Origin: Planctomycetia bacterium | Lineage (GTDB): Bacteria > Planctomycetota > Phycisphaerae > Phycisphaerales > SM1A02 | DNA length: 59,994 nucleotides | Direction: 5' to 3' | Assembly: GCA_005790565.1 (NCBI GenBank) | Contig: SXUJ01000159.1 | Location: 1-59,994, forward strand | Part shown: positions 1 through 59,994 of the stretch, piece after piece | Position numbering within the stretch: position 1 is the stretch's first letter | Layout of the letters: each line of letters opens with the position of its first letter | The notes under the pieces: generated by a model | Seen by the model: only the letters and a program-made list of their open reading frames with translations | Databases searched by the model: none | What the model was told of the DNA's origin: nothing | Translations under genes and position numbers: made by a program

Positions 1-636
1 CCCACACTTTGCGCGGCATTCATCGTTTCCTCCTTGCTCCCTTGCTCGGGCGCAGACGCCGCGGATCTCAAAGTCGGCTCCGCCGCGCCAAAAATTTCCG
101 TGGATGGCTGGGTGAAAGGTGAGCGGGTTCGAAAGCTTGAACCGGGAACCGCGTATGTGGTGGAGTTCTGGGCGACCTGGTGTCCGCCGTGCGTCGCAAG
201 CATTCCGCATCTCACCGAGTTGCAGAAGGCAAATCCCAACATCATTTTCATTGGCGTGGCGGGCAGCGAGCGCACGAAGAACGCCGCGGCCGGAGTGAAG
301 AAGTTTGTTGCCGGTCAAGGTGAGAAGATGGAGTACAGAGTTGCGATTGATAGCGACAATTCCATGAGCAAGGCATGGATGCAAGCTGCCAAGCAGGGCG
401 GCATTCCCTGCGCATTTGTCGTGGGCACGGACGGAAAGATCGCGTTCATTGGACACCCAACAAGCGATCAATTCTCCGAGGCCATTGCAGTGCAATCGAA
501 GAGCAGCAAGCTGCCGGAGAAGAAGCCGGCGAAGTCTGACGACAGTGATGCCGGTGAAGCAAGAGAAACCGCACCCGTGGAAGAGGCACCGGCGAAGCCC
601 GCTGGTTCCTCTGACGCGCCTGCAAAGCCGATCTGA
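1..636 (+). CDS. TlpA-like thioredoxin-fold protein, 5' partial
   Basis: Thiol-disulfide oxidoreductase of the TlpA/ResA type, expected to act outside the cytoplasm. The WCPPC active site is at residues 49-53 of the listed ORF, and the cis-proline region reads 'GGIPCAF'. The TTG start in the ORF track (base 34) is probably not real: the frame stays open to base 1 and reads 'TLCAAFIVSSLLPCSGADA', which looks like the end of a signal peptide or lipobox, so the true start lies left of the window. The last 45 residues are a Lys/Pro/Glu/Ala-rich tail, probably disordered. It resembles the protein at 6120 (a similar 'GHP' segment follows the fold), so the two may be related. The substrate cannot be told from sequence. 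Confidence 0.8.
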   Translation, partial: PTLCAAFIVSSLLPCSGADAADLKVGSAAPKISVDGWVKGERVRKLEPGTAYVVEFWATWCPPCVASIPHLTELQKANPNIIFIGVAGSERTKNAAAGVKKFVAGQGEKMEYRVAIDSDNSMSKAWMQAAKQGGIPCAFVVGTDGKIAFIGHPTSDQFSEAIAVQSKSSKLPEKKPAKSDDSDAGEARETAPVEEAPAKPAGSSDAPAKPI

Positions 637-746
637 GCCGAACTGCGAAAGACTGATTGCTTGCGAGGATTGGGATTCGATCGTGAACATCTTGGTCCCG
701 TCGTCCCCGCCTCAGTAGGAACGGGCAACACCTCGCGGGACCACTC

Positions 747-3464
747 ATGTCGACCGAATCTCCGCTTTGCCATCGCGCTTCATCCTCCCTGCGAACACTC
801 TCGAGTGCCGCGCTTGCATTCGTCTGCGCGACCTCCGGGCTCGCGCAGACTGGCTTCATCAACTTTGAATCACCGCAGTCGCACCCGATTGATGTCACGC
901 CGGATGGAAGCAAACTCGTCGCGGTCAATACGGCGGACGGCCAGTTGGAGGTCTTCGACCTCGTCGACGGAATGCCGGTGCGGCGAGGCGCAGTTCCGGT
1001 TGGTGTGGATCCAGTTTCCGTGCGCGTTCGCAGTAACGGTGAAGCTTGGGTCGTGAACCAGATCTCCGATTCCGTCAGTGTGGTGGACCTCGCCTCGATG
1101 CGCGTGATGCGCACCATACTCGTGGGCGATGAGCCGGCCGACATTGTCTTTACGGTGAAGCCCGCGCGCGCGTTTGTATCACTCGCCGCATCGTCGAGGT
1201 TGGTGAGCTTTGATCCCGCGAGTGCGACGCCGAGCCTGACGACTACGGTGATCAACGGCGCACAGCCGCGCGCGCTCGCAGTCAGCCCCTCCGGCACGCT
1301 TGTCTATGTCGCGATCTTTGAATCGGGCAACAAGACAACCGTCATTCCACGGACCACAGTGAACAGCCCGGCAAGTCCCTACGCGGGCGTCAATCCTCCG
1401 CCGAACTCGGGGAACGCATTCAATCCACCCCGCGCCGTCGGTCAACCACTGCCGCCACGAGTCGCACACATCGCGCGCAAGAATGCCGCGAATCAGTGGA
1501 TCGATGACAACAACCGAAACTGGACCAGTCAGATCACTTGGGATGTCGTCGACAACGATATCGCGGTTGTGAACGGGACAACGCTTGCGACGACTTATGT
1601 CACTGGCTTGATGAGTTGTGTGGCAGGGATTGGCGTCGCGCCGAGCGGAACGATCTTGGCAGTCGGCATCGAGGCGAGTAACGAGATTCGATTTGAGCCC
1701 GTGATTGACGCAAAGTTCGCGAAGATGTTTGGCGCATTCGTCCAATCCGGCGGTACTGGCACGCCAGTGATTACGGATCTCAACCCGCATCTCACCTACA
1801 CGACATCCTCCATTCCTGAACTCGAGCGGTATCAGTCGATTGGCGATCCGCGCGGCGTTGCGTGGTTGCCCGACGGCAGTGCCGCGTTCGTGGCATCGCT
1901 TGGTTCGAACGCAGTCATCGCGTTGAGCCCCTCCGGTTCCCGACTCGCGAAAGTCGCGGTGGGAGAGGGGCCCAGCGGTCTCGTTGCGTCGCCGAGCGGG
2001 GACTTTGTGTATGTGCTGAATCGTTTCGACGGGTCGGTGAGTGCGATCAGCTCGACATCGCTTGCCGAGTCTGCGCGCGTGGCCTTCCACGATGCGACGC
2101 CGATCCTTGTGAAGAACGGTCGTCGCTTCATCTTCGACACGAATCTCACCTCCGGCCTCGGCCACACAGCATGCGCGACGTGCCACATCGATGGTCGCAG
2201 CGATCGACTCGGGTGGGACCTTGGGGATCCGACCGGCGCGGTGCAGGCATTCGATGAGACCTGTCAAGTTCCGGGTTGCATTGCGTGGCATCCCATGAAG
2301 GGGCCTATGACAACGCAGACACTCTTCGGCATCATCGGGAACGAGCCGATGCACTGGCGCGGCGAGAAGGATGACATCACGGAGTTCAACGCGGCGTTTA
2401 CACATCTCCAAGGTCGATCGGCGGAGCTGACGATGGCGGAGATGTCGTCGATGACCGACTACCTCGCGTCCCTCACCTTCCCTCCTAATCCGAACCGAAA
2501 CCTCGACAATTCACTCAAGACATCGCTGCCGATCTTTGGCGGCGTGGTGACCGGTATCGGCGGCACGGGCAATCCGGTTACGGGGCAAACGATCTTTAAC
2601 AACGCGCAGATCTTTGGCGCGCCTCCTGGGCTGACTTGCCTCAATTGTCACGCGGGGATCATCGGCTCCAACAATGTTGTGGACATTCCTGCTCCCGGTG
2701 GCGAAGCGCAGAATCGCAAGAACGCTCCACTTCGCGATGTTTGGCGAAAGGTAGGCGCGAATCGAGGCTCAACGACGGCGCTTCGCGGTTTCGGGTTTGA
2801 CCACAATGGAGAAGAGGCGACGATTCAGGACCTGCTCTCGGTCGGGTTTGCATTCCCTGGGGGCGCGGTTGGTGCGCAGCAGCGTCGTGATGTCGAAGCA
2901 TTCTGCCTCTCGTTTGGCACGGAGACACTCGCAGGTGTCGGAGCGCAGACGACGGCGACCGGAGTCGGCAACGACACGGCGCGCATCAATGCATTCGTGG
3001 CATTGGCGTCGGCCGGTCAGGTTGCACTCATCGTGAAGGGCAATCAAAGTGGTGCCGCGAGGGGATGGGTGTTCCAAGGCGGAAGTTTCCGAAGCGATCG
3101 TGCGGCAGAGCCGCTGCTCTCGCCCGCGCAACTGCTCGCGCTGGCCTCGGTTGGGAGTGAATTGACTTACACACTTGTCCCCGCCGGAACGCAGTTGCGA
3201 CTGGGCGTCGATCGCGATACCGACACGTACTTCGATGCGGATGAGATTCTCGCAGGCAGCGACCCCGCGGACGCCAACAGCATCCCTAGTGTCTGCCTCG
3301 CCGATATCGCGCCGACGCAACATGATGGAGTTGTCAACGCGCAGGACCTGTCAGCGATGTTGTCGCAATGGGGATCGGGGGGATTTGCCGATCTCAATCA
3401 TGATGGGATCACCGACGCTGCCGACATGTCAATACTTCTGAGCGCATGGGGAGATTGCAACTAG
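747..3464 (+). CDS. Secreted YncE-like beta-propeller / di-heme cytochrome c protein with C-terminal dockerin-like repeat
   Basis: A 905-residue exported protein. A signal peptide ('SAALAFVCATSGLAQ') is followed by propeller repeats of the YncE/lactonase type ('HPIDVTPDGSKLVAVNTADGQLEVFDL', 'DPVSVRVRSNGEAWVVNQISDSVSVVDL'). Two CxxCH heme-c sites follow: CATCH near residue 478 and CLNCH near residue 633. The segment 'MHWRGEKDDITEFNAAF' between them is typical of cytochrome c peroxidase/MauG-like domains. The last 50 residues carry two EF-hand-like dockerin repeats ('DGVVNAQDLSAMLSQWG', 'DLNHDGITDAADMSILLSAWGDC'). A redox role at or outside the cell surface is likely, but the substrate is unknown. 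Start ATG at 747 directly precedes the signal peptide. Confidence 0.8.
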   Translation: MSTESPLCHRASSSLRTLSSAALAFVCATSGLAQTGFINFESPQSHPIDVTPDGSKLVAVNTADGQLEVFDLVDGMPVRRGAVPVGVDPVSVRVRSNGEAWVVNQISDSVSVVDLASMRVMRTILVGDEPADIVFTVKPARAFVSLAASSRLVSFDPASATPSLTTTVINGAQPRALAVSPSGTLVYVAIFESGNKTTVIPRTTVNSPASPYAGVNPPPNSGNAFNPPRAVGQPLPPRVAHIARKNAANQWIDDNNRNWTSQITWDVVDNDIAVVNGTTLATTYVTGLMSCVAGIGVAPSGTILAVGIEASNEIRFEPVIDAKFAKMFGAFVQSGGTGTPVITDLNPHLTYTTSSIPELERYQSIGDPRGVAWLPDGSAAFVASLGSNAVIALSPSGSRLAKVAVGEGPSGLVASPSGDFVYVLNRFDGSVSAISSTSLAESARVAFHDATPILVKNGRRFIFDTNLTSGLGHTACATCHIDGRSDRLGWDLGDPTGAVQAFDETCQVPGCIAWHPMKGPMTTQTLFGIIGNEPMHWRGEKDDITEFNAAFTHLQGRSAELTMAEMSSMTDYLASLTFPPNPNRNLDNSLKTSLPIFGGVVTGIGGTGNPVTGQTIFNNAQIFGAPPGLTCLNCHAGIIGSNNVVDIPAPGGEAQNRKNAPLRDVWRKVGANRGSTTALRGFGFDHNGEEATIQDLLSVGFAFPGGAVGAQQRRDVEAFCLSFGTETLAGVGAQTTATGVGNDTARINAFVALASAGQVALIVKGNQSGAARGWVFQGGSFRSDRAAEPLLSPAQLLALASVGSELTYTLVPAGTQLRLGVDRDTDTYFDADEILAGSDPADANSIPSVCLADIAPTQHDGVVNAQDLSAMLSQWGSGGFADLNHDGITDAADMSILLSAWGDCN

Positions 3465-3542
3465 TTCGTGCCTGTGCATCGATCCTGTCTGCACCGGTGC
3501 GCCGAGTGGTCGCGTATACTTCGTGCTCGCTCGGAACTTCTC

Positions 3543-3860
3543 ATGTCAAACATCACGGAACCCACTGGCTACAGTCACGAAGACGCACGCTTTCACGAAC
3601 TCGACGCGAAGGCCCTGGAAAAAATGCGCGCTCAGTTAGACGCAAAGCGGAAGGCCGCGGCGAGTGCCGAGGCGAAGTCCGCACATTGGCTTCGCTGCCC
3701 AAAGTGTGGCGCGGAGATGAAGGAGCAGGCGTTTGAGAATGTCGCGATCGATCAATGCCAATCCTGCAAGGGCGTGTTCTTTGACAGCGGCGAACTGGAG
3801 TTGCTCCTCAGCCACTCGAAGGCGCGTGCTGGTTTGCTTGGACGGCTTTTCAATCGATGA
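3543..3860 (+). CDS. TFIIB-type zinc-ribbon protein
   Basis: A 105-residue protein. Residues about 50-90 match the zf-TFIIB family: 'CPKCGAEMKEQAFENVAIDQCQSCKGVFFDSGELELLL', with two CxxC pairs to bind one zinc. The N-terminal half is charged and helical. I chose ATG 3543 ('MSNITEPTGYSHEDARFHEL') rather than the track start at 3468, because the extra 25 residues are Arg/Cys-rich and lie in the intergenic gap. Family members are small and widespread in bacteria; their function is not known. The next gene starts 55 bases downstream on the same strand. Confidence 0.8.
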   Translation: MSNITEPTGYSHEDARFHELDAKALEKMRAQLDAKRKAAASAEAKSAHWLRCPKCGAEMKEQAFENVAIDQCQSCKGVFFDSGELELLLSHSKARAGLLGRLFNR

Positions 3861-3882
3861 ATCGCACTCTACTGGCGAATCG

Positions 3883-3927
3883 ACCTCCATCACCTCCCAT
3901 ACCTCCAATACCTCCATGACCTCCACC
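3883..3927 (+). repeat. Five tandem 9-bp repeats (ACCTCCNNN) spanning a start codon
   Basis: Five head-to-tail copies: acctccatc, acctcccat, acctccaat, acctccatg, acctccacc. The ATG I assign to the cytochrome b562-like gene is the last three bases of copy four. Because the unit is 9 bases, gain or loss of copies would not shift the frame. On the opposite strand each copy reads GGAGGT. Confidence 0.85.
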
Positions 3928-4512
3928 CATCGAATCTCCCGACTCTCACTCGCCGCACTCGCAGCGACCACAACGATTCTCCTCGCAGTCGCGATGCCGG
4001 CGATCGCGCAGGACGCACCAGTTTCTTCGAAGTCCGTCCCAACACAGGAGGCGCCCGGCGCGCAGAACGGAGAGCAGGCACCCGTGCGCGGTGGTTCTCG
4101 TCGAGCAGGTCAAGACGGCGGCGCGCCTCGCGGTGGTCGCGGCGAGAATCCAAGCATGGGTGGTTCGATGAAGGCGATGAACCGAGCGCTCAAGTCACTC
4201 ACCGGATCGATCGAAGATGCATCGAAGACTGCGGACAATCTGAAGCTGATTGGTGAGATGGAGCGAGGTTGTATTCTCGCGAAGAACGCGCCGCTCCCCG
4301 CGGACATCCTGAAGGACGCGGCGGGCGATGCGGCGAAGGCGGAAGTTGCGACGCGCTTCCGCAAAGACATGATTCGGCTTGCTCAAGCGCTGCTTGAACT
4401 TGAACTCGCCGTCATGAATGGCAAACTTTCCGCTGCGAAGTCGATGCTTGCCAAGATCGACGCTGAGAAGGACCACGCGCACGAAGAGTTTGGCGTCGAC
4501 GAAGACGAGTGA
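3916..4512 (+). CDS. Cytochrome b562-like exported protein
   Basis: A 198-residue protein with a signal peptide ('LSLAALAATTTILLAVAMPAIAQ'), a Gly/Arg/Gln-rich linker of about 60 residues, and a C-terminal four-helix domain of about 115 residues resembling cytochrome b562. The pattern 'SMKAMNRALKSLTGSI' matches the b562 helix with the Met heme ligand, and 'AEKDHAHEEF' matches the C-terminal helix with the His ligand. This is recognition by eye from motif spacing, not an alignment. ATG 3916 was chosen because it directly precedes the signal peptide; the track start at 3733 lies inside the upstream gene. It may serve as a periplasmic electron carrier, or as a heme-free relative. Confidence 0.6.
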   Translation: MTSTHRISRLSLAALAATTTILLAVAMPAIAQDAPVSSKSVPTQEAPGAQNGEQAPVRGGSRRAGQDGGAPRGGRGENPSMGGSMKAMNRALKSLTGSIEDASKTADNLKLIGEMERGCILAKNAPLPADILKDAAGDAAKAEVATRFRKDMIRLAQALLELELAVMNGKLSAAKSMLAKIDAEKDHAHEEFGVDEDE

Positions 4513-4539
4513 TTCGCACGCGAGGTACGCGGTACGCGC

Positions 4540-5100
4540 TCAAGAGCCGTGGTCGGCGTTTGATTCGAACAGTAGCCACTGCATCATCGCGCCGCGATCT
4601 TCAATCGACCAACGCTCGTCATAGATGCATGCCCAGACCATGCGCCACTGTGCGTTTTTCTCGCCGTCAAGCTTCCAGTAACGAGCGGACTCCTCGGCGG
4701 TGATCTCGTTCGACCCGAACTTATGATCGAGTGGCAGCATGCTCCGCACCGTCGCGAGGTATGGCTTCGCGAGGTTACGGAAACTCTCGAATCGCGTCTC
4801 GGAGACGATTTGCTGTGCTCGAACCCGAACTTGTGCTTCGCTCACAGGGGCGGCAAGGCCGGTGGATCCCATGTCGTCGACCGAAATCTTCGTCGCGGGG
4901 CGAACTTTCAAGGATTCGAGTTCTTGGGGGGTGAGCGCTCGGCTCTGATTTCCGCTCTCAACCGTACGCGCCGCACTTGCCGGAGGCGTCGCATCACCCG
5001 CAGCATTCGTGTGCTCGCAGCCAACGACGAGAAGCCCTGACGCCGCACTCGCTGCAATGGCTCCAATCAGAGACAGAGTATGCAAATCTCGGCGGATCAC
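4540..5100 (-). CDS. Putative lipoprotein coupled to the upstream pseudopilin gene
   Basis: With GTG 5100 as start the protein has 186 residues: 'IRRDLHTLSLIGAIAASAASGLLVVGCEH', an N-terminal signal with a lipobox-like 'VVGC', followed by an Ala/Thr/Pro linker and a soluble domain rich in Trp near its end ('YWKLDGEKNAQWRMVWACIYDERW'). I do not recognise the family. The GTG overlaps the TGA stop of the pseudopilin gene (GTGA), a classic arrangement for translational coupling, and I prefer it to the track start at 5136. The coupling suggests a role tied to the pilin-like protein, perhaps at the outer membrane; that is inference. Confidence 0.65.
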   Translation of the reverse strand: MIRRDLHTLSLIGAIAASAASGLLVVGCEHTNAAGDATPPASAARTVESGNQSRALTPQELESLKVRPATKISVDDMGSTGLAAPVSEAQVRVRAQQIVSETRFESFRNLAKPYLATVRSMLPLDHKFGSNEITAEESARYWKLDGEKNAQWRMVWACIYDERWSIEDRGAMMQWLLFESNADHGS

Positions 5101-5909
5101 CAATCTTGCCCTGGATAGAGGTGGAGGACGAGCCACTTGTAATCAGGAGTTTCGAAAAAGAAACTCTCTTGTTCGAGATTCATGAAGTGGTCGACGTCCG
5201 CCTGATTAGACGCGTGATGGAACGGCTCGGTATGCCCGTCCATGTACGAGAACTCCCAATACCCTGGATTCCAGTTGTGCAACTTGTCGCGCCAGACAAA
5301 GCTGAAGTTGCCCATGATCATCCAGCCATCGTGGTTGTATTTGCGATGATCGAATTCGCTGACGCAGCAGAGTGTTTCGGCTGGATGCACGACTTTCGAC
5401 ATGCGGTCGATCTGCGCGCTTGGAGGGCCGCCCCAGAAGACTGCGGTTTCGGTCGAGGCGAGGAATCCATTCAGTGAGTAACTCCGCAATCGATCGGTTG
5501 CCGAATGCGGATCGAACGGACTCTTGTAGACGGTGAGGTCTCCGATGTAACTCCACAGCGCGCCATTCGTCATGGCTGACTCCGTTTCGAAGCCTTCTTC
5601 GGTCGTGTTGCCAGCGACAGAACTCACAACCCAGTCGTAGGTAGGGTGCGCGCCAGTGTCAACCCCCGCAAACTTGCCACTATTCTCAACGAAGTAGGAG
5701 AGAAAGCCTGTCGTAATGGTTCGCTGATGCTGCATCGACTCAGTCATTCGAACTTGCTGCTTCAACTTTCCGGCGCCGACTAGAATCAGGGAGAGGAGGA
5801 ACCCAACGACCGCGACTACGACGAGCAATTCAACGAGCGTGAAGGCGCGTCGACGCGCTTGCACGAGCCCAGCCGGAGCGGCGGAAATTGTGAGTCGTTG
5901 TGCGTCCAT
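5097..5909 (-). CDS. Prepilin-type (type II pseudopilin-like) protein
   Basis: A 270-residue protein with a prepilin signal: 'RRRAFTLVELLVVVAVVGFLLSLILVGAGKL' at about residues 19-49. The conserved Glu at position 5 of the mature chain is present, as needed for prepilin peptidase processing and assembly. The body ends with 'WEFSYMDGHTEPFHHA', resembling the H-X9-DG region common in planctomycete pseudopilin-like proteins. Planctomycetes usually carry many such proteins, and their roles are mostly unknown. The stop overlaps the start of the lipoprotein gene at 5100, so the two are probably one transcript. Confidence 0.85.
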   Translation of the reverse strand: MDAQRLTISAAPAGLVQARRRAFTLVELLVVVAVVGFLLSLILVGAGKLKQQVRMTESMQHQRTITTGFLSYFVENSGKFAGVDTGAHPTYDWVVSSVAGNTTEEGFETESAMTNGALWSYIGDLTVYKSPFDPHSATDRLRSYSLNGFLASTETAVFWGGPPSAQIDRMSKVVHPAETLCCVSEFDHRKYNHDGWMIMGNFSFVWRDKLHNWNPGYWEFSYMDGHTEPFHHASNQADVDHFMNLEQESFFFETPDYKWLVLHLYPGQDW

Positions 5910-6119
5910 ACAAGGAACAATCGCTCAAGAAGCGGGTGCAGTCAAGGGTAGGTTCGCACCGAGTAGCGCGTTAGTTCCTGGTTTGAGGCGATCAGGGGTA
6001 GGGCAGGGTTGCGGAGCGGTGTTGGTTGTAGTAGTTTCTGATATCGGTTTCTTCGGAAGAACCGCTCGGTCCTGCGGCGAGAAGAGTGGAAAGCCTTAGA
6101 TGTTGCTAGGAGTGTTGGT

Positions 6120-7358
6120 ATGCGGATTCGAATCGTTTGGGGCGCTGTTTTCATAATCATTGTCGGGCGGGGAGCCGCATTCGAGGCAGCCGACCTCGGG
6201 CAGTCCGCGCCCCCTCCCGCGCCTCAGCCCATCGCGGCACCCCCAACGCCACCTCCGCCAGCGACGCCGCCAACCTGGCGCCGTGCCCGCCCCCGCCTCT
6301 TCCCAGCGGCCAAGGTCGCATTTCCGCAGATCGCATCCTGGGTGCAGGGTGGCCCGGTCGTTGGCTGGGAGCCGGGCAAGGTGTACCTCATCGAGTTTTT
6401 CCTCACGACCTGCGGGCATTGCGAGGAATCAGCCCCGCTCGTCGCTGAGTATGCGCGCGCATTCGCCGATCGCGGCGTTGTGCTCTTTGCAGTGACTGAA
6501 GAGGAGCCGGGACTCGTCACCGCGTGGCTCGGAGAAGAAAATCGACGGGAGGTACTCACCTACCCAATCGCCGCAGACCCAGACAAGTCGACGCTCTCGC
6601 AGTTTCAACTCGCCACGCTGCAACACACCACGCCGAGAGTCTTCGTTGTGCAAGACGGAGTGGTGCAGTGGTATGGACATCCCGACGAGCTGGACAAGCC
6701 GCTGGGTGCGGTGCTGGAGGGGACCTGGAAGCCGGAGTTGATTCGCGCGGAGTTCATCCTCAACTCGCAAGAGAAGCGCGCGCGGGATGAAATCAACCAG
6801 GCCTATGCGGCATGTGAAAAGAGTGGAGACTGGAGCCAACTGCGCATCCTTGTCGATGCGATTATCGCCGGATTTTCGGAACGAAAGTCAGTCTTCGAGT
6901 TGATTCGGTTTGGGGCACTTGTCGGATCGATGGGCGAAGAAGCGGAGGGGTACGCGTATGGACGCACGCTTGCGAGTCAGTACCAAGCAGACGCGACCGT
7001 GCTCCGGTCTATCGCAAAGACAGTCTTAAGTGCGGCGTATGTCCAGCATCGAGATGTCCCGTGGGCGTTTGAACTTGCGCAGCGAGCCGATGCCCTCTCA
7101 GGCGGAAACGATGCGCGCGCCGCCGAGACGCTCGCGCTTGCATTTTGGTCGATGGGCGATCGCGCACAAGCGCTTTCGAATCTGGAGCGTGCGATCTCAC
7201 TCGATGCGACGGGGAAACTGCGACCGCAGTGGGCGCAGAAACTTGCTCGCTGGAAGGATGCGGTTCCTGGCCCAGAGCCGAGTAAGGCGCGCAATACTGT
7301 CCGGGGGAAGACCGCCGACGATCCGAACGAGGATGAGTCCTCAACGACCGCAAAGTGA
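6120..7358 (+). CDS. Exported thioredoxin-fold protein with C-terminal TPR-like region
   Basis: A 412-residue protein. An N-terminal signal ('VWGAVFIIIVGRGAAFEAAD') is followed by a Pro/Ala-rich linker (about residues 30-60) and a thioredoxin-like domain with active site CGHC ('LIEFFLTTCGHCEESAPLVAEYARAF'). The domain ends with 'TPRVFVVQDGVVQWYGHPDELDKPL'. From about residue 220 the chain is helical and repeat-like ('AAETLALAFWSMGDRAQALSNLERAISLDATGKL' is a clear TPR unit). CGHC is the motif of protein disulfide isomerases, so a disulfide-exchange role in the periplasm is plausible. It shares the 'GHP' segment with the protein at base 1. Confidence 0.75.
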   Translation: MRIRIVWGAVFIIIVGRGAAFEAADLGQSAPPPAPQPIAAPPTPPPPATPPTWRRARPRLFPAAKVAFPQIASWVQGGPVVGWEPGKVYLIEFFLTTCGHCEESAPLVAEYARAFADRGVVLFAVTEEEPGLVTAWLGEENRREVLTYPIAADPDKSTLSQFQLATLQHTTPRVFVVQDGVVQWYGHPDELDKPLGAVLEGTWKPELIRAEFILNSQEKRARDEINQAYAACEKSGDWSQLRILVDAIIAGFSERKSVFELIRFGALVGSMGEEAEGYAYGRTLASQYQADATVLRSIAKTVLSAAYVQHRDVPWAFELAQRADALSGGNDARAAETLALAFWSMGDRAQALSNLERAISLDATGKLRPQWAQKLARWKDAVPGPEPSKARNTVRGKTADDPNEDESSTTAK

Positions 7359-7505
7359 ATCGAATCTCGCGGGGAGAAGCGTTGCGCATCCGTGGCGGTG
7401 CTCGGGAAGGCGCGTGGATGACTCGGAAGAAGCATGCACACGGACCGAGGTTGCGCTGCGCACAGAACCGTGAAGGTGAGCAGTCGCGTGAGTTATGATG
7501 GATCG

Positions 7506-8114
7506 ATGCGCGTTTCCAACTCAATCGTCAAGCACTCATTTGTTTTCGTCGGTCTTTTCGCCTGCGCTGGATGTGGGGGGCAGGGGCCGCTCAATAGAGA
7601 TCCCATGAGTCCGAGCGTGAAGGACTCATTGGTTGATCCGGAGCCTGACATCACTCGCGCGATTGGCGCGGATTTCTCGACCTTCAGTTCCGTACTTGTT
7701 GAGTTTCCAACCATCGCGCCTGATGCAACGCAAGGTGATGATGTTGAGTCGGCGCAACTCGACGACTTGCGCGCGAAACTGCAGAAGGACCTTGAGTCCG
7801 CGTTCTTCAAAAGGTACGCGCGGGCGTCTGCCGCAGGGCCGCAGGTGCTCGTCGTGCGCGCGAAAATCGTGCGGGCGGTTCCGAACAAGCCGTTCCGAAA
7901 TCTCGTGCCGGCTAGCCGCGTGATGGGATCGGGGCGGGGTTACGCGGCAGTGGAGGCGACGATTTCAAACGGCGGTGATGGTGCGCTGATGCTTCGCTTC
8001 CGCGACACAGACGCGACGAGTCGGGCCGGCTTGGAACAGTTCAGTACGTGGGGAGCGGTTGAAAAAACCTTCGAGCTTTGGGCGGCTGCCATTGAGGGCG
8101 CGACGGGTCGCTGA
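7506..8114 (+). CDS. Putative lipoprotein, DUF3313-like
   Basis: A 202-residue protein from ATG 7506. The signal 'SFVFVGLFACAGCGG' contains a lipobox ending at Cys, so lipid anchoring is likely. The body has one alpha/beta domain ('SSVLVEFPTIAPD...LRAKLQKDLESAFF', 'VLVVRAKIVRAVPNK', 'GYAAVEATISNGGDGALMLRFRD') whose order resembles DUF3313 lipoproteins; this is a weak match by eye. The track start at 7434 was rejected because it adds 24 residues before the signal peptide. The function is unknown. Confidence 0.6.
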   Translation: MRVSNSIVKHSFVFVGLFACAGCGGQGPLNRDPMSPSVKDSLVDPEPDITRAIGADFSTFSSVLVEFPTIAPDATQGDDVESAQLDDLRAKLQKDLESAFFKRYARASAAGPQVLVVRAKIVRAVPNKPFRNLVPASRVMGSGRGYAAVEATISNGGDGALMLRFRDTDATSRAGLEQFSTWGAVEKTFELWAAAIEGATGR

Positions 8115-8205
8115 CATCGTGCGCGAAGGAAATCGCGAACGAGGATCCTCGAAAGCGGTTCAGGCAGTTCGCCTAGGGGCAGTGACACTTACAAGCGATG
8201 CACGC

Positions 8206-8242
8206 AAAAACGAACACGGGGCGGTTCTTGCGAACCGCCCCG
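8206..8242 (-). terminator. Rho-independent terminator after the PEP-CTERM-like gene
   Basis: An 11-bp perfect stem (CGGGGCGGTTC/GAACCGCCCCG) with a 4-base loop lies 69 bases past the stop of the leftward gene. Read leftward it is followed after 6 bases by TTTTT. It may also stop rightward transcription from the lipoprotein gene, though no T-run follows on that side. Confidence 0.8.
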
Positions 8243-8310
8243 AGTCATGTGTCAACTTGGCTTGACTCTCTCCAGTTCCGAGAAACCGTGCGAGGTCAAC
8301 CGATTCGCGA

Positions 8311-8853
8311 TTAGCGGCGACGACGGCCAGCGAGGCCGGCGAGACCGAGAAGGGCGATCGCGCCTGGAGCTGGAACCTCGTTCACGCCGTGAAGCGTGAT
8401 CGTGCCACTCCATGTGCCGGAGGTGCCAGCAGCACCGTAACCGTTTCCGATCCAGACCGACATGGTTGGATTTGCAGCCATGTCAATGCCGGTCGTGAAA
8501 TTCACGGTGCCGATCGAGGTCGTACCAACCGCAGAGCTTCCGCCGTTTGGCCAGAAGTACCGCTGACCGGCTTGGAGGTTCGAGTACCCGCCGCACTGGA
8601 GCATGCCGCCCGCTGCGAGAGGCGTACCAGCAACATACACGGCCAGATCGTCGGCGTAGGTCCAGGAAACCGAGGCGTTGAGGACGACGTTGATGGAAGC
8701 GCCGGTGAGGGTGCCCGAGAGGCTGCCCGCGGTCGCGGCTTCCACAAAGTTAAATCCTGCGAACGTTTGGCTCGTCAAGGTGTAGGTCACATCGGCCGAG
8801 GCGGCGGATGCAACGGCGGCAGCGAGCGTGCCGACTGCAAGCATGGTCTTCAT
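8311..8853 (-). CDS. Exported protein with PEP-CTERM-like sorting signal
   Basis: A 180-residue secreted protein. It has a signal peptide ('MLAVGTLAAAVASAASA'), a beta-rich Gly/Ser/Thr body, and the C-terminal tail 'VPAPGAIALLGLAGLAGRRRR': a Pro-containing motif, a short hydrophobic helix and an Arg cluster. This is the planctomycete form of the PEP-CTERM sorting signal, expected to be processed by an exosortase, which is not in this window. ATG 8853 was chosen over the track start (8865) because GGAGAG lies just upstream and it gives the cleaner signal peptide. The molecular role is unknown. Confidence 0.8.
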   Translation of the reverse strand: MKTMLAVGTLAAAVASAASADVTYTLTSQTFAGFNFVEAATAGSLSGTLTGASINVVLNASVSWTYADDLAVYVAGTPLAAGGMLQCGGYSNLQAGQRYFWPNGGSSAVGTTSIGTVNFTTGIDMAANPTMSVWIGNGYGAAGTSGTWSGTITLHGVNEVPAPGAIALLGLAGLAGRRRR

Positions 8854-9650
8854 GAGTCTCTCCAAAGAAAAAAGGGTGTGATTTCAGACGGTCAAACAAA
8901 CCAGTGCAACCGTGAAACGAGCACGCTCTCAATCGTGCGCGAATCCAGCGGTAACTCTCAACGGGGAGAGTGACCCAACGAAGCCAGGGTGCAAACGAAA
9001 CACCCGGATTTTATGAGAATTTACAGGGTCGGTATTGGGACGCGCATAACTAGAGCAGCGCCAACGCATTGCGATGCAACGCTGGCGGTGAGGATTGGAT
9101 TGTGCGGCACAATTGGAAGGACGGCTGTGCTCGACCGTTTCCGCAATGCGAGCGGGGAAGGCGCGCCGCTAGATATCGGTCGGGGAACCTCTGAACTGGC
9201 ACGCGCTGCCTAGTCAGAGGGGCCTGGATTGGAGTTTGAGCCGTGGGACTGGGTCCAGTTGCGCCTCGATGCCCCGTGACGGGTCAATACCCAGCACCTA
9301 TAGAAAGCGGGGCCTTCACCGACCACTTGTTTCTGGACTCGGGAGTCTTTGCGGGACCGCTCGTCTCCCCTTGGGAAGGGCTACAAACTTGGAATTGGGA
9401 CGCGGTATCAAACCCCCGAGCGGATGACCGACCGCCCACGCACTTTGAGCTCACCGAACGCAATCGCCGACACGCAATGCGCGAAGGGAGCGCGCTCGTT
9501 CATCAGAGACCTGCACTCGCCGAGCGTCGGGTGGCTTCGGAAAATCTCCGGCACGATGTGTTCGCCCCGAGCGAGACTTCCAACCTCGGTGCTCGCGTGC
9601 GCTCGGGGCTGGCCGCCAGGCGCGAGTTCCGCTTGTAGGCTGTCAGGTCG
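8854..9650. other. Intergenic region, no gene recognised
   Basis: About 800 bases between a leftward and a rightward gene, so it should hold both promoters. The short ORFs here (for example 9243..9638 +) lack any domain, signal peptide or convincing start. I see an imperfect hairpin near 9058-9090 (cgccaacg...aacgctggcg) and two copies of ATTGGGACGCG near 9033 and 9394. I cannot assign a function to either. Confidence 0.5.
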
Positions 9651-11018
9651 ATGCCGCCTTTGGAAAGCAAGGTCAACCAGCTTTTTACGCAAGCAAACGC
9701 AGCACTCAGTCGTGGCAATCTCGACGAGGCGGCCGAGATCGCCGAACGCGGGCTCGCTCTCGAGCGGGCGCACCCATTTCTCGGATTGGTGCGCGCGGTC
9801 GTCGACCATCGACTCGGGCGAACGACCCTCGCCGTCGAGAGGCTGCGCGCCCTTCTTGCGCAGAACCCATCGAACGCCGTTGAGATAACCATCATGCTCG
9901 CGGAAGTCCTCTCTCGGAGCGGTCGCCGAAGTGAAGCGGATGCGCTCCTCGCTTCACGCACTGACTGGAAGACAGATGAGCGGGGAGCGCTGCTTGAAGC
10001 GAGGCAACTCGCTCGGAGTGATCGACCCCAAGCGATTGAGAAACTAATCTCGTGCGTGGCTCACAGCAAGCATGTGTCGTTCAAGCGCATCGCCGGATTT
10101 GAGGCGGTGCGGATGCTCGACGCGGACGCGCGATATCGAGAAGCGTTTGAACTTGCGGATTCGATTCACCAGCAGACGACGCCACCGTTTGACATTCTCG
10201 GGGTGGAGGCCGACGCGCATGAGCAACTGCGGCTGCTTTCGCGCGCCGTTCGAGTGGGCGCAGGTCCGTACACGCGTCGCGCCTTGCCACCTGATTGCAA
10301 CCAAACGGCGATGATCGTCGGGCTTCCTCGCAGTGGAACGACGCTTGTCGAACAGATGCTCGACCGTCATCCCTCCATCTCGGGAATCGGCGAGTTTGAA
10401 GGCGTTTCCAACTTGGGTGAGGCACTTGTTTCGAAGGGCGTCTGGCCGGATCGCCTGCGCGATTTGTCGGCGAGAGACGCATCGCATCTGCAATCCGAGT
10501 ATCTCGCGGGAGCCCATGCGAGGAGGCGCGCGGGTGCGTCGCACACCTTTGATAAGACGCTGCGTGCGTGGCGATTGCTTCCGGCGGTGGCTGCGGTGCT
10601 CCCTGGGATCTCTCTCGTGCACATCGAGCGGGAGGCGCGTGATTGTGCGATCAGCATGTTCCTGTCGAATTTTCATCCGAACTCCTTCGGGTTCACCGCA
10701 AACCTCGACATGATTCGCCGCGTGATTGTCGCGGAGCGAAAACTCGTGGCACCATCCTTCGAGGCGTTGGCCCTGCGTGCGGTGCGCGTTCGGTACGAAG
10801 CGCTCGTCGCGAGTCCGGAAGTTGAAATCCGGCGCGTGCTTGAGCACCTTGGCGTAGGATTTGATCAGCGCGTAATGAGTCCGGAAGCGAACGAACGAAC
10901 AGTCTTGACGCTGAGCCACGAGCAGGTGCGCCGAAAGATCAACAACGCGAGCATCGGCCGATGGAAGAACTATGCCTTTGCGTTCGATGCTCAATGGGAC
11001 TCGCTTGATTTCGCGTAA
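9651..11018 (+). CDS. TPR-containing sulfotransferase
   Basis: A 455-residue protein. The N-terminal 200 residues are TPR-like helices ('FTQANAALSRGNLDEAAEIAERGLALERAHP'). The C-terminal part is a PAPS-dependent sulfotransferase domain: the 5'-phosphosulfate loop reads 'GLPRSGTTLVEQMLDRHPSI' and the 3'-phosphate-binding segment 'IEREARDCAISMFLSNF'. A late 'VRYEALVASPEVEIRRVLEHLGV' is also typical of this family. It transfers sulfate from PAPS to an acceptor that the sequence does not reveal. No signal peptide is seen. Bacterial TPR-sulfotransferases of this layout are common, and they resemble tyrosylprotein sulfotransferases. Confidence 0.85.
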   Translation: MPPLESKVNQLFTQANAALSRGNLDEAAEIAERGLALERAHPFLGLVRAVVDHRLGRTTLAVERLRALLAQNPSNAVEITIMLAEVLSRSGRRSEADALLASRTDWKTDERGALLEARQLARSDRPQAIEKLISCVAHSKHVSFKRIAGFEAVRMLDADARYREAFELADSIHQQTTPPFDILGVEADAHEQLRLLSRAVRVGAGPYTRRALPPDCNQTAMIVGLPRSGTTLVEQMLDRHPSISGIGEFEGVSNLGEALVSKGVWPDRLRDLSARDASHLQSEYLAGAHARRRAGASHTFDKTLRAWRLLPAVAAVLPGISLVHIEREARDCAISMFLSNFHPNSFGFTANLDMIRRVIVAERKLVAPSFEALALRAVRVRYEALVASPEVEIRRVLEHLGVGFDQRVMSPEANERTVLTLSHEQVRRKINNASIGRWKNYAFAFDAQWDSLDFA

Positions 11019-11190
11019 GAAGAGCCATGCGCGGGCGGACAAGAGCGATTTCAACCACAACACCCGTTCAATTGCGCATCGAGCGTGACGCTCCGTAACA
11101 ACGCAGTCAAACTCGCACGCTCTCGTTGGCGGGCACCATGCCCAAGGCCGAAGCGGAGGCGCCTGATCTCCGTTGACCCTCCGGATGGCT

Positions 11191-13116
11191 TCATGTCCAA
11201 TCCGCGAGAAGTCTTGTGAGATCCGTCGCACCGACGACGCCATCGCAATCAAGATCGGCAAACGGATGCTGTGTCTGCCACGCGGCGAGCAGCGCAGCGA
11301 GGTCCGCGGCGTTCACGACTCGGTCATTGTTGAAATCTGCGCAAGGCGGCGCAGGTAACTGCGTGAAAACCACCTCAAGGCGTGGCCGAAGAATGATGTT
11401 CGCGTTCTCTCGCGTGCGGATTTCGATTCCATCGTCGTTGCCGGTGATCACTTCAGGGACAATGGCCACGCCGAAATTGGGATGTCCCTGCTGCCAGAGC
11501 GAGACGGCCGCCGTCACATCGATGCGCCGCATCGTGTCGGTGTCTGGGACATTGTCGCCAGGAAATGTCGCGAGGAGTACGCTCAGGTCGCTACCAACCG
11601 TGAGGCCGCCGATGAGGGAGTTCCATGTGGAACTCTCCTCCCACGCGCGCTCCACGAGATAGACGAAGAAGTCAGGGCTATAGAGTGCGCTATCGATGTC
11701 GTCAGGGAGATCGAGAACGAGCGTGGCCGAGAGAATCGTCGCATCCAATGGGATGCTTTGCGCGCCGAAGATGTTTTCGAATCGCAGGAGCGCTTGGCCT
11801 TGCGCGTCGCTGAAGAACGCGTTGGAGACATCGTCATCCGACACACGCGTGTTCGCCTGCCCGAAACTCGCATCCGGTGATGCTTCGCTCACCCAGGTGT
11901 CGCGCGCGCCGCTGTAACTCCCAACACCCTGTTGGAACGCGCGGAACTGCTCGCTTGGGGGAAGCCGGTACTCGTCGAAGGGAACCGAGAGGGTGAAATC
12001 ACTCTCGTCGGTTGTGCGAGTTGCGTTGAGCGTGGGTGAGTAGGTATCGAAGTCAATCGTGTTCCGCTCGGTATCGAACGCCAAGATGCGCATCCAGCCA
12101 TTTCCGCCATTGGGATCGTCTTGAAAATCAGCGAGCACCTCGTGGATCAACCGCCCTTCGATGTTGGGGCTTGTCTGGCGATACTCCGCGTGAAAGTGTC
12201 CGCACTGCACGAGGAAGATGTTGGTGTTCTTGCGCAGAAACCACGCGTAGAAGTCCTCGGACTGAATGCCACTGGGGTTGTAGAAGGACTCGATGGTGTA
12301 CCAACTTGAGGGATAGCGACCACTCGGGACGATCGGAACGCCCGACGAATAGTCCTCCGCATCTTGAAGGTACTTGTGCGTGGTGACGATCGCTGGTCGA
12401 CCCTTGTGCGTGTCGAGGATTCCTTGCGCCCACGCGAGTTCCACGATCGGGGTATCACAGTCGAGGTGCAACGCAAGGAACGGGATTCCGCCCGCATTGA
12501 AGTACTGGAACGAACTCATGCCTGAAGGCGACGCGCCACCAAACCAAGGCTGATGACTCGATCGCTGCGGTCCGAAGTGCGCGAGGAACTGCTGTGGGAC
12601 ATAGGTGCTGCCTGGCACGCCATCGGGTGTGATGTCGTGGTTTCCAGGGCACACGCCATAGATCACGCCCGCCGCATCGAGCACGGTCATCGCCGCGTCG
12701 GCATTCGCCCATTCCCATTCTTGCAGCGCATGGTTGACCACATCGCCGAAGTGCGAGACGAATCGGATGTTGAGTTGGTCGCGATTCGTCGCAATCCAAC
12801 TGGTTTGCGCGAGAAATGTCGCGGGAATGAACTCGCTGTAGTTCTGCGTGTCCGGCAGGCCAGCGACCGTGAATGCCGCTTCATTCTGGGTGAGTGCTCG
12901 TTGCAGCAGCGGTGCATCGAATGGACGCGTCACCGAATGAGCCGGCGGCACCTTCCGCTCGACTGACTCTCGTGCGAGTGCGGGCGGCCTCCTCCGATGC
13001 GCGTGCGAATCAATGCCGTCGTGCGCAAGCACTTGAATACAGACGAGCAGCACTACTCCCGCAGCGCTCGTCCGGGGGGCGGGAATCAACGATCGAATCT
13101 TTTCCATGCGTGACAT
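11191..13116 (-). CDS. Secreted metallophosphatase with DNRLRE-type and dockerin-like C-terminal domains
   Basis: About 641 residues from ATG 13116 (an ATG at 13107 is also possible). Signal peptide 'GVVLLVCIQVLAHDG'. The calcineurin-like phosphoesterase domain shows metal-binding motifs 'VSHFGDVVNH', 'GVCPGNHD' and 'VQCGHFHAEY'. Next comes a beta-rich DNRLRE-type domain ('TRVSDDDVSNAFFSDAQGQALLRFE', 'AWEESSTWNSL'), then two dockerin-like repeats ('DFNNDRVVNAADLAALLAAW', 'DLDCDGVVGATDLTRLLADW'). The track start at 13413 adds 99 residues that overlap the upstream gene and precede the signal peptide, so I rejected it. It is expected to act outside the cell on a phosphoester, substrate unknown. 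Confidence 0.8.
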   Translation of the reverse strand: MSRMEKIRSLIPAPRTSAAGVVLLVCIQVLAHDGIDSHAHRRRPPALARESVERKVPPAHSVTRPFDAPLLQRALTQNEAAFTVAGLPDTQNYSEFIPATFLAQTSWIATNRDQLNIRFVSHFGDVVNHALQEWEWANADAAMTVLDAAGVIYGVCPGNHDITPDGVPGSTYVPQQFLAHFGPQRSSHQPWFGGASPSGMSSFQYFNAGGIPFLALHLDCDTPIVELAWAQGILDTHKGRPAIVTTHKYLQDAEDYSSGVPIVPSGRYPSSWYTIESFYNPSGIQSEDFYAWFLRKNTNIFLVQCGHFHAEYRQTSPNIEGRLIHEVLADFQDDPNGGNGWMRILAFDTERNTIDFDTYSPTLNATRTTDESDFTLSVPFDEYRLPPSEQFRAFQQGVGSYSGARDTWVSEASPDASFGQANTRVSDDDVSNAFFSDAQGQALLRFENIFGAQSIPLDATILSATLVLDLPDDIDSALYSPDFFVYLVERAWEESSTWNSLIGGLTVGSDLSVLLATFPGDNVPDTDTMRRIDVTAAVSLWQQGHPNFGVAIVPEVITGNDDGIEIRTRENANIILRPRLEVVFTQLPAPPCADFNNDRVVNAADLAALLAAWQTQHPFADLDCDGVVGATDLTRLLADWT

Positions 13117-13226
13117 TGGACCACGCGACTGACCCTGAATCGAAAAACTCTCCCAATCTTCTGCCCGAATTCTCGACGGAGTTTGCGCGCCGCTCACTGC
13201 AGTTCTCGTCGCGCACTGCAGCGAGT

Positions 13227-14933
13227 TCAGGAGAGTGCGGCATCGATTTGTGGCGCGGCCCACAACGCCTCCGTCAGCGCAGTTTCCACTGCGGGGAGCA
13301 ACCAATTGTCTTGGTTCACGAACCACAGTCGGTCGCCAAGCGGGCGGCGGAGCTCGTCTGGGAGTCCGCTCGAATAGGTACCTGGCTGCGCAAACGGCAT
13401 GGCGTGCCCCCAACGCGCAAGTCGTACTTGTGCCACCGACGCTGGATCAACCTGAAGCAGCGCGAGCATCGCTTGCAACTGTGGCGCGGCGCGAATTGCC
13501 GATGCACGCCAGTCGGATTCCTGCACGATCGTGAACCGCGCAGTGTGCCAAGGCAACGGCCAGTAGACCGTGAGGACGCCCTTGTTGTTTGGGTGAAGCG
13601 CGAATCCGCCATTGACTGCATCCGTGATGATGCGCGCGGTCTCGAACTCGTTTGCGTCGGTGGGGAACACCGTGCTCCCGTTGAGGTAGAGGTCGTAGAA
13701 ATCATGTCCGAGTGGCGCATCGAGCACCACATTGGCGACCAGATACGGCACGGTCGGGACGAGTTGCATCGCTTCGCGCTTCGCGGGGTCGGCCTCTTCC
13801 AACCATGGCAGCATGTGTCGAACGATGTGCTTCGCGTTGGCGAAGGCAACCTGCCGAGCGAAGGTCGTCTTGCGTTTTCCTTCCCCATCGCGCCAGTAGA
13901 CCAATGCTCCGCCCGGCGTGAGTTCCACGGCACCGACCGTCGCTTGGGCGCGAAAATGAGCGCCTTGCCCGCCGTTTCCATTCGTCCGCGCGTGCTGCCA
14001 CAGCGCCCGCGCGAGGCCTGCATTTCCAGCCGGAAGGACATTGCGGCCGAACTCTTCAGCAGCAACGAAATTCCAACCAGCAGCTGCGCTGAGTTCGTCT
14101 GTGCCGACACCGAGACTCGAAGCGCAATACGCCTGCAAGAGGTACTGCAGGCGAGGCGGGAGTTCACCGCAACGCAGCAGAAGATCTTCGCGGAAGGTGC
14201 GGCTATCGAGTTCGAGTATCTGCGTGGATGGTCTGCCATCGAATGGAATCTCGGGATACTCGCCGAACGCGAACTCCTTGACCGCAGCTTGATACGCCGC
14301 GAGCGCCGCACGATCCTTCGGGCTTGCATCGCGCCCGAGCAACGATTCGGTCACCGCGCCGTCGTACTCAAAGGCGAATTCACCATTGTCTTGCCGCCAG
14401 AGCGCGGGAAGGCGGAGTTCCTCGTAGAGGTCTTGCAGGGGCGTGCCTGGATCATCCTGCATGAAGTACGCACTCGCGTGGCTCCAGGATTGCGCACGGA
14501 AAGACTCGCCCATCGCGTTGCCGCCAAGGCGTGGACGCAACTCAAAGAGCACGGTGTTGCGATGTCGGAGTTGATGCGCGAGTGCGAGGCCGGAGAGTCC
14601 GCCGCCAATGATGGCGACATCGATGCGCTCTTCGACCGCGGGGTACTCAGCGCAGTGCTCGCAAGAATGGAACGGCAGCGTTCCCGAGCCAAATGCATCC
14701 CCTAACCATGTTGGTGCGAATGGAAGTCCGCCGATGACTTCGCTCGTTCCAAGCGAGTGCAGACGAAGAACTGGATCGATCCTGAATCGGGGCGGGGACG
14801 GAGGAATCATGGACGGATGCTCGCGGGCGAGAAATGCGCTTGCATTTACTTTCCCATTGAACGCACCCATAGCGATGAGCGCGCCCAATCTACTCTTGAT
14901 CGCATTTCGTCGACTTGGGTCGCGCGGCGTCAT
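13227..14933 (-). CDS. FAD-dependent oxidoreductase (NAD(P)-binding Rossmann, amine-oxidase-like)
   Basis: About 568 residues. An N-terminal dinucleotide-binding motif 'DVAIIGGGLSGLALAHQL' is followed by 'VLFELRPRLGGNAMGESF', the classic FAD-binding start of the amine oxidase/phytoene desaturase group. The late segment 'LWFVNQDNWLLPAVETALTEAL' fits the C-terminal FAD contact of that group. The N-terminus 'SRRNAIKSRLGALIAMGAF' has a twin-arginine look, so Tat export of the folded flavoprotein is possible. ATG 14933 with AGAGGGG just upstream was chosen over 14981. Substrate unknown. It sits between an inositol-phosphatase-like gene and a metallophosphatase gene in a leftward run. Confidence 0.75.
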   Translation of the reverse strand: MTPRDPSRRNAIKSRLGALIAMGAFNGKVNASAFLAREHPSMIPPSPPRFRIDPVLRLHSLGTSEVIGGLPFAPTWLGDAFGSGTLPFHSCEHCAEYPAVEERIDVAIIGGGLSGLALAHQLRHRNTVLFELRPRLGGNAMGESFRAQSWSHASAYFMQDDPGTPLQDLYEELRLPALWRQDNGEFAFEYDGAVTESLLGRDASPKDRAALAAYQAAVKEFAFGEYPEIPFDGRPSTQILELDSRTFREDLLLRCGELPPRLQYLLQAYCASSLGVGTDELSAAAGWNFVAAEEFGRNVLPAGNAGLARALWQHARTNGNGGQGAHFRAQATVGAVELTPGGALVYWRDGEGKRKTTFARQVAFANAKHIVRHMLPWLEEADPAKREAMQLVPTVPYLVANVVLDAPLGHDFYDLYLNGSTVFPTDANEFETARIITDAVNGGFALHPNNKGVLTVYWPLPWHTARFTIVQESDWRASAIRAAPQLQAMLALLQVDPASVAQVRLARWGHAMPFAQPGTYSSGLPDELRRPLGDRLWFVNQDNWLLPAVETALTEALWAAPQIDAALS

Positions 14934-15019
14934 CCCCTCTAAAGTAGTACAGAATCGCACGCGAGGCATGCGAAGGTGCAACTATCTGCGGAAGTCCTCG
15001 ATGCGAGGTCGCACATGGA

Positions 15020-15826
15020 TCAGCGCTGGAGTGCCAATCGAAGTTGGACGGCGAGCCGAGGAGAGGCGGCGATTGCGTTTCCGCCGTCGAGCCTCCTTGC
15101 TCCAGACCAGTCTGTGATGACGCCGCCCGCTTCAGGCATGATCACCGCGAACGGGCCAATGTCCCAAGGGTGCATGATTGGATCCACCATCGCATCCGCC
15201 CGCCCGGTTGCGACGAGGAGGAGGCCATAGCAATCGCTCCACCCTCGGATGCGTCCGCAACAGTTTGCAAGTCGTACGAACGCATCGACGCGATCGGCCT
15301 TGATGTAATACTCGCTTCCGCTCGTGCAAATGAGCGCATCCGCAATTCGATCACACTGTCGCACCTTTGCCACTTGCGTCGCACTCCCATCGCGAATCCA
15401 TTGCGCACCGGACCCGCGCTGCGCGATCACGCGCTCGCCAAGGGCGGGAAAATCTGCGACCCCCGCGAGAACGGTTTCGTCCTGGCCGTTGGCGTTTCGG
15501 TGCGCAAGGGCGATCAGGATTCCGAAGAGCGGAACGCGATTGGCAAAGCTCACCGTGCCATCGATCGGGTCGAGAATCCAGCGGAAGGCGCTCTCGCCAC
15601 AGCTCTCGCCAAGCTCTTCACCGAGAACCCCGTCGTGTGGGAAACGAGATTGAATGGTGGTGCGGAGATACTCTTCGATGCCGCGATCGGCCTGTGTGAC
15701 TGGAGATGCGTCAGATTTCAACTCCACGCCGAGGTCTTGGCGTCCATAGAAGTGCAGCGCAATCTTCCGCGCGCCATCGGCGAGTTCATGAAGCAAGGCT
15801 TTGCGCGATTCGAGAGCGTCGTCCAC
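15020..15826 (-). CDS. Inositol monophosphatase family enzyme (histidinol-phosphatase-like)
   Basis: A 268-residue Mg-dependent phosphatase. The metal site motifs of the family are present: 'VLGEELGE' (Glu ligand), 'WILDPIDGTVSF' (two Asp ligands) and 'HPWDIGPFAVIMPEAGG' (Trp-Asp). Members cleave inositol-1-phosphate, histidinol phosphate or related sugar phosphates, and sequence alone does not separate these. GTG 15826 is the start in the track. It lies 45 bases after the aryl-sulfotransferase-like gene and 86 bases before the FAD oxidoreductase gene, all leftward, so they may be co-transcribed. Confidence 0.85.
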   Translation of the reverse strand: MDDALESRKALLHELADGARKIALHFYGRQDLGVELKSDASPVTQADRGIEEYLRTTIQSRFPHDGVLGEELGESCGESAFRWILDPIDGTVSFANRVPLFGILIALAHRNANGQDETVLAGVADFPALGERVIAQRGSGAQWIRDGSATQVAKVRQCDRIADALICTSGSEYYIKADRVDAFVRLANCCGRIRGWSDCYGLLLVATGRADAMVDPIMHPWDIGPFAVIMPEAGGVITDWSGARRLDGGNAIAASPRLAVQLRLALQR

Positions 15827-15871
15827 GGACGCACTCTACATCGTTCTCGTCTGCGGAGACCTGCTCGCGCG

Positions 15872-17305
15872 TCAGTGACCGATCCAGACGCCGTCGACGA
15901 GGCGATAGCGAACGGCTCGCGCGATTTGTCCGGTGAGTTGTCGTGTGGCGGTGGTGGCACCGCTCGCGTCCACTTCGAATGCCGTTCCAGTGTTTGTGAG
16001 CGTCACGAGTGTCGAACCGTTGCTTTGGCGGAACGCGCCGCACTGTGTGGGTCCGCCGTAAAACCCACCGACTTGTCCCACGCTCCAGATCGGAGTGGCG
16101 GGTCCAAATGCGCTCGATGCGGGCACGATGTATCCACCACTCTTGTCGCGTGGCGGGACGATTTCCACGAGTTGCGACCAATCGTTGGTAGTGCCGATGC
16201 GATCGCCGTTGTTGAAGGCGAGCAAGTTCCCTGCGCCCGGCATTCCTTCATCAATCCATGTTGCGCCATGCACGACGCGAAAGTACTGATCGGCTGCAGT
16301 GCCGCGGCGAGAAACTTGGGGGTTTCCCCATCGATAGAGCAGATCGCCGCCCTTCCCACGCGCGCCTCCGGTGTGTGATGCGGCTTCCTGCGTGGTTGTG
16401 GAATGATCGATGACCCAGAGCTCGTTGAAGGATCGCGAACTCACAACGATCTCGTCGCGTGCGGGGTTGTAGTCAATGGCGTTGAGATGGACCCAATCAC
16501 TACTGACGATCGCGCCGAAGTTGATGTCAACGAGTTGCGGTGCTTGCGAGACCACGCCGAAGTTTGCCGCCGCCGGGTTGGCATCTTGAATGAGATGGTT
16601 CCACAAACTCCAACTCCAGACGATTTCATAGGTGCTCATGCCTGTTGGACGCACTTCGATGATTCGTTCGGAGTACATATTGGCAGTGATCGTGCTGCGT
16701 CCGGCCGCGATCGCTTCCGCTTGCGTGCGCAGATCCCACACGATGCAGAGAATGTTTCCATTCGGCAGTGGGCAGACATCATGATGCTGTTGGAACAGCG
16801 CGGATGCGATGATCAGATCGGAGGTCAACACGCCGGCGGGGGAAAAGATTTGCAATCGGCCACCACGCCCTGCACCGGTGAAGCTTCCTTGTGCATAGTT
16901 GCAAGGCCGAACCATCGATCCATCCGGGAAGAGGTAGCCGACGCTTGCGCCATTGGTTGCGCCGGTCCAGGTTCGGACCGTTGCTCCATTTGCGTCGATC
17001 GCGGTCGTCGTGTTTGTGTCGAGGCGCGTGAGGAGCGTCCACTCAATTGGCGCAGGACAAGTCCCCCAGTTGCCAAGCAGCAGCGCGAGATCCGCAGCGT
17101 CGGTTGCGCCGTTTCCATCGATATCGCCGCTCGCCCCGCCCCAAGAGGACAGGAGTTGTGCGATGTCTTCGGCGTTTACGGCGTTGTCGCCGTTGAGGTC
17201 GCCATCGCAAGCGCCCGCTGCGGCGCTGCCGAGCATGATGCCGATCATGGCAGTCCCTACGCGCAGGGCGAGAGGAGTAGAAATGAGCGCGGTTAGGAGT
17301 CCCAT
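15872..17305 (-). CDS. Aryl-sulfotransferase-like secreted protein with N-terminal dockerin-like repeats
   Basis: A 477-residue protein. Signal peptide 'MIGIMLGSAAAGA', then directly two dockerin-like EF-hand repeats at about residues 34-82 ('DLNGDNAVNAEDIAQLLSSWG', 'DIDGNGATDAADLALLLGNWG'), then a beta-propeller of the arylsulfotransferase (ASST) family: 'QHHDVCPLPNGNILCIVWD', 'DWVHLNAIDYNPARDEIVVSSRSFNELWVIDHS', 'LLYRWGNP', 'VVHGATWIDEG'. Here the dockerin-like part is N-terminal, whereas in the other three proteins of this window it is C-terminal. Whether it has sulfotransferase activity is not established. Confidence 0.75.
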   Translation of the reverse strand: MGLLTALISTPLALRVGTAMIGIMLGSAAAGACDGDLNGDNAVNAEDIAQLLSSWGGASGDIDGNGATDAADLALLLGNWGTCPAPIEWTLLTRLDTNTTTAIDANGATVRTWTGATNGASVGYLFPDGSMVRPCNYAQGSFTGAGRGGRLQIFSPAGVLTSDLIIASALFQQHHDVCPLPNGNILCIVWDLRTQAEAIAAGRSTITANMYSERIIEVRPTGMSTYEIVWSWSLWNHLIQDANPAAANFGVVSQAPQLVDINFGAIVSSDWVHLNAIDYNPARDEIVVSSRSFNELWVIDHSTTTQEAASHTGGARGKGGDLLYRWGNPQVSRRGTAADQYFRVVHGATWIDEGMPGAGNLLAFNNGDRIGTTNDWSQLVEIVPPRDKSGGYIVPASSAFGPATPIWSVGQVGGFYGGPTQCGAFRQSNGSTLVTLTNTGTAFEVDASGATTATRQLTGQIARAVRYRLVDGVWIGH

Positions 17306-17804
17306 GAAGTCAGGTGACGAGTGTGGCTCGACTGCGGCATGTTTGTCGGATGTCCGGGGACGGGGGACAAGCGCAAGGGGTAAAACGCGACGACCGTGCG
17401 GAGGCGCACGGTTGTCGGAGACATTTCGAGTCAGACGATCGTCACGGAGCCGCGCTCAGTGACCAAGGAGCGCCTGAACGACAATTCGCGCGGCATCTGA
17501 GAGCGCAGTGCTCTCTTCCTTTGCGGTCGAAGCACGAACACCACAACCCGGCGGGTCGTTTCGATTCAGCGCTAGGCTGAAAACACGAGTAAACACGGGC
17601 GAACCCTCCCTTACGCTGTGCCGCCAAGTGCCGCCTTTCGGCAGCGATCCACATCGCCTACGCCCTTTCCTAGCCGGGTAGCCAGGTGCTGCCTGCTTGG
17701 CAGCCGCAAACGATGTCGGACCCCTTGGTCAACCTCCGAGCGGAGTTTGTACCGCATCGCGTCCGAAGCAAGTGTTTTTTCAGAATTGGGGCAACAAAAC
17801 CGCG
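17306..17804. other. Intergenic region, nothing recognised
   Basis: About 500 bases upstream of the aryl-sulfotransferase-like gene and downstream of the aldose epimerase gene. I see a 6-bp hairpin (GAGAGC...GCTCTC near 17498) with no T-run suited to a neighbouring gene, and no ORF with coding character. Confidence 0.5.
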
Positions 17805-18725
17805 TTACCTTGGGCAGGGGGCATGCACGCGGAAGACATAGGTCGCGATTCGTCCTTCGCCGACCGTGTCGGCGGTTCCATCCGTGAGCGCGGAGGTCGG
17901 CGCGGTCATTGGTTCGACGGCGATGTAGTTGGCGCCTAGAGGGGAGAAGACTTGCATTGCGCGGTAGCCGTCGACAAAGTCGATGGCGAGGTCGCGATGG
18001 GGTTGGCTGACCATCGCGCGGACTTGGGTCGTTGGAAGTTCAAAGAGTGCGTCGATGGCGTTGCCAACAGGGACCGCCATGTGCGCCTTCGCTTCGCCCA
18101 GAATGAGTGGCAGTGCAGGGAGGCCAGAGGCGAGAAGGCTGACCTCGCGCGCGATCGGCAAGTCTGCGTGCGCGTGCGACGCGGATTGGACGAGAAAATA
18201 CGGATGCCACCCGAACGCGACCGGAACCGCCATTCCTTGATCGGCATGAATCGCGGTGCTGATCGTGATTGCAGCGCGCCCTTCAAACTCCCCCAACTCC
18301 CAGCGGAGCGCGAGCGTGTGGGCAAAGGGATAGGCGTCCATGAGCCATGCGTGCGCGCCCCAATCAAGCCTCGCCTCAAGAACGCTTTCGCTTTGACGCG
18401 AGATCACCCAGTGCGGCCATCGCAACAAGAGTCCGTGCATCGGAAGTCCAGACGCATCCCGTTTGAGCGAGAGTTCGCGCGAGAGATCAACTTCGCGGCC
18501 AGCGCAGTGGAACCGATCGTGTCGCAGGCGATTGGCGTACGGATAGAGCAGAGGGATTCCGCCAGTCCGCGTGGAGCGCAAGAACTCCTCCCTCGGTGAA
18601 GGCAACGCAAGGAGTTCCTCGCCGTTGATGGTCCAACTCGTCGCCACGCAGCCGAAACTCGGCTCGATGGTCAACGCAGATCGCAATCCAGCGCAACCAA
18701 GGGTGATGGGAGAAGCATCACTCAC
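17805..18725 (-). CDS. Aldose 1-epimerase-like protein
   Basis: A 306-residue protein of the galactose-mutarotase fold, interconverting alpha and beta anomers of a sugar or a hexose-6-phosphate. Family motifs: 'GIPLLYPYANRL', 'MHGLLLRWPHW' (His), 'AFGWHPYF' (His) and 'NYIAVEPMTAPTSAL' (catalytic Glu). I chose the GTG at 18725, which overlaps the TGA of the upstream gene (GTGA) and gives the family's usual length; the track start at 18830 adds 35 residues inside the upstream gene. No signal peptide, so cytoplasmic. Confidence 0.85.
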   Translation of the reverse strand: MSDASPITLGCAGLRSALTIEPSFGCVATSWTINGEELLALPSPREEFLRSTRTGGIPLLYPYANRLRHDRFHCAGREVDLSRELSLKRDASGLPMHGLLLRWPHWVISRQSESVLEARLDWGAHAWLMDAYPFAHTLALRWELGEFEGRAAITISTAIHADQGMAVPVAFGWHPYFLVQSASHAHADLPIAREVSLLASGLPALPLILGEAKAHMAVPVGNAIDALFELPTTQVRAMVSQPHRDLAIDFVDGYRAMQVFSPLGANYIAVEPMTAPTSALTDGTADTVGEGRIATYVFRVHAPCPR

Positions 18726-19282
18726 GGTGTGAGTGGTTTGGCGGGAGGCGCATTCTCCGCGGGTTTTCTCGCGCCATCCACGCTGAGGCTGTCGACGCAG
18801 GTCTTTAGCGCAGTCGCGTGTTCCTTCCAACCAAGCGCTGACGCGCTCGCCGTCGCGAGAACAATGTTCCCTCGGCGCGTTCGCGCCTTGGCGTAGTAGT
18901 GCACCATGCCGTCGCCTGCATCGCCTTCGTACTCCATGACCAGCGCCTTCGCGTCGTCAGTGCCACCTTCCGTGTTGGTCGTGAAGCCTTCGCCAAGAAC
19001 AGTCCAACCCGCATCCTTCAGTCGGCGAAGCGAGTTCGCTCTGTACTCCTCCATCGACTCCGTCAGTGGTTGAATCACCACGCTGACATTGGGCGTGAAT
19101 CCATCTTCCGCCGCGGGGAGGCTCATCGAGAGGGGCATGTAGTCGGTTGCGCTCAGGCCGGCGGTGAGCGGGGCGATGGAGAATCCCATCGATACGAACT
19201 TCAACGATGGCGGGGCAGACGCGATGGAGGCAGCGATCGAAACAAGTGCAACGGCAGTGATGGCGATGGTTGATGTCCGCAT
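18722..19282 (-). CDS. Small exported protein of unknown family
   Basis: A 186-residue protein with signal peptide 'STIAITAVALVSIAASIASA'. The body ('GFTPNVSVVIQPLTESMEEYRANSLRRLKDAGWTVL', 'HYYAKARTRRGNIVLATASA') recalls PsbP/DcrB-like domains of small exported proteins; this is a weak impression. ATG 19282 precedes the signal peptide. The track start at 19429 lies within tRNA-Gly and is an artefact. The gene is coupled by a GTGA overlap to the aldose epimerase gene, although the two products appear to act in different compartments. Confidence 0.65.
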   Translation of the reverse strand: MRTSTIAITAVALVSIAASIASAPPSLKFVSMGFSIAPLTAGLSATDYMPLSMSLPAAEDGFTPNVSVVIQPLTESMEEYRANSLRRLKDAGWTVLGEGFTTNTEGGTDDAKALVMEYEGDAGDGMVHYYAKARTRRGNIVLATASASALGWKEHATALKTCVDSLSVDGARKPAENAPPAKPLTP

Positions 19283-19348
19283 GGCGCGAAATCTCTTGGA
19301 AAAGGAACTCTCCGTCGCGAGGATGCTATCCGCCCCGTCGATACCTCC

Positions 19349-19392
19349 AAAAACAAGACCGCAGCGGAAGGGGTTGAACCTCCTGCTGCGGT
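19349..19392 (-). terminator. Terminator after tRNA-Gly
   Basis: Read leftward, an 8-bp stem (ACCGCAGC/GCTGCGGT) encloses a second GGAGG/CCTTCC pairing and is followed by CTTGTTTTT. It begins 9 bases past the 3' end of the tRNA. Confidence 0.75.
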
Positions 19393-19400
19393 GCTTCGAA

Positions 19401-19471
19401 GCGGGCGAAGGGATTCGAACCCTCGACATTCACCTTGGCAAGGTGACACTCTACCACTGAGCTACGCCCGC
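19401..19471 (-). tRNA. tRNA-Gly (anticodon GCC)
   Basis: A 71-base cloverleaf read leftward: acceptor GCGGGCG pairs with CGCCCGC, D-arm GCTCAGTGGTAGAGT, anticodon loop TTGCCAA with anticodon GCC, T-arm GAGGGTTCGAATCCCTT. No encoded CCA is seen. It has its own promoter-like sequence and terminator. Confidence 0.95.
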
Positions 19472-19504
19472 AACTCAGGCAGTGCGTCGCACTGCGGGTC
19501 GGGA

Positions 19505-19532
19505 AGAATAGCAGGTTCGACAATTTCGGCAA
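19505..19532 (-). promoter_or_regulatory. Sigma70-like promoter for tRNA-Gly
   Basis: Read leftward: TTGCCG, 16-base spacer, TATTCT. Expected initiation near 19498 would leave a leader of about 27 bases before the tRNA. The same TTGCCG -35 hexamer occurs before tRNA-Leu. Confidence 0.4.
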
Positions 19533-19590
19533 GCGGCTTTAGAAACAGTTCGGAAGAGGGATTTCCGGAGGCGATGGTTATCTCGCGTCG

Positions 19591-20988
19591 TTATGCAAAA
19601 ATCTCCGAGACAACCCTTCCATGGACATCGGTGAGTCGGTGATCGCGCCCAGCGTGTCGATAGGTAAGGCGTTCATGGTCGATACCCATGAGCGCCAAGA
19701 TCGTGGCGTGGAGATCGTGCACATCGCACTTGTCGACCGCGGCGTAGTACCCGTAGTCATCGGTTTCGCCGTAGGAGAATCCGCGCTTCACACCCCCGCC
19801 CGCCATGAACATCGTGAAGCCGTGAGGATTGTGGTCGCGCCCATCACCCCCTTGTGCGGTTGGCGTTCGACCAAACTCGCCGCCCCACAGCACGAGGGTG
19901 TCCTCAAGCATTCCGTGGCATCTCAAGTCCTCGATCAATCCTGCGATGGGGCGATCGACTTCAGCGGCATTGGTCGCATGACCGTTGCGAAGGTCTCCGT
20001 GTTGATCCCACTTGTAACTGTGCGTGCACTGGATGAACCGAACGCCCGCCTGCGCGAATCGGCGCGCGAGCAGGCACTGCCGACCGAAGTTTTCTGTCTT
20101 TGGATCATCCATGCCGTACAACTTCTTGGTCGCATCACTTTCGCCGACGAGATCCATGACCGGTGGCGCGGCCGCCTGCATGCGATACGCAAGTTCGAAA
20201 CTCTCGATGCGACCTTCGAGCGCGCTGTCGCTGCCTGATCGCGCGAGGTGCTCCGCGTTGAGTGCCTGGAGGAAGTCGAGTTCTTTGCGCTGAATATCTG
20301 GTGGAAGCCCCGCAAGCATGTGCTCGAATTGCGCGTTGGACGCGGGCACGCCCGCGTGACCGATCGGCGTGCCATGCGTGCGCGCCGGAAGAAAGGAACT
20401 GGAGAAGTTGTTCACGCCGCCATGCCCGAGCGTAGGGCAAATCGTGATGAAGGCGGGGAGATTCGCGTTCTCCGTGCCGAGCCCATAGGAGATCCATGCC
20501 CCCATGGATGGTCGGATGAAGGTGTCACTGCCCGTGTGGATTTTCAAGAGGGCGCCGCCGTGCGCAGGATTGGAGCCATGCAAGCTCTTGATGAAGCAAA
20601 GATCGTCGACGAGCTTGGCGACATTGGGAAAGAGATCGCTGACCCATGCCCCGGATTGTCCGTACTGGCGAAACTTCCAAGGACTCGCGAGAAGGTTTTC
20701 GGTTTGCGCAAACTGCACGCGGGGCTTCGCGAAAGGCAGGGGCTTGCCGTGATCGCGTTGCAAGAGCGGCTTGTAGTCAAACGTATCGACTTGCGAAGGC
20801 CCCCCGTGCATGAAGAGAAAGATGACGCGCTTCGCTCGCGGCACGAAGTGCGGACTGGCAAGGATGCCGTCGCCCGCCGACGCTTCCTGCGCGAGCAACC
20901 CAACGAGTGCGAGCGATCCGAACCCAGCGCAGAGACTCGTCAACGCATCGCGTCGCGAGATCGGATTGTGTCGGTGATCGCAGAGCAT
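19591..20988 (-). CDS. DUF1501 family protein with Tat-like signal
   Basis: A 465-residue protein typical of planctomycetes. The N-terminus 'ISRRDALTSLCAGFGSLALVGLLAQEASA' is a twin-arginine type signal, so export in folded form is likely. The body shows DUF1501 landmarks: 'RVIFLFMHGGPSQVDTFDYKP', 'PAHGGALLKIHTGSD', 'GGEFGRTP' and 'DHNPHGFTMFMAGGGVKRG'. The fold is related to sulfatases/alkaline phosphatases. It starts 19 bases after the DUF1549/DUF1553 gene, the usual partner, so the two are one transcription unit. In this phylum such pairs are abundant; their function is unproven, with complex polysaccharide use often suggested. Confidence 0.9.
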   Translation of the reverse strand: MLCDHRHNPISRRDALTSLCAGFGSLALVGLLAQEASAGDGILASPHFVPRAKRVIFLFMHGGPSQVDTFDYKPLLQRDHGKPLPFAKPRVQFAQTENLLASPWKFRQYGQSGAWVSDLFPNVAKLVDDLCFIKSLHGSNPAHGGALLKIHTGSDTFIRPSMGAWISYGLGTENANLPAFITICPTLGHGGVNNFSSSFLPARTHGTPIGHAGVPASNAQFEHMLAGLPPDIQRKELDFLQALNAEHLARSGSDSALEGRIESFELAYRMQAAAPPVMDLVGESDATKKLYGMDDPKTENFGRQCLLARRFAQAGVRFIQCTHSYKWDQHGDLRNGHATNAAEVDRPIAGLIEDLRCHGMLEDTLVLWGGEFGRTPTAQGGDGRDHNPHGFTMFMAGGGVKRGFSYGETDDYGYYAAVDKCDVHDLHATILALMGIDHERLTYRHAGRDHRLTDVHGRVVSEIFA

Positions 20989-21007
20989 GGTGAGCGGCGA
21001 GACACGC

Positions 21008-23245
21008 CTATTCCATCGTGACGAACTCGTTGGTCGAAAGCAGGGTATGGCAGAGACGTGTCAGCGCCGCATCAGGCGCGAGTCCTGCATGCGCGAGAGC
21101 GGCGAGAAACACATCGGACCTCGTCCGCTCCTCCGTTGTTGGTTCCCGCGCGAGCGTGATGCGAAAGGCCTGTTGGATTTGCGCGTGGGTCGGCGCGCCC
21201 CCTTCGAGGGCCAGTGACGCGATGCGCTTCGCCGCGTCTTCCACAAATGGTGCGTTCATGAAGAACAACGCCTGCGGCGCGACCGTTGTTCGGGAGCGAC
21301 ACTCAATCGGCGTACTCGCGTCGGGATAATCAAACGCCGTAAAAAGTCCGAACATCGCGTTGCGAATGACCGGCAGATAGACCGTTCGCCGAGGCGCGTC
21401 ATAGTTCGCAGCATTTCCCGATTGGTCGTTCGTGACATAGTCATGATCCGACGAGCTCAAGAGCGTGCCGCCCATTGTCGTGTCGAGGGCTCCCGATACC
21501 CACAGCACCGAGTCGCGGAGGACTTCTGCCTCAACCCGTCGACGAGAAAAACGAGAGAGCAGTCGATTGTCGGGGTCCGTGACGGGGAGTCCTTGCTCCG
21601 ACGCGCTTGCCTGCCGATAGGTTGCGCTCGTCATGAGGAGTCGATGCATCGCCTTCATGCTCCAGCCACCCTGCATAAAACGCAGCGCAAGAAAATCGAG
21701 AAGTTCAGGATGCGAGGGCTTCCCGCCAAGAATTCCAAAGTTGCTCGGCGTATCGACGATGCCGACGCCGAAGTGCCACCCCCAAAGCCGGTTCGCAATG
21801 ACACGCGCGGTCAGTGGATTCTCCTCGTGCGCGATCCAGTGCGCGAGTTCCAGGCGACCGCTCGCATCGCTCGGGAAACTCGGTCCGGCAAGCGTACGAT
21901 CGAAAATCGCGGGAACGCCTCTCGGAATGGTCGGACCCTTGGGAGTCGTGTGATCGCCGCGGTCGTGAAGCGGCGTTTCATCGACCTTGGACTCCTTCAC
22001 CACAAGCCCGTGCGGAAGAGGGGCAGGCTTCGCTCGCTCGTGCTCGTCGCGACTCGCGCGAGCAGCCAAGAAACTGTCGCGCTCTGGGAGCGCGTTGTTC
22101 GCCCCGCGCTCGGCCGAAAGCGCGAGCGACAGCCACGGGTTTCCGTCGCGGCGATCGATTGCGTAGAGGAGGCGTTGCGCGTGCGCGTCGTGCTCGCGAC
22201 GCCGTAAGTTTGCGTGTGCTTCGTTCCGCGCCTTGTCCAACAGTTGCGCGCGGTCATGCCAATCCTTCGAGCGCTGCACTTCGACCGCCGTCGCGAGCGG
22301 GCGTTGGGCGACCCGACCAACCGTCGCGATGCTATCGAAGGTCGAAACACTACGGAAGACGCCTGACAATGCAAAGTAGTCGGACTGCGAAATCGGATCG
22401 AACTTGTGATCGTGGCAACGCGCGCAGGAGATGGTCTGGGCAAGGAATGCCTTCGAAACCACATCGATCTGTTCATCAACCACATCGACGCGCTCCTGTT
22501 CCTGGTCGGGCTCCGCGAGCATCTTGGGGCCGAGCGCGAGGAAGGAGAGCGCTGCGAGCCGGCCACGCGTCCGCGCGTCATCGTCCTTTGACGGCTGCGC
22601 TTGCTCCGGGATGAGGTCTCCGGCGAGTTGCTCGACGATGAACTCGTCGAAGGGCATGTCGCGATTGACTGCGTCGATCACATAGTCGCGGTAGTGATGC
22701 GCATTGGCATAGGCGATGTTTTCGTCAACGCCATTGGAGTCCGCGTAGCGAGCGACATCGAGCCAGTGGCGGCCCCATCGTTCGCCATACTTCGGTGATG
22801 CGAGCAGGGCGTCGATGCGTTGTTCATAGGCATTCTCCGCGCGATCGCGCTCGAATGCCTCCACTTCCTCAACGGTGGGAGGGATGCCGAGGATGTCGAG
22901 ATACGCGCGCCGCAAGAGCAGTCGCCGAGGAGCCTCGACTGCTGGTTCCAGGCGTTCGAGTTCAAGGCGCGCGAGAATGAAGTTATCGATTTCGTTGCGG
23001 ATCCACGCGGAGTTCGCGACGCGCGGACGCGCTCGAGGAGCGATGGGTTGGTAGGACCAGTGCCGTGCGTGCTCTGCGGTCGATACCGGAAGGGGGCGCG
23101 TGATCCCATTTGACCGTTCGACAACCTTTGTGGCGCGCGTTCCTGCCGCAGGAGTTGCGCTCGTCATGGGCGCGGCGACGAGAAGCGAGATCGCCACGAC
23201 GCAACCGAAAACGACGCGCATGGGCAATCGCGCGGTTTGGTGCAT
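21008..23245 (-). CDS. DUF1549/DUF1553 (PSCyt2/PSD1) exported protein
   Basis: About 745 residues from ATG 23245 (ATG 23221 is an alternative). Signal 'VVFGCVVAISLLVAAPMTSA'. The DUF1549 half contains 'WIRNEIDNFILARLE', 'RRAYLDILGIPPT', 'KYGERWGRHWLDVARYADSNG' and one heme-like site 'ISCARCHDHKFDPIS' (CxxCH). The DUF1553 half contains 'RLELAHWIAHEENPLTARVIANRLWGWHFG', 'DTPSNFGILGGKPSHPELLDFLA' and 'ECRSRTTVAPQALFFMNAPFV'. The order and partner (DUF1501 immediately downstream) are standard for planctomycetes. A PSCyt1 domain before DUF1549, seen in many relatives, is absent here. The track start at 23452 overlaps the small membrane protein gene and was rejected. Confidence 0.9.
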   Translation of the reverse strand: MHQTARLPMRVVFGCVVAISLLVAAPMTSATPAAGTRATKVVERSNGITRPLPVSTAEHARHWSYQPIAPRARPRVANSAWIRNEIDNFILARLELERLEPAVEAPRRLLLRRAYLDILGIPPTVEEVEAFERDRAENAYEQRIDALLASPKYGERWGRHWLDVARYADSNGVDENIAYANAHHYRDYVIDAVNRDMPFDEFIVEQLAGDLIPEQAQPSKDDDARTRGRLAALSFLALGPKMLAEPDQEQERVDVVDEQIDVVSKAFLAQTISCARCHDHKFDPISQSDYFALSGVFRSVSTFDSIATVGRVAQRPLATAVEVQRSKDWHDRAQLLDKARNEAHANLRRREHDAHAQRLLYAIDRRDGNPWLSLALSAERGANNALPERDSFLAARASRDEHERAKPAPLPHGLVVKESKVDETPLHDRGDHTTPKGPTIPRGVPAIFDRTLAGPSFPSDASGRLELAHWIAHEENPLTARVIANRLWGWHFGVGIVDTPSNFGILGGKPSHPELLDFLALRFMQGGWSMKAMHRLLMTSATYRQASASEQGLPVTDPDNRLLSRFSRRRVEAEVLRDSVLWVSGALDTTMGGTLLSSSDHDYVTNDQSGNAANYDAPRRTVYLPVIRNAMFGLFTAFDYPDASTPIECRSRTTVAPQALFFMNAPFVEDAAKRIASLALEGGAPTHAQIQQAFRITLAREPTTEERTRSDVFLAALAHAGLAPDAALTRLCHTLLSTNEFVTME

Positions 23246-23319
23246 GTGCGGTGGTGCAGTCAACACATGCGAAGTATCCACAGATTCGCCCGGTGGGCAA
23301 GGCGAGCACGCCGTGGCGG

Positions 23320-23640
23320 CTACCAATTGCGGATGACGGCAGCGCCAGCGAATGTGCCTCCGACGATCTTCGCAACCAGAAACGCGTTGGGGTCGAGGGT
23401 CAGCGGATAGATGGGATTGAGCGTGACGGCGAGTGCAGCGCAACCACCGCACCAGATTGCGAGTCCGTCCTTTCCAAAGACGTTCGCGGAGATGGCGAAG
23501 GTCACCAGCGAGATCCAGCGCGCCACATCGTTCCCGACCTTTTCAATGGGAATCACCTCAAACGCATGCAGAAAGAGAAACGCACTCAAGAGTGCGAGTG
23601 CGATGAGGATGCCTTTGCCTGAGTCAACATGCTTTGCCAT
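23320..23640 (-). CDS. Small integral membrane protein, unknown function
   Basis: A 106-residue protein with three to four hydrophobic segments ('ILIALALLSAFLFLHAF', 'WISLVTFAISANVF', 'LAIWCGGCAALAVTLNPIYPL', 'AFLVAKIVGGTFAGAAVI'). It resembles the small DUF6804-type membrane proteins in its 'NPIYPLTLD' segment; this is a weak match. It lies between the terminator of the Tricorn-like gene and the DUF1553 gene, 74 bases upstream of the latter's start. Confidence 0.6.
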   Translation of the reverse strand: MAKHVDSGKGILIALALLSAFLFLHAFEVIPIEKVGNDVARWISLVTFAISANVFGKDGLAIWCGGCAALAVTLNPIYPLTLDPNAFLVAKIVGGTFAGAAVIRNW

Positions 23641-23672
23641 TGCAGGACTATCGGCGATTCGGCCGCACTATG

Positions 23673-23708
23673 AAAAACCGCGCGCCACTCGAGGAATGGC
23701 GCGCGGTT
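23673..23708 (-). terminator. Terminator after the Tricorn-like protease gene
   Basis: Read leftward: a 12-bp perfect stem (AACCGCGCGCCA/TGGCGCGCGGTT) with a 9-base loop, running straight into TTTTT. It begins 24 bases past the stop codon and separates the protease gene from the small membrane protein gene. Confidence 0.85.
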
Positions 23709-23731
23709 GGAAACCTGAACCGGCGCGAAAC

Positions 23732-26700
23732 TCAGCGATCTGTCGTCGGAATGCCCATGCCTCGGCGATCGGGGTAGGCGGGTTTGGGCGTTGGTGTGTA
23801 GGGGCGCTCGCCGAGTTGTTGGAGAAGGACTTCAACCGCCTTGGCAAGTTGCGGATCCTTTCCGTCCGTCATGAGCGCAGGGTCGTCGAGCACTTCGATG
23901 TCGGGATCGACCCCGTGGCCCTCGACGCCCCATGTGCCATCCGTTTCATAGAAGCCAAAGGTCGGAACGCTGATGGTGCCCCCATCGAGGAGCCCTGGAT
24001 TTCCAGAGATTCCAACGAGTCCACCCCAGGTTCGAGTGCCAATCACTGGCCCGAGTTTGTTCGCCTTGAAGAGCCACGGGAACATGTCGCCGCCCGAGCC
24101 CGCGAGGCCGTTGATGAGCATCGCCATCGGACCTCGGTGTCCGTCTGGTGGCCACGCATAATCACGCGCATCACGCCGAGCCCAGAAGTTTGTCACTGGT
24201 CGATTGAGCAGTTCGATGAAGCGCGTTGGAATCTGCCCGCCGCCGTTCCAACGATCATCGATCAAGAGTGCCGGCTTCGTGCGTTGACCAAAGAACTGGC
24301 GGACGAGTTCGGTTTGCCCATCCGTTCCCGTGTTTGGGACATAGATGTAACCCACCTTGCCGTCGGAAAGGGACTCGACCATTTGTCGCTTGGATTCAAC
24401 CCAATCGCGATAGTGGAGATTTTCTTCACTCGCTATCGTCGCCACCACGATGTCCTTCGCGTCGGCATCGAGTACTGGTTTTTTGGAAACTGTCAGGACC
24501 ACGGATTTTCCCGCAAGTCCGACAAACGGCGCCCAAGGATCGACCATGGGGTCGATCGCCACTCCATTCACCGCGAGTAGGTAGTCGCCCTCGCTTACGC
24601 CGAGCCCCTGCTCTTGCAGCGGGGAGCGTGCGTCGGAATCGAATGCGCCGCCGTGGAAGAACTTCGCAAGTTTCCATGCTGCCGCCGTGGAGCCATCTTC
24701 GTTGGTTGCGCGCGCGAACGCCACGCCAAGAAGTCCGACTGCTCGATTGTCCACCTCTTCGACATCACCGGTGCCTTGGAGGTACGCGTGCCCGACATTG
24801 AGTTCCGAAATCATCTCCGCGATGAGGAAATTGAGGTCTTCGCGCGTGACGACGGAGGGGAGCATCGCTTCATACTTTGCACGAATCGCGAGCCAATCCA
24901 CTTTGTGCATTCCAGGGTCGTAGAAATAGTCTCGCATGATGCGCCATGCATCGGTGAGGATCTCTTTCCACTCATGCGCGGGAGCGACAACCGAAAGCAT
25001 CGGGGTGCTCACGATTGGCTTGGGTGTTGCGCCTGCGCCTGCAGTCGCGATGGATGCGCCTCCTCGGCCGCCGAGCAGTAACTTCTTGCCGTCCGCGCTG
25101 ATGTCGAAACGGAGGCCGGTCGCGCCGGTCTTCTCGGCCAGGGTTTTCTCGGAGAGATCAAGAATGCGCACGGAGCCATCGCGGCCGTAGAGCAGTTCGT
25201 TCTTGTCATTGAAGCCGAGCGAACCGAATGCGCCCGCAGGGACTGGGAGTTGCACAGCGCGCGCCTCGAACCCATCGAGGTCGATGAGGACTTCCTTCCT
25301 GCTTTCCTTCTTCGCGCCGTTACCAGATCCATCAGCGGCGCCCTTGTTTGCTGCCACGCGCGTGGCGGTGAACGGGGAAGCGATGCGCGCGCCTTGCTCG
25401 TCGGTCGTGAACATGTTTCCGCTCATGCTGTCGCCAGTGATGGTGCCTTCGATCTCAAAGGTCTGTGCATTGAGTGAGCCAGTGAGGCGCAGTGTGTTGG
25501 TTGCTGCTTCGAAGGACCCCTTGACCGCCGCAGTTCCATGCGCCGAGACAGTCGTGCCCTCGGCCGTGCCGTCGGCAGTGATGGAGAGTGTCATGGTGAA
25601 GTCGACAGAGACTTCGCCGACCTTGCACGAGCCTTTCCAATCACCAGCAGCGGGTGAAACTGGTGACGCGTCTTGGGTGCGAACTTCAACTTCGTCTGAC
25701 GCGGCTGTGTCGAACGAATCGAATGCGACGCTCAACTCGCCTCGTCGACGGCGACCGCCCTGTGGTGCGCCGCCTTGTCGAGCGCCATCTGCGGGCGAGG
25801 GGGGTGTCGCTCCCGCGCTCGCTGGTTTCGCGTCATCCTTCTGTCCCTCTTCGTCGCTCGTTGGGAGCCACGGGAGTTTGAAATCCCTTTTGAGCGGTAC
25901 CGCAAGGAGTACCGTCGAGTTGTCGTAGATCCACGTCGTGTCAAACTCCCCGTACTTTGGCGCAAAGTTGCGACTGCTCTTGAACGCGAGCCAATCTCCC
26001 TTGCGATCAAAGGTGGGTTCGCTGTCGCTGAAAAATCCACTCGTCACTTGGGTGAGCGCCTTGGCCGCGTCGGTTTCCTTGGTGTCGTAGAGATAGATCG
26101 CCTCAAGCTCCGTTTGGTCGCAGGATCGACTCCACGCGATCCAACGAGAGTCGTGCGAAATCGAGATGTCAACAGGGCGGGGGCCTTCTGGATTGCGATC
26201 GAGGTGCGTTGTTACACCGTCCGCAAGTCTTACGAGATCGATGTTGCCAGACTTGTCCTGCAAGACGACCGACTTCGAATCCGGAGTCCACGCGATCGCG
26301 GTGCGGAACGCATTTCCATCCCTCGTGATTTGCACGGCCGGGGCGGGACTGGCGCTGATTTTTCCATCCGCGCTCTTCTGATCCGCCGACATTGTGTACA
26401 GCTCATACTCGCCGGTCGCATCGGAGAAGTAGGCGATGGTCTTGCCGTCTGGGCTCCACGAAGCGCTCCGTTCGAAGACGCTATCGGTGCGCGTGAGATT
26501 GCGCGGCGTGCCGAGTTCTGCAGGAGCCGACCAGATGTCGCCCCGCGCGACCAACGCCACGCGCTTGCCGCTGGGTGAAATCGAACTTCCCTGAATCTCC
26601 GTCGCAGCGTTGACGGTCGTCGCGCGCATCGCATCGCGATCTCCGGGCACCGAGATTTCGACGGGTACGCTCTGCTTGGTTGCGAGATCGAGGCGATAGA

Positions 26701-27607
26701 TGTGGTCGCCCCACTGAAAGACCATCTCGCCCGCGCCATCGGTGTCAGGGCCAATGGCACTCCACTTCACATCGGTACCCTTGAAGTGCGTGATTTGCTC
26801 GGTCTTTCCGCCGTCGATGTCATACGAGAAGACATTCAAGACATTCGTGTCTTCTGCGTTTCGATCGGAGAGAAAATAGACTTTGCGCCCGTGCCACATG
26901 GGCAGCGTGTCGGTGCCTTCCCAGTCCGTGATGCGCTTGGATTCATTCGTCTTGATGTTGTAGATCCACACATCCGTGGCCATGCCGCCTCGGTAGCGCT
27001 TCCAAGTGCGAGTATCCGTGGAGTGGGGGGTGTAGGCGAGCCACTCGCCGGTGCGATCAAGCGAACCATTTGCTCCGTAGGGCACAGGAAGTTGCGTCGG
27101 GAGTCCGCCCGCGGCTGGGACGGTGTAGAGCTTCTGCGCTCGTGCGAGTCCCTCGAGCGCGCTTGACGCGAGGATGAGGCCGGAGCCATCGGGCGTCCAA
27201 TCGCACAGCGACTCCGCGCTCGGATGGTGGGTCACTCGTTGGGGAATGCCGCCAGAAATGGGAAGTGTGTAAATGTCGGCTGCGGAGTCGTAGTTTCCTC
27301 GGAATGCAATGCTCTTGCCATCCGGCGAGAAGCGGGGCGAACCTTCAAAACCGGAAGGGTTCGCGATCGGGCGCGCAACGCCGCCCGCTTTTGGGACGAG
27401 CCACAAGTCGTTGCCGTACACAAAGACGATGGAGTCCTTCGAGATGTCCGGATAGCGACAGAGACCCGAACTCCCCTGCGCCAAACTCGTACTGCTGGCT
27501 GCGCAGCCGAGCAGCACTGCGCAAACCCATCCGACTTGTCGGTTGATGCGAAAAAAGAAGCGACGGCGATTCGGAGTCGAGTTCGACTCAGCGAGAGTTG
27601 CATCCAT
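23732..27607 (-). CDS. Tricorn-like protease (S41) with an inserted beta domain
   Basis: About 1291 residues from ATG 27607. Signal 'VGWVCAVLLGCAASSTSLAQ', then a long WD40-like/Tricorn propeller region ('GFEGSPRFSPDGKSIAFRGNYDSAADIYTLPISGG'), then the core domain 'DAWRIMRDYFYDPGMHKVDW', a PDZ-like part ('GVSEGDYLLAVNGVAIDP') and the S41 catalytic part. Likely catalytic residues: His in 'LNVGHAYL', Ser in 'GLAGSGGDMFPW', Glu in 'WGVEGHGVDPD'. A segment of about 80 residues ('DWKGSCKVGEVSVDFTMTLSITADGTAEG...GDSMSGNMF') with Gly/Arg- and Ala-rich flanks interrupts the propeller region. The track start at 27820 lies in tRNA-Ser and is an artefact. Export suggests peptide breakdown in the periplasm. 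Confidence 0.85.
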   Translation of the reverse strand: MDATLAESNSTPNRRRFFFRINRQVGWVCAVLLGCAASSTSLAQGSSGLCRYPDISKDSIVFVYGNDLWLVPKAGGVARPIANPSGFEGSPRFSPDGKSIAFRGNYDSAADIYTLPISGGIPQRVTHHPSAESLCDWTPDGSGLILASSALEGLARAQKLYTVPAAGGLPTQLPVPYGANGSLDRTGEWLAYTPHSTDTRTWKRYRGGMATDVWIYNIKTNESKRITDWEGTDTLPMWHGRKVYFLSDRNAEDTNVLNVFSYDIDGGKTEQITHFKGTDVKWSAIGPDTDGAGEMVFQWGDHIYRLDLATKQSVPVEISVPGDRDAMRATTVNAATEIQGSSISPSGKRVALVARGDIWSAPAELGTPRNLTRTDSVFERSASWSPDGKTIAYFSDATGEYELYTMSADQKSADGKISASPAPAVQITRDGNAFRTAIAWTPDSKSVVLQDKSGNIDLVRLADGVTTHLDRNPEGPRPVDISISHDSRWIAWSRSCDQTELEAIYLYDTKETDAAKALTQVTSGFFSDSEPTFDRKGDWLAFKSSRNFAPKYGEFDTTWIYDNSTVLLAVPLKRDFKLPWLPTSDEEGQKDDAKPASAGATPPSPADGARQGGAPQGGRRRRGELSVAFDSFDTAASDEVEVRTQDASPVSPAAGDWKGSCKVGEVSVDFTMTLSITADGTAEGTTVSAHGTAAVKGSFEAATNTLRLTGSLNAQTFEIEGTITGDSMSGNMFTTDEQGARIASPFTATRVAANKGAADGSGNGAKKESRKEVLIDLDGFEARAVQLPVPAGAFGSLGFNDKNELLYGRDGSVRILDLSEKTLAEKTGATGLRFDISADGKKLLLGGRGGASIATAGAGATPKPIVSTPMLSVVAPAHEWKEILTDAWRIMRDYFYDPGMHKVDWLAIRAKYEAMLPSVVTREDLNFLIAEMISELNVGHAYLQGTGDVEEVDNRAVGLLGVAFARATNEDGSTAAAWKLAKFFHGGAFDSDARSPLQEQGLGVSEGDYLLAVNGVAIDPMVDPWAPFVGLAGKSVVLTVSKKPVLDADAKDIVVATIASEENLHYRDWVESKRQMVESLSDGKVGYIYVPNTGTDGQTELVRQFFGQRTKPALLIDDRWNGGGQIPTRFIELLNRPVTNFWARRDARDYAWPPDGHRGPMAMLINGLAGSGGDMFPWLFKANKLGPVIGTRTWGGLVGISGNPGLLDGGTISVPTFGFYETDGTWGVEGHGVDPDIEVLDDPALMTDGKDPQLAKAVEVLLQQLGERPYTPTPKPAYPDRRGMGIPTTDR

Positions 27608-27691
27608 GCCCAAAGCGTACAAGTCAGCGTCGTGTTCCGCATTTCGTCGGGGAAATGCGTTTCGCGATTGCAACGAGAGGAGTGCCGATGG

Positions 27692-27727
27692 AAACGCAAG
27701 AGGGACCGCCAAGTCTGGCGATCCCTC
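27692..27727 (-). terminator. Terminator-like hairpin after tRNA-Ser
   Basis: Read leftward: a 12-bp stem (GAGGGATCGCCA/TGGCGGTCCCTC, one G-T pair) with a GACT loop, followed by the weak T-tract TTGCGTTT. It begins 13 bases past the tRNA 3' end and sits upstream of the Tricorn-like gene. Confidence 0.65.
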
Positions 27728-27740
27728 ATGCATCATCAAC

Positions 27741-27826
27741 GGTGGAGAAGGGATTCGAACCCTTGAAACCCTGACGGGTTTACCAGTTTTCAAGACTGGT
27801 GCGTTCAACCACTCTGCCACCCCACC
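27741..27826 (-). tRNA. tRNA-Ser (anticodon TGA)
   Basis: An 86-base class II tRNA read leftward: acceptor GGTGGGG/CTCCACC (one G-T pair), D-arm with GGCAGAGTGGTTGAACG, anticodon arm CCAGT-CTTGAAA-ACTGG with anticodon TGA, a long variable arm (AAACCCGTCAGGGTTT) and T-arm AAGGGTTCGAATCCCTT. No encoded CCA. A TAGTAT hexamer 13 bases upstream could be its -10 box. Confidence 0.95.
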
Positions 27827-27872
27827 TTGAGGCCTCGAATACTAGCAGAGGCATGAGGATGGGCTCAGGAAG

Positions 27873-30557
27873 CTACAAGGGACGAATCGATTGATCGGTG
27901 TGGACGCCCGACTGTTGATGTGGGGCGCTTGGATCACCCAACCGACGCGGAAGCGTCAACTTTGCGATGACGGCACTCCATCCTGTTTGGTGCGAGGCAC
28001 CGCAACCGCGACCGGTATCGCCGTCGAAGTATTCGTAGAAATTGATGAGTGTCTTGAAGGTCGGATCTTGCGCGAGTGCCGGATGCACGCGCATGCATGG
28101 GCGCACCCCCTCTGCGTTGGGGAGGAAGAGCGATGCGAGCCGCCGAATGATTTCATCTGCGGCCTCGAGAATCGTAATGCGGCTCTCGCTTCCCACGGGG
28201 TACTCGAGTTTGAAATCGTCACCATAGTAATGATGGAACTTCTGAAGACTCTCGACGAGCAGAAAGTTGATGGGGAGCCACACGGGTCCGCGCCAGTTTG
28301 AGTTACCTCCGAAGAGTCCGCTTCGACTCTCCGCGGGCTCGTAGGTCACAGTGTGGGCTTGGTTTTCCGACCAGAACACGAAAGGGCGATCGCGAAGATC
28401 CGCGGACATGCTTCGGATTCCGAAGGGGGAAAGGAAGTGCGTTTCATCAAGCGCCTTGCGAAGCAGGGCCTTCATGCGATGCCCACGCAACAGGGAGAGC
28501 AGTCGACGATCGCCGCGACCGGGATCGGTCCACCGCGAGACGAGGCCGGCAAGTTCCGGTCGTTTCTCTAGGTACCACTCCAGTCGCTCACGGAACACAG
28601 GAAGTCGTTCGAGCACTTCCGGCTCGATCGTCTCGACGCAGAAAAGTGGCATCAAACCGACGACGGAGAACAACTTGAGCGGAATGACCTTGTTGTCTCG
28701 ATCCTCGATCATGTCAAAGTAAAAGCCATCTTCCTCATCCCAGAGTCCCTGCCCAAGGCCGGCGGAACTCATGGCTTCCGCGATTTGTAGGAAGTGCTCA
28801 AAAAACTTCGCCGCGAGATCTTGATAGTACGGACGATCGTGGGCGAGTTCGAGCGCGATCTTCATCATCGTCAGGGCGAACATCGCCATCCAACTTGTGC
28901 CGTCGGCCTGCCGCAACCGTCCGCCCGTTGGAAGTGGTTGGGAACGATCGAAGACGCCCACGTTGTCGAGTCCGAGGAACCCGCCTTCAAAGATATTGCG
29001 CCCGTCTGCGTCCTTCCGGTTTACCCACCAAGTGAAGTTCAGCAAGAGGCGATTGAAAACGGACGCGAGGAAGTCAAGATCTTCGACGCCATTGGCGCGT
29101 CGGTCCATCTGGTAGACGCGCATGGCTGCCCACGCATGAATCGGCGGATTCACATCGCCAAAGGCCCATTCGTAGGCGGGGATCGCGCCGTTGGGATGCA
29201 TGTAGTGATCTGTGAGCAGCTTGCGAAGTTGGTCCTTCGCGAAACTCGCGTCAATCGGTGCGATCGCGACGCAATGAAAGCAGAGATCCCAGGTTGCAAA
29301 CCATGGGTACTCCCAAGTGTCGGGCATCGAGAGCACGCTCGACGCGGCGAAGTGAGGCCAGTCGTGGTTGCGACCTCGTTTGCGTGCTGCAGGCGGTATG
29401 GGCTGCCTCGGATCTCCCTCAAGCCACCGCCGGATGTCGTACTCGTAATACTGCTTGCTCCAGAGTACACCTGCCCACGCCTGTCGCTGCATGCGTGCGA
29501 CTTCCGGATTTGGATCGAGTGCTTGCAGGATCTCGTAGTAATCATCGGCTTCGCCAAGGCGTTGCTCGACCACCATCCCTGCTTGCTCCACTGGAAAGGA
29601 AGCCGATTCTGGTGCGAGCGTGATGTCGATCGCATGTCGGCCGCCTGCGGGAATTGTCAGTCGATGCCAGACGGCGGCCTTGGTGCCACGCATGGCAGGA
29701 TTGACGGCGTCGAGTGCGCCATGCACAACGCGTTCGTGAATGCCGTCCTTGAAGTAGCGGCCATTGCGCGGTTCGCGCGCATGCCGCATGGCGTTGGTGT
29801 CGTTGTCGCAGAACAACTGCTCGGCCCCTGCATCGTGACGCAAGACGAAGTTTCCAAGTGTCGCGTGCCGTGCGATGATGGTTCCTGCTTCGGTTCCGCG
29901 CTCGAGCAGAGGCCGTGGGCCATCATTCCATGACCACGAGTTGCGAAAGAAAATCTGCGGAAGCAGGTCCAGCGCAGCATCGTCCGGGCCTCGGTTCACC
30001 ACTTCAATGCGGAGCACTGTCTCGCTCGGCGTGCGCTTGGCGTAGGTGATCCACACTTCAAAGAAGCGCTTTTCGTCGAGAATTCCGGTGTCCGCGAGTT
30101 CAAACTCGTCATCGGCCTTCGTGCGTCGCTTGTTTACTTCGACCAGCGTGGCATAGGGAAACGCTGCTTGCGGGTACACATACATCATGCGATTCCACGC
30201 ATGGCTCGGCACCGCATCTTCGTGGAACCAATACTCCTTCACATCCTCGCCGTGGTTTCCCTCTTCATTCACGAGGCCGAAGAGCCGCTCCTTCAGGATG
30301 GGGTCTTTGCGATTCCAGAGCGCAATACTGAGGCAAAGCGTGCAGTCTTTGTCCGACCATCCACCAATTCCATCCTCGCCCCATCGATACGCGCGGCTCC
30401 GTGCGTCATCGTGGGGGAAGTAGTTCCACGCGCTTCCATCGGCGGAGTAGTCTTCGCGGACTGTTCCCCATTGCCGCTCGGAAAGATACGGACCCCAGAG
30501 CCGCCACAGATGGCGCTCGTCGTTGTTGAGCATGCGTTCGCGTTCGCTCGTCGTCAT
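27873..30557 (-). CDS. GH63/MGH1-like glucosidase
   Basis: An 894-residue cytoplasmic glycoside hydrolase of the (alpha/alpha)6-barrel type. The N-terminus 'ERHLWRLWGPYLSERQWGTVREDYSADGSAWNYFPHD' and later segments 'AFPYATLVEVNKRR', 'TWEYPWFATWDLCFHCVAIAPIDASFAKDQL', 'GAIPAYEWAFGDVNPPIHAWA' and 'NSNWRGPVWLPINFLLVESL' are typical of the bacterial 'glucosidase' group related to GH63 and mannosylglycerate hydrolase. The acid in 'ATWDLCFH' is the likely catalytic one. Its ATG overlaps the TGA of the debranching enzyme gene (ATGA), implying coupled translation and joint action on alpha-glucans; the exact substrate is not known. Confidence 0.8.
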   Translation of the reverse strand: MTTSERERMLNNDERHLWRLWGPYLSERQWGTVREDYSADGSAWNYFPHDDARSRAYRWGEDGIGGWSDKDCTLCLSIALWNRKDPILKERLFGLVNEEGNHGEDVKEYWFHEDAVPSHAWNRMMYVYPQAAFPYATLVEVNKRRTKADDEFELADTGILDEKRFFEVWITYAKRTPSETVLRIEVVNRGPDDAALDLLPQIFFRNSWSWNDGPRPLLERGTEAGTIIARHATLGNFVLRHDAGAEQLFCDNDTNAMRHAREPRNGRYFKDGIHERVVHGALDAVNPAMRGTKAAVWHRLTIPAGGRHAIDITLAPESASFPVEQAGMVVEQRLGEADDYYEILQALDPNPEVARMQRQAWAGVLWSKQYYEYDIRRWLEGDPRQPIPPAARKRGRNHDWPHFAASSVLSMPDTWEYPWFATWDLCFHCVAIAPIDASFAKDQLRKLLTDHYMHPNGAIPAYEWAFGDVNPPIHAWAAMRVYQMDRRANGVEDLDFLASVFNRLLLNFTWWVNRKDADGRNIFEGGFLGLDNVGVFDRSQPLPTGGRLRQADGTSWMAMFALTMMKIALELAHDRPYYQDLAAKFFEHFLQIAEAMSSAGLGQGLWDEEDGFYFDMIEDRDNKVIPLKLFSVVGLMPLFCVETIEPEVLERLPVFRERLEWYLEKRPELAGLVSRWTDPGRGDRRLLSLLRGHRMKALLRKALDETHFLSPFGIRSMSADLRDRPFVFWSENQAHTVTYEPAESRSGLFGGNSNWRGPVWLPINFLLVESLQKFHHYYGDDFKLEYPVGSESRITILEAADEIIRRLASLFLPNAEGVRPCMRVHPALAQDPTFKTLINFYEYFDGDTGRGCGASHQTGWSAVIAKLTLPRRLGDPSAPHQQSGVHTDQSIRPL

Positions 30558-32674
30558 GCGGTGATGGGCTCGTCACGGATCATGCCAGGCGTTGGATTCT
30601 CCGCGATGTCGAGCACATGGTGCAAGTCAGGGAAGCGCGCGAGCAACTCCAGTGGTGCCGCGACGCTCCACGCTTGCGCGAAACATCCTTTCGGTGCAAA
30701 AGGCGCTTGAGGGTCGCGGATTTCCGCAATGCTGCCAATACAGCCATCGCGAAGTTGCGTTCGAAATGCGAATGCAATACCTCGAACGAACAGATTCTCT
30801 CGGCGGAGTCGCCAATGCGAACTCACCAGCAGAAGGAGCAAGAATGGCCACGCCGTGCCTTGGTGATAGGCCCCGTCACGGGTTGCCTGATTCCCTCGGT
30901 ACTCGCGCACATAGCGCGGGTCTTGCGGCGAGAGCGTTCGGACACCGTAGGGTGTTAGGAGGTCGCGCAGCGCGACTTTGAGCACGGAACGGGCGCGATC
31001 TTCGTCGAGGATGGGGAATCGCAAACCGGTGGCGAAGAGTTGGTTCGGACGAATGGATGCGTCGTGGCCATCGATACGCACGACGGCGGGGAGGTCTGGG
31101 TCTTCTGTTTCAAGCACATCGAATAGGCATCCATCCCGGGCATTCCAGAAGCGCTCGAACCCACTGCGAGTTTGCGAGGCGAGCGCGCCAAGTGGGATTG
31201 GATCTTTGCCAACTCGTGCAGCAAGCGCCTCAAGCCCGCGAAGGGCTTCGTGCCAGAGCGCGCTCAATTCAACAGGCTTTCCTCGGCGCGGGGTCACGAC
31301 ATGCTCCCCAATCCGTGCGTCCATCCAAGTCAATTGCACGCCTGGTTGCGACGCATACACCAATCCGTCCTCTTTCACGCGCACGCCATTGGCAGTGCCA
31401 TGAAGGTAGGCGGCGATGATCTCCTCGGCTTTGGGCCAGAGTTCGCGCCCAAAGTTGAGATCGTCCGATCGCTCGACGGTGCGGCAGAACGCGCTCAGGA
31501 AAAGCAGTGGCGCATCGGCGCTGTTGTATTCCGCGATGCCCGTTCGATCGGGAAATCGATTGGGAAGGAGACCATCGCGCAAGTGTTCGGCGAAGGTTCG
31601 CAAGACAAGTTTGGCGTCATCGATTCGCCCCGTTGCAAGGAGCAGTCCCGGAAGCGCGAGCATCGCGTCGCGACCCCAATCCTCAAACCAAGGAAATCCA
31701 GCCAGAATCGAGCATCCCGCGGGCCCGTCCCCCCGGGGCCTCGTCACGATGAACTGATCTGCGGCGAGGACAAGCTGCCGTGAAGTCGGACCACTGACGG
31801 TGTCGCCCGCGGCATCAAAGAGCCTCGCGCTGTGCGCGCGCGCTGTCGACAGTAGGTGTGATCCCGCGCAGTTTGAAACTTTGGAGGTTGATACGACGAG
31901 CGAGGATTCGCCGCCAGAGTGGAACGACACAGTGCTGTCGAGCGCGTGGAAACTGGACGCAAGCGAGTCGTAGCCCCGTGCAGATTCCTCGTCGAGCCGG
32001 AAGTTGCGCCACCAGCCACCCGTCGGTTGTAACGCGCGCCCGCGAACCAAGTGCCCGGAGCAGTGCGATTCCACAACGAGCGTCGTCGAGGTGGACGCAA
32101 GGGCGTTCGCGGGGAGCGTGATGGTGGCGCGGCTTCGCTCGAGTCGCATGGTGGGAATCCAATGTGCGTCAGGGTCGAGCGAATGAAAATCGCGATGCTC
32201 GACAAACAGCGCACTCGTGATCGTGAGAGGCACAGAGGTATCACGAACCGCGTGGCAGATCGCGAAGCCAGGAAGATCCCCAAGCCGCACGATGCGTCTT
32301 TCAATCCTGCATCCGCGCACTTCAAAGACCCAGGTCGGAATGCCGTCCTCGAGGGCGAAGCTGATGAGATTGTCGGCGGCGTTGGGTGCGATCGTCCCAT
32401 CGAGCCACCGGGCGCTTGTCAACGGGAATGTCTGGTCTTCAATCGTGACGGTTTCGAGGACGACCGGAACGAGCATGCGTCGCGCGACGGGTGGTTGCGT
32501 CGCGTGGATAAAGAGGCCGTGGTATCGCCGAGTGCGGATGCCCGAGAGCGTGCCGCACGCAAAACCGCCGCAAGCATCGGTCGCGAGCCACTCAAGACTG
32601 GTTGCGCGTTCAAGCGGCTGAACATCCGCGCGTGCCAATTGCGGGTAGGAGGGGTAGAGCGGTTCGTTGCCCAT
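30554..32674 (-). CDS. Glycogen debranching enzyme (amylo-alpha-1,6-glucosidase type)
   Basis: About 706 residues from ATG 32674. The N-terminal GDE_N domain contains 'LERATSLEWLATDACGGFACGTLSGIRTRRYHGLFIHA'. The C-terminal GDE_C domain contains 'ILAGFPWFEDWGRDAMLALPGLLLATGR', 'FPDRTGIAEYNSADAPLLFLSAF', 'QLTWMDARIGEHVVTPRRGKPVELSALWHEAL' and 'DGAYHQGTAWPFLL'. This is the archaeal/bacterial debranching enzyme that removes alpha-1,6 branches from glycogen. It ends with an ATGA overlap onto the glucosidase gene. The track start at 32875 adds 67 Arg/Ser-rich residues and overlaps the ABC ATPase gene, so I rejected it. Confidence 0.9.
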   Translation of the reverse strand: MGNEPLYPSYPQLARADVQPLERATSLEWLATDACGGFACGTLSGIRTRRYHGLFIHATQPPVARRMLVPVVLETVTIEDQTFPLTSARWLDGTIAPNAADNLISFALEDGIPTWVFEVRGCRIERRIVRLGDLPGFAICHAVRDTSVPLTITSALFVEHRDFHSLDPDAHWIPTMRLERSRATITLPANALASTSTTLVVESHCSGHLVRGRALQPTGGWWRNFRLDEESARGYDSLASSFHALDSTVSFHSGGESSLVVSTSKVSNCAGSHLLSTARAHSARLFDAAGDTVSGPTSRQLVLAADQFIVTRPRGDGPAGCSILAGFPWFEDWGRDAMLALPGLLLATGRIDDAKLVLRTFAEHLRDGLLPNRFPDRTGIAEYNSADAPLLFLSAFCRTVERSDDLNFGRELWPKAEEIIAAYLHGTANGVRVKEDGLVYASQPGVQLTWMDARIGEHVVTPRRGKPVELSALWHEALRGLEALAARVGKDPIPLGALASQTRSGFERFWNARDGCLFDVLETEDPDLPAVVRIDGHDASIRPNQLFATGLRFPILDEDRARSVLKVALRDLLTPYGVRTLSPQDPRYVREYRGNQATRDGAYHQGTAWPFLLLLLVSSHWRLRRENLFVRGIAFAFRTQLRDGCIGSIAEIRDPQAPFAPKGCFAQAWSVAAPLELLARFPDLHHVLDIAENPTPGMIRDEPITA

Positions 32675-32729
32675 GCTCGATCGAACGGTGAAAGGCGAGA
32701 GGGAAGCGTACTCGCCGCGAAGCGAAGAG

Positions 32730-33863
32730 TCACACGCGCGCACGAACAACTTCGTCGAAGGAACCGAGAAGTGGGTGCGCGCCCCAGAGCGATGCCTGCG
32801 AGGGACCAAACACCAGTACATCGTTCTCTCGCACCGCTGCAACACAGACTCCATCGCGCAAGAGTTGCCGTCCAAGATCCTCAGAGACCCTCAATCGAAA
32901 GAGGCCATCGTCGCGGTGGTGATCAACATGCGTGGCAAGGCACTCGGCGCCGAACGCGGTGGGTTCCACCGCATGGAGTCGCATTGGCATCGAAAGTGTG
33001 CCCGCGCTCGACTCCGTGCTCGCGATGCACCAGGCGCTCGGCCGAACGCCAAGAAACAGCGTGCGCCCTTCCATCGAAACTGGCGCGACGCACGGCGCGT
33101 CCTCGCCAAGAAGTGAGGCAACATCGCTATCCGATGGTCGTGCGAGCACCGCGCGGGTCGTGTCGAACTGCCGCAGTTGCCCGTGCGCAAGAACCGCAAG
33201 ATGCGTGCCGATCGCGATGGCATCCGCAATATCGTGGGTGGCGATGAGTGCGGTGCACACGCGAGCGCAGAGCACTGTGCTGAGGGTTGCGCGCAATGCG
33301 AGTCGTGAAGGTCGATCAAGGTTTGCAAACGGCTCGTCGAGCAGCAAGATCGCGCCCTGGCGTGCGAGCGCACGAGCAATCGCACATCGGCGCCGTTCAC
33401 CCGCCGAGAGTGTTGGTGCGTTTCGGGCAAGGAGGCGCGTGATGTTCATCGCTTCCGCGATGTGATGGACGGCGAGTGCGCGTGCCTTGGGTGATTCACG
33501 ATGTTGCGTGCTGTAGGGAAGGCGCGCATTGTCGATGTTCGCGCCGACGGTTAAGTGTTCGTGGAGCAACGCGTCGTCAAACGCAATGCCGATCTCGCGC
33601 GTGTGCGGCGCGTCACGCGAGATATTCCTTCCACCAAGCACGACGCTGCCTTCGCTTGGGATCAGCCCCGCGATAGCGCCAAAGAGCGTGCTTTTCCCCG
33701 CACCACTTGCGCCGAGGACGGCGACGATCGAACCGCGAGGAACATCAAGCGAAACGCAGTCCAGCATCGGATCGCCGAGTGGCGCGCGCACCGTAAGTGC
33801 GCGCAGGGACAGCGCGCATTCGTTGGTCGCACTCGGAATTGGCGTCGGCCCAATCGCGCTCAT
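32730..33863 (-). CDS. ABC transporter ATP-binding protein with unusual Q-loop
   Basis: A 377-residue ATPase. Walker A 'GASGAGKST' is at residues 51-59, signature 'LSAGE' at 152-156, Walker B 'ILLLDEPFANLD' at 172-183, and the H-loop 'ALIATHD' follows. About 140 C-terminal residues resemble the regulatory (TOBE/OB-type) domain of MalK/UgpC/PotA-like subunits. The Q-loop, normally FQ, reads 'GIAFDDALLHEHLTV', so the conserved Gln appears to be Asp. No permease or binding-protein gene is adjacent. The gene lies between prfB and the glycogen genes on the same strand. A sugar importer ATPase is possible; the substrate is unknown. Confidence 0.8.
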   Translation of the reverse strand: MSAIGPTPIPSATNECALSLRALTVRAPLGDPMLDCVSLDVPRGSIVAVLGASGAGKSTLFGAIAGLIPSEGSVVLGGRNISRDAPHTREIGIAFDDALLHEHLTVGANIDNARLPYSTQHRESPKARALAVHHIAEAMNITRLLARNAPTLSAGERRRCAIARALARQGAILLLDEPFANLDRPSRLALRATLSTVLCARVCTALIATHDIADAIAIGTHLAVLAHGQLRQFDTTRAVLARPSDSDVASLLGEDAPCVAPVSMEGRTLFLGVRPSAWCIASTESSAGTLSMPMRLHAVEPTAFGAECLATHVDHHRDDGLFRLRVSEDLGRQLLRDGVCVAAVRENDVLVFGPSQASLWGAHPLLGSFDEVVRARV

Positions 33864-33908
33864 GAGAACTCCTGTGTCGCCAAATCGAGTTGGCGGCTTC
33901 GCGCGCGG

Positions 33909-35025
33909 TCAACTCTTCAGATCGCGCTCGGTGCGCCGCCGTTTCAGTTCGGCGTCGATGAATCCCCAGAGTGCGCCGTTGAGCACGGACATCGGATTCC
34001 CGACCTCATGGCCGGTGCGATGGTCTTTCACGCGATTGTCGTAGAAGACATAGCTGCGGATCTGGTTGCCCCAATCTCGCGTCACTTTGCCCCCCGTGGC
34101 GGCGCTGATCTCTGCGGTGCGGCGTTCTTCCTCGAGTTGTTCGAGTTTTGCCCGTAGCACAGTGAACGCTTGCTTGCGATTCTGCGGTTGTTCGCGATAG
34201 GTACTCGCGACCACTTGGATTCCCGTGGGAATGTGCGTGAGGCGAATCGCGCTGGCGACCTTGTTCACATTCTGGCCGCCCGGACCACTCGCGCGCACGA
34301 AGGGAGTGATTTCCACATCCTTCTCGGGAATCTCAAGATCCGTCTCCTCAAACTCGGGAGTCACATCGACGGTTGCGAAACTGGTTTGGCGTTTGCCTTC
34401 CGCGTTGAACGGCGAAACGCGCGCGAGTCGGTGCGTTCCGCGTTCGCAACTGAGGTAGCCATACGCAAAGAGGCCGGTGATGCGATAGCCAACCTCGGAA
34501 ACGCCCGCCTCGGCTCCGGCATTGCGGTGTAACTCTTCTACCTTCCAGCCCATCTCTTCAAAGAAGTAGAGGTACATGCGCTCAAGCATGCCGGCCCAAT
34601 CTTCGGCTTCGGTTCCGCCTGCACCCGCCTGAATGGTGAAGAAGCAATTGCGGTGGTCATGTTTGGCGCCGAGAAGCGATTGCTGTTCGACCTTGTCCAT
34701 CTGCGCAAGCAGTTTGAAAAGCGACTCGTCCACCTCCTTGAGGAGCGCCTTGTCGTTCCCCTCCTTGGCGAGTTCGTAGCCCACTTGTGCGTCTTCGAAC
34801 TCGCGCATCACGGCTTCGAGTGGCTCGATCTGTGCGCGCACAACCTTCAATGCATCGATCGTTTTCTGCGCTTCTTTCTGGTTGCTCCAGAAGTCCTCTG
34901 CACTCAGACGATCATTGAGCAGTCGCCTCGTCTCGGCCTTGCCATCGAAGTTAAAGAGAGTCGCGAATCGTCAAAATCCGCGCCTCAAGATCCTGGAGAA
35001 TGGGTTGGTGAGCGTCGAAATGCAT
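33909..35025 (-). CDS. prfB: Peptide chain release factor 2, with +1 programmed frameshift
   Basis: RF2 ends translation at UAA/UGA. The main frame carries the SPF anticodon-mimic tripeptide ('ARVSPFNAEGKRQTSFA') and the catalytic GGQ ('VRASGPGGQNVNK'). The track start (TTG 34850) is internal. Upstream, ATG 35025 opens frame 0: 'MHFDAHQPILQDLEARILTIRDSL', 24 codons, then TAA at 34953-34951. The context is CTT-TAA-C; slipping +1 there gives 'NFDGKAETRRLLNDRLSAEDFWSNQKEAQ', which joins the main frame and matches the RF2 N-terminus. The full product would be about 371 residues, normal for RF2. No ATG/GTG/TTG lies in the main frame between the shift site and 34850. The usual stop is UGA with an upstream AGGGGG-like element; neither is seen here. 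Confidence 0.9.
34949..34957 (-). promoter_or_regulatory. RF2 +1 frameshift site (CTT TAA C)
   Basis: Read leftward the bases are TCTCTTTAAC: frame-0 codon CTT, stop TAA, then C. P-site slippage from CTT to TTT places AAC in the A site. The position (codon 25) matches the classic RF2 shift site (codon 26 in E. coli). UAA replaces the canonical UGA. Confidence 0.8.
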
Positions 35026-35100
35026 GGGTCGCGAATGCTAGCCGAAAGCAGCGCGCTTCAGTGCTGCGTCGAACTCGCGATTCCCGCTACCCTCCCTCCG

Positions 35101-36339
35101 ATGTCCGCAGTGAGTCCCATGCATATCTCCTCTCGAATCGCGTCGATGTCCGAGTCCGCAACGCTTGCCGTCGGCGCGAAAGTGGCTGCGTCACGCGCGA
35201 AGGGACGCGATGTCATTGCCTTCGCGATGGGAGAGCCGGATTTCGACACCCCTGCCAACATCAAGGCTGCTGCGATCGCTGCGCTCGAACGAGGGATGAC
35301 GAAGTACGCGCCTACCGCGGGCGAGAAGTCCGCGCGTGAAGCCATCGCGGAGAAGTTCTCGCGGGAAAACGGTATCGCGACGAAGTTTGATCAGGTCACC
35401 ATTACTGCCGGTGCCAAGCACGGCATTTACATGGCGCTTCAAGCGATCATTGAGCCAGGTCGAGGTGACGAAGTGTTGCTTCCCACTCCGGCGTGGGTTT
35501 CGTACAAGCCGCTCATTGAATTGGCAGGCGCGAAGTGCGTCGAGATTCCGGGCGCAGTGGGGAACGGATTCCGAATCACCCGTCCGCAGCTTCAGAGTGC
35601 CGTGAATGCGAAAACGGTCGGCATCGTGTGGAATTCGCCGTCGAACCCCTGCGGGATCGCGTATCCCGCGCCGGAAGTGCGCGAGATTTGCGAGGAACTT
35701 GCGCGGCATGAGCGCATCACGATTCTCAGCGACGAAATCTACGAGAAGCTCATCTACCCCGAGATTGCGCCCGGACTCACGCACTTTTCGCCGGGCTCGC
35801 TCCCTGCGCTCGCGCATCGCACGATCACGATCAACGGTCTGAGCAAGTCCTACGCGATGACTGGTTGGCGCGTTGGGTACCTCACTGCACCGAGCGCGAT
35901 GGCGAAGGAGCTCATCAAGCTCCAAGGGCAAATGACGAACTCCATCCCGAGTTTCTTCTATCCAGCGATTGTGGAAGCGCTCACCGCCAGCGCCGCGGGT
36001 GTTGAAGTGATGCGCGCCCGATTTGCGGTGCGAGCGAAACTCATCCATGAAGCACTTACGAGTGTCGCGGGTGTTCGAAGCGTCGCGCCGAACGCTGCGT
36101 TCTACGCCTTCCCCGATGTGAGTAGCCACTTCCACAAGACTTCGCCAAGTGGTGCGCGGATCACAAGCGCACAGTCGTTCGCCGACGCGCTGCTTGAGGA
36201 AGTGCATGTCGCGGTGGTGCCGGGCGAAGATTTCGGCGGATGCGCCCATGGCAACATTCGTCTGTCCTTCGCATGCAGTGAAGAGTCCATCACGAACGGT
36301 GTGGCACGCATCCGCGATTGGGTCGCGCAACTGCGCTGA
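35101..36339 (+). CDS. Aspartate aminotransferase (class I/II PLP enzyme)
   Basis: A 412-residue aminotransferase. It shows the substrate-side motif 'FAMGEPDFDTPANIK', 'KYAPTAGEKSAREAIAEKF', 'VWNSPSNPCGIAYP' (Asn that contacts PLP), 'ILSDEIYEKLIY' (Asp/Tyr) and the PLP-lysine motif 'NGLSKSYAMTGWRVGYL'. A late 'NIRLSFACSEESI' holds the Arg that binds the substrate carboxylate. This is the common bacterial aspartate/prephenate aminotransferase group (Igamma type). ATG 35101 was chosen (ATG 35119 is possible); the track start at 34882 overlaps the divergent prfB 5' end. The prfB and aminotransferase starts are about 75 bases apart, so their promoters share that gap. Confidence 0.9.
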   Translation: MSAVSPMHISSRIASMSESATLAVGAKVAASRAKGRDVIAFAMGEPDFDTPANIKAAAIAALERGMTKYAPTAGEKSAREAIAEKFSRENGIATKFDQVTITAGAKHGIYMALQAIIEPGRGDEVLLPTPAWVSYKPLIELAGAKCVEIPGAVGNGFRITRPQLQSAVNAKTVGIVWNSPSNPCGIAYPAPEVREICEELARHERITILSDEIYEKLIYPEIAPGLTHFSPGSLPALAHRTITINGLSKSYAMTGWRVGYLTAPSAMAKELIKLQGQMTNSIPSFFYPAIVEALTASAAGVEVMRARFAVRAKLIHEALTSVAGVRSVAPNAAFYAFPDVSSHFHKTSPSGARITSAQSFADALLEEVHVAVVPGEDFGGCAHGNIRLSFACSEESITNGVARIRDWVAQLR

Positions 36340-36359
36340 CCGCGGCGGTGTGCGGGCGA

Positions 36360-37286
36360 TTACTTTGTGGTTGGGTCTTGCTTGCGCTGGGCAAACATCC
36401 AGTCCAACACCCCATCCGAACCAAAGGTGTACGCCGGAATCCACGAGCAGTGACCGACCTTGGTGTACTCGCGCGACATGGGGTTGGGGGCGCGCTTGGG
36501 AAGCGGTCGTGGGTTTGCGGGGTCTGCGTTCGGTCGGGTGACCCGTGCGAGTTCCGCACTCGCGCCAGCGATGGCCTCGCACATCGCCCGCGAGAGCGCG
36601 ACGGGCACGATCGGGTCGTCATCGCCGTGGACGATGAAGAAAGGAATCGCCGCGACCTTCGGGGCCGTTGTTGGATCGCCCCCTCCGCAAATCGGCACGA
36701 CTGCCGCGAAGAGTTCGGGCCGACGCGCCGCGAGGTCGAAGGAGCCGAATCCGCCCATCGAAAGCCCGGTGAGGTACACGCGCGTTCGATCAATGGGCTT
36801 GCTCGCAAGCACTTCGTCGATGGCAAGCATGACCGCGCGCATGGCCTTCGTTGGCTGGGCATCGAACTTTGGCAGTTCGCCGCGCTTCTGCACCCCTTCG
36901 AGGTCAATGGGTGACCAAAGTTCGGCGGCGGGGCACTGCATGGCGAGGACGAAGCACGCGTGCTTGTGCTGAAACTCTGTTCGCATGCAGAGCGCGGGAA
37001 AGTGTTTGAGTTGCGCCTTGTTGTCTGAGCCTCGCTCACCTGCGCCGTGGAGGAAAACGATGAACGGGTACTTCACTTCCGCCTTGGTCGACGCCGCTTC
37101 GGGCTCGATCAGCAACCCGCGATAGAGCGATTCCGAGAGCGCATCGTCCGAGGGAACCTTGATTTCGATCGGCGTCAACTTCGTCGCCTCCGCGGCGGTC
37201 GTCGTTGACGACTGCGCGGAAACGGCGTTTGCGCCGCAGAAGAGGAGGGTCAGCAAGAAGTGGACGATCGAATTCGCTCGCGTCAT
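36360..37286 (-). CDS. Exported alpha/beta-hydrolase esterase (prolyl-oligopeptidase/phospholipase-like)
   Basis: A 308-residue protein. Signal '[19 protein letters not shown]'. Alpha/beta-hydrolase motifs: oxyanion segment '[15 protein letters not shown]', nucleophile elbow '[16 protein letters not shown]' (Ser), acid in '[13 protein letters not shown]' (Asp), and His in '[12 protein letters not shown]'. Members act as carboxylesterases or feruloyl/acetyl esterases in the periplasm. Its ATG overlaps the TGA of nuoB (ATGA), so it is translationally coupled to a respiratory gene, an unexpected partner. Confidence 0.8.
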
Positions 37287-37882
37287 GCGCGCGAGGATAC
37301 GGCAGCATTTCGATTGAATCCCGGCACACCGACGGGCGCCGGTTGCGATCGCACTTCGTAGTTGGGCGTGAGCGCAATCTTGAGAGGCAGGCGCTTGCCG
37401 GTTGGATCGCGCGGGATGTTCTCTTCATCGATCATGCGCTGAATGGCCATGATCCCTTCGATCAGCATCTCTGGTCGTGGCGGGCACCCCGGGACATAGA
37501 CATCGACCGGGATGTATTGGTCAACGCCTTGGACGACGGCGTAGGTATCAAACACGCCGCCTGTCGATGCGCAAGCGCCCATCGAAATGACCCACTTCGG
37601 CTCAGCCATCTGCTGATAAACGCGTTGCAAGACCGGCAGCGTTTTCACACTCACTCGACCAGCCACGATCAGGAGGTCTGCTTGGCGGGGGGAAAATCGC
37701 ATGACCTCCGCGCCGAACCGAGAGAGGTCAAACCGAGAGCACGCCGTCGCCATGAGTTCGATGCCGCAGCAGGCGGTCGCGAACGGCAGCGGCCAGACGC
37801 TTGAACGGCGCGCCCAATTGACGACGCGGTTGAGTTGCGTCGTCACGACGCTGTCAGTGGGAAGGGCAGTTTCGAGACCCAT
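37283..37882 (-). CDS. nuoB: NADH-quinone oxidoreductase subunit B (NuoB-like), isolated
   Basis: A 199-residue protein of the complex I 20 kDa subunit family, which carries the N2 [4Fe-4S] cluster next to the quinone site. The four ligand cysteines are in '[14 protein letters not shown]' (adjacent pair), '[12 protein letters not shown]' and '[16 protein letters not shown]'. ATG 37882 ('[17 protein letters not shown]') gives the usual length; the track start at 37924 adds 14 residues. No other nuo gene is in the window, whereas nuoB normally sits between nuoA and nuoC. Its stop overlaps the esterase start. Confidence 0.9.
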
Positions 37883-37970
37883 AGCGGCAGTTTCAGGCAG
37901 GAAGCACCAATGAATGCCACGCACCCAAGGGAGCGTGGCGACTGCGGCAGAGTGTAGCAGGCAGTTGGGT

Positions 37971-38369
37971 TTACGCGACTGCTTTGTAGAGGTCGTCTCG
38001 GCCGTACAGCATCGCGTACATGCGATCGATCTTCATCATGCGAAGGAGATCGCGAAGTTGACCGTTCGCGCCGAAAATCACCGGTCGCATGCCCATGGCG
38101 TTGCATCGGTTTCGGAGATCGATGAGCATCCCAAGTCCCATGCTCGAAAGCACGGTGACGGAGCTGAAATCGAGCACGAGGCTGGAGTTTCTCGGGAAAT
38201 TGTTGGCGCCCAAGGCATCCGCAATCTCCGAGATAATGATGGGCGCCTCGCGCTGTCCGACGACCGGGCAGGTAATGCGTGCGACGACCCCGCGCACATG
38301 CCGCTCGACGGCGACATACTGAGCGAGCGAGCCACGATCGGAGGTATTGGAGGTGTGGAAGGGAGTCAC
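37971..38369 (-). CDS. STAS-domain protein (anti-sigma factor antagonist type)
   Basis: A 132-residue protein with one STAS domain at about residues 20-120. The segment '[27 protein letters not shown]' matches the conserved region around the phosphorylatable Ser of SpoIIAA/RsbV proteins, followed by '[22 protein letters not shown]'. Such proteins bind an anti-sigma kinase, but none is adjacent. GTG 38369 is the start, with GGAGATTGG just before it. It diverges from the coiled-coil protein gene. A 7-bp hairpin (GCCACGC/GCGTGGC, 37916-37939) lies past its stop and may be a weak terminator. Confidence 0.8.
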
Positions 38370-38597
38370 CCCAATCTCCTCGACCGTCTACGGTCCCAAA
38401 TGGAGCGATGTGCAAAAGAAACTGAGAATTCCTGCAATCCGCTCCCCCAGCGAAGGGGCAGGGGATTCGCGTCCAAGCGGTTGGATTGCCGAAAGAGAGG
38501 TGGCCTTGAGTGGGTTCGAGCAGAGAGATGCACTTCTCTCAACACGAGTTCCCAGAGTGGGTTGGACCCCTTGAGGACTCTGAGAGCGCCAAGCAGG

Positions 38598-39932
38598 ATG
38601 CGACGCGACATGCAAGAACTTCAAATCGATACCTCCTCGTCAAGCATTTGCGTCGTCGTGAACGAGCCGCTCTCGGTGGCCGCGCCGCGCGCGACTTCCG
38701 AGGAGCCTCGTCGTCCCATGTCGACGCACGCATCTTCGCATCTCAGCACCGTTCGTGTGGCGGAAACGCTCGCGCGCGGTGAGCAGACCCTCGCGCAACT
38801 TGAAACTCGACTGCAGGAGTCGCGTGATGTTTCGACCAACGCAGTCGTGCATGCGAACGAACTGCAGGATCGATTGCGGCTGGGGGTGCGAATGTTGCAG
38901 GCACTCGATGTGCAACTGAAGCGCACTGAACAGGTGTCGCCCGAACTCGATCAGCGCCTCGCTTCCGGCGAAGCGCTCTTTGCGCGCGTCACGGAGGCGG
39001 GCGTTTCGCTTGATGCGGCCGCCAATGCTGCCGCCTCGTGTGCGAGCGAGCGATTCGCGGAGCGCGTGGACGGGGTTCTTGCGGAGAAGCTCGCATGGCT
39101 CGATGGCGAGGTGCAGTGGCGTCTCGCACGGTTGGGTGAGATTGAGGCGCAGGTGGAACACGCCGTGCAATCCAAGCTCGCTGCATTCTCGCAAGGACTT
39201 GATCAAGTGACGCAGGCGCTCGCGCATCGAGTGGATACCGCGGCGGCGCACTTGGACGATCGCATCGCGAAGGCGAGTGACCTCACTCGCCTGCGCGCCG
39301 ATGCCGAGCGCGCGATCGCGCAACTCGAGCAGCGCCTTGCTTGTGCTCGCCACACGCTGAGTGAAGTGGATTCGAAACTCGGAGGCGGCGTGCAGGAACT
39401 GGACGCGCGCGCCGAGACCCTCATGGTCCTTCGAGAAGATGTCTTGCATATCACTCGGACGCTGAACGGCGCGTGTGCGGACACCGCCACGACGCTGACC
39501 GCGAAACTCGATGAGGCTCGGCGGATGCAGGAGTCCATTCGATTTCTCGTCGAACGCGGCGAAGAAACCTCTGGCAATCTCGCGATTGCGGAGGATCGAC
39601 TCGCGCGCACGCAGAGCGGCATCGACGCAACCCTTCGCGCGCTTGAACCGTGGGAACCGATCGTCCTCGGTGGCGATCCCACCAAGATTGCGTCGGCGGC
39701 GCGCGGCATCGCCACCGTGGTCCGTGAGCAACTTTCCAATGAAATGCGGGTGGTGAGTGCGAGCCTGCGTCAGTTAGCGCAACGCACCGAGCGCGCGTTC
39801 AGTTCACTTGAACTCGAAGCAGATGGAACCGCGCGAAGCGATGCGCGAGCGCCCGACGCGAAAGATCTGGCGATTGAAGTGTTGAGGCTCGAAGTGCCCG
39901 CGCCGCGTACGGCGCCGGTTGCGATCATTTGA
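38598..39932 (+). CDS. Large coiled-coil protein, unknown function
   Basis: About 444 residues from ATG 38598 (ATG 38610 and ATG 38718 are alternatives). After a short N-terminal part the chain is almost wholly alpha-helical with heptad-like Leu/Ala/Val spacing ('ARGEQTLAQLETRLQESRDV', 'LRADAERAIAQLEQRLACARHTLSEVDSKL'). No signal peptide or membrane segment, so a cytoplasmic rod or scaffold is likely. I do not recognise a family. The track start at 37914 runs over the STAS gene and is an artefact. It is divergent from the STAS gene, so shared control is possible. Confidence 0.65.
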   Translation: MRRDMQELQIDTSSSSICVVVNEPLSVAAPRATSEEPRRPMSTHASSHLSTVRVAETLARGEQTLAQLETRLQESRDVSTNAVVHANELQDRLRLGVRMLQALDVQLKRTEQVSPELDQRLASGEALFARVTEAGVSLDAAANAAASCASERFAERVDGVLAEKLAWLDGEVQWRLARLGEIEAQVEHAVQSKLAAFSQGLDQVTQALAHRVDTAAAHLDDRIAKASDLTRLRADAERAIAQLEQRLACARHTLSEVDSKLGGGVQELDARAETLMVLREDVLHITRTLNGACADTATTLTAKLDEARRMQESIRFLVERGEETSGNLAIAEDRLARTQSGIDATLRALEPWEPIVLGGDPTKIASAARGIATVVREQLSNEMRVVSASLRQLAQRTERAFSSLELEADGTARSDARAPDAKDLAIEVLRLEVPAPRTAPVAII

Positions 39933-39959
39933 ACTTCCATCAAGTGCACGCGCAGCGGA

Positions 39960-41804
39960 TCAGCGATCGATCGCAACGCCGTCGAGTTGCCTCAACTCCT
40001 CCGTCGGTGCCTCTGGGCTTACGCGGCGCATCCCGTCGCTTCCTTCGCCGAGGTAGAGATCAATCGCCGTCCCGAGGTCGAGAAAGATGGAGAGCGAGCC
40101 GAGCCCTGTGTCTTTGAAATGGTATTCGTTCATGCCGCCGGCACCGACGGATTGCCAAGCGAAGCGATAGCGATCACGACCCGCGCGATCTTCGAAAAGC
40201 CCGAATGCCTGCTGCGCCGCCGCGCCGATCGCGAGTCCGTCGCAGTGGTAACTGTCATCGCCCGTGTCATCAATGAAGACGGCGACGCTTTCGTCCCACG
40301 CGCCTCCGCAATTCGCAGCGGTGGTACAGGCATTGCTGTCATTGCCCGAGGCGTCGAGGTAGATGCTGCCCGCCTGATGCGCAGCCGCCGCAATGCCGTA
40401 ACGATCCGAGGTTCGCACATCGTCGCCGCCTCGATCGCGCACCGCACCGAGGCCGAAGTAGTAGCCGCAGCCTTGGGAAAACTCGCCGCTCTCGCTGCGA
40501 TCGTTGCCCGAGAAATCATCGATGAATCCAGTTCCTCCGCTCACATCGCGACGGAAACCGAACCCCATCCCGATACCCCACGAACAATCACAAGTCGTCA
40601 ATCCATACACCGACAGTCTTTCCCCTTCAACACGGTAGAGGTCGTTGCCTTGCGCCTCGAGCACGAGACCAATGCCAAGCGGTCCGCCAAGGGCGACGCC
40701 AAAGATGCCGCATTGGTATCGGTCATCGCCACTGAGATCGACGATCGCTCCAATTCCCGCCACACCGGTTCCGACCGACCAACTCTTTCCGCGATAGATG
40801 TCGTTGCCCGCACGATCCACGATGACGCCCACGCCGCAAATGCCGACAGCGGCACTCGCGAGTCCCCCCTCGTAGATGTCATTGCCCGCTCGGTCATCGA
40901 TGAATGCGATTGCGCCCACACCCGACGCAGGACCAAACGCGCCGCCATCATGGTGATCATTGCCAGCGAGGTCGACGATACCACGCTGATCGAATGCGAC
41001 GTGCCGCCAGTGATACTTGTCGTCGCCCCCAAAGTCGAAGACGGCGGCGATGACTCCGAGGTCATACTCATTCGCTCCTAGACCGCCGACGATGATCCAG
41101 CCGAGGTCGGGAATCTTCTCGCAGGTGACGATCGTGCCTTGCACGGCGCCCTTGAGTTCGTCGGGGAGTGCATCGCCCTCCATCGCGGGGATGCCTTCAG
41201 AGATCGCGAGGTCGACCTCGAGATGCTCGATCGCCGCGAGCAGCTTGGCTCGATCGATGCTGGCGAAGCCCGTGGTGGCGATCTCCCTCCCCCGCGTATC
41301 TTCCGGTGCAATCCGAAGGTTCTCGACTCGATCGGTCAGTACTCTCGTAATGTCCGTTCCGAACGCCGCGCCCAAGGTCGCCTTCGGGACCGCGCTCTCG
41401 ACGATCGGGCGAGCGCCGTTGAGGAGAAAGTCCATCAGCCAGATGCAGGCCGTCGGATGCTCAACTTTGAATGTGCCGTGCGCTTCAACATCAGCGAGCG
41501 AAACGCCGAGCGCGGCGGCTCCACTCTTGCTGATCGCGGTGAACGGGTGCGCGCGGAGTTCCCCTTCCTCGGCGCTCAGTCGAGCGAGGATAGACTCGGC
41601 TTGAAAGGGATCCGCGAAGAGAGCCTGTAGGGATGTTGGAAGATCGAGTCGATGCTGCTTCTCGGCGAGGCGAGGCAAGCTCTCGAGTAGCGCGTTGGCG
41701 CGAGTTCGCGCGGAAGGTCCGAGTGCGTCGAGTGCAAGCTTGGCATCGCGCGATGGCGCGGATTGCAGCAAGAATAGAGCCGTCATAGAGGCGCAAAGAA
41801 GCAT
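39960..41804 (-). CDS. Exported protein with about eleven 26-residue GND repeats
   Basis: A 614-residue protein from ATG 41804 (GTG 41819 is possible). Signal 'LLCASMTALFLLQSAPS'. The first 270 residues are mixed alpha/beta without a domain I recognise. From about residue 275 a repeat begins whose core is GND/GDD-x-Y: 'GNDIYEGGLASAAVGICGVGVIVDRA', 'GNDIYRGKSWSVGTGVAGIGAIVDLS', 'GDDRYQCGIFGVALGGPLGIGLVLEAQ'. About eleven units follow, most 26-27 residues long. This is longer than the 9-residue RTX repeat, and the Asp/Asn turns suggest a Ca-binding or beta-solenoid structure. It is divergent from the pseudouridine synthase gene, with a gap of only 67 bases. Confidence 0.7.
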   Translation of the reverse strand: MLLCASMTALFLLQSAPSRDAKLALDALGPSARTRANALLESLPRLAEKQHRLDLPTSLQALFADPFQAESILARLSAEEGELRAHPFTAISKSGAAALGVSLADVEAHGTFKVEHPTACIWLMDFLLNGARPIVESAVPKATLGAAFGTDITRVLTDRVENLRIAPEDTRGREIATTGFASIDRAKLLAAIEHLEVDLAISEGIPAMEGDALPDELKGAVQGTIVTCEKIPDLGWIIVGGLGANEYDLGVIAAVFDFGGDDKYHWRHVAFDQRGIVDLAGNDHHDGGAFGPASGVGAIAFIDDRAGNDIYEGGLASAAVGICGVGVIVDRAGNDIYRGKSWSVGTGVAGIGAIVDLSGDDRYQCGIFGVALGGPLGIGLVLEAQGNDLYRVEGERLSVYGLTTCDCSWGIGMGFGFRRDVSGGTGFIDDFSGNDRSESGEFSQGCGYYFGLGAVRDRGGDDVRTSDRYGIAAAAHQAGSIYLDASGNDSNACTTAANCGGAWDESVAVFIDDTGDDSYHCDGLAIGAAAQQAFGLFEDRAGRDRYRFAWQSVGAGGMNEYHFKDTGLGSLSIFLDLGTAIDLYLGEGSDGMRRVSPEAPTEELRQLDGVAIDR

Positions 41805-41871
41805 GACGGCAGCGTACACTCAGTGCATGCGCGAGCGCCGGACTGCACGAAATCAGGACCCCCATCAGTTC

Positions 41872-42894
41872 ATGGACAGTTCGCGCGGCGAGCGATTGCA
41901 GCGCGTCATGGCCGATGCTGGGCTCGCGTCGCGCCGCGAATGCGAGGCGCTGATCCTCGCGGGTGAGGTGGTCGTGAACGGACACCTCGTCAACACGCTT
42001 CCCGCGTGGGTCGACCCAACGACCGACGACATTCGCGTGGGAGGCACGCGCCTCAAGCCGACCGAACAGCACGTTTACATCGTGCTGTTCAAACCGCGCG
42101 GCGTCGTCTGCACCAATAGTGATCCGGAGGGACGACCTCGTGCCATTGACCTCATCAAGCATCCACTGAACACGCGACTCTACTGTGTGGGTCGATTGGA
42201 TCTCGATAGTTCTGGCCTCCTGTTTCTCACCAACGACGGCGAACTCGCCAATCGATTGACGCACCCGCGCTACGAAGTACACAAGGGATATGAAGTCGTG
42301 CTCGGAGGAAGCATCGATGGAGATGACCTCAAGAGTCTCGAAGAGGGGATCTACCTCCCGGAGCGCGAAGGCGCGGGATCACGCACTTCTCGTAGTGAGC
42401 TTCGGTTGCTCAAGCGCGACCGCGAGAAGACGACGATTTACATGGAACTGCGCGAGGGACGAAATCGCCAAATCCGTCGCATGATGCAACGAGTGGGTCA
42501 TCCGGTGAAGAAGCTGCGCCGCGTGAAGTTTGGCCCGATTCAATTGAAGGGACTCGCAGTGGGTGAGTGGCGCGAACTCATGAGCGCAGAGTTGCGCACA
42601 CTGCGTCGCGCAGCAGGACTCCTTCCCGCGCGCCCTGGTCATGCGCCGGCGGCCAGTGAGAAACGCACGGCTTCTTCGTCGCGAGACTCCGGGAAGAGCG
42701 CTCCGATCAAGGCGACGGTGCACGGCGCGAAGGCGAAAGGTGCCGGCATCGAACTCGGCGCGGGAGCTCGCATTCTCGCTGGTGCAAAGGAGCGAGCGAT
42801 TCCAAAGTCAGCGCCTCTCACGCGGGGCGCGAAGGCGACTTCCACGCGCAGCCGTTCGCGCACGGAAGATCGCGCGAAAACTCGCCACTCGTGA
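41872..42894 (+). CDS. Pseudouridine synthase of the RsuA/RluB/RluE/RluF type
   Basis: About 340 residues from ATG 41872 (ATG 41827 is an alternative). An S4 RNA-binding domain ('RLQRVMADAGLASRRECEALILAGEVVVNG') is followed by the catalytic domain with 'VGRLDLDSSGLLFLTNDGELANRLTHP', which contains the catalytic Asp, and 'ELREGRNRQIRRMMQRVGHPVKKLRRVKFG'. It isomerises a uridine in ribosomal RNA; the RluB subgroup (large subunit) is likeliest by motif but not proven. A basic Ala/Lys/Arg-rich tail of about 90 residues follows, which E. coli RluB has in a different form. Confidence 0.85.
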   Translation: MDSSRGERLQRVMADAGLASRRECEALILAGEVVVNGHLVNTLPAWVDPTTDDIRVGGTRLKPTEQHVYIVLFKPRGVVCTNSDPEGRPRAIDLIKHPLNTRLYCVGRLDLDSSGLLFLTNDGELANRLTHPRYEVHKGYEVVLGGSIDGDDLKSLEEGIYLPEREGAGSRTSRSELRLLKRDREKTTIYMELREGRNRQIRRMMQRVGHPVKKLRRVKFGPIQLKGLAVGEWRELMSAELRTLRRAAGLLPARPGHAPAASEKRTASSSRDSGKSAPIKATVHGAKAKGAGIELGAGARILAGAKERAIPKSAPLTRGAKATSTRSRSRTEDRAKTRHS

Positions 42895-42945
42895 TGAGTG
42901 AGTGACGGATGCATTCGGCGGATGCGCCCTAGAGGCAGACTCCGT

Positions 42946-43749
42946 TCAATAAATCCAACTCTCCAGAACCGCCCCCGCAGGCGCGACGGTGTGCTGCGGA
43001 TCGGTTGTCATGAGAAGCGCGTCAAGCGTGCCGCCGTGCGTCTCCTCGACGGCCCGTTGGGCGAGGTCTGGGCCGATACCGATGTTTCTCGTGCGAAGCC
43101 AAGTGATGATCGACTCGCGCCGGCTCTGAGGCGCGGTGCCTTCGCCCTTGTATCCGCTCGCTGGTACCCCCCCTCGGACAAGGACGCTCGTCGCGTTTGA
43201 TTCACAGATGGTGACCCGACTGTCGATTGATCCAGCACATGGCTCAATACGAATGCCTTCGAGTCGCAGCGGTCGCGCGACTTGCGTGATGACCATCCAT
43301 GTCTGCTTGAACAAGCGGAGATTCGTGGGTGCAAGCGGGGCAGCGTGTACCCGATCGCAATCGCGCCGAAGCTCTTTTCGATCGGAGACGCGCATTGCTC
43401 GACGCCAGTCGCGGGCGGTTGAAAAGGACGCCATCCACTCCGCCATCGAGTCCCAATCGAGCGGGCCGTTCCTGCTCACAAGGTGCTCGTGCGCGATGCT
43501 GAGCGGCGAGTTGATACGCCAAAGATGCGTGCCTCCGTCGGCGCGAGAGTTTTGAATGCGTCGGCAAAGTCCCGCACGATCGAGTCGCTCAACACCAGCG
43601 ATGACTGTTGCGCCGGGCCAAGTTCGCCATGCGTGATGTATGTGGGGCGTGCCAGAGTCGGCGCTCGTGAGCGAGATGCCGTGAAGTGTGAGTTCGTTCC
43701 GGTCAACCACGCCCACATCCACCGTTTGGTTTGCCACAACCACAGCCAC
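42946..43749 (-). CDS. DUF429-like predicted RNase H-fold protein
   Basis: About 267 residues from the GTG at 43749, which I prefer because the N-terminal part of the listed ORF overlaps the FmdB-like gene in another frame. The C-terminal half carries the DUF429 hallmark 'GVPASGYKGEGTAPQSRRESIITWLRTRNIG' followed by 'ETHGGTLDALLMTTDPQ', which would supply an acidic residue of the RNase H-like fold. The N-terminal half is less clear, so the call is moderate. It overlaps the FmdB-like gene by 47 bases and lies in a leftward run with that gene and queE. Confidence 0.5.
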   Translation of the reverse strand: MAVVVANQTVDVGVVDRNELTLHGISLTSADSGTPHIHHAWRTWPGATVIAGVERLDRAGLCRRIQNSRADGGTHLWRINSPLSIAHEHLVSRNGPLDWDSMAEWMASFSTARDWRRAMRVSDRKELRRDCDRVHAAPLAPTNLRLFKQTWMVITQVARPLRLEGIRIEPCAGSIDSRVTICESNATSVLVRGGVPASGYKGEGTAPQSRRESIITWLRTRNIGIGPDLAQRAVEETHGGTLDALLMTTDPQHTVAPAGAVLESWIY

Positions 43750-43945
43750 CCGAGTGGATGTGCGTAGACGGCGTTGCGGGCGCACTCTCAGTGCCGCTGG
43801 CGCCGAGTCCGAAGGTCGACAAACGGCGCAGAAAGGTGCGTCCTTGCTTCTCGGGATCCTCAACTTTGAGATCCGCGTCTTTCATGGGACGCAAGAGTTC
43901 AATCACGGTTCCGTCTTCGACTGCGACATACTCGTAGATAGGCAT
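43703..43945 (-). CDS. FmdB-like small protein lacking its zinc-ribbon cysteines
   Basis: An 80-residue protein. 'MPIYEYVAVEDGTVIELLRPMKDADLKVEDPEKQGRTFLRRLSTF' follows the FmdB pattern (MPxYEYxCxxCGxxFE...CPxCG), but both CxxC pairs are replaced ('YVAVEDG' and 'EDPEKQGR'). A Cys/Gly/His tail 'THIHSGGCGCGKPNGGCGRG' may bind metal instead. ATG 43945 was chosen over 43954, since family members begin MPxYEY. It lies between queE and the DUF429-like gene in one leftward run. Function is unknown. Confidence 0.7.
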   Translation of the reverse strand: MPIYEYVAVEDGTVIELLRPMKDADLKVEDPEKQGRTFLRRLSTFGLGASGTESAPATPSTHIHSGGCGCGKPNGGCGRG

Positions 43946-43974
43946 GGTGGTCACTCGTTGCTAGGATCGGAGAT

Positions 43975-44694
43975 TCAAACGCCTCTCGTCTGAGGCTCCC
44001 AAATGTGCTTGTGAAGTTGCGTTTGTTGGCGCACGGGTAAGCGGTCCGCGAGGATCCACTCCGCAAGCGCGCGTGGATCAAGCGCTGCGCAGCCTTTGAT
44101 TTCTTTGCCGACAGCTTGGGCGGCAACTGGACTCAACAAGATCGCGCGGGTTCGACTCGCGAGTTGATGGGACTCGATCATTTCGCGCGCCCAGAGGTAA
44201 TCCTCGCGACTTGTCAGGACGAACTTCACTTCGTCGTGCGGGCGAAGGTGCTCGAGGTTCCCGAGGAGGTTCTTTCCACACTCGCCGCTTCCAGGTGTCT
44301 TCAAGTCCATGATCAGAATGGCCCGCGGATCAGTCGGACGAATGTCGATAGACCCAGAGGTTTCGATGAGCACCGTGAACGACGCCTCGCAGAGCATGCG
44401 GATCAGGGCAAACGCGCGAGGCTGCGCGAGCGGCTCGCCGCCGGTGATTTCAATGAGTGGGCACGCAACCTCGCGCGCTTCCTGAAGCAGCGATCGCAGG
44501 GTGCGCGGGGCGCTCTCTCGGAACGCGTACTCCGTGTCGCAGTAATGGCACCGGAGGGGGCATCCGCCCAGACGAATGAAGAAACAGGGACATCCCGCGA
44601 ACGACGACTCGCCTTGAATCGAATAAAAGGTCTCGTTCACGCGCAGCGTCGTGTCGAGGGTCGTCGTTTCAAGGATGGGAGTGAGTGTGGACAA
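43975..44694 (-). CDS. queE: 7-carboxy-7-deazaguanine synthase (radical SAM, queuosine pathway)
   Basis: QueE converts 6-carboxytetrahydropterin to 7-carboxy-7-deazaguanine for tRNA queuosine. The [4Fe-4S] motif is CX3CX2C: 'GGCPLRCHYCDTEYAF'. Other landmarks are 'NETFYSIQGESSFAGCPCFFIRLGGC' and 'PLIEITGGEPLAQPRAF'. The track start at 44754 falls inside the tRNA-Leu terminator hairpin, so it cannot be right; TTG 44694 is the best in-frame start I see, giving about 239 residues. QueC, QueD and QueF are not in this window. Confidence 0.85.
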   Translation of the reverse strand: MSTLTPILETTTLDTTLRVNETFYSIQGESSFAGCPCFFIRLGGCPLRCHYCDTEYAFRESAPRTLRSLLQEAREVACPLIEITGGEPLAQPRAFALIRMLCEASFTVLIETSGSIDIRPTDPRAILIMDLKTPGSGECGKNLLGNLEHLRPHDEVKFVLTSREDYLWAREMIESHQLASRTRAILLSPVAAQAVGKEIKGCAALDPRALAEWILADRLPVRQQTQLHKHIWEPQTRGV

Positions 44695-44734
44695 TGAGGT
44701 TGTGTAGAAGGTGGGAGCGCGAGTTTCGAGGGAC

Positions 44735-44780
44735 AAAAACGACGCCGCCCCCACCTTTGATAGAGGAGTGGGGGCGGTGT
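44735..44780 (-). terminator. Rho-independent terminator after tRNA-Leu
   Basis: Read leftward: a stem of about 13 bp (ACACCGCCCCCAC/GTGGGGGCGGCGT, one G-T pair) with a loop of about 13 bases, followed after CG by TTTTT. It begins 6 bases past the tRNA 3' end. It overlaps the upstream part of the listed queE ORF. Confidence 0.85.
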
Positions 44781-44785
44781 CGAAT

Positions 44786-44868
44786 GCTCAGAAGAGGACT
44801 TGAACCTCCAAGGGATTGCTCCCACCAGCACCTCAAGCTGGCGCGTCTGCCAATTTCGCCACCTGAGC
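44786..44868 (-). tRNA. tRNA-Leu (anticodon GAG)
   Basis: An 83-base class II tRNA read leftward: acceptor GCTCAGG/TCTGAGC, D-arm TGGCGAAATTGGCAGACGC, anticodon arm CCAGC-TTGAGGT-GCTGG with anticodon GAG, variable arm, and T-arm GGAGGTTCAAGTCCTCT. No encoded CCA. Confidence 0.95.
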
Positions 44869-44895
44869 AGCGTTCCTCACGGGTGAGGGTGGAGA

Positions 44896-44924
44896 AGTGT
44901 AGCACCCTCACCCAATCGCGGCAA
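44896..44924 (-). promoter_or_regulatory. Sigma70-like promoter for tRNA-Leu
   Basis: Read leftward: TTGCCG, 17-base spacer, TACACT. Expected initiation near 44889 gives a short leader before the tRNA at 44868. It lies between the protease terminator and the tRNA. Confidence 0.45.
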
Positions 44925-44970
44925 GCAACTCACGGGTGGGCGCCAAGCATCATCTGCCGCACGCGCCACG

Positions 44971-45002
44971 AAAAGCGGGAGCCCCCGAGTGGGGACTCCC
45001 GC
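44971..45002 (-). terminator. Terminator after the secreted metalloprotease gene
   Basis: Read leftward: GCGGGAGTCCCC-ACTC-GGGGGCTCCCGC, a 12-bp stem with one mismatch and a 4-base loop, running straight into TTTTCG. It begins 37 bases past the protease stop codon. Confidence 0.8.
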
Positions 45003-45039
45003 AGTGAAACGCTCACAATGCTTCGTTCGGGCCTGAGTC

Positions 45040-47847
45040 TCAACCCCACGCGTTGAGCAGGGCAGCAACATCGGCCGCGTCAACGACGCCGTTGCCGTCG
45101 ATGTCGCCGATGCCGGCCCCGCCCCAGTTGTTGAGGAGGATTGCAACATCCGCAGCATCCACAATGCCGTCGCCATTGAGGTCTTCAGCCGCGCCGCACT
45201 CGACGACCGAGATGCGGACTTCATCGACCGCTGCCTCGATGAGCGAGCCGGTCCCCGCGTCATCAGCGATGAATCGCAGCTTCATCGTCGCAGTTGGAGT
45301 GACAAAGTCGGCGATGCGGAGATTCTTGTAGATCCAGCCGCCATCGACCTCGGTTCCACCTGGTCCAACGGTTTCGAGCGCGACCCATGAGGTGCCGTTG
45401 TTATTCGAAATCTGCACGCGGAAGGTGTCTGCGTTTGGTGCACCGCCTTGACTGTTGGAGTACCAACGATAGTAGGAAACGCGTGCTTCGCTCCCTGTTG
45501 CATTCATCGTCGGCGATGTCAGCGTGGTGTATCCACCGTCAACATCCGCCGCGCCGAGCGTGCCGCCTGCTGTGCCTTGTCCGGTGAAGAAGCAATTCAC
45601 GCCAGTGCCCGTCGTGACGTCGAGTTCAGGTTGGACTTGGGTGGAGCCATTGACCGTTCCGACGGGGTCGGCGCGAACCCACAGGCCCGTGGTCGCGGTG
45701 TCACCGGCGGTAGTCAAGGTCCAGCCGAGATTGGTTTCGACGGTGTCGACAAAGGTGTTGGACGATCCGGTCGCGACTGATGCATTGTTCACCGTTGTGG
45801 GTGCATTCGCGGGGCTTGTGACCGCGATGCCCGTGGTGGTGTTCGCAGCAAAATAGAACTGCAGCGTTGTCCCGCACGCGAGTGCGGGGAGCGTCGCGGT
45901 GTATTCATTAGGAGCGCCTTGTGTCATGTTCGCAACAGAGAATGCACCGGTGGTTGCATTGCGCCAGTAGAGCTTCCCGGTGCCAGCGGCTGGGGTTGCG
46001 CTCAGTGCGCTGACATTGACAGTAACCGTGGTTGAACCATTGGGATTGGAGAGCGTGGGAATGCCTGATGGGAAGCTGAATCCGAGCAGTTCGACCGCAG
46101 GGCCGGGCAGGCCGTGCGCGGTGAACGCGCCGTTGATCGCCGAGTAGTCAGGAGTTCCATCGCTGATGTTTCCGTTGTTGTCGTTCAGCGTGAGATAGTC
46201 AATTGTGATGTCGCCAGCGATGCTCGTCCCCGTGTGAAGCGGCATGGCATTGACGGCGAGCGCCGCAAGCTTGGCGCGGTAGGTGGTTGGGTATTGCACA
46301 GCGAAGGTATTGCGAAGACTCCAAACGCATCCAGAGATGAGTTGCCCACAGGCATGGATTTCAGATCCACAGCTTGAGCAACCCGTGGATGAGTACTGGC
46401 AGGTGTTGTTCGCATTGCGGATGCCGTTGGCGCAAGTTTGGAAACCAACGCCAAGTTCAGGCTGATCCTTCATGAGCACACCCATCACATCGCCCATGCC
46501 TTCGCCGTACGCGCCCTGGCCTGAGCCCGCGACTGCGACGAGGTGATGACCGTATTCGTGGTGCACAACATCGCCGAAGCCTGTGTTGTTGCATCCGCCG
46601 CCGGAGGCATAGAAGTTGATCGAGGAGCCGTCGTAGTACGCGTTGCAGGTTCCTGCAACCCCGACATTGATTGGCCAGTTCAGTTGCGTCGAAATGGTTG
46701 GGAAACTGGGGCTCACGCTGAGGGTCAGGTCGCGAACGAGATTGGCCTGGATGTACGCGTTGACTTCCGATCGCGTCAACTCGACGTTGTTCGCGGAGTT
46801 ATGCATGAAATCAAGCACCCCGCCCGCCGAGCTCGTTGTGATCGAACTCTCTGCACCAGGAACATTGTTCATGGTGAAGTAGCGGCCGGAGGTCGTGGAG
46901 GTAAATGCGGTGTTCGCGCCGATGATCGCGACCGCAACGCCGTTGGCATTTGCGTAGACGGTGGTCGCACCGTAGGTAATCTTCCCGTACGGAAGGGCCA
47001 TGGAAACTTCGTTCGCGCATGCATCCGCAACCATGTTCTCGGTGCCCAGCCCCCGCGTGTTGATCGTGAGGTCTGCGTTCAGGATCATGTTCTCTTGGAA
47101 GAGGATGCGACCGGAGGCTGCATCCACGACGAAGAGGAACTTCTGTCGGCTTGCTTCATCGAAGACATTGCCACCCTCGGCGATGAACTTCACGGCGAGG
47201 ACCGGCGTGGCTGCGTTGACTTCTTCGTAGCCAGCCCAAATGACCATCTCTTGCGCGCTCACGGTTGGCGCTGCGCGGAACTCATTGAGTGCATACCGCG
47301 TCGCGCGCTTCATGTCGAGGCGGCTTGGGGGAAGCACCTTGCCCGAGAAGGCCGTCACGAAGTCGCCGAGGTCCTTCAACTCATTCGAGACGAGCACGAG
47401 CGGAAATCCGGCCTCGTTTCGAACGAGGCATCGAACGCTCGAACGGAAGACGGGCACGCCCTTCACGAATTGCGAGTAGGAGACGAGAGTGAACTTCTCC
47501 ATGCCGGTTTCCTCGTCAACCATCAGTGGTTGGAGGCAGTGGCCGTCTTCGTACTGCCCGATTGCCAGGAGATCGCCAAACTGTGCGCCGAAGATCGGAG
47601 CCCATGACTGAAGGAAACTCTCGGCAGACTCCATCGGGGTCGCGCCGTTGGAGAAGGCCGCGCCGTACACGCGAGTGATGCCGCCATCATTCGTGAAAAA
47701 ACCAGTTCCTGGATGTTCCGCAAGAAATGCCGATTGCGACGGAGTCGCTGGCGCGCTGTCGGGTCCATTCGAGGCACCCGGTGATTGGGCGTAGGCGAGG
47801 GAGGAAGCACAAAGCGCGAGGGAGAGCGTCAACCTTGCAAAGTTCAT
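45040..47847 (-). CDS. Large secreted zinc metalloprotease with C-terminal dockerin-like repeats
   Basis: A 935-residue protein. Signal 'LTLSLALCASSLAYAQ', a propeptide-like FTP region ('YSQFVKGVPVFRSSVRCLVRNEAG'), then the zinc site 'DVVHHEYGHHLVAVAGSGQGAYGEGMGDVMG': HExxH plus a downstream Glu, the pattern of fungalysin/thermolysin-like (M36/M4) enzymes. Beta-sandwich regions follow, then two dockerin-like repeats at the end ('DLNGDGIVDAADVAILLNNWG', 'DIDGNGVVDAADVAALLNAWG'). It is expected to be secreted, processed, and to digest protein outside the cell. It has its own terminator and diverges from smpB. Confidence 0.85.
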   Translation of the reverse strand: MNFARLTLSLALCASSLAYAQSPGASNGPDSAPATPSQSAFLAEHPGTGFFTNDGGITRVYGAAFSNGATPMESAESFLQSWAPIFGAQFGDLLAIGQYEDGHCLQPLMVDEETGMEKFTLVSYSQFVKGVPVFRSSVRCLVRNEAGFPLVLVSNELKDLGDFVTAFSGKVLPPSRLDMKRATRYALNEFRAAPTVSAQEMVIWAGYEEVNAATPVLAVKFIAEGGNVFDEASRQKFLFVVDAASGRILFQENMILNADLTINTRGLGTENMVADACANEVSMALPYGKITYGATTVYANANGVAVAIIGANTAFTSTTSGRYFTMNNVPGAESSITTSSAGGVLDFMHNSANNVELTRSEVNAYIQANLVRDLTLSVSPSFPTISTQLNWPINVGVAGTCNAYYDGSSINFYASGGGCNNTGFGDVVHHEYGHHLVAVAGSGQGAYGEGMGDVMGVLMKDQPELGVGFQTCANGIRNANNTCQYSSTGCSSCGSEIHACGQLISGCVWSLRNTFAVQYPTTYRAKLAALAVNAMPLHTGTSIAGDITIDYLTLNDNNGNISDGTPDYSAINGAFTAHGLPGPAVELLGFSFPSGIPTLSNPNGSTTVTVNVSALSATPAAGTGKLYWRNATTGAFSVANMTQGAPNEYTATLPALACGTTLQFYFAANTTTGIAVTSPANAPTTVNNASVATGSSNTFVDTVETNLGWTLTTAGDTATTGLWVRADPVGTVNGSTQVQPELDVTTGTGVNCFFTGQGTAGGTLGAADVDGGYTTLTSPTMNATGSEARVSYYRWYSNSQGGAPNADTFRVQISNNNGTSWVALETVGPGGTEVDGGWIYKNLRIADFVTPTATMKLRFIADDAGTGSLIEAAVDEVRISVVECGAAEDLNGDGIVDAADVAILLNNWGGAGIGDIDGNGVVDAADVAALLNAWG

Positions 47848-48102
47848 CTGGACTCCGTTGGAGAGGTTCGGACGGAAGAGAGCGGACGGATGACACTACC
47901 TCTGGGCAGAGGGTGTGCACGCGAATACATTGTTCCCCAAACTTCGCAGGTGGCGAGGCTTGGGTGCGTTATTTCGCACAATTTTGTAGGATCTATCAGC
48001 TTCACGGAGCGGCTTCTACGGACGCATTGCGGATACGGTTCAGGCGCAGTTCTCAGAACCCGTAAGGGCGCGAATCTCATTCTGATTCCTATAAACCCAT
48101 AA

Positions 48103-48591
48103 ATGGCAGAGCGTAAGGACAAATCAAAGGACCGTGAGCCGGTCATTGAAAACCGAAAAAGTCGGTTCGATTATGAGATTCTCGAGACGCTCGAGTGCGG
48201 GATAGAGCTCCGCGGCAGCGAAGTGAAATCGCTTCGGCTCGGTCTGGCGAGCCTTTCTGAGGGGTGGGCGAAGGGTGAGATCGCGCCGGTAAGCCTCACG
48301 CTGATTGGCGTTCACATCGGTGAGTATCACGCAGCGGGCGCGGCGAGGCAGCATGAGCCCACCCGAGGGCGCAGACTCCTCGCACATCGCCGAGAAATCC
48401 TTCGGCTTACCGCGGAAGTGAAAGTGAAGGGAGGAACGCTGGTTCCCCTGAAGATCTATTGGAAGGGAGGCCGAGCGAAGGTGCTCATCGGATTAGGCGT
48501 TGGCAAAACGCGCGGCGACAAGCGGGAGTCGATCAAGTCTCGTGAAGACAAGCGAGACATGGATCGCGCGATGAGTCGTCGGCGCGATTGA
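48103..48591 (+). CDS. smpB: SsrA-binding protein SmpB
   Basis: A 162-residue protein that binds tmRNA and brings it to stalled ribosomes for trans-translation. Family motifs: 'ENRKSRFDYEILETLECGIELRGSEVKSLRLG', 'GVHIGEYHAAGAARQHEPTRGRRLLAHRREI' and 'VPLKIYWKGGRAKVLIGLGVGKTRGDKRESIKSREDKRDMDRAM'. The basic C-terminal tail that reaches the decoding site is present. I did not find a tmRNA gene nearby. It converges with the SDR gene, the stops being 18 bases apart. Confidence 0.95.
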   Translation: MAERKDKSKDREPVIENRKSRFDYEILETLECGIELRGSEVKSLRLGLASLSEGWAKGEIAPVSLTLIGVHIGEYHAAGAARQHEPTRGRRLLAHRREILRLTAEVKVKGGTLVPLKIYWKGGRAKVLIGLGVGKTRGDKRESIKSREDKRDMDRAMSRRRD

Positions 48592-48609
48592 AATGCATGC
48601 GCGGAGGGC

Positions 48610-49344
48610 TCACGGACTTCGCATCAGGATGCACTGGCCGCTTTGCGCGTCGAGTTTTCCTTCCGCGCAATCGAGACAAACTTGTGCGACGGAGTCAGCA
48701 GAGATGGTTCGTTCACTCGGCACGATCGAATGAGAAAAGAGTCGGCGAAGCAATGGCGTCTCAACGCACCCGAGATTGAGCACGAACGCTGTGACGCCAA
48801 TGAGCTTCCCTTCGATGGCGACCGACCGCGCGAGACTATCAAGCCCAGCCTTGCTCGCCGCGTACGCGAGAAATCCGGTGAAGGGGTCGGAACTCGCGAG
48901 TGAAGAAATCAGCACGACGCAACCGCATTGGCGCTCCGCAAAGTGCGTCCACGCGTGCGCGATCATGTTCGCGGGCGCGATGACATTGATGCGCAGGGTC
49001 TCGTCAATCAGCGCGGCAGTGTGCTCTCCGATTGCGCATTGCACGCCGATGCCTGCAGCGAGGACAAGCGCGTCTATCCGGCCATATCGCGCAATTGCCT
49101 GATCGATCACCGATCTCGAAACCGCGGCGTCGATGAGATCTGCCGCGATGCAGTGATGCGCCTCCGCTTCGTGCATTGAGCGCCGCACTGCGTCAAGTTT
49201 CTCCAGCATCCTTCCAACGAGCACAACTCGCCAACCGTGTGCTGCATACAGACGAGCGGTTGCTGCTCCGATCCCGCTCCCCGCACCGGTGATGAGCGCG
49301 ACTCGCGAGAGAGGGTTGTGCCGCGCTGTGGTGGCAGTTGCCAT
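48610..49344 (-). CDS. Short-chain dehydrogenase/reductase
   Basis: A 244-residue NAD(P)-dependent oxidoreductase. The cofactor motif is TGxxxGIG ('LITGAGSGIGAATARLYAAHG'), followed by 'LVLAAGIG' and the catalytic Ser and YxxxK in 'VVLISSLASSDPFTGFLAYAASKAGLDSLA'. Substrate unknown. It starts 3 bases after the rseP stop, so it is the last gene of the leftward rne-dxr-rseP operon. Its link to those genes is not clear. Confidence 0.85.
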   Translation of the reverse strand: MATATTARHNPLSRVALITGAGSGIGAATARLYAAHGWRVVLVGRMLEKLDAVRRSMHEAEAHHCIAADLIDAAVSRSVIDQAIARYGRIDALVLAAGIGVQCAIGEHTAALIDETLRINVIAPANMIAHAWTHFAERQCGCVVLISSLASSDPFTGFLAYAASKAGLDSLARSVAIEGKLIGVTAFVLNLGCVETPLLRRLFSHSIVPSERTISADSVAQVCLDCAEGKLDAQSGQCILMRSP

Positions 49345-49347
49345 GAC

Positions 49348-51414
49348 TCAGATTCCGAGGAGACGGCGCATGTCGTTGGCGAAGGTGAACAGGAAGAGTG
49401 CTGCGACGAAGATGATGCCGCAGAGGACAGCCATGGATTGGAATCGCACGCTCGGTGCCTTTCCGCGAATTCCCTCGTAGAGGGCAAACAGCAGGAGCCC
49501 GCCATCGGCAATCGGAATCGGAAGTGCATTCACGACGGCCAGATTCACGGAGAGCAGCGCGAGGAAAAAGATCAGGTATGAGAAGCCTTCATCGGCCACG
49601 CGTGTGCCGACGTGCAGAATGCCGATGGGGCCTTGCAATTGCGTGGCACTGACCGTTCCGCGCGCGACGCGATCGATCGTCGCGAACACACTTTTGCCAA
49701 CCGCATAGGTTCGTTCGAATCCCATCGTGACCGCACGGATCGGATCGCCACCGGCCGAGAGGAGCACATAGGCAGGATCGAAGTAGTTCGAATCAATTGG
49801 AAACCGCCATCCAAGCGCGCGCACTTCCGTCAGCTGCGCACTCGTCAGAATGAGCGGCATGGAACTCGGCTCTGCGCCCACTCGCGGGTCGAGCACAGTG
49901 AGTTCGAACGCGGTTGGCTCGCTGGAGGGGTTGGCCTCGCCCCGCCGCAGCGCAGAACGAAGCTGGTAGAAATTCGAGATGGGTTCGCCATTCAGCGCGA
50001 GCAGTCGGCCCGTCGGAACGATCGCAAGCGAGGAAGCGGGGGTGGGTTGTTCCACCGCATTGACGGTCGATTTCGCGATGCTTCGTGCGAGGAAAGGCAA
50101 GTCCCACGCGGGATGCAAGTAGACCCCGATGCGACCATCTCCATCCGTCTTGAGCAGGAGCGAGAGTTCCGCGTCAGCGCTCGCGTCATCCTTCCCTCGG
50201 CGCAGGATTCTCACGGGAATCTCGGCCTTGGGGCGCGAGCGGACGAACTCGATGAGGTCGGCTGCCTTCGGTCCAGCGAGGTCGCCGACGGAGAGAAAAA
50301 CATCGCCCGTTTCCAGCACCCCTTGATTGCGGCTCGAAGGATCAATCGCTTCGACCGCGCAGAGCGGGGCAAGGCCGACAAGCCCCTCATCGATGCGCGT
50401 CGCGCCAGTCGGTGTCACCGAATGGAATCGACTGAACATCGCGCGTGGGAGGAGGGACGCTTCAACCTTGGCTCCATCGGGCAACATCCAATCCGCCGCG
50501 AGTGGAGATCCATGGCTGTCCGCGGCAATGCGCTGCGCATCGACGAGGTTCGAGATCGGTTGCCCATCGAGTGCGACGAGTCGTGCGCCGGGAACAATGG
50601 ATGCCGGGAGTTGCGCGCCCTTGATCGCCGCTCGCACGAGCGCGTCGGACTCCCGAACTGCCGTCAGCGTGGCGCTCGAAGTGGGTGCGATGCCCAGCGA
50701 GCGAAGTCCGCTCGCTTCATCCACGGTCGGATCCACGCTCGCGACGATCGATTCTTCGCCGCTTGCGCTCGTTCGCGTCAGTGAGATCGACATTGGTGTG
50801 TCTGGTCGACTCATCGCCGCCGCGATGATCAAATCGTTGAAGGTGTCGATGCGTTCGCCGTCGCAGGACTGCACGCGATCACCCGCACGGATTCCAGCCT
50901 TTGCTGCAGCGCCCTGAGGATCGAGCGTGCCGATGATCGGCGCTTCAAAGTTGACGCCGTGGAGAAATGCGCCGAGAAACAAGGCGATCGCGAGAACAAG
51001 GTTGGCCGCAATCCCGCCGAGAATGATGACGATCCGCTTGGGAATTGGACACCCGGCGAACGATCGAGGGTTGTTGCTTGCCTCCACAGGCTGCCCATCT
51101 TCCTGGCCAAGCATGCGCACATAGCCTCCGAGCGGAAGTGCGCGCAGGGAGTACTCCGTTTCGCCGAGTCCAAACTCGGCGAGTTCCTCGTCACTGCACT
51201 CGATCGGGCGTTTGCCGATTCGGTTGATCACGCGCGCATCCGCGCTTCCGAAGCAGTAGCCGACGCCTTTGCGATAGGAGCAAAGCACTGGCCCCATGCC
51301 GATTGCGAATCCGTCAGCGCGAACACCGGCCCACTTCGCGGCTGCGAAGTGGCCGAGTTCGTGCACAGCGATCAAGAGGCCAAAGCCAAGGAGGATGAGG
51401 AGGAAACTTCCCAA
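49348..51414 (-). CDS. rseP: RseP-type site-2 metalloprotease with PDZ domains
   Basis: A 688-residue membrane protease that cleaves substrates within the membrane; in E. coli RseP cuts the anti-sigma factor RseA. The zinc motif HELGH is at residues 18-22 ('LLIAVHELGHFAAAKWAG'). Two PDZ-like regions follow ('AAAKAGIRAGDRVQSCDGERIDTFNDLI' and a second around 'GVLETGDVFLSVGDLAG'). The C-terminal motif 'NALPIPIADGG' is the variant of the LDG site. It is longer than E. coli RseP (450) because of extra inter-PDZ sequence. Start is TTG 51414, with no ATG closer; dxr ends 82 bases upstream, a common neighbour. Confidence 0.9.
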   Translation of the reverse strand: MGSFLLILLGFGLLIAVHELGHFAAAKWAGVRADGFAIGMGPVLCSYRKGVGYCFGSADARVINRIGKRPIECSDEELAEFGLGETEYSLRALPLGGYVRMLGQEDGQPVEASNNPRSFAGCPIPKRIVIILGGIAANLVLAIALFLGAFLHGVNFEAPIIGTLDPQGAAAKAGIRAGDRVQSCDGERIDTFNDLIIAAAMSRPDTPMSISLTRTSASGEESIVASVDPTVDEASGLRSLGIAPTSSATLTAVRESDALVRAAIKGAQLPASIVPGARLVALDGQPISNLVDAQRIAADSHGSPLAADWMLPDGAKVEASLLPRAMFSRFHSVTPTGATRIDEGLVGLAPLCAVEAIDPSSRNQGVLETGDVFLSVGDLAGPKAADLIEFVRSRPKAEIPVRILRRGKDDASADAELSLLLKTDGDGRIGVYLHPAWDLPFLARSIAKSTVNAVEQPTPASSLAIVPTGRLLALNGEPISNFYQLRSALRRGEANPSSEPTAFELTVLDPRVGAEPSSMPLILTSAQLTEVRALGWRFPIDSNYFDPAYVLLSAGGDPIRAVTMGFERTYAVGKSVFATIDRVARGTVSATQLQGPIGILHVGTRVADEGFSYLIFFLALLSVNLAVVNALPIPIADGGLLLFALYEGIRGKAPSVRFQSMAVLCGIIFVAALFLFTFANDMRRLLGI

Positions 51415-51495
51415 AGTTGATGTCTCGAGTGCGCGTGCGTGTTGGTGTGCGGGGAGGGAGAGGGCGAGCGAGTCTTGCCGCCGATCGGCGTTTGG

Positions 51496-52743
51496 CTAAG
51501 AAGGCGAGCGGATCGATCGCGAAGCGTGGGCGTGAGCTGAGCGGGTGGACTGCCGCGCGAATGCGCGCGCCTGCGTGTCTGCATCGAAGACTTCGTCGAG
51601 CGTGTGCGATGTGTTTGTGGGATGAGTGCGCGAGGCAAATCGCTCAAGCGTCGCTTCGACAATGCGCGTGATAGCCGCAAACCCGATGCGCCGCGCGAGA
51701 AACTCTTCGACGGCGACCTCGTTGGCGGCGTTGAAGACCGCGCCCGCGAGTCCTCCACGCAAAATGACTTCATGCGCGAGGGAAAGCGCGGGAAACCGAC
51801 GGTGATCGATCGGCTCAAACTCGAGCGAACGCATCGTGCTCCATTCCAACTTTCTCGAAGGGCCGTCGAAGCGCGCTGGGTCGGTGAGCGCGTGCTGGAT
51901 TGGCGTGCGCATATCGGGGGGGGCGAGTTGCGCAAGCGTGGAGCCGTCGAGGAACTCTACGAATCCATGCACGATAGATTGTGGGTGCACGATTGCATCG
52001 AGCCGGTCGCTGGGCAATCCGAAGAGCCAGTGCGCCTCGATGAGTTCGAGGGCTTTGTTCATCAGCGACGCGGAATCGATCGTCACCTTTGGCCCCATCG
52101 TCCAAGTTGGATGTCGTAGCGCGTCTTCTACCGTGACGCGTGAGAGTTCTTCGGCCGTTGCCTTGCGGAAGGGTCCCCCAGAAGCGGTCAGCACCACTCG
52201 ACGCACATCCGTGAATCCTCGCTCAAAGCGCGAGGCCGACTTCAGGCACTGAAAGAGCGCGTTGTGCTCGCTGTCGATGGGGAGGATTCGTGCGCCTTGT
52301 CGCTCCGCCTCACGCATCACGATTGCGCCGGCGGCGACGAGTGTTTCCTTGTTCGCGAGCGCGAGGTCGCAACCAAGTTGAAGCGCGGTCAGCGTCGGTT
52401 GAATACCGGCAGCACCCACAATGGCGACGACGACGAGATCGCGACGCTGTGCGAACGCGCGAAGCATTTCGCACGGGGCGGATGCGCCTCGAAACACCGT
52501 GCAATCGGGTGAAAACGACGACGCGCTTGTCTCGGAAGTCACCGCGACTGCGCGGCATTGGAACTCCTTCGCCTGATGCGCGAGTTCGACCTCCCGTCGG
52601 TGCGTGCTGATGCCCACGACTTCAAAGTCCGGTGGAGGCAGTGGCACACCGCGATTGCGTTGCAGGGAGAAGTCGCGAATGACATCAAGCGTGTTCATCC
52701 CGATGGATCCTGTGGAGCCAAGGATGAAAACGCGTCGACGCAT
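51496..52743 (-). CDS. dxr: 1-deoxy-D-xylulose 5-phosphate reductoisomerase
   Basis: A 415-residue enzyme for the committed step of the MEP isoprenoid pathway (DXP to MEP, with NADPH). Motifs: NADPH loop 'VFILGSTGSIGMNTLDVI', 'LGCDLALANKETLVAAG', metal/substrate site 'ILPIDSEHNALFQCL', 'LTASGGPFR', 'HPTWTMGPKVTIDSASLMNKALELIEAHWLF' and 'HPQSIVHGFVEFLDGS'. ATG 52743 overlaps the rne stop by one base (TGATG), so it is coupled to rne. The track start (TTG 52746) is three bases further upstream. Confidence 0.95.
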   Translation of the reverse strand: MRRRVFILGSTGSIGMNTLDVIRDFSLQRNRGVPLPPPDFEVVGISTHRREVELAHQAKEFQCRAVAVTSETSASSFSPDCTVFRGASAPCEMLRAFAQRRDLVVVAIVGAAGIQPTLTALQLGCDLALANKETLVAAGAIVMREAERQGARILPIDSEHNALFQCLKSASRFERGFTDVRRVVLTASGGPFRKATAEELSRVTVEDALRHPTWTMGPKVTIDSASLMNKALELIEAHWLFGLPSDRLDAIVHPQSIVHGFVEFLDGSTLAQLAPPDMRTPIQHALTDPARFDGPSRKLEWSTMRSLEFEPIDHRRFPALSLAHEVILRGGLAGAVFNAANEVAVEEFLARRIGFAAITRIVEATLERFASRTHPTNTSHTLDEVFDADTQARAFARQSTRSAHAHASRSIRSPS

Positions 52744-55700
52744 CAACGATCATCGCCCTTGGGTCGTTCGCCGGGCGCAAGCTTTCGATTGCGCGCGTAC
52801 AGGCCTCGCTTCACCGGTGTGGTAGGAGTGGCTGCGGGGGGCGCGGGGGTTGAAGGGGGCAGCGTTGCAGCAGGACGAGCCGCAGGCGCATTCGACGATC
52901 CTCGCGACTGCGGACTTGAGGCTCGTTCGCCATCCTGACCTCCGCGCCCACCGCGACCCCGACGCCCTCGTCGGCGACCTTCCCGCGCGTCTCCGCCTGA
53001 TGGTTTGGATGCCGTGCCGGCATCGTCCGGAACACTGCTCTTTGGATGCGGCTGCGCGCGGGGGGCGCTAGACCCGGTCGTTTCCGTGGAATCGTGCGGA
53101 CGAGAGCGACCTCTTCCGCCGCGGCGTCGCCTTCGCTTGCGGGCACCGCCTCCGGTCTCTTGGGCCGCACTTTCACCCGGAGCACTCGCAGTCTCCGCAT
53201 CGTCGGCGGCATTTTCGGCGGGTGCTTCCGCGTCGGTCGATTCACCAGTGTGCGGCTGATCTTCATCGGCTTGGCGATCCCGTCCTCGTCCCCGACCGCG
53301 TCGTCGGCGCCTTCGGTTGCGCCCGCCTTCGGATGCATCGTCGCGTGCGCCATCGTCAACTTCGCGCTTCATGCGACCATCGTCCTCGGCCTGTGGCCGG
53401 CGAGACTCGAACTCCAAGGCGACGGACGACAACTCTTCTTCTGTCAACGCCTCGAGCCGCTCTGGATCCGGTTCGGGAATCGGAAGTGCTCCATAGTGCA
53501 TGCGGATCGTGTCCGCTTCCGCACCAGTGAGCTTCGTCATGTGACTCTTCTTCCCAAGTCCGAGCTCAATGCAGAGTGCGAGGAGGTCCTTGCTCGCCTG
53601 CGAAAGTTCCTTTGCGAGTTCAAAGACCTTGATGACATCTCCAGTCGCACGAAGCGAGAGTGCCTCGGTGACGGCGCGTTCATGCGCGCGCATGCGCGCG
53701 GCAGCGCGTGCTTCGGCCAGCGCGCGTTCATGCTCCGCGAGTTCCTCACGCGCCGCTCGTTCTTTCGCTTCGCGCCGAGCAAGCGCATCGGCCTGCGCAC
53801 GAAGCGCCGCTTCTTGTGCGCGCTGCTGGGCATCTCGCTTGAGCGCCTCCGCAACCGTGGGCTCGGCGGCGTCGAGGTCCGGAAGATCGTCAAATCCACC
53901 AGAGAGAATGAGCGCAGTTGCGTCTGCAGCTGCTGGCTTTCGCCGGCGTCGTCGGCGGCGGCGACCGCCGCTTTCGCTTGGCGCACCATCATCGTTTGCA
54001 TCGTCGTCGCCTTCTTCGTCTGCGGGAACCGTCGAAGGAAGCTTCGCAATCGTGGGGCGATCAAGCCTTGGCATGCGATCGAGTTCGATGTCGGTGTCTC
54101 GATCGTCGTAGGCGTAGAAGTCGGCGCGGTCGGGAGGGATCGCGTCACTGATTCGCACGGAGACGGTCTTGCCGAACTCGTCTTCAATCTCGACGAGGGC
54201 GCGACGCTTGGTCGAGAGCAAGGTCGCTGCGACTTTGCTTCCCACCACAATCTCGACTCTTCGAACGCGATCGATATCCAAGATCGCCGCAAGCCGGCGC
54301 ATCGCATCGCGTGCGCCAGCCTCGGGGTTTCGGAGTTCGCCCGTGCCGGAGCAGGCAGGGCAATCGTGATAGTGCGTCTTGCGCATGCTCGGTCGCATGC
54401 GCTGACGGGTCAGTTCAAGGATGCCGAACTCAGAGATCGGTGCCACTGTGTACTTCGCGCGATCCTTGCGAAGATGCATGCGGACGCGCTCTTCAATGTC
54501 TCGGCGGTGCTTCGCCGACCGCATATCAATCAGATCGGCGACGACTAATCCGCCGAGATCTCGCAGTCGAAGTTGACGGCAAATCTCGTCGACGGCTTCG
54601 ACGTTCGTGTTGTACGCATTGGTCTCCGAGTCGCGCGCGGCACGCGAGCGCCCGCTGTTCACATCAATCGCCACGAGCGCTTCGGTTTGATCGAAGACGA
54701 GTGCGCCGCCAGAGGGCAGCGGGACTTCGCGCGAATGGATGAGTTCGATCTGCCGTTCGATGTCGAAGGCGTAGAACAACGGCGTACTGCGATCCCAGTA
54801 CCGAAGCAACTCGCTCGCGCGAGGTGCAACGACTTCAAGGAAGGCTTTCGCTCGGCGGAACGCGCTTTCGCTATCGACAATGATCGCTTCGACATCGCCG
54901 TCAATGCCATCGCGGATCGTGCGCAGCAGTACATCTCCCTCTGCGTAGAGTTGGCACGGCGCGCCCACGGCGTGCATGCGTTTCTCCATCTGCTGCCAGA
55001 GCCGAGTGAGATACTGCGCGTCACGCATCAGTTCGGTGCGCGTGGCATCGAATCCCGCAGTGCGCAGAATGAACCCGAATCCGTCCTGCAGTTCGAGGGA
55101 ATCGAGGATCTTTCGCATCGCGCGGCGTTGATCTTCGTCCTCCACCTTCCGGCTCACGCCGATGTTGTCCATGTCGGGCATCATCACGAGCAAGCGGCCT
55201 GGGAGAGAGAGATAGCTCGTGACGGTGGGGCCTTTGGAGCCGAGTCCTTCCTTCAGCACCTGCACGAGAATCTCTTGCCCACGCTTCAGGGCGTGTTGCA
55301 TCATCGGGCGGTCGTATCGTGGGATCTTTCGTCCCACCTTCTCCGTTCGCTCTTCGCCGGGAAAGTACTTCGGATGGAGGTCGCTGACATGGAGGAATCC
55401 ATTCGCCCCTTCGCCAAAGTCGACGAATGCGGCTTGAATGGCAGGCTCGACATTCAGCACGCGCGCCTTGTAAATGCTGCCGACATTCGTCGCCGTCGCT
55501 GTGCGCTCGGAGAAGTACTGCGCGAGCGTGTTGTTTTCGAGAATCGCAATGCGCAGTTCGGAACCCGCATTGTCGTTGACGAGCATGACAATCTTCGGCT
55601 TTGGCTCCGTGCGCCTCGGAGCATCATCCTGTTCAGGCATGGGGTCCGCGACCTCTGGCCGCGGTCGCGCATCGTCGACTGTCGGAGAAGACGCGGCGTT

Positions 55701-56210
55701 TCGCCGACCTCGTCCGCCGCGCCGCCGCCGGCCGCGTCGGCCCTCGCCGGTCGTGATCGCTGTGGTTTCCGCTGCGAGTTCCCCGTCCCTCGGCGTTTGG
55801 CTTTCGGCGTCCGTGCGCAGCGACTCAGGGTCGTCGCCGCCGACTCCGCCTTCGGTCTCGCCGTCGTCGTCGAGGTCGCGCTCGTTCGCGGGGCTCTCGT
55901 CGTGCGTGTCATCGGACTCCTTGTCGGTCGATTCTGCGCGAAAGGCGGTCGCGGCAGATTCCCAGGCTTCAAGATTCCACTCCTGCGCAGGCGCTTCGTC
56001 GGCGAGCGGGGGAGTCGCGCCATGCCACTCGTGTGCATTTGTCCACGCGCCGCTCGATTCGTCCGAAGTCGAGGGTTGCGGAACACCGGCTTCCGCTGCC
56101 AATTCGTCAGCCGACTCTGTTTGCGGCAAGGTCGCATCCGTGGGATGCGTTTCGTGCATGGTTTTGTTTGCGTTCTTCTTCGACGCGGGATCCGTTTCGT
56201 ACTCAGTCAT
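52743..56210 (-). CDS. rne: Ribonuclease E/G with extended termini and an IF2_N-like domain
   Basis: A 1155-residue endoribonuclease. Residues 1-200 are acidic and Arg/Gly-rich (no known domain). The S1 domain begins near 243 ('GSIYKARVLNVEPAIQAAFVDFG'). Catalytic Asp residues lie in 'ALVAIDVNSGR' (about 516) and 'GGLVVADLIDM' (about 559-562). The zinc-link 'CPACSGTG' is at 617-624. Then come a charged coiled coil (785-850), an IF2_N-like domain (about 858-907, 'DVIKVFELAKELSQASKDLLALCIELGLGKKSHMTKLTGAEADTIRMHYG') and a long Arg/Gly-rich tail. In E. coli the tail scaffolds the degradosome. It heads the leftward operon with dxr, rseP and an SDR gene. Confidence 0.9.
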   Translation of the reverse strand: MTEYETDPASKKNANKTMHETHPTDATLPQTESADELAAEAGVPQPSTSDESSGAWTNAHEWHGATPPLADEAPAQEWNLEAWESAATAFRAESTDKESDDTHDESPANERDLDDDGETEGGVGGDDPESLRTDAESQTPRDGELAAETTAITTGEGRRGRRRRGGRGRRNAASSPTVDDARPRPEVADPMPEQDDAPRRTEPKPKIVMLVNDNAGSELRIAILENNTLAQYFSERTATATNVGSIYKARVLNVEPAIQAAFVDFGEGANGFLHVSDLHPKYFPGEERTEKVGRKIPRYDRPMMQHALKRGQEILVQVLKEGLGSKGPTVTSYLSLPGRLLVMMPDMDNIGVSRKVEDEDQRRAMRKILDSLELQDGFGFILRTAGFDATRTELMRDAQYLTRLWQQMEKRMHAVGAPCQLYAEGDVLLRTIRDGIDGDVEAIIVDSESAFRRAKAFLEVVAPRASELLRYWDRSTPLFYAFDIERQIELIHSREVPLPSGGALVFDQTEALVAIDVNSGRSRAARDSETNAYNTNVEAVDEICRQLRLRDLGGLVVADLIDMRSAKHRRDIEERVRMHLRKDRAKYTVAPISEFGILELTRQRMRPSMRKTHYHDCPACSGTGELRNPEAGARDAMRRLAAILDIDRVRRVEIVVGSKVAATLLSTKRRALVEIEDEFGKTVSVRISDAIPPDRADFYAYDDRDTDIELDRMPRLDRPTIAKLPSTVPADEEGDDDANDDGAPSESGGRRRRRRRRKPAAADATALILSGGFDDLPDLDAAEPTVAEALKRDAQQRAQEAALRAQADALARREAKERAAREELAEHERALAEARAAARMRAHERAVTEALSLRATGDVIKVFELAKELSQASKDLLALCIELGLGKKSHMTKLTGAEADTIRMHYGALPIPEPDPERLEALTEEELSSVALEFESRRPQAEDDGRMKREVDDGARDDASEGGRNRRRRRRGRGRGRDRQADEDQPHTGESTDAEAPAENAADDAETASAPGESAAQETGGGARKRRRRRGGRGRSRPHDSTETTGSSAPRAQPHPKSSVPDDAGTASKPSGGDAREGRRRGRRGRGGRGGQDGERASSPQSRGSSNAPAARPAATLPPSTPAPPAATPTTPVKRGLYARNRKLAPGERPKGDDR

Positions 56211-56722
56211 CAGACGCCTTCCTTCTGTTCAGCGAGCGCGTGGCAATCGCCATCGCTCGGTGGTGAGCGCAGAGCAGCAATGCTCGCACCACCTCGTTGG
56301 GTGGAAGTGACCGTCACGAAGTTTGAGTGAGTCGAAGGAGACTTCGTGCGCATTGCGCAGGAAGTCAGGTGCAGAGACGCTCTCGTGCAAGCGGGACTCG
56401 CGTCCCGGTCGCACCCCGCCTTCTCCAATCGTTGCGCATTAGATCGCGCACTCGATTGGATGACGGATGCAGTGAGGAGGCTGGTTTCGCCTCGTGTCTC
56501 AACATCCTGTCCGGAGCAGCCTCGTGGCTCTTCGATCCTCGCTTCACGAGGAAGCGAACGATGCACAAGAGAGAATCACGAAGGGCCATCACCTCAAGCG
56601 AGGTGCCACTCGCGCTGCTGCGGATACCGTCGACTTGCTCACCCAGAATTGGGCGCGTGCTTGATTGTTCGCGCACGCCCATGCTTCGTGGTCAGCCACA
56701 TGTTCATTTCGACCCCCGATGC
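56211..56722. other. Intergenic region, nothing recognised
   Basis: About 510 bases between the start of rne and the end of ptsI, both leftward. It should hold the rne promoter and leader. RNase E leaders elsewhere fold for autoregulation; I could not verify a structure here. ORFs in this stretch have no coding features. Confidence 0.5.
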
Positions 56723-58480
56723 CTACTCGGCTATCCAGCCAGCGAAGGATCCGGGGTCAATCTTCCGAAGTTCGTCGCGGAGGGTGTTCAGCACCTGCCG
56801 CTCAGAATCGAAGGAACCGACCCGGCGGGCCAGTTCTTCGCAATGTTCAACTGTCGTCGAGCGAATCACGCGCTTGATGAGCGGGATCTGACTCGGGACA
56901 AGGGAGAGTGTACGAAGCCCGAGGCCGATCAGCAACATCGTAAAAATCGCCTCGCCGGCCACCTCGCCGCACAAAGAGCATTCGACACCGGCGCGTCGGG
57001 CGGTGCGAACGACCGTTTTCACCAAGTAAAGGACGGCAGGACTTGCGCCTGAGTAGAGGTGCGCGACGCGCTCATTTCCACGATCGACCGCGAGGGTGTA
57101 TTGGATGAGGTCATTGGTGCCGATCGAGAAAAACGAAACCTCCTTTGCGAATGCATTAGCCATCAGTGCAGCACTCGGCGTCTCGACCATGATCCCAACA
57201 GGGATGTTCGGGTCGTAGCGCACGCCTTCTTCGGAGAGTTCCTCGCAGACATCGTTGAAGATCAATCGCGCCTGACGGAGCTCCATGACCGTCGAAACCA
57301 GTGGGAACATCACCTTCAGGGGGCCGAACGCGCTCGCGCGGAGAATTGCGCGAAGTTGCGTCTTGAACAGAGGCTTGTGTTGGAGGCAGTAGCGGATCGA
57401 ACGCAGGCCGAGGAACGGGTTGCGCTCTGGTTCGGCGGCCCGCTGTTGCGTGTACTTGTCCGCACCGAGGTCGAGGGTGCGAATCGTGCAGGGTCGGCCC
57501 TTCAACAACTCAACCGCGTGCTTGTAAGCGGTGAACTGTTCCTCCTCCGTTGGTTCGTGGTCGCTCGTGAGATAGAGAAACTCGGTGCGGTAGAGGCCGA
57601 CGCCATCGCCGCCGTTGGCAAACACGCTTTCCACTTCATGCGGAAACTCGATGTTCCCGAGCAGTTGAATACGCGTGCCGTCCTTCGTCACCGCTTCGAG
57701 TTGCGCGGTGTTCCGCAACATGCTTCGGTAGACGGAAAATCGTTCTTGCTGGATGCGATACTCAGCGAGCGTCCGCGCATCGGGCCGGATGATGATGACG
57801 CCGGTGTCGCCGTCGACGATGATCATGTCGCCATCGGCCACGCGACCCATCACTCGGCTACAGCCGACGACGCAGGGAATCTCGATGGCGCGCGCAACGA
57901 TCGATGTATGGCTCGTGCGACCGCCAAGGTCAGTCGCAATGCCGATGACCATGGTTCGGTCCATCCCCGCCGTTTGCGAAGGAGTCAATTCGTGTGCGAT
58001 GACGATGGACGGCTCTGTGAGCGTGGCGAGCCGATTTTCGTCTTCCCCCATGAGTTTCGCGAGCACTCGTCGATCGAGGTCGAGGACATCATTCGCCTTC
58101 TGGCTGAACATCTCGCTGCCGAGGGCGCGGAACTGATCCGCAAGTCTTTGGAACGCATCCGCGACGGCAACCTCTGCATTCACGCGATCGGTGAGAATGC
58201 GAGCGCGCATCGGCGCAAGGAGGGTGGGGTCTTGGAGGAGTCCAAGGTGAAATCCGAAAATCTTGGCGGCATCTCGTCCGATCTGCGCTTCCGTTCGATC
58301 ACGCAGGACGGCGAGTTCTTCGACCGCGCCAACAAGTGCAGCGTCGAGTCGTGCCACTTCTGCATCGAGCTGGTCAGCTTCGATGATCCGTCGCGGCACA
58401 TGGGTTTCAGCGCTACCTAGCACGATCGCCCGTCCCATGACGATCCCAGGGGATACGGGGATGCCTTTGACGGATTGCAT
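56723..58480 (-). CDS. ptsI: Phosphoenolpyruvate-protein phosphotransferase (enzyme I)
   Basis: A 585-residue PTS enzyme I. It takes phosphate from PEP onto its active His ('TDLGGRTSHTSIVARAIEIPCVVG') and passes it to HPr. The C-terminal PEP-binding barrel shows 'GDGVGLYRTEFLYL', 'RTLDLGADKYTQ', 'RNPFLGLRSIRYCL' and 'FFSIGTNDLIQYTLAVDRGNERVAHLYSGASPAVLYLV', then Cys in 'ECSLCGEVAGE'. ATG 58480 ('MQSVKGIPVSPGI') matches the family start; the track start at 58492 adds 4 residues. HPr and sugar-specific EII genes are not in the window, so its role may be regulatory. Confidence 0.95.
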   Translation of the reverse strand: MQSVKGIPVSPGIVMGRAIVLGSAETHVPRRIIEADQLDAEVARLDAALVGAVEELAVLRDRTEAQIGRDAAKIFGFHLGLLQDPTLLAPMRARILTDRVNAEVAVADAFQRLADQFRALGSEMFSQKANDVLDLDRRVLAKLMGEDENRLATLTEPSIVIAHELTPSQTAGMDRTMVIGIATDLGGRTSHTSIVARAIEIPCVVGCSRVMGRVADGDMIIVDGDTGVIIIRPDARTLAEYRIQQERFSVYRSMLRNTAQLEAVTKDGTRIQLLGNIEFPHEVESVFANGGDGVGLYRTEFLYLTSDHEPTEEEQFTAYKHAVELLKGRPCTIRTLDLGADKYTQQRAAEPERNPFLGLRSIRYCLQHKPLFKTQLRAILRASAFGPLKVMFPLVSTVMELRQARLIFNDVCEELSEEGVRYDPNIPVGIMVETPSAALMANAFAKEVSFFSIGTNDLIQYTLAVDRGNERVAHLYSGASPAVLYLVKTVVRTARRAGVECSLCGEVAGEAIFTMLLIGLGLRTLSLVPSQIPLIKRVIRSTTVEHCEELARRVGSFDSERQVLNTLRDELRKIDPGSFAGWIAE

Positions 58481-58519
58481 TCCTGATCGCATGGGTGAGA
58501 GATCCTACGCCATGAAGAA

Positions 58520-58549
58520 CAAGGGCGCGCGGAAGTCCGCGCGCCCTTG
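58520..58549 (-). terminator. Hairpin after dnaK, probable terminator
   Basis: A 13-bp perfect stem (CAAGGGCGCGCGG/CCGCGCGCCCTTG) with a 4-base loop, 22 bases past the dnaK stop. Read leftward, the T-tract is weak (TTCTTCAT), so efficiency is uncertain. Confidence 0.6.
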
Positions 58550-58571
58550 AGAGGAGACCTACCTTGGAGTT

Positions 58572-59994
58572 TTATGCATCCTTGACTTCGAAATCCGCGT
58601 CGATGACATCGTCCTTCTTGGACCCAGTGGAGTTCTCGGTAGTCTCCGCCTTGGGTGCAGCGCCTGCTTCACTCACGGGGATTTTGCCGAGTTCAACGCT
58701 GGCGTCGCTGAGTTGCTTCATGGCCGCTTCGATTGCCGCCTTGTCATCGCTCTTGATGCGTTCTTCGAGATTCGCGGCCGCGCTCTCAATGGTTCCACGA
58801 AGAGCCGCAGGCACGCGCTCGCCAACATCCGCGAGCGCTTTCTTCGTGCCGTACACCAGTTGCTCGGCCTGATTCTTGAGGTCAACGAGTTCACGACGCG
58901 TTTTGTCGCTCGCTGCATTTTCCTCCGCCTCGCGCTTCATGCGCTCGACTTCGTCCTTGGAGAGGCCGGAGGAACCCGTGATCTTCACTTCCTGCTTCTT
59001 GTTCGTGGCCTTGTCGGTGGCGCTCACATTGAGAATGCCGTTCGCATCGAGAGCGAACTCCACTTCAATCTGGGGCGCCCCTCGCTGGGCAGACGCGATG
59101 CCGGTGAGATCGAATCGCCCGAGCGTTCGATTGTCGGACGCGAATTGCCGTTCGCCTTGAAGGACATGAATCGTCACCGAAGTTTGCCCATCGCTCGCGG
59201 TCGAAAAAACTTCCTTCTTGCTCGTCGGAATCGTCGTGTTGCGAGGAATGAGTGTGGTCATCACGCTCCCAAGTGTCTCCACGCCCAAGGAGAGCGGCGT
59301 GACGTCGAGAAGCAGCACATCCTTGACATCCCCCATCAGCACGCCACCCTGAATGGCTGCGCCGATGGCGACGACTTCGTCTGGATTGATGGAGCGGTCG
59401 AGCGCCTTCGCTTGGAAGATTTCCTTCGCGATGTCTTGGACTTTAGGAATGCGAATCGAACCACCGACCATCACAACTTCTTCGATGTCCTTGGGATCGA
59501 GTTTCGAGTCGCGAATCGCTTGCTCGCACGGGCCACGCAGTCGCGCGAAAAGATCCGCGCACATCGACTCAAACCCGACGCGCGTGATGGTGGTCTGAAG
59601 GTGCTTCGGTCCATTCTGGTCGGCCGTGATGTAGGCGAGGTTCACACTTGTCTCGAGTTGCGTCGAGAGTTCGATCTTTGCTTTTTCAGCGGCTTCCTTC
59701 AAGCGTTGGAGAGCCATCGCATCGCTGCGGATGTCGATGCCTTCCTTCTTCCGGAAATCCTCGGCGAGCGAGTTGATGATTCGTTGATCAAAGTCGTCGC
59801 CACCGAGGTGACCGTCGCCGTTACTCGAAAGCACTTCGAAGACGCCGTCGCCGACATCGAGGATGGAAATGTCGAAGGTACCACCGCCGAGGTCGAAGAC
59901 GGCGATGCGGGCGTTCTTCTTCTTTTCGAGGCCGTAGGCAAGTGCAGCGGCAGTGGGCTCATTGATGATGCGCCCCACCTTGAGCCCGGCGATC
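58572..59994 (-). CDS. dnaK: Chaperone DnaK (Hsp70), 5' partial
   Basis: The C-terminal 474 residues of Hsp70, which binds exposed hydrophobic peptides in ATP-driven cycles. The frame is open to the right edge ('[22 protein letters not shown]'), so the ORF-track Met is internal and the start lies beyond the window. ATPase landmarks: '[20 protein letters not shown]', '[16 protein letters not shown]' (the usual GGS-TRIP with Thr replaced by Ile). Substrate-binding domain: '[15 protein letters not shown]', '[23 protein letters not shown]'. The tail ends '[13 protein letters not shown]', the normal DnaK C-terminus. grpE and dnaJ are not visible. Confidence 0.95.

Follow-up and report, generated by a model that had tools for sequence, protein, structure and literature searches.

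A clade-wide variant of the prfB +1 frameshift in Phycisphaerales, with UAA or UGA at the shift site and a conserved upstream hairpin where the Shine-Dalgarno sequence is missing

The prfB locus

The stretch of DNA analysed here (59,994 nucleotides of contig SXUJ01000159.1, hereafter "the window") carries a prfB gene for release factor 2 (RF2) that is divided between two reading frames. For comparison we read 91 prfB genes, that of the window included, from the order to which it belongs (class Phycisphaerae, Planctomycetota). Among these, 82 are frameshifted; in the remaining nine genomes (L006, L011, L018, L033, L042, L048, L075, L085 and L088), which form three separate groups on the tree, prfB lies in one frame. 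The features of the locus are as follows.

33909..34952, minus strand: RF2 coding sequence in the +1 frame, stop TGA (TIGR00020 above cut-off; SPF and GGQ motifs)
34950..34956, minus strand: shift site CTT-TAA-C (CTTTRAC in 82 of 82 frameshifted genes of the order)
34951..35025, minus strand: frame-0 leader ORF, MHFDAHQPILQDLEARILTIRDSL followed by TAA (near-identical or identical peptide in three congeners)
34957..34961, minus strand: spacer ACUCU, 5 nt from stem to CUU (5 nt in 82 of 82 genes of the order)
34962..34968, minus strand: hairpin 3' arm AUUCGCG, seven pairs including one G.U (conservation, covariation)
34969..34975, minus strand: hairpin loop UUUGACG, 7 nt, variable
34976..34982, minus strand: hairpin 5' arm CGCGGAU (conservation, covariation, covariance-model match)
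34984..34986, minus strand: GAG, candidate stem extension with CUC 34960-34958 past a G.A mismatch (predicted fold)
35035..35040, minus strand: TAGCAT, a putative -10 box whose end is 9 nt from the ATG (recurrence of TANNNT in the order)

Frame 0 begins at ATG 35025 and comprises 24 sense codons, the last of which is CTT (34956-34954), followed by TAA (34953-34951) and C (34950). The +1 frame extends from AAC at 34952 to a TGA stop ending at 33909 and encodes an intact RF2 with the SPF and GGQ motifs, which scores 384.5 bits against TIGR00020 and is the sole prfB product of the genome above the cut-off of that model. A second copy of prfB was considered and rejected: the next match to TIGR00020 is RF1, which is encoded elsewhere in the genome and carries the PAT motif, and the remaining matches are partial. 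Upstream, the +1 frame is closed by TGA 34973-34971, within the hairpin loop, and its first ATG, GTG or TTG is TTG 34850, 34 codons past the shift site. The earlier note on this DNA had proposed a +1 frameshift at CTT-TAA-C after a 24-codon frame 0, with no usable start in the +1 frame before TTG 34850; the frames and the intact RF2 bear out both points.

The gene resembles E. coli-type prfB in its short frame 0 (about 25 codons), in the stop directly after CTT, in the C after the stop, and in carrying RF2 in a +1 frame that offers no usable start of its own. It differs from E. coli-type prfB in having UAA instead of UGA (the stop in 98.6% of known cases), in lacking the internal Shine-Dalgarno (SD) sequence 3 nt 5' of CTT, and in possessing a conserved hairpin 5 nt before CUU. 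Its membership among the prfB +1 programmed frameshifts stands despite UAA, which is an accepted minority form, while the absence of the internal SD leads us to file it as a variant.

An ORF for an aminotransferase on the plus strand (34882-36339, listed from TTG 34882) overlaps the prfB leader on the opposite strand. Its true start probably lies downstream of TTG 34882, because positions in the 35,1xx range already fit the aminotransferase N-terminus.

A conserved hairpin upstream of the shift site

In every frameshifted gene of the order that we read, the shift site and the sequence 5' of it conform to CGCGGAU-N7-AUYCGYG-ACUCU-CUUURAC or to a close variant. All seven pairs can form in 75 of the 82 genes and six of the seven in the other 7 (e.g. 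the congener L035, which has a C.U mismatch at pair 5), and the foot of the stem lies 5 nt from CUU in all 82. The window thus has a 7-bp stem closely upstream of the E-site codon, the arrangement of the engineered stimulators discussed below. The codon in that site would be the UCU of the spacer; in families f20 and f23 of the class (L217, L222, L229 and others) it is UGG or UGU instead. The loop carries a +1-frame TGA or TAA, six codons 5' of the site, in 68 of the 82 genes. A candidate extension of the stem to the E-site codon by GAG and CUC has three pairs, which are possible in 82, 80 and 70 of the 82 genes, show no covariation and are not kept in the class.

The hairpin is shared by the rest of the class, where 6 or 7 pairs can form in 58 of 68 genes and the stem is mostly CCCGGAU/AUCCGGG, and it is absent outside the class (2.1 pairs on average). 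Two genes from outside the class depart from this pattern, L346 with a CGCGGAU/CUCCGCG stem and L336 with a partial UCGCA/UGCGA stem, and because of them the hairpin may predate the class or may have arisen more than once. In the prfB genes of the order that lie in one frame, just 3-5 of the seven pairs are kept.

A covariance model of the hairpin and site, which includes the window sequence, matches 34947-34986 with an E-value of 8.5e-11. This is its single match in the genome, with no second copy of the cassette outside prfB. Rfam 15 gave no match over 34700-35200 at E-values up to 5. An ATTCGCG motif immediately 5' of the ATG was considered as another partner for the 5' arm and rejected: only 7 of 81 genes carry such a motif within 60 nt, three of them from the genus of the window.

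Selection on the stem

Two pairs of the stem join third codon positions, in Ala and Arg codons at pair 2 and in Arg and Ile codons at pair 5. Pair 2 occurs as C-G, G-C, G-U, A-U and U-A and is intact in 142 of 150 genes, against 76.6 in shuffles; pair 5 is intact in 141 of 150, against 118.5. An alignment of 38 sequences that differ in their stems gives a covariation score of 0.328, compared with 0.147 +/- 0.019 in shuffles and at most 0.113 in slid structures, and RNAalifold recovers the core of the stem unaided. When independent pairs of branches on the tree are counted, the changes at pair 5 go in the paired direction in a median of 6 out of 6 cases (p 0.03); those at pair 2 all go in the paired direction as well, the 3-4 informative events being too few for significance. 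At the level of sequence, the switch between the CGCG stem of the order and CCCGGAU/AUCCGGG is a silent compensatory double change.

These data have to be weighed against the possibility that the stretch is conserved for its leader peptide (EARILTIRDSL) or for the choice of codons and not as RNA, with the slippery stop alone driving the shift. The peptide is indeed conserved in the order as well, and the fold of the window taken singly is unremarkable, both against synonymous re-coding (p 0.08) and for the 86-nt leader (z -0.23), so that the case has to be made by comparison among genes. That comparison speaks against the peptide: third positions to which it is indifferent covary (GCC..CGG, GCG..CGC, GCA..CGT), and synonymous re-coding across the order shifts the mean hairpin energy from -10.25 to -3.95 kcal/mol. 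We regard a constraint on peptide or codons as an improbable explanation, and the covariation indicates that the hairpin structure itself is under selection. The stem sequence in the order is also more conserved than pairing alone requires, so that a sequence-specific role is possible.

The prfB start region and the loss of the Shine-Dalgarno sequence

In the 16 nt before CTT, the best pairing with the anti-SD of 16S rRNA amounts to +0.3 kcal/mol in the window versus -10.7 kcal/mol in E. coli under the same scoring. Averaged over the order it comes to about 0 kcal/mol, over the rest of the class to -3.9 and over genes outside the class to -5.4; the corresponding hairpin energies are about -10.2, -10.9 and -3.9 kcal/mol. 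Outside the class the typical sequence is CTNARGG-ACTCT-CTTTGAC, an SD, and the 3' arm of the hairpin covers the mRNA positions able to pair with 16S rRNA in other planctomycetes. A lost or altered anti-SD was rejected as the cause, since the 3' ends of 16S rRNA are normal in ten relatives from the order and keep CACCTCCTT; a search for 16S rRNA in the window's own assembly gave no match. Elsewhere in the class, most families retain GGGA, a weak SD, in the 3' arm. The hairpin may therefore have existed alongside an SD until the latter was removed by the silent change to the CGCG stem, the order of events being our reading of the present-day sequences. The statement in the earlier note that the site has no SD stimulator holds for the SD; a stimulator is probably present all the same, in the form of the upstream hairpin with its compensatory, largely synonymous changes.

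CTT follows the frame-0 ATG at a distance of 23 codons in 75 of the 82 genes of the order. In 52 of 81 genes a TANNNT motif has its end 4-10 nt 5' of the prfB ATG, compared with a mean of 4.0 and a maximum of 10 genes in shuffled sequences, and an SD tetramer precedes this ATG in just 18 of 81. With a putative -10 box so close to the ATG and so few SD tetramers, the prfB mRNA of the order may be leaderless.

A real hairpin might serve another purpose, as a binding site for a protein or RNA, in the control of initiation on an mRNA that may lack a leader, or in transcription attenuation. Such a role would accord with a sequence more invariant than pairing needs, and the near-constant position of the ATG means that the distance to the start is almost as uniform as that to the shift site. 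However, the stem decays where the frameshift has been lost, it sits where the sister classes have their SD, and its distance to CUU is fixed in the order, while 7 of 82 genes depart from the usual distance to the nearest ATG. We therefore hold a role unconnected with the frameshift to be unlikely.

Proposed mechanism

What these observations most probably describe is a +1 programmed frameshift in prfB with an mRNA hairpin as the stimulator instead of an internal SD; the stimulation itself is a proposal drawn from comparison of sequences. The ribosome would read frame 0 through the hairpin, which would refold behind it. The duplex would strain the mRNA and tRNA-Leu would slip from CUU to UUU, after which AAC (or GAC) would be read in the +1 frame. 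On the simplest reading, the refolded hairpin at the mRNA exit would substitute for the SD:anti-SD duplex. Slow reading of the stop by a release factor would favour the slip, so that RF2 would still limit its own synthesis, and where UAA occupies the A site RF1 would be expected to contribute to this braking. The earlier note supposed that a UAA site would be harder to regulate by RF2 alone.

This presupposes that full-length RF2 is made by shifting. A shorter RF2 initiated inside the +1 frame, with the full-length protein dispensable and the leader ORF vestigial, could draw on the +1-frame ATG found 15 codons after the site in many relatives and on the GTG found 4 codons before it in some; it is nevertheless most unlikely, as the first +1-frame start of the window comes 34 codons past the site, the +1 frame is closed by a stop inside the loop in 68 of the 82 genes, and conservation extends to the leader ATG, to CTT and the C after the stop, and to the hairpin.

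UAA and UGA at the shift site

The 82 frameshifted genes divide into 38 with TAA and 44 with TGA, and none has TAG. An alignment of prfB from relatives, proposed as a check in the earlier note, shows the identical CTTTAAC site in three other species of the genus (L035, L036 and L037), which confirms that UAA has replaced UGA and excludes a read or assembly error of one genome. That the TAA is an error for TGA, a doubt invited by a single metagenome-like assembly of 177 contigs, is contradicted by these congeners and by TAA in 38 of the 82 genes of the order from independent assemblies, and its probability is negligible. UAA is the trait of a clade and not a one-off. Its rarity, asserted in the same note, applies to bacteria at large, where UAA accounts for 1.4% of frameshifted genomes (PMC12421855), and not to this order. 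We conclude that the site is a genuine variant of the RF2 frameshift that extends across the clade.

An RF2 tree of the order requires at least 16 switches between TAA and TGA, and 3 changes between frameshifted and in-frame genes. UAG, which is read by RF1 only, was found in none of the 205 shift sites read; it is one step from UAA, yet never occurs there. The residue that follows Leu is unconstrained in the order's in-frame homologs, where it is A, D, H, N, R or S. Since UAG is lacking and the residue is free, the stop at the shift site apparently still has to be one that RF2 recognises, which lends indirect support to continued autoregulation. TGA makes up 60-65% of the stops in the order (71% of 35 ORFs in the window), and for this reason the demand for RF2 is probably high.

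All 41 UAA sites sit in genes with the CGCG-type stem, and UAA occurs in none of the 114 genes with another prefix. Outside the order UAA was found in two families (L215/L216 and L306), both with the CGCG-type stem. The independent events on the tree that would associate UAA with the stem lacking an SD are too few for significance. It is conceivable, at odds slightly short of even, that the hairpin arose at the place of the SD in the Phycisphaerae, that in the order of the window a silent double change then eliminated what was left of the SD-like GGG but preserved the stem, leaving the frameshift to an intramolecular duplex alone, and that the stop was thereby freed to exchange between UGA and UAA, turning a sensor of RF2 only into one of RF1 plus RF2 in about half of the species.

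Relation to known systems

The textbook example of a shift stimulated by an SD is the RF2 frameshift, which is reported to be almost invariant. A review describes the SD as a major and highly conserved feature of it (PMC5009743). A survey of 12,753 genomes found the SD hyper-conserved and the stop to be TGA in 98.6% and TAA in 1.4%, TAA not being broadly fixed in clades (Prince, Lin and Feaga 2025, PMC12421855); its main text makes no mention of planctomycetes or secondary structure. The sites described here share UAA as the A-site stop with the TAA-type sites of that survey, and differ from the surveyed sites in that UAA is common in one order and occurs without an SD.

The closest parallel is an engineered one. 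On E. coli ribosomes in vitro, a hairpin upstream of CUUUGA gave about 60% of the stimulation by an SD, only without RF2, and stimulated +1 shifting more weakly when destabilised (Huang, Cho and Chang 2018, PMC6321510). In both cases the hairpin lies just 5' of the E-site codon and is proposed to stand in for the SD:anti-SD duplex on the 70S ribosome; the engineered stem, however, is a designed GC-rich one of 12 bp, whereas that of prfB is a natural, evolving stem of 7 bp. Full-text literature searches, which covered open-licence papers and so are weak evidence of absence, returned no report of a natural prfB hairpin. If a natural clade has indeed exchanged the SD:rRNA duplex for a hairpin in the same position, this would indicate that the requirement is for a duplex at the mRNA exit and not for contact with 16S rRNA. 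The mixture of UAA and UGA within a clade offers, in addition, a natural test of the model of autoregulation by UGA only.

In these genomes prfB may be miscalled by annotation tools that rely on an SD or on UGA. Among named genomes, a pattern scan found at least 120 contigs with a match; among the matches listed, the titles are nearly all Planctomycetota, mostly Phycisphaerales, and the rest are uncultured bacteria and a metagenome-assembled genome titled Leptolyngbya sp. PLA1, which is probably misnamed.
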